NCBI GenBank assembly: GCA_030698575.1 | Contig: JAUYMQ010000456.1 | Coordinates: 1-14,372 of the forward strand | Direction of reading: 5' to 3' | DNA from: Deltaproteobacteria bacterium | Lineage (GTDB): Bacteria; JAUYMQ01 | DNA length: 14,372 nt | Shown: positions 1-14,372 of the stretch, one piece after another | Numbering within the stretch: the stretch's first letter is position 1 | Layout: the number at the start of each line of letters is the position of its first letter | Translations under genes and position numbers: made by a program | Notes under the pieces: generated by a model | What the model was told of the DNA's origin: nothing | Database searches by the model: none | What the model saw: the letters and a program-made list of their open reading frames with translations, nothing else

Positions 1-195
1 GCAGAGTTCCTCCGCCTCGCCATACGTCCGCTCGCCCAGCGCCAGCGCAAGGCCCAGGTAGGAGAGGCAGACCGGGTTCGTCGGGTCCTTTTCATAACTC
101 GCCCGGAGGTTGCGCGCGGCGTCCGCGTAGTGATCCGCCTCGAGGAGGCGGAGCCCCCGGTCCAGTAGTTCGCTTGCCGTCGAATTCGAGCTCAT
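1..195 (-). CDS. TPR-repeat protein, N-terminal 65 residues (gene cut by window edge)
   Basis: The reverse complement opens with ATG at 195 behind a GAGGGG-type ribosome binding site and stays open for 65 codons to the window edge. The residues form helical pairs with tetratricopeptide spacing: the stretch around ELLDRGLRLLEADHYADAAR resembles a TPR helix A/B, followed by a YEKDPTNP turn and a second repeat (SYLGLALALGERTYGEAEEL). TPR proteins are protein-interaction scaffolds, and nothing visible here says what this one binds. It starts 40 nt after the coaX stop on the same strand, so it is probably the distal gene of the valS-nadC-birA-coaX operon. Its true length and any catalytic domain lie outside the window. 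Confidence 0.7.
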   Translation of the reverse strand, partial: MSSNSTASELLDRGLRLLEADHYADAARNLRASYEKDPTNPVCLSYLGLALALGERTYGEAEELC

Positions 196-235
196 TCATC
201 CCCTCCCGCCGGCGCGCCGGATGCCGGCCCGGCCA

Positions 236-1012
236 TCAGCACTTTTCCTCGCAGTTGCGGTCATGAAGGATTCGCAGCCCGTCGAGGGTGAGATTCTCGT
301 CCACGAGCGAGATCGTGGACGACTCGGAAGCAATCAGCGTCGAGAAGCCTCCCGTCGCGATGACCTTGGGCGGCGTCTCGTACTCGGCGCGGATGCGCTC
401 GACGATCCCGTCCACCAGGCCCACGTAACCGAAGAGAATGCCCGATTGCATCGAGTTCACCGTGTTCTTGCCAATGACGTTCTTCGGCCTGACGACCTCG
501 ATGCGCGGCAGCTTCGACGCCCTGCTGAAGAGAGCCTCGACGGATATCATGATGCCGGGCGCGATCACCCCGCCCAGGTACTCACCCCGCGACGAGATAC
601 AGTCGAAGGTGGTCGCGGTTCCGAAATCGACCACCACCACGGCCTGTTGGTACTTCTCGAAGGCCGCGACGGCGTTCACGATTCGATCGGCGCCAACCTC
701 CTTCGGATTGTCGTAGAAAATCGAGATGCCGGTTTTTATTCCCGGGCCCACGACCATGGGCCGGCGGTTGAAGTAGCTCTCGGACATCCGCGTGAGCGCG
801 TGGACGGTGGGCGGGACCACGCTGGCGATGATGATGGCGTGGACCTCGGACAATTCATAGCCGGCCATCGAGAAGAATCCCCGCAGCAGCACCGCGTACT
901 CGTCCTTGGTCTGCTCGCTGCGCGTGGCGACCCGCCAGGTCCGGAGGAGATCCTTCCCCTCGTAGAGCCCGAAGACGGTGTTCGTGTTGCCCACGTCGAT
1001 GGCCAGCAGCAT
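236..1012 (-). CDS. coaX: Type III pantothenate kinase
   Basis: CoaX phosphorylates pantothenate to 4'-phosphopantothenate, the first committed step of coenzyme A synthesis, in the cytoplasm. The 258-residue length matches the family (about 255). Visible family motifs: the N-terminal phosphate-binding loop [10 protein letters not shown] (residues 6-15), GADR (107-110), the [11 protein letters not shown] core (127-137) that includes the second nucleotide-binding motif, GGVIAPG (147-153), GLVDGI (198-203) and ATGGFS (219-224) near the end of the ASKHA fold. Type III kinases need a monovalent cation and are not feedback-inhibited by CoA (family knowledge). ATG at 1012 has a GGAAAG-type site upstream and places the first glycine loop where expected. 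It lies 44 nt after birA on the same strand; the coaX-birA pairing is common. Confidence 0.96.
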
Positions 1013-1030
1013 GTCTTTCCCCGTGGCGGC

Positions 1031-1045
1031 GCGGCCTCCGGCCGC
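1031..1045. repeat. Short hairpin between birA and coaX
   Basis: GCGGCC-TCC-GGCCGC is a perfect 6-bp inverted repeat in the 44-nt birA-coaX spacer. No T-run follows on the minus strand, so it does not look like a terminator. It could slow ribosomes or stabilise a processed end, but it may be chance in GC-rich DNA. Confidence 0.3.
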
Positions 1046-1056
1046 CGACCGCTATT

Positions 1057-2097
1057 CTACCTGAGAAGTTGCACGTCCCCGGCGAGAATTCTCTCGCTCG
1101 CGCCGCCGGCCAGGCTCACTCGCAGCGCCCCGTCGCTATCGAGCCCCTCGGCGGTCCCCTCGATCACCCCCTCCGAGAGCGTGACCCGGACCTGCCGGCC
1201 CCAGATATCCGATAGCGCGGCGTACTCCCCTGAAAGCTTCGCGAATCCCTCGGCGCGGAAACGCTCGTAGGTGGCCTCGATCTCCTCGAAGAGCGCGCAG
1301 GCCAGGGTCTTCCGCGAGACCTTCCGGCCCCCCGCGATGAGCAGCGAGGTAGCCGTCGCCGCCAGCTCGGTCGGGAGATCCTTCTCTTCGAGATTCACGT
1401 TCACGCCGATGCCGAGGACGACGTAGTCGAGCATCTCGCCGAGCGAGGCGGCCTCCACGAGGGTTCCCGACACCTTTCGCCCCCCCATCAGGATGTCGTT
1501 GGGCCACTTGATCCGCGGGCCCAGCTCGCCGGGGCCGTTGTACACCCGGCCGATGGCGCGGCAGGCGGCCACGGCTCCCACGAGCGTCAGCTGCGGGACG
1601 CTCGGCATGGGGATGCGGGGCCGCAGGATGATCGATGCGTAAAGGTTCGTCCGGGGCGGGGAGAACCACGTCCTCCCCAGTCGCCCGCGTCCCCGGGTCT
1701 GCGCCTCGGCGATCACCGTCGTTCCTTCCGGCGCGCCCTTCGCGGCCAGATCCCGCGCTACTCGGTTCGTGCTGTCCGTCGAGAGAAGATGATGCAGCTC
1801 CCGCGCCACGAAGCGCGTCTGGAGCCCCTCCTGCAGATCGGCAGGCAGGAGCAGGTCCGGCTCCTCCGTCAAGCGGTATCCCTGCGAGGGGTGCGCCTCG
1901 ATTGAGAATCCGGCCGAACGCAGCGATCCCACGTGCTTCCAGACCGCAGTGCGCGAGACGCGGAGGGCGCGGCTGATCTCGGCGCCGGAGATGAACCGCT
2001 CGTGATGCTTCCGCAGGAAACCGAGAATCTCCATCGCCCTGGCTCCCAGTGAGAGCGTGACGTCGGCGCCCGCAGCACGTGAACTGGATTGCGTCAT
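1057..2097 (-). CDS. birA: Bifunctional biotin--[acetyl-CoA-carboxylase] ligase / biotin operon repressor
   Basis: This enzyme activates biotin to biotinyl-5'-AMP and attaches it to the biotin carrier protein of acetyl-CoA carboxylase. The 346 residues show the two-function layout. An N-terminal winged helix (about 20-78, with ISRALRVSRTAVWKHVGSLR as the recognition region and SQGYRLT as the wing) implies DNA binding. The ligase domain then has STDSTN (107-112), the biotinyl-AMP loop GRGRLGR (136-142), KWPND (197-201) and GIGVNVN (239-245). The final 50 residues form the SH3-like C-terminal domain. GAGG lies 7 nt before ATG 2097, and the gene starts 20 nt after nadC. The presence of the winged helix suggests repression of biotin genes, but no target operator was recognised in this window. 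Confidence 0.95.
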   Translation of the reverse strand: MTQSSSRAAGADVTLSLGARAMEILGFLRKHHERFISGAEISRALRVSRTAVWKHVGSLRSAGFSIEAHPSQGYRLTEEPDLLLPADLQEGLQTRFVARELHHLLSTDSTNRVARDLAAKGAPEGTTVIAEAQTRGRGRLGRTWFSPPRTNLYASIILRPRIPMPSVPQLTLVGAVAACRAIGRVYNGPGELGPRIKWPNDILMGGRKVSGTLVEAASLGEMLDYVVLGIGVNVNLEEKDLPTELAATATSLLIAGGRKVSRKTLACALFEEIEATYERFRAEGFAKLSGEYAALSDIWGRQVRVTLSEGVIEGTAEGLDSDGALRVSLAGGASERILAGDVQLLR

Positions 2098-2117
2098 CCT
2101 GTCGCCTCGCGAATGCC

Positions 2118-2972
2118 TCAGGGCCGCGTGATCTCGAGCGAGAGATCCGCCGCCGGTGTCGAGTGTGTCAGAGCACCGACGGATATGAAATCAACCCCCG
2201 TCTCGGCCACGCTGCGCACGGTCTCGAGGGTCACGCCGCCGGAAGCCTCGAGCTGTGCGCGGCCGGCGGTCACCGCCACGGCCTCGCGCAATGCATCGAG
2301 TCCCATGTTGTCCAGCAGCACCCGTTTCGCGCCGGCGTCGAGCGCCTCGTGCAGCGCGGATATCGACTCCACCTCGACCTCCACAGGCAGTTTCCGGCAG
2401 GCTTCCCACGCTCGATCGAGGGCCTTGGCAACCCCGCCTGCCGCCCGGATGTGGTTGTCCTTGATCAGTATCGCGTCGTGAAGCCCCATCCGGTGGTTCG
2501 TCCCGCCGCCGCAACGAACGGCGTACTTCTCCATTGCGCGCCATCCGGGAGTCGTCTTCCGGGTGTCGAGAATGCGCGCCCGCGTGCCCGCAACAGACTC
2601 GACGAACCGGGCCGTCTCGGTCGCTATCCCCGAGAGGCGCTGCAGGAAGTTCAGCGCCGTGCGTTCGGCCGCGAGGATTGCGCGCAGAGTGCCATCCACG
2701 ATCAGGACGAGGTCGCCGGCGCCCAGACGATCACCGTCGGCGGCCCGTTCCACGAAGGCGATGCCGGGGTCGAGCGCGCGGAAGGTCCGCCGGGCCGCCT
2801 CGAGCCCGGCCAGGACAATCGGCGCCTTCGCCCGGATCTCGGCAGCGCCTGTCGCATCCTGATCGATGATTGCCTCGCTCGTCGCATCAGAGGGCGGGCG
2901 CCCGAGATCTTCGGCCAGCGCCTCCGTGATGAGCCGGTCGAGCGACCCCCAGGGGTCGCCTCCCATTGTCAT
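2118..2972 (-). CDS. nadC: Nicotinate-nucleotide diphosphorylase (carboxylating), quinolinate phosphoribosyltransferase
   Basis: NadC converts quinolinate and PRPP to nicotinate mononucleotide, CO2 and pyrophosphate in de novo NAD synthesis. At 284 residues it is of normal length and complete. Visible motifs: AERTALNFLQRLSGIAT (102-118), the DTRKTTPG active-site loop (136-143), CGGGTNHRMGL (154-164) and KDNH (171-174), the acidic strand VEVEVES, DNMG (221-224), and the C-terminal phosphate-binding SGGV (244-247) and VGALTHS (265-271). ATG 2972 overlaps the valS stop by four bases (ATGA) and has GGAGGA 8 nt upstream inside valS, indicating translational coupling. A second in-frame ATG two codons later (2966) would make almost no difference. 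Confidence 0.97.
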   Translation of the reverse strand: MTMGGDPWGSLDRLITEALAEDLGRPPSDATSEAIIDQDATGAAEIRAKAPIVLAGLEAARRTFRALDPGIAFVERAADGDRLGAGDLVLIVDGTLRAILAAERTALNFLQRLSGIATETARFVESVAGTRARILDTRKTTPGWRAMEKYAVRCGGGTNHRMGLHDAILIKDNHIRAAGGVAKALDRAWEACRKLPVEVEVESISALHEALDAGAKRVLLDNMGLDALREAVAVTAGRAQLEASGGVTLETVRSVAETGVDFISVGALTHSTPAADLSLEITRP

Positions 2973-5752
2973 GAGCCGGCTCCTCCGTTGCGAATCTTGG
3001 CCAGCCCCTCCTCGAGCTTCGCGCGCGTTTCGAGGGCCGCGGCGTGGCGGCCGCGCGCCTCCGCAACGACCTCGCGCGGCGCGCGATCGACGAACGCCGG
3101 GTTCTCGAGTTTCTTCTCCAGCGCCGCGATCTCGGGTTGCAGCTTGGCCAGCGATTTTTCCAGACGCTGTGCCTCCCCCGCGCGGTCGGCCTCCGGCAGC
3201 GCCACGTGCACCTCGATCTTGCCGGCGACCGCCATCGACGAAACGGAGGGGCGCCGGTCCAAACCGCCGAAGGTGATTTTTTCAGCCCCCCCCAGGCGGC
3301 TGATGTGCTCCTCGCCCTTCTTCAACGGGGCCAGCGCGGCGTCGTCGTCGGAGAGCAGGAAGACCTCCACCCGCTTGCCCGGTGGCACGCCCATCTCCCC
3401 GCGAACATTGCGGATGCGCGTGATGGCCTCGATGATGGCGTCGAGCTGCGCAACCTCTTCGTCGCCGGCGTAAGCGTCGAAGGGAGCGGGGTAGGGCGCC
3501 ACAGCCACGTGTTCGGGCTCTCCGCCTGCCCGGGGCAGGGCGCTCCACAGCTCCTCGGTTACGAAAGGCATGACCGGGTGGAGCGCCTTCAGGATCTCTT
3601 TCAGGACGTGCAGCAGGGTGTGCCGCGCACCCGCGCGCCGCTCCGGATCGGCCAGCGCGGGCTTGGCCAGCTCGATGTACCAGTCGCAGTAGACGTTCCA
3701 GATGAACTGGTAAAGGGCGAGGGCGGCGTCGTTGAAGCGATAGCTCGAGAATCCCGCATCGACCTCGCCGAGCGCAATGCCGAGGTGGCGGAGCACCCAG
3801 CGATCAGCCGGCGCGAGATCGGCCGGGGCGGGCGCCTCGGGGTCGTGATCCTCCAGGTTCATCAGCGCGAAGCGCGCCGCGTTCCAGATCTTGTTGACGA
3901 AGTTGCGGTAGCCCTCGATGCGCTTCTCGCTGATGCGGATGTCGCGCCCCTGGGCTGCCAGCGCCGTCAGCGTGAACCGGAAGGCGTCGGCGCCGAACTG
4001 CTTCGAGATGACCAGGGGATCGATCACGTTCCCCTTGGATTTGCTCATCTTCTCGCCGGTCTCGGTCCGGACCAGGGCGTGGATGTAGACGTCACGGAAG
4101 GGCACGTCATCCCGGAAACGAAGCCCCATCATCATCATGCGGGCGACCCAGAAGAAGATGATGTCGAAGCTGGTGACCAGCGCGCCCGTCGGGTACCAGG
4201 CGCGAAGCTCCGGCGTCTCCTCCGGCCACCCCATTGTCGAGAAGGGCCAGAGCGCGGAACTGAACCAGGTGTCGAGGACGTCGGGATCCTGAACGAGATT
4301 CCCCTGGCCGCACCGCGGGCAGCGCCCGGGATCCTCGGCGGCCACGATCGGTTTGGCGGCGAGATCGATGCGATCCGATCTGAGTTCCACGCCCTCCTCG
4401 TTCTGGATGGCGTCGCGATCGCAGTCGAGGCAGTACCAGGCTGGAATGCGATGACCCCACCAGAGCTGGCGCGAGACGCACCAGTCGCGGATGTTCCGCA
4501 TCCATTCGAAGTAGGTGTTTTCCCAGTGGCGGGGATGGAAGGTCGTGCGCCCTTCCTCCACGGCCGTGATGGCGGGCCGCGCCAGGCTTTCGACCGCCAC
4601 AAACCACTGCGGCGAGAGGAACGGTTCGATGACCGTGTGGCAGCGATAGCAGGTGCCGACGGCGTGGGCGTGGGGATCGACGCGCTCGAGGAGCCCGTCT
4701 TCTTCGAGCATGCTGACGACGCGCTTCCTTGCCTCCTCGCGCGAGAGCCCGACAAGGGCGGCGGACCGGGCGTTCTCGATCGGCCGGCCCTCGGCGTCCA
4801 CGAGGAACGCGTCGTTGATACGTCCGCTAACCGTCAGGATCGAGAGGGCGGGCAGCCCGTGGCGCTTGCCGACTTGGAAGTCGTTCGGATCGTGACCCGG
4901 AGTGATCTTGAGCGCTCCCGTGCCCATTTCGCGGTCGACATACTCATCGGAGATGATGGGAATGGAACGCCCGACGAGCGGAAGGACCACCCGCTTGCCG
5001 ACGTACGCGCCATAGCGCGGATCCTCGGGATGCACAGCGACCGCCACGTCGCCGAGCATCGTCTCGGGCCGGGTGGTGGCCACTGTCACGTGCCCCTTCC
5101 CGTCCTCGAGGGGGTAACGGATGAGCCACAGGTGGCCCCGGGTGTCGCGGTGTTCGACCTCGATGTCCGAGAGCGCGGTATGGCAGCGCACGCACCAGTT
5201 CACGAGCTGGCTGGCGGCGCGATAGATGAGGCCGTCGGCATAAAGCCGCGCGAAGACCTCGCGGACCGCGCGGGAGAGCCCCTCGTCCATGGTGAAGCGC
5301 TCGCGCGACCAGTCGCATGATGCGCCGAGCTCCTTCAGCTGCTCTATGATCCGCCCGCCCGACTTCCGCTTCCACTCCCAGACTCGCTCGACGAACTTCT
5401 CCCTGCCGAGCGTCTCGCGGTTAATCCCCTCGGCCGCAAGCTGTCGCTCCACCACGTTCTGGGTGGCGATGCCCGCGTGATCGGTTCCCGGGATCCAGAC
5501 GACGTTCCTGCCCTGCATCCGCCGCCAGCGGACGAGGACGTCCTGGAGGGTGTTGTTGAGGGCATGGCCGATGTGGAGAGAGCCGGTGACGTTGGGGGGC
5601 GGGATGACGATGGAGAAGGGCTCGCCTTCCCTGGAGGGATCGCCGCGGAAGTAGCCCTTCTCCTCCCAGACGGCGTACCACCGCCCCTCGGCTTCCGCGG
5701 GGGCGTATTGCTTGGGGAGTTGGCGCGGGGTGTCCGTCACGCGCTGGCTCAA
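2969..5752 (-). CDS. valS: Valyl-tRNA synthetase
   Basis: ValRS charges tRNA-Val and edits mischarged threonine. The 927-residue class I enzyme is complete: the HIGH signature is at 60-63 after PPPNVTGSL. The inserted editing domain starts near 205, with TTRPETMLGD (226-235) and GHDPND (286-291). WWGHRIPAWYC (431-441) marks the second half of the catalytic core, KMSKS is at 568-572, an anticodon-binding helical bundle follows, and the last 70 residues form the ValRS coiled-coil tail. Four CxxC pairs (187/190, 368/371, 441/444, 478/481) suggest bound zinc. The start is TTG at 5752, with a G-rich run (5760-5765) 7 nt upstream; a GTG four codons later lacks such a site. It heads the operon and overlaps nadC. 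Confidence 0.96.
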   Translation of the reverse strand: MSQRVTDTPRQLPKQYAPAEAEGRWYAVWEEKGYFRGDPSREGEPFSIVIPPPNVTGSLHIGHALNNTLQDVLVRWRRMQGRNVVWIPGTDHAGIATQNVVERQLAAEGINRETLGREKFVERVWEWKRKSGGRIIEQLKELGASCDWSRERFTMDEGLSRAVREVFARLYADGLIYRAASQLVNWCVRCHTALSDIEVEHRDTRGHLWLIRYPLEDGKGHVTVATTRPETMLGDVAVAVHPEDPRYGAYVGKRVVLPLVGRSIPIISDEYVDREMGTGALKITPGHDPNDFQVGKRHGLPALSILTVSGRINDAFLVDAEGRPIENARSAALVGLSREEARKRVVSMLEEDGLLERVDPHAHAVGTCYRCHTVIEPFLSPQWFVAVESLARPAITAVEEGRTTFHPRHWENTYFEWMRNIRDWCVSRQLWWGHRIPAWYCLDCDRDAIQNEEGVELRSDRIDLAAKPIVAAEDPGRCPRCGQGNLVQDPDVLDTWFSSALWPFSTMGWPEETPELRAWYPTGALVTSFDIIFFWVARMMMMGLRFRDDVPFRDVYIHALVRTETGEKMSKSKGNVIDPLVISKQFGADAFRFTLTALAAQGRDIRISEKRIEGYRNFVNKIWNAARFALMNLEDHDPEAPAPADLAPADRWVLRHLGIALGEVDAGFSSYRFNDAALALYQFIWNVYCDWYIELAKPALADPERRAGARHTLLHVLKEILKALHPVMPFVTEELWSALPRAGGEPEHVAVAPYPAPFDAYAGDEEVAQLDAIIEAITRIRNVRGEMGVPPGKRVEVFLLSDDDAALAPLKKGEEHISRLGGAEKITFGGLDRRPSVSSMAVAGKIEVHVALPEADRAGEAQRLEKSLAKLQPEIAALEKKLENPAFVDRAPREVVAEARGRHAAALETRAKLEEGLAKIRNGGAGS

Positions 5753-5957
5753 GAGAGCGCCCCCCGTTCACCCGGCGTGGGCCTCTCGCGGGAAAGGGAT
5801 GGCGCCATGCCTGATCCTTTCAAGCGTGTGTCGAGCGCGTGCGCCTCCCGGACGTGTGGCGAACCGGGTGACGGAGCCCCGCCGCGGCGGCGAAGCATGC
5901 GCGCCCGAGGGCCCGGTGAGGCGGGAACGCATTGAAACTCGGACGGTTTTTCGATGT
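5753..5957 (-). promoter_or_regulatory. Long valS leader (about 205 nt), with a 54-codon upstream ORF
   Basis: If transcription starts about 7 nt after the TATACT element, the valS mRNA carries roughly 205 nt of leader. The leader contains an open frame from ATG 5932 to TGA 5768-5770 (54 codons, arginine-rich, ending 15 nt before the TTG start). It has no clear ribosome binding site and only one valine codon, so it does not look like a classical valine attenuator. No T-box signature (such as an AGGGTGG-type antiterminator) was seen. A CGCCGCGGCG palindrome lies at 5880-5889. The function of the leader is unknown. Confidence 0.35.
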
Positions 5958-5963
5958 ACCGGG

Positions 5964-5993
5964 AGTATACCGAAACCCCTCTCGCCTTTTCAA
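5964..5993 (-). promoter_or_regulatory. Sigma-70 promoter of the valS operon
   Basis: On the minus strand, TTGAAA (5988-5993) and TATACT (5964-5969) are separated by 18 bp. This is close to the housekeeping consensus and stands out from its GC-rich surroundings. It lies between the response-regulator gene and valS and points at valS, so the predicted start is near 5957. Confidence 0.72.
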
Positions 5994-6074
5994 GGCAAGG
6001 CCGCGCAGCGCATGCTGCGGGCGTGAGCGGGGCAGGTTTGCCTGGGCCGGGGGCCTGGGTCAGAGGCGCGTGCC

Positions 6075-7520
6075 TTACTTGTCTTCGTCTTTCAGTTTGC
6101 GAATCTCTTCCTTGATGATGGTCTCGGCCATCTGGGGAATGACCTCCCAGGCGATCTTCTCGACCTTCTCCTGCACGGCTCGCACCACGGTCTCGGAGAG
6201 ATCGCTGAAGGCTTCCCAGGTGACTTTCTCGACGGCGTCCCTGACGGCCTCGCGCACGATGTCCGCCGACTTTTCGCTGGACAGTCCGGCGAGGGGCGCC
6301 TCCGGCTCGGTCACAGCCTGGGGCGGCACGGCGCCTTGCGGCACGGCGGCGAAGTCCTCATCCTCCGGGATCTCTTCGAGGGTCAGCTCGTCGAGCATGC
6401 CTCCGCCTTCCAGAATCTCGCGGCCGATTTCGCCGCCGCCGCCGGAAGCCTTCGGCTCGGGTGTGTCGAGGTCCAGGATCGATGAATCAAAGCTCGCAGC
6501 TTCATCGGCTGGCGACAGATCGAACTCGTCGAACTCGTTTTCGCCGACGATCTCGGTCGGGTTCTCGCTGGTCTCGATGCCCGCCGCTGCCCCATCGTTC
6601 GCCGTCGCCCGGTCGATGGGCTCGTCGAATGGTTCTGGCGACGCTTCCAGAAGAGTCGACGCCTCCGTCAGGGGGCTTTCGTTCTCCATGTCGAGATTCG
6701 TGCTCTCGACGATGTCGATCGCCTCCGCGGCCGCCTCGTTCCACAGGGTCTCGGGCTCGTCCGCCGAAGCACCAGCCTCGTCATCGCCGGTCGACGCTTC
6801 CTCGACGGCCTCGAAGTCGGATAGATCCCATACGTCCTCGTCCTGCGGCAGAGCGCTGGCCGGGGGCGCCTGCGCGTCCTCTTCCTGCACATCCTCTTCA
6901 GGGGCGGCCAGCCAGTCCTCGCCGGCCCCTTCGCCGGCAGTCTGGGGAACATCCAGCCCCTGGCGATTGAGCGCGGTCTCGGGATCCCTGCTGAACTGGA
7001 ACGCCTCGATCCTGAGATCAATATTGTCATCACCGCCGCCGATGCTCGCCTCGAAGGCCAGCGCCCCGGCTGTGTCAGGGGCGAGCGCGGCCTCGACGGA
7101 CTGGGGCGGGGAGATTGCGGGTGGAGCTTCGGCCGGTGCGGCCCTTTGGCAGGGGCGGTCGAGCAGTTCGCGCACCTGCCGGATAAGCGTCTGCGATTCG
7201 AAGGGTTTGGTGATCGTTCCGTCGGCGCGCACCTGCGCGCAGCGATCGGCGTCGAACGGTTCGAAGGTGCCGGTCAGGAGCAGCACGGGCGTGTGACGAA
7301 GATCCGGATCAGTCTTGACGAACTCGCAGACCTCATAGCCGCTTCGTCCGGGCATGAGCACGTCGGCCAGGATCAGATCGGGACGGAGCTTCCGGGCGAG
7401 TGTGATCGCATCCTCGCCGTTGTCGACGAACGAAAGCTCGATATCCTCGTTCGCGAAGGTGAGTCCCACCACCTTCTGGATCGTCACGCTGTCGTCAGCC
7501 ACGAGAACTTTTCGCGCCAT
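6075..7520 (-). CDS. Response regulator: receiver domain, about 300-residue acidic linker, C-terminal amphipathic tandem repeat
   Basis: Residues 1-122 are a canonical receiver: acidic pair D9-D10, phosphoacceptor D53 in LILADVLMPG, T83 and K105 in ITKPF. There is no DNA-binding or enzymatic output domain. Residues about 123-420 are acidic, Pro/Ala-rich low complexity and probably disordered. The tail (425-481) is helical and contains two related 23-residue units, VEKVTWEAFSDLSETVV (430-446) and VEKIAWEVIPQMAETII (453-469), each with a tryptophan at the same place. The tail recalls C-terminal segments of deltaproteobacterial receiver proteins and, loosely, the PopZ oligomerisation helix (both from memory). 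ATG 7520 is preferred over ATG 7535 because GGGAG lies 5 nt before it and the receiver follows directly. It ends 322 nt before valS. It may be a signalling or polar scaffold protein. Confidence 0.82.
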   Translation of the reverse strand: MARKVLVADDSVTIQKVVGLTFANEDIELSFVDNGEDAITLARKLRPDLILADVLMPGRSGYEVCEFVKTDPDLRHTPVLLLTGTFEPFDADRCAQVRADGTITKPFESQTLIRQVRELLDRPCQRAAPAEAPPAISPPQSVEAALAPDTAGALAFEASIGGGDDNIDLRIEAFQFSRDPETALNRQGLDVPQTAGEGAGEDWLAAPEEDVQEEDAQAPPASALPQDEDVWDLSDFEAVEEASTGDDEAGASADEPETLWNEAAAEAIDIVESTNLDMENESPLTEASTLLEASPEPFDEPIDRATANDGAAAGIETSENPTEIVGENEFDEFDLSPADEAASFDSSILDLDTPEPKASGGGGEIGREILEGGGMLDELTLEEIPEDEDFAAVPQGAVPPQAVTEPEAPLAGLSSEKSADIVREAVRDAVEKVTWEAFSDLSETVVRAVQEKVEKIAWEVIPQMAETIIKEEIRKLKDEDK

Positions 7521-7648
7521 GGTCTCTCCCGTCATGCGCCCGACGCCTGCTCTACGAATTTAACGCAGTTGCGCTATCGGAGAACCTTCGGTCGTCGGCC
7601 GGCGGCTCCAGGCCCCGAGCGGGGGAACGGGGGAGGAGCGGATAATCC

Positions 7649-7669
7649 ATTCTAGTCAAACAGGTCAAA
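7649..7669 (-). promoter_or_regulatory. Possible promoter/operator of the response-regulator gene with repeated TTTGAC
   Basis: The minus strand carries TTTGAC twice, 9 bp apart (plus strand GTCAAA at 7655-7660 and 7664-7669). TAGAAT, a 5/6 match to a -10 box, follows directly at 7649-7654. TTGACC (7663-7668) is a good -35 hexamer but is too close to TAGAAT; only weaker -10 hexamers fall at the proper distance. A promoter with overlapping direct-repeat operator is plausible, with a start about 120-130 nt before the ATG. Confidence 0.35.
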
Positions 7670-7682
7670 TGAAACGCGGATC

Positions 7683-7724
7683 GGCCTCCGGGGCCCTCCG
7701 TCAGCGGGTCCCCGAGGGGAGGCC
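7683..7724. repeat. Bulged inverted repeat in the divergent intergenic region
   Basis: GGCCTCC (7683-7689) pairs with GGAGGCC (7718-7724), and GGGG (7690-7693) with CCCC (7710-7713) across a four-base bulge. The result is a strong hairpin with a 16-nt loop. No T-run follows on either strand, so it does not look like an intrinsic terminator. Confidence 0.4.
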
Positions 7725-7835
7725 CATTGTGCCGGTGGCGGGGGTGCCCCCTGCAGCTTGCTTATCGTCCTTCAGCGCGTGAGGATTGAGTTTTTCTTCC
7801 GCGGGGGCAGGGCCGCCCGGATGGGCCGATGGAAC

Positions 7836-7847
7836 CGTGCTAGCACG
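7836..7847. promoter_or_regulatory. Perfect 12-bp palindrome, candidate operator
   Basis: CGTGCTAGCACG is a perfect palindrome about 140 bp upstream of the DUF2007-type gene, inside the intergenic region shared with the divergent response regulator. Size and symmetry fit a dimeric regulator site, but no known box was recognised. Confidence 0.4.
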
Positions 7848-7894
7848 CTGAATTTTCGGCTGTCAAGCTGTCGGCCTGAGCGGCATGCCTTGAT

Positions 7895-7915
7895 CCCGGC
7901 GCGGCCGTCGCCGGG
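7895..7915. repeat. 7-bp hairpin upstream of the DUF2007-type gene
   Basis: CCCGGCG (7895-7901) and CGCCGGG (7909-7915) form a perfect stem with a 7-nt loop, 72 nt before the downstream ATG. It could be part of a structured leader. No convincing sigma-70 promoter was found on the plus strand in 7670-7987. Confidence 0.35.
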
Positions 7916-7987
7916 CCAGGAAGAGGCCAAAAAGAGGCTGAAGCACAGGGATTTTCGCCCGCAAGGGCCCCCCACCGGGGAACGAGG

Positions 7988-8248
7988 ATGGAGCGTTTCG
8001 TCGACATCTACACGGCAGCAGAGTCCTGGGCGGCCCCGCTCGTCCGGGACTATCTGGCCCAGTTCGGCATCGACGCCCTCGTCCGAAGCAACGTGGTGAG
8101 CGTCTACCCCATGGCAATCGGGCCGCTTTCAGGATTCCGGGTCGGCGTGCGGGCGAACGACATGCGTGCAGCTGTCAGGCTGCTCGAACAAGCCATTTGC
8201 GACGGCGTGATTCCGGGCGAAGTTATCGCCCAGGGAGAGGATTCCTGA
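7988..8248 (+). CDS. DUF2007-type putative signal-transducing protein
   Basis: This 86-residue protein begins MERFVDIYTAAESWAAPLVR, followed by YLAQFGIDALVRSN and a short beta hairpin, then a strand (FRVGVRANDM) and a helix (AAVRLLEQAI). This matches the small alpha/beta DUF2007 family, with the usual opening 'strand - helix scanning LV..L...GI.a.v' and the closing 'V.v...d...A..lL' (recognised by eye). The family is often called putative prokaryotic signal transducing protein, and its biochemical role is not established. GGGGA lies 6-7 nt before ATG 7988. The gene is divergent from the response regulator and its stop is only 11 bp from the convergent flgM stop, with no terminator between. 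Confidence 0.68.
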   Translation: MERFVDIYTAAESWAAPLVRDYLAQFGIDALVRSNVVSVYPMAIGPLSGFRVGVRANDMRAAVRLLEQAICDGVIPGEVIAQGEDS

Positions 8249-8259
8249 GGAGCGGCCGG

Positions 8260-8601
8260 TCAGATGTCCCGCAGAAGGCCCTTGCGAATCATCCGCTCGG
8301 CGATTTCCTCGGGGTCGGGGTGATACCGCCCCTCAGCGATGATCTGGCGGTAGTGCGCGACCAGGTCCTCGCGGACGTCGGGCGCGCTCCTCGCCGTTTC
8401 GCCGGCCCGCTTCTGAAGGCCTTTCTCGAAGGCGCCGTTGCCGTTGGCAGACCCGTTGGTGGGCCGTGCCTCGCCGGCGCCGGCAGATCCGAGGTGCCAG
8501 CCGTTTCCGTTCCCGCCGTTGGCCTTGCTCGGATGAGGTGTATGGGACGACGCTGGTTTCGGGGAATTTGGGCCCCGCCGTGGCTTGGATCGATGGCTCA
8601 T
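8260..8601 (-). CDS. flgM: FlgM-like anti-sigma-28 factor with a long disordered N-terminus
   Basis: The last 40 of 113 residues read VREDLVAHYRQIIAEGRY followed by HPDPEEIAERMIRKGLL, which fits the FlgM C-terminal helical pattern (V..ekv..l...I..G.Y..d.e.iA..ll) that binds FliA. In known systems FlgM holds sigma-28 inactive until it is exported through the finished hook-basal body. The first 65 residues are basic, then Gly/Asn/Ser/Pro-rich and surely disordered; FlgM is natively unfolded, though usually 90-100 residues. Location next to fliA supports the call. GGAG lies 7 nt before ATG 8601. A terminator after fliA means it probably uses its own promoter. Main alternative: another FliA-binding or unrelated small protein. 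Confidence 0.72.
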   Translation of the reverse strand: MSHRSKPRRGPNSPKPASSHTPHPSKANGGNGNGWHLGSAGAGEARPTNGSANGNGAFEKGLQKRAGETARSAPDVREDLVAHYRQIIAEGRYHPDPEEIAERMIRKGLLRDI

Positions 8602-8627
8602 TTCGTGGCTCCGTGTGTCGGCGGTCG

Positions 8628-8658
8628 ACTATACGCCCCCCCGGGCGAAGACCGCCAA
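8628..8658 (-). promoter_or_regulatory. Alternative sigma-70-like promoter for flgM
   Basis: TTGGCG (8653-8658) and TATAGT (8628-8633) on the minus strand are 19 bp apart. The -10 is good; the spacer is long and filled with G residues. It would give a very short leader (about 20 nt) that still contains the GGAG site. It could supply FlgM before sigma-28 becomes active. Confidence 0.3.
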
Positions 8659-8663
8659 TCCAG

Positions 8664-8691
8664 TCATCGGTGCGGTTGTAGCATGACTTGA
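8664..8691 (-). promoter_or_regulatory. Candidate sigma-28 promoter for flgM
   Basis: On the minus strand TCAAG (TCAA at 8688-8691) is followed after 16 bp by ACCGATGA (8664-8671). The FliA consensus is TAAA, about 15 bp, GCCGATAA (known for enteric FliA). The -10 matches at six of eight bases and the spacer is one longer. It would start transcription about 55 nt before the flgM ATG and lies beyond the fliA terminator, so it would give FliA-dependent feedback. Confidence 0.42.
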
Positions 8692-8695
8692 ACGC

Positions 8696-8737
8696 AAAAA
8701 AAAGCCGGCCGCCGGGGGGGAATGCCCCCGGGCCGGA
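8696..8737 (-). terminator. Rho-independent terminator of fliA
   Basis: On the minus strand a very GC-rich stem (CCGGCC plus CGGGGG, loop around CATTC, then the complementary C-run and GGCCGG with a 2-nt bulge) is followed directly by eight T residues (A8 at 8696-8703). It starts about 40 nt after the fliA stop and points the right way. This is the clearest intrinsic terminator in the window, and it separates fliA from flgM. Confidence 0.92.
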
Positions 8738-8777
8738 CTGCGTCTTGAGCGATTTTTAGCAGGAAATCGGGCAGCCT

Positions 8778-9536
8778 CTACTTGTCGAGTGAGCTCTTGA
8801 GCTTTCCGCGCAGCCGGAGGATCGCCTTCGTGTGAATCTGGCAGACGCGCGACTCGGTGATGTCGAGGATCTTGCCGATCTCCTTCATGTTCAGCTCGTC
8901 GTAGTAGTAGAGCGAGATGACGAGCCTCTCTTTGTCGGGCAGCATCCCGATTGACTCTGCGACGATCTTCTTCATCTCCTCGACGTTGAGGGCCATCGCG
9001 GGGTCCTCTCCCGTCGTGTCCTCGAGGACGTCGATCAAGTTTTTCTTCTCGAGGTCGCTCGCGCTGCGCACCTCGTCCAGGTTCACTACGGAGATTCCGC
9101 GAACCTGGTTCAGCATCTCGTGGAACTTCCTGATCTCGACTCCCATCTCGTCCGCCACTTCCTCGTCCGAGGCGGCTCTTCCGAGCCGTTGCTCCATGTT
9201 GCTGTAGGCAGCCTCCATCTTGCGGCTCTTCTGCCGGACGGAGCGGGGAACCCAGTCGAGGGAACGGAGTTGATCGAGAATGGCGCCCTTGATCCGGAAC
9301 TCGGCGTAGGTCTTGAATTTGCAGTTCTTCTCGGGATTGTACTTCTCGATGGCATCCATGAGGCCGATGACGCCGGTGTTGATGAGATCATCGAGATCAA
9401 CGTGCGATGGAAGGCGCTGGGCGATGCGGTTCACGATGTACTTGATGAGGGGGGCGTGCTCCATGATGAGCCGGTCTCGCGTGGTCTGGCTCATGCTCTC
9501 CGTCTCTGACCGGTGGCGCTTGGGCTCAGCGTTCAT
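8778..9536 (-). CDS. fliA: RNA polymerase sigma factor for flagellar genes (sigma-28)
   Basis: FliA directs RNA polymerase to late flagellar and chemotaxis promoters. The 252 residues have the FliA/WhiG layout with no region 1.1. Region 2 spans about 26-97 (YIVNRIAQRLP, DLDDLINTGVIGLMDAIEKY, then the FliA-typical FKTYAEFRIKGAILDQLRSLDWVPRSVR). Region 3 follows with LGRAASDEEVADEMG, and region 4 ends in the helix-turn-helix ITESRVCQIHTKAILRLR (226-243). GGAG lies 7 nt before ATG 9536; an internal ATG (residue 15) has its GGAGAG too close. Upstream is a sigma-54 promoter and downstream a terminator, so it appears to be a single-gene transcript. The adjacent activator gene is the likely regulator. 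Confidence 0.95.
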   Translation of the reverse strand: MNAEPKRHRSETESMSQTTRDRLIMEHAPLIKYIVNRIAQRLPSHVDLDDLINTGVIGLMDAIEKYNPEKNCKFKTYAEFRIKGAILDQLRSLDWVPRSVRQKSRKMEAAYSNMEQRLGRAASDEEVADEMGVEIRKFHEMLNQVRGISVVNLDEVRSASDLEKKNLIDVLEDTTGEDPAMALNVEEMKKIVAESIGMLPDKERLVISLYYYDELNMKEIGKILDITESRVCQIHTKAILRLRGKLKSSLDK

Positions 9537-9562
9537 CGTGTCTCTCCGAACCAGGATGCAGT

Positions 9563-9582
9563 GTTCGGCGCGAACGCCGAAC
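9563..9582 (-). repeat. Stem-loop in the fliA 5' leader
   Basis: GTTCGGCG and CGCCGAAC form a perfect 8-bp stem closing a four-base loop (TTCG on the transcribed strand). It ends 26 nt before the fliA ATG, so it would be in the leader of the sigma-54 transcript, close to but outside the ribosome binding site. It may affect stability or translation. Confidence 0.5.
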
Positions 9583-9643
9583 TGGATTGCCGGACCGCGT
9601 CGTCCCGCTCTCGGGATTGCGGATGCCGTCCGGCGGAGCGGCT

Positions 9644-9657
9644 CCCCCCTCGGGGGG
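9644..9657. repeat. C6/G6 inverted repeat in the fliA leader
   Basis: CCCCCC-TC-GGGGGG within the predicted 154-nt leader. With a minimum loop it gives a five-pair GC hairpin, without a T-run on either strand. It adds to the structured character of this leader. Confidence 0.3.
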
Positions 9658-9700
9658 CGGCCTCTCCTGGGGGCCTTTGGGCGCGTGCGAAGGCGAAGGT

Positions 9701-9717
9701 TGCAATCGGTATGCCAA
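9701..9717 (-). promoter_or_regulatory. Sigma-54 (-24/-12) promoter of fliA
   Basis: On the minus strand the site reads TTGGCATACCGATTGCA. The invariant GG (-24) and GC (-12) are separated by exactly 10 bp, with full TGGCA and TTGCA cores, an excellent match to the RpoN consensus. It points at fliA, with a predicted start near 9690 and about 154 nt of leader. The neighbouring gene encodes a GAFTGA-bearing sigma-54 activator, the required partner for such promoters. Confidence 0.82.
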
Positions 9718-9906
9718 TGAACGACGCGGGCTTACGGGCGGGCCGAATCAGGGAAACCCGGTTGCCGGGACCCGGCGGGAGCCACCCCGAATTTCCGTTT
9801 GATTACGGGATTGTTCCCCGCAGCGCGGTTGGTGAGTCCGGTTCCCGAACGGGAGACAGAGCGGCTGAAAAAATGACGGCGGGCGGCCCAGGGGACAACA
9901 ATCTGT

Positions 9907-9920
9907 GTCATCGAATTGAC
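9907..9920. promoter_or_regulatory. FleQ-box-like palindrome, candidate enhancer for the fliA promoter
   Basis: GTCATCGAATTGAC has GTCA and TGAC half-sites six bases apart and an AATT-like right centre. The Pseudomonas FleQ consensus, as remembered, is GTCaNTAAAtTGAC; 11 of 13 specified bases agree. It is centred about 224 bp upstream of the predicted fliA start, a usual distance for enhancer-binding proteins, and the neighbouring regulator has a FleQ-type recognition helix. The match is visible; binding is inference. Confidence 0.55.
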
Positions 9921-9935
9921 GAATTTTGGCGCTGA

Positions 9936-9984
9936 GGTACGAGATTGTACCGAAATGACCTTTGGCGAGTTCAGCCTTGTACCG
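9936..9984. repeat. GTACC repeats upstream of the fliA enhancer
   Basis: GGTAC-N6-GTACC (9936-9951) is an inverted repeat. Its right arm, as TTGTACCG (9945-9952), is repeated exactly at 9977-9984, 32 bp away, about three helical turns. The spacing suggests sites for a protein bound on one face of the DNA. No known box was recognised. Confidence 0.4.
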
Positions 9985-10113
9985 GGGAGCCCCGACGTGT
10001 TCCCGGAGCTGGGCCGTTCTCCCGTCTGCGGGATGAAATCCCGATCACGGGGTCGTAACCGGCTGGTGCAACCAGATGGGGTGCAGGGTCGGCGATCGCG
10101 GGGCGGAACCCCG
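9983..10113. other. Hairpin-dense intergenic stretch, possible structured RNA
   Basis: Between fliA and the activator gene, 9983-10113 holds no credible gene but several tight inverted repeats. These are CGGGG/CCCCG (9983-9994), TCCCG/CGGGA (10020-10033), CGGGAT/ATCCCG (10029-10043), CTGGT/ACCAG (10063-10075) and CGGGG/CCCCG (10099-10113). The second and third share the segment 10029-10033 and are mutually exclusive. This could be the 3' untranslated region of the activator mRNA, a small RNA on either strand, or a leader element. No T-run terminator and no known RNA family was recognised. Confidence 0.3.
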
Positions 10114-10130
10114 GGCGGGAGCGAGCGACG

Positions 10131-11594
<1,464 letters not shown>

Positions 11595-11646
11595 GAACGA
11601 CTCCCGGGGGCGATGGATAGAGAGCACGGGCGCTTGAGGAAGCCCG

Positions 11647-11675
11647 AGTATAGGGGGGGGATCGCGCCAGATCAA
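11647..11675 (-). promoter_or_regulatory. Sigma-70 promoter of the FleQ-like activator
   Basis: TTGATC (11670-11675) and TATACT (11647-11652) on the minus strand are separated by the optimal 17 bp. The predicted start near 11640 leaves a 46-nt leader before ATG 11594. The -10 hexamer is identical to that of valS. Housekeeping expression of the activator fits a top-tier regulator. Confidence 0.75.
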
Positions 11676-11709
11676 GCAACCTGTCCTGAATCCGGGAAGT
11701 CGTTACGGC

Positions 11710-11726
11710 GGGCTCAAGGCGAGCCC
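11710..11726. repeat. 6-bp hairpin in the divergent promoter region
   Basis: GGGCTC-AAGGC-GAGCCC is a perfect inverted repeat between the two divergent enhancer-binding-protein genes. It overlaps the candidate sigma-28 -35 element of the plus-strand gene and could be an operator as well as an RNA hairpin. Confidence 0.35.
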
Positions 11727-11741
11727 CCGATCAGCCGAAAA
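11714..11741 (+). promoter_or_regulatory. Candidate sigma-28 promoter of the degenerate enhancer-binding-protein operon
   Basis: TCAAG (TCAA at 11714-11717) is followed after 16 bp by GCCGAAAA (11734-11741), seven of eight bases of the FliA -10 consensus GCCGATAA. The -35 sequence and the spacing are the same as in the flgM candidate. The predicted start near 11749 leaves a leader of about 80 nt. No competing sigma-70 or sigma-54 promoter was seen for this strand. Confidence 0.4.
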
Positions 11742-11827
11742 ACCCTCCAGGAAAAAGCTCCCGCGGAAACGCCCGGCCTGGCCGCCGGAGCCAGTTCTCG
11801 TTTGCCGGGAGCCGGGGCCATAAGGAC

Positions 11828-13243
11828 ATGATCAAGAAAAGCTCGACAAACGCGCCGCCCGATCGGGGGCGCTTGCTGATTTCCGGTGGAGAAGCGGCGT
11901 GGGCGAGCGCGCTCGCCGATGCGCTTTCCGCGGAAGGTCACCGGGTCATCCCTGGCGAGGGATCTGTCGACCTCTGCGACGCCGTGCGCGTGAAGAACCC
12001 CGACGTGATCATCTTATACGCCGGCAGCAAGGCTGCGGAGGGGCGCGCCCTCATCAGCGAGCTGCGGGCGCTTCAACCCGACCTGCAGATCGTTCTCGTC
12101 TCACCCTCCGATTCACTCGGCAACGCCTTCGCCTGGGCGACGGCAGGCGTGATCGATTTCGTCGAGCCTTTCGCCGCACCCTCCGAATCTATCCTTTTGA
12201 CCACCCGGCGGGCGGTCGAGCGGCGCTGGCTCCTCGGCCGGTTGCGCCAGCTCGACATTGAGTCCGGGGAAGGGGACGGGACAGGAGGTCTGGTCGGCAC
12301 CTCGAACGCGATGCGCGAGATCCTGCGTCGCGTTGCGGAACTGGCCCGGACGAATGCCTACGTGCTGATCGAGGGCCAGGAGGGAACCGGCCGCGGGACG
12401 ATGGCCAGGGCCATGCACCTGGCCGGGCCGAGGCGGGACGAGCCGTTCATCCGCGTCCACTGCATCGAGATCCAGCCGTCGGGGGCCGCGGGAGCCGCGG
12501 CCGGGAACGGCGAGCGGTCCGGCGCGGGCGCAACGTCGATCGAGGACGTCTTCGCCCGGGCGGGCCGCGGAACCATCTTCTTCGAAGCGATCGACAGGCT
12601 GAGGGGGGACGCCCAGCGGGAGATGCTGGCCCGGCTCGAAGCCCAGGAGGAGGCGCTCATGCAGGGCGCCGGCGCACGAACCGAACAGCCCCGGATCATC
12701 GCGTCCACGAGCAACGATCTCGATCTTCAGGTTCAGCAGGGGAAATTCGAGGGGGACCTGTACCGGCGGCTGAAGGCCGACTCGTTGAGACTCCCCCCGT
12801 TGCGGGATCGCCGCGAAGAGATCCCTGCGTTCGTTCGGCACTTCCTCCGCGGTTTCGGGACGGACGGGACGGACGCGAAGGGGATGGACAGGGCCGCGCT
12901 GAATCTGCTCTGCCGGTACGAATGGCCCGGCAATCTGCGAGAACTGGAGGACTGCTTGCGCTACGCCGTGGCGCTGACCGGTGGTGCGACGATCGGAACG
13001 GACGATCTGCCGGAGAAAATCGTGGAGTCATCTCGCCAGGAAGCACTCGGAGCGGGCGGCGGCTCACTCTCGCTGAAGGGCTGTGAAAAGCACACGATCG
13101 AACAGGCGCTCTCGCTGTGTGACGGTGACGTCATCGCGGCGGCCACCATGCTTGGGGTAGGCCGGAGCACCTTGTACAGAAAGATGAATTCACATGGCGT
13201 CCACCGCCGCGCGTTCCGGCGCGGACGGAGAACAGGCGCCTGA
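11828..13243 (+). CDS. Degenerate NtrC-family protein (pseudo-receiver, inactive AAA+, Fis-type HTH)
   Basis: 471 residues with the order of an NtrC-type activator but nearly every functional residue changed. Receiver (14-130): the acidic pair is G20-G21, the phosphoacceptor is Tyr64 (VIILYAG) and the Lys-Pro is Glu113-Pro. AAA+ (about 155-385): Walker A reads GQEGTGRG with Arg179 for Lys; the GAFTGA loop is replaced by a Gly/Ala-rich stretch (about 208-226); Walker B reads FFEAID with Glu243-Ala244 for Asp-Glu; the first arginine finger is Glu298. The fold signatures remain: IIASTSNDLDL, R304, LPPLRDR, WPGNLRELED and the helix-turn-helix VIAAATMLGVGRSTLYRKM. It should neither be phosphorylated, hydrolyse ATP normally nor contact sigma-54. 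The frame is intact, so it is not a decaying gene. AAGG lies only 2 nt before ATG. It is divergent from the FleQ-like gene; an HD-GYP gene follows 44 nt later. Confidence 0.85.
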   Translation: MIKKSSTNAPPDRGRLLISGGEAAWASALADALSAEGHRVIPGEGSVDLCDAVRVKNPDVIILYAGSKAAEGRALISELRALQPDLQIVLVSPSDSLGNAFAWATAGVIDFVEPFAAPSESILLTTRRAVERRWLLGRLRQLDIESGEGDGTGGLVGTSNAMREILRRVAELARTNAYVLIEGQEGTGRGTMARAMHLAGPRRDEPFIRVHCIEIQPSGAAGAAAGNGERSGAGATSIEDVFARAGRGTIFFEAIDRLRGDAQREMLARLEAQEEALMQGAGARTEQPRIIASTSNDLDLQVQQGKFEGDLYRRLKADSLRLPPLRDRREEIPAFVRHFLRGFGTDGTDAKGMDRAALNLLCRYEWPGNLRELEDCLRYAVALTGGATIGTDDLPEKIVESSRQEALGAGGGSLSLKGCEKHTIEQALSLCDGDVIAAATMLGVGRSTLYRKMNSHGVHRRAFRRGRRTGA

Positions 13244-13287
13244 ACCGCCTCTGGGCATCCCGCTCTTCGGCGCCCCAAGGGGAACTC

Positions 13288-14372
13288 ATGAAGCCAGGTG
13301 TGCTGTTCGTCGATGACGAACCGAACATCCTGAAGGCGATCCGCCGCCTGTTCAGGGGGGAGGACTTTGATCTCTATACGGCCGAGAGCGGCGCCGCAGC
13401 CCTCAAGCGAATGGAGGAAGGTGGCATCGAAGTCGTCGTGAGCGATCATCGGATGGCCGGCATGACTGGCGTGGATCTTCTCTCCACGATGAGGGAGAAG
13501 TGGCCGGAAGCCATCCGCATACTCGTGACCGGAAATTCGGAAATGGCTATCGCGGTGGAAGCCATCAACCGGGGAGAGATATACCGGCTCATCACCAAAC
13601 CCTGGAACGACGACGAGATCCGTGCGACCGTCCGGGAGGCGCTCGACCTGTACGCGCTCAAGGGCGAGATCAAGCGCCTGAACCATCTCACTCATGAGCA
13701 GAACCTGCAGCTCAAGGACCTTCACCAGAATCTCGAAGCAAAAGTGGCGGAGCGGACCGAGGAACTGTCGAGAAGGAACGCCGAACTCGGCGTCGCCTAC
13801 ATCGGGACGCTGAAAGCCCTCATGAGCGCAATAGATGCCCATCACCAGTGCGCCGCCAATCATTCCGAGCGGGCGGCAATCTACACGGGGCTGATCGCCC
13901 GGCGCATGGGGCTGGAAGAGGCGCAGGTCAGGCGCCTGCACGTCGCCGGACTCCTCCACGACGTCGGCAAGATCGGGATCCGTGCAGAAATATTGAACAA
14001 AAGGGGGCCGCTCTCGGACGAGGAGAGGCGCGGGATGCAGCGCCACCCCGTGATTGCAGCGGACATGCTGGCGGGCGTGCCGTGGCTCCGGGACATCCTG
14101 GCGATGATTCGCAACCACCATGAATGGTTCGACGGGGATCCGCGCGGTTATCCGGATAACCTGAAGGGAAGCGAGATCGACCTGGGCGCCCGGATCATCG
14201 GCGTGGCGGACGCGATCGAAGCGATGGCGAACGACCGCCCCTTCCGGAGCGCCTACCCGCCCGATCGGGTGATCGCCGAGTTGCGGAGATGCGCCGGGAC
14301 GCAGTTCGATCCGGAAGTCGTGGCCTGCGCGATCGCACTCCTGGAGGAAGGCGGCGAGGATTTCCTCCTCTC
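13288..14372 (+). CDS. REC-HD-GYP response regulator, probable c-di-GMP phosphodiesterase (3' end outside the window)
   Basis: The frame runs 361 codons from ATG 13288 (AAGGGG about 5 nt upstream) to the window edge without a stop. The receiver (1-120) is canonical: D9-D10, phosphoacceptor D53 in VVSDHRMAGMTG, T81 and K104 in LITKPWNDDE. A coiled-coil linker follows (about 122-165). The HD-GYP domain (from about 172) shows H192, the HDVGK metal site (214-218), HHE (257-259), a GYP (267-269) and GVADAIEAMANDRPFR (285-300). HD-GYP proteins such as RpfG hydrolyse c-di-GMP (family knowledge). The signature is DG-DPR-GYP, two residues longer than the usual DG-x-GYP. It lies 44 nt after the degenerate enhancer-binding protein and is probably cotranscribed with it, fitting motility control. 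Confidence 0.9.
   Translation, partial: MKPGVLFVDDEPNILKAIRRLFRGEDFDLYTAESGAAALKRMEEGGIEVVVSDHRMAGMTGVDLLSTMREKWPEAIRILVTGNSEMAIAVEAINRGEIYRLITKPWNDDEIRATVREALDLYALKGEIKRLNHLTHEQNLQLKDLHQNLEAKVAERTEELSRRNAELGVAYIGTLKALMSAIDAHHQCAANHSERAAIYTGLIARRMGLEEAQVRRLHVAGLLHDVGKIGIRAEILNKRGPLSDEERRGMQRHPVIAADMLAGVPWLRDILAMIRNHHEWFDGDPRGYPDNLKGSEIDLGARIIGVADAIEAMANDRPFRSAYPPDRVIAELRRCAGTQFDPEVVACAIALLEEGGEDFLL

Follow-up and report, generated by a model that had tools for sequence, protein, structure and literature searches.

Enhancer-binding proteins with altered motors and partners

Enhancer-binding proteins (EBPs) that have no GAFTGA motif, including NtrC from R. capsulatus and Caulobacter as well as VpsR, control sigma-70 promoters (PMC10274813). 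VpsR has no requirement for ATP; the GAFTGA-less NtrC of Caulobacter still requires its Walker A and Walker B residues (PMC10274813). EBPs may also form hetero-oligomers, as reported for FleQ and FleT of Rhodobacter sphaeroides, of which FleT is a sigma-54 activator (PMC7277832), and for VnfA paralogues and HrpRS (PMC9542535). PgtA-like response regulators of Photobacterium (L054:7992-9263, L055, L056, L058, and L063) have dead AAA+ cores, with GENGTGRH at Walker A, no GAFTGA, and both Walker B and the arginine fingers lost, and are under strong purifying selection (dN 0.004-0.06 and dS from 0.2 to saturation across five species).

The window, meaning the whole 14,372-nucleotide stretch analyzed, encodes at 11828-13243 (+) a 471-amino acid pseudo-EBP of the NtrC family in which ATPase and phospho-receiver both read as dead. 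Like the GAFTGA-less NtrC proteins and VpsR, it has the NtrC-family domain order, a DNA-binding domain that has been kept, and an L1 loop that has lost its sigma-54 contact, which is the combination seen in sigma-70-type EBPs; however, the receiver Asp is still present in those proteins and the Walker motifs are required in Caulobacter NtrC, whereas here neither the receiver nor the ATPase is intact. The PgtA-like proteins share with it the Walker A K to R change, losses at L1, Walker B, and the arginine fingers, and a kept HTH, but their receiver is intact. Their dead-core syndrome arose separately and is convergent, and because the pseudo-EBP reaches 84.9 bits where the PgtA equivalog NF047793 has a cut-off of 650, it is not PgtA. 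FleQ/FleT resembles the window in that two EBPs share a flagellar-type regulatory circuit that also includes FliA and FlgM. The difference is that FleT has been reported to be a sigma-54 activator, whereas in the window one of the two EBPs is dead, and the genome yielded no flagellum. The initial annotation, in stating that no flagellar system with such a pair was known, overlooked this hetero-oligomeric pair (PMC7277832), although FleT is a sigma-54 activator and not a dead protein. The loss of switch, motor, and polymerase contact is unusually complete in the pseudo-EBP while the DNA-binding end is kept, and for that reason the protein is well suited to asking what an AAA+ scaffold contributes once it has stopped working as a motor.

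Anatomy of the pseudo-EBP

Pfam matches on the protein are Sigma54_activat (94 bits), AAA_lid_14 (77 bits), and HTH_8 (39.5 bits), with no match to Response_reg. AlphaFold2 gave confident domains (mean pLDDT 85.2, pTM 0.59), and the Foldseek matches of the model were NtrX, NtrC1, VpsR, and FleQ; the AAA+ fold, lid, and Fis-type HTH of a sigma-54 activator are thus all present. The residues on which function depends are another matter. Alignment with EBPs places a degenerate receiver at residues 14-146 (11867-12265, +), in which direct reading and alignment agree that the acidic pair (G20 and G21 for D and D), the phospho-Asp (Y64), and the Lys (E113) expected of a phospho-receiver are absent. 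In the AAA+ core, examined in the same two ways, Walker A is a degenerate GQEGTGRG with K replaced by R189 (residues 183-190; 12374-12397, +), the Walker B acidic pair is lost (E253-A254 in RGTIFFEAI; 12584-12589, +), and arginine finger 1 is replaced by E308 in KFEGDLYRRLK (12749-12751, +); arginine finger 2 (R314) is still present. In an alignment of 35 EBPs, K189, D253, E254, and R308 each show 100% conservation; since all four are altered here, the losses exceed chance.

The GAFTGA motif, also expected of a sigma-54 activator, has been swapped along with the rest of the L1 loop for an Ala/Gly-rich stretch at residues 219-236 (12482-12535, +), where 5 of 17 conserved L1-region positions are kept. 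The former loop reads GAAGAAAGNGERSGAGA; the length of the region is nearly kept, being one residue shorter, and residues 227-233 are disordered in the AlphaFold2 model (pLDDT <50). Judged from these residues, ATP hydrolysis is almost certainly ruled out and the usual phosphorylation is no longer possible. The remainder of the protein is close to normal, with 16 of 21 conserved positions kept in the AAA+ lid (residues 318-405; 12779-13042, +), including WPGNLREL at 366-373, and 11 of 11 in the HTH (residues 412-460; 13061-13207, +), which has the recognition helix GRSTLYRKM. The initial annotation had identified every lost residue in the receiver, ATPase, and GAFTGA loop correctly, as well as the kept WPGNLREL and DNA-binding helix, but its numbers for the ATPase residues (179, 243-244, and 298) are 10 too low.

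A sequencing frameshift or error masking GAFTGA was considered and rejected. The missing motifs, GAFTGA included, do not occur in the other forward frames of the gene, and GC by codon position (0.68/0.52/0.81) agrees with that of neighboring genes and is gene-like all along the uninterrupted open reading frame; a frameshift is therefore not the cause of the losses, and the frame and coordinates first assigned to the gene are upheld.

Selective decay and relationships

For each domain, a fasttree tree of 75-76 EBPs was used to compare terminal branches with the median branch. The AAA+ core of the pseudo-EBP has a branch of 2.15 versus a median of 0.32 (6.7x), the longest in the tree, with the next at 0.69, and the receiver has a branch of 2.06 versus 0.66 (3.1x). 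The lid (1.13 versus 0.61, rank 4) and the HTH (0.95 versus 0.46, rank 5) are much less affected, although both still evolve at about twice the median rate, which is a counterpoint to the view that the DNA-binding end has been spared. The full-length tree gives 3.09 versus 0.58, and a tree of lid and HTH only, made by a different method and with a different row set, gives 0.81 versus 0.5. Sequence identity with other EBPs falls in the normal range for the lid (0.405 versus 0.432) and HTH (0.333 versus 0.362) but not for the core (0.306 versus 0.563). Within the AAA+ domain, functional positions differ from other positions (Fisher p = 0.0008; 0.05 without L1). With the branch excess concentrated in the core and receiver, small in the lid and HTH, and every conserved HTH position kept, a retained DNA-binding role is indicated, in agreement with the selection for a non-catalytic role that had been proposed. 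The decay points to the pattern expected if motor and switch were unconstrained and DNA binding constrained.

The pseudo-EBP had also been called a dead paralogue of the adjacent FleQ-like EBP, which is not borne out by the trees: in three of them it falls outside the FleQ-like clade on a long branch of its own, although a sister pairing of the two is not rejected (AU p 0.26). The RTTLVEK helix that marks the clade is absent from it. Recent duplication of the FleQ-like gene was considered as an origin; the three trees do not join the two proteins, while the sister pairing is not formally rejected. No orthologue was found within its own phylum, of which its genome (G000) is the sole member in the searched set, or at E 1e-62 among 386 genomes, and no close relative was found in GTDB contigs by a peptide-pattern search or in viral contigs. 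Two tandem clusters of three EBPs (L105:8252-12476 and L109:8690-12916) begin with an orthologue of the FleQ-like gene and end with an EBP that has a degenerate receiver and intact ATPase motifs; the receiver in L109 is VpsR-domain-like, just under the cut-off. These third EBPs, which have a TLYRK helix, were tried as orthologues and rejected, as all of their catalytic motifs are intact and they do not group with the pseudo-EBP.

Genomic setting

The FleQ-like gene (10131-11594, -) encodes 487 amino acids from the ATG at 11594 and is divergent from the pseudo-EBP gene, with 233 bp between the start codons; a sigma-70-like box upstream of this ATG (11675-11647, -) is not above chance. Pfam and motif reading identify a catalytically intact EBP (GESGTGKE, GAFTGA, GGTIFLDEI, and FREDLYYRLN) with a degenerate receiver of its own, also without a phospho-Asp (LLLGLPL). 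Compared with the FleQ family, this neighbor has the RTTLVEK HTH (recognition helix NRTTLVEKI), active ATPase motifs, and no phospho-Asp, whereas the three trees do not place the pseudo-EBP in the clade. The best orthologues of the neighbor are 46-53% identical and have RTTLVEK or a close variant as recognition helix; several of them adjoin fliA (six loci) or lie near fliF or flg genes (five loci), with L120 in both sets. The initial description of the neighbor as FleQ-like is therefore supported.

After the FleQ-like gene on the same strand come genes for a FliA/WhiG-family sigma factor (8778-9536, -; TIGR02479, 286.6 bits against a cut-off of 189.6) and a FlgM-like anti-sigma factor (8260-8601, -; PF04316, 43.5 bits against a cut-off of 25). 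Some 165 bp upstream of fliA is an exact match to the sigma-54 -24/-12 element, TGGCATACCGATTGC (9702-9716, -), of which 0.04 would be expected in the window by chance.

The genome (4.13 Mb in 653 contigs, 91.6% complete) encodes RpoN, but the flagellar system assumed in the initial annotation was not recovered. There is no FlhA or flagellin match in the 91.6% complete genome and no flagellar structural protein by tblastn over 0.99 Mb of its contigs; no rod/hook domain was found either, which counts less because a short model was used, one that left a likely true member under its cut-off. It is possible that a flagellar cluster is missing from the bin. A misbinned contig was rejected as an explanation, as ValS is encoded nowhere else in the genome than in the window, and the tetranucleotide composition of the window is in keeping with that of the genome. 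The FleQ-like activator, FliA, and FlgM-like genes thus occur without detectable FlhA, flagellin, or rod/hook proteins, and given this apparent lack of a flagellum the FleQ-FliA-FlgM set is a candidate for repurposed flagellar regulation.

Possible roles of the pseudo-EBP

On balance, the pseudo-EBP is probably a DNA-binding regulator independent of sigma-54, either an activator or a repressor, for which the GAFTGA-less NtrC proteins, VpsR, and PgtA serve as precedents. Whereas the losses, the unbroken frame, the sparing of lid and HTH, and the gene neighborhood were observed directly, this role is inferred. It would act at sigma-70-type promoters, and its receiver and AAA+ core may have been reused as a scaffold for dimerization or for a ligand. 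The gene is probably co-transcribed with one for a receiver and HD-GYP phosphodiesterase (13288-14372, +), which follows it in the same orientation after 44 bp, has HHE..DG..GYP, and runs off the contig. The example of Caulobacter NtrC, which needs its motor even without GAFTGA (PMC10274813), is a counterpoint to a role that is free of the motor.

That the pseudo-EBP instead joins the rings or dimers of the FleQ-like protein as a dominant-negative partner, poisoning the ATPase and so controlling expression of fliA, is unlikely. The divergent adjacency of the two genes and the exact sigma-54 site upstream of fliA are consistent with such a role, hetero-oligomers are known for FleQ/FleT (PMC7277832), VnfA paralogues, and HrpRS (PMC9542535), and the lack of a good match to FlhG/FleN in the genome (the best is 29% identical over 174 amino acids, E 2e-13) could create a need for a different antagonist. 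However, the AAA core is only about 30% identical to those of active EBPs, the trees do not join the two proteins, and their recognition helices differ.

It is quite unlikely that the regulators have merely outlasted a lost flagellum, with the pseudo-EBP in slow decay, since all 471 codons remain in an unbroken frame even though the core branch has accumulated about 2 changes per site, GC by codon position is normal along the whole gene, the lid and HTH are spared, and the neighboring EBP, FliA, and HD-GYP proteins retain their motifs or family scores. Decay of this kind would nevertheless fit the missing FlhA, flagellin, and rod/hook matches, the degenerate receivers of both EBPs, and the fact that conservation of the pseudo-EBP is seen in no relative, there being no close one in the searched sets. 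A broader proposal, rated as improbable, is that a deep lineage that has no flagellum has rewired a flagellar-type module (FleQ-like activator, FliA, and FlgM) and that the fully dead pseudo-EBP, encoded back to back with it and joined to the HD-GYP phosphodiesterase gene, would be its dedicated antagonist in mixed rings. Competition for the enhancers of the FleQ-like activator, another of the original suggestions, is very unlikely: the two genes have one 233-bp divergent regulatory region in common and both proteins have a Fis-type HTH, but GRSTLYRKM differs from NRTTLVEKI, the RTTLVEK or close variant kept in orthologues of the neighbor is absent from the pseudo-EBP, and the two candidate regions contain no convincing shared dyad.

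Additional observations

A search for the FliA target pattern returned 123 matches versus 76 in the reversed control, mostly inside open reading frames among those examined, and is not interpretable. One weak sigma-28-like match (three mismatches) lies 86 bp upstream of the pseudo-EBP gene (11715-11741, +); six matches of such quality occur in the window versus 2.7 expected. A second degenerate EBP core is encoded elsewhere in the genome (L140:2514-4445, G000:C70, +), in a protein with a receiver without phospho-Asp, an AAA+ domain without GAFTGA, a lid, and then a HisKA domain, and its gene is directly upstream of one for an EBP with normal motifs. In the window, the FlgM-like gene is adjoined by a gene for a small DUF2007 protein (7988-8245, +).
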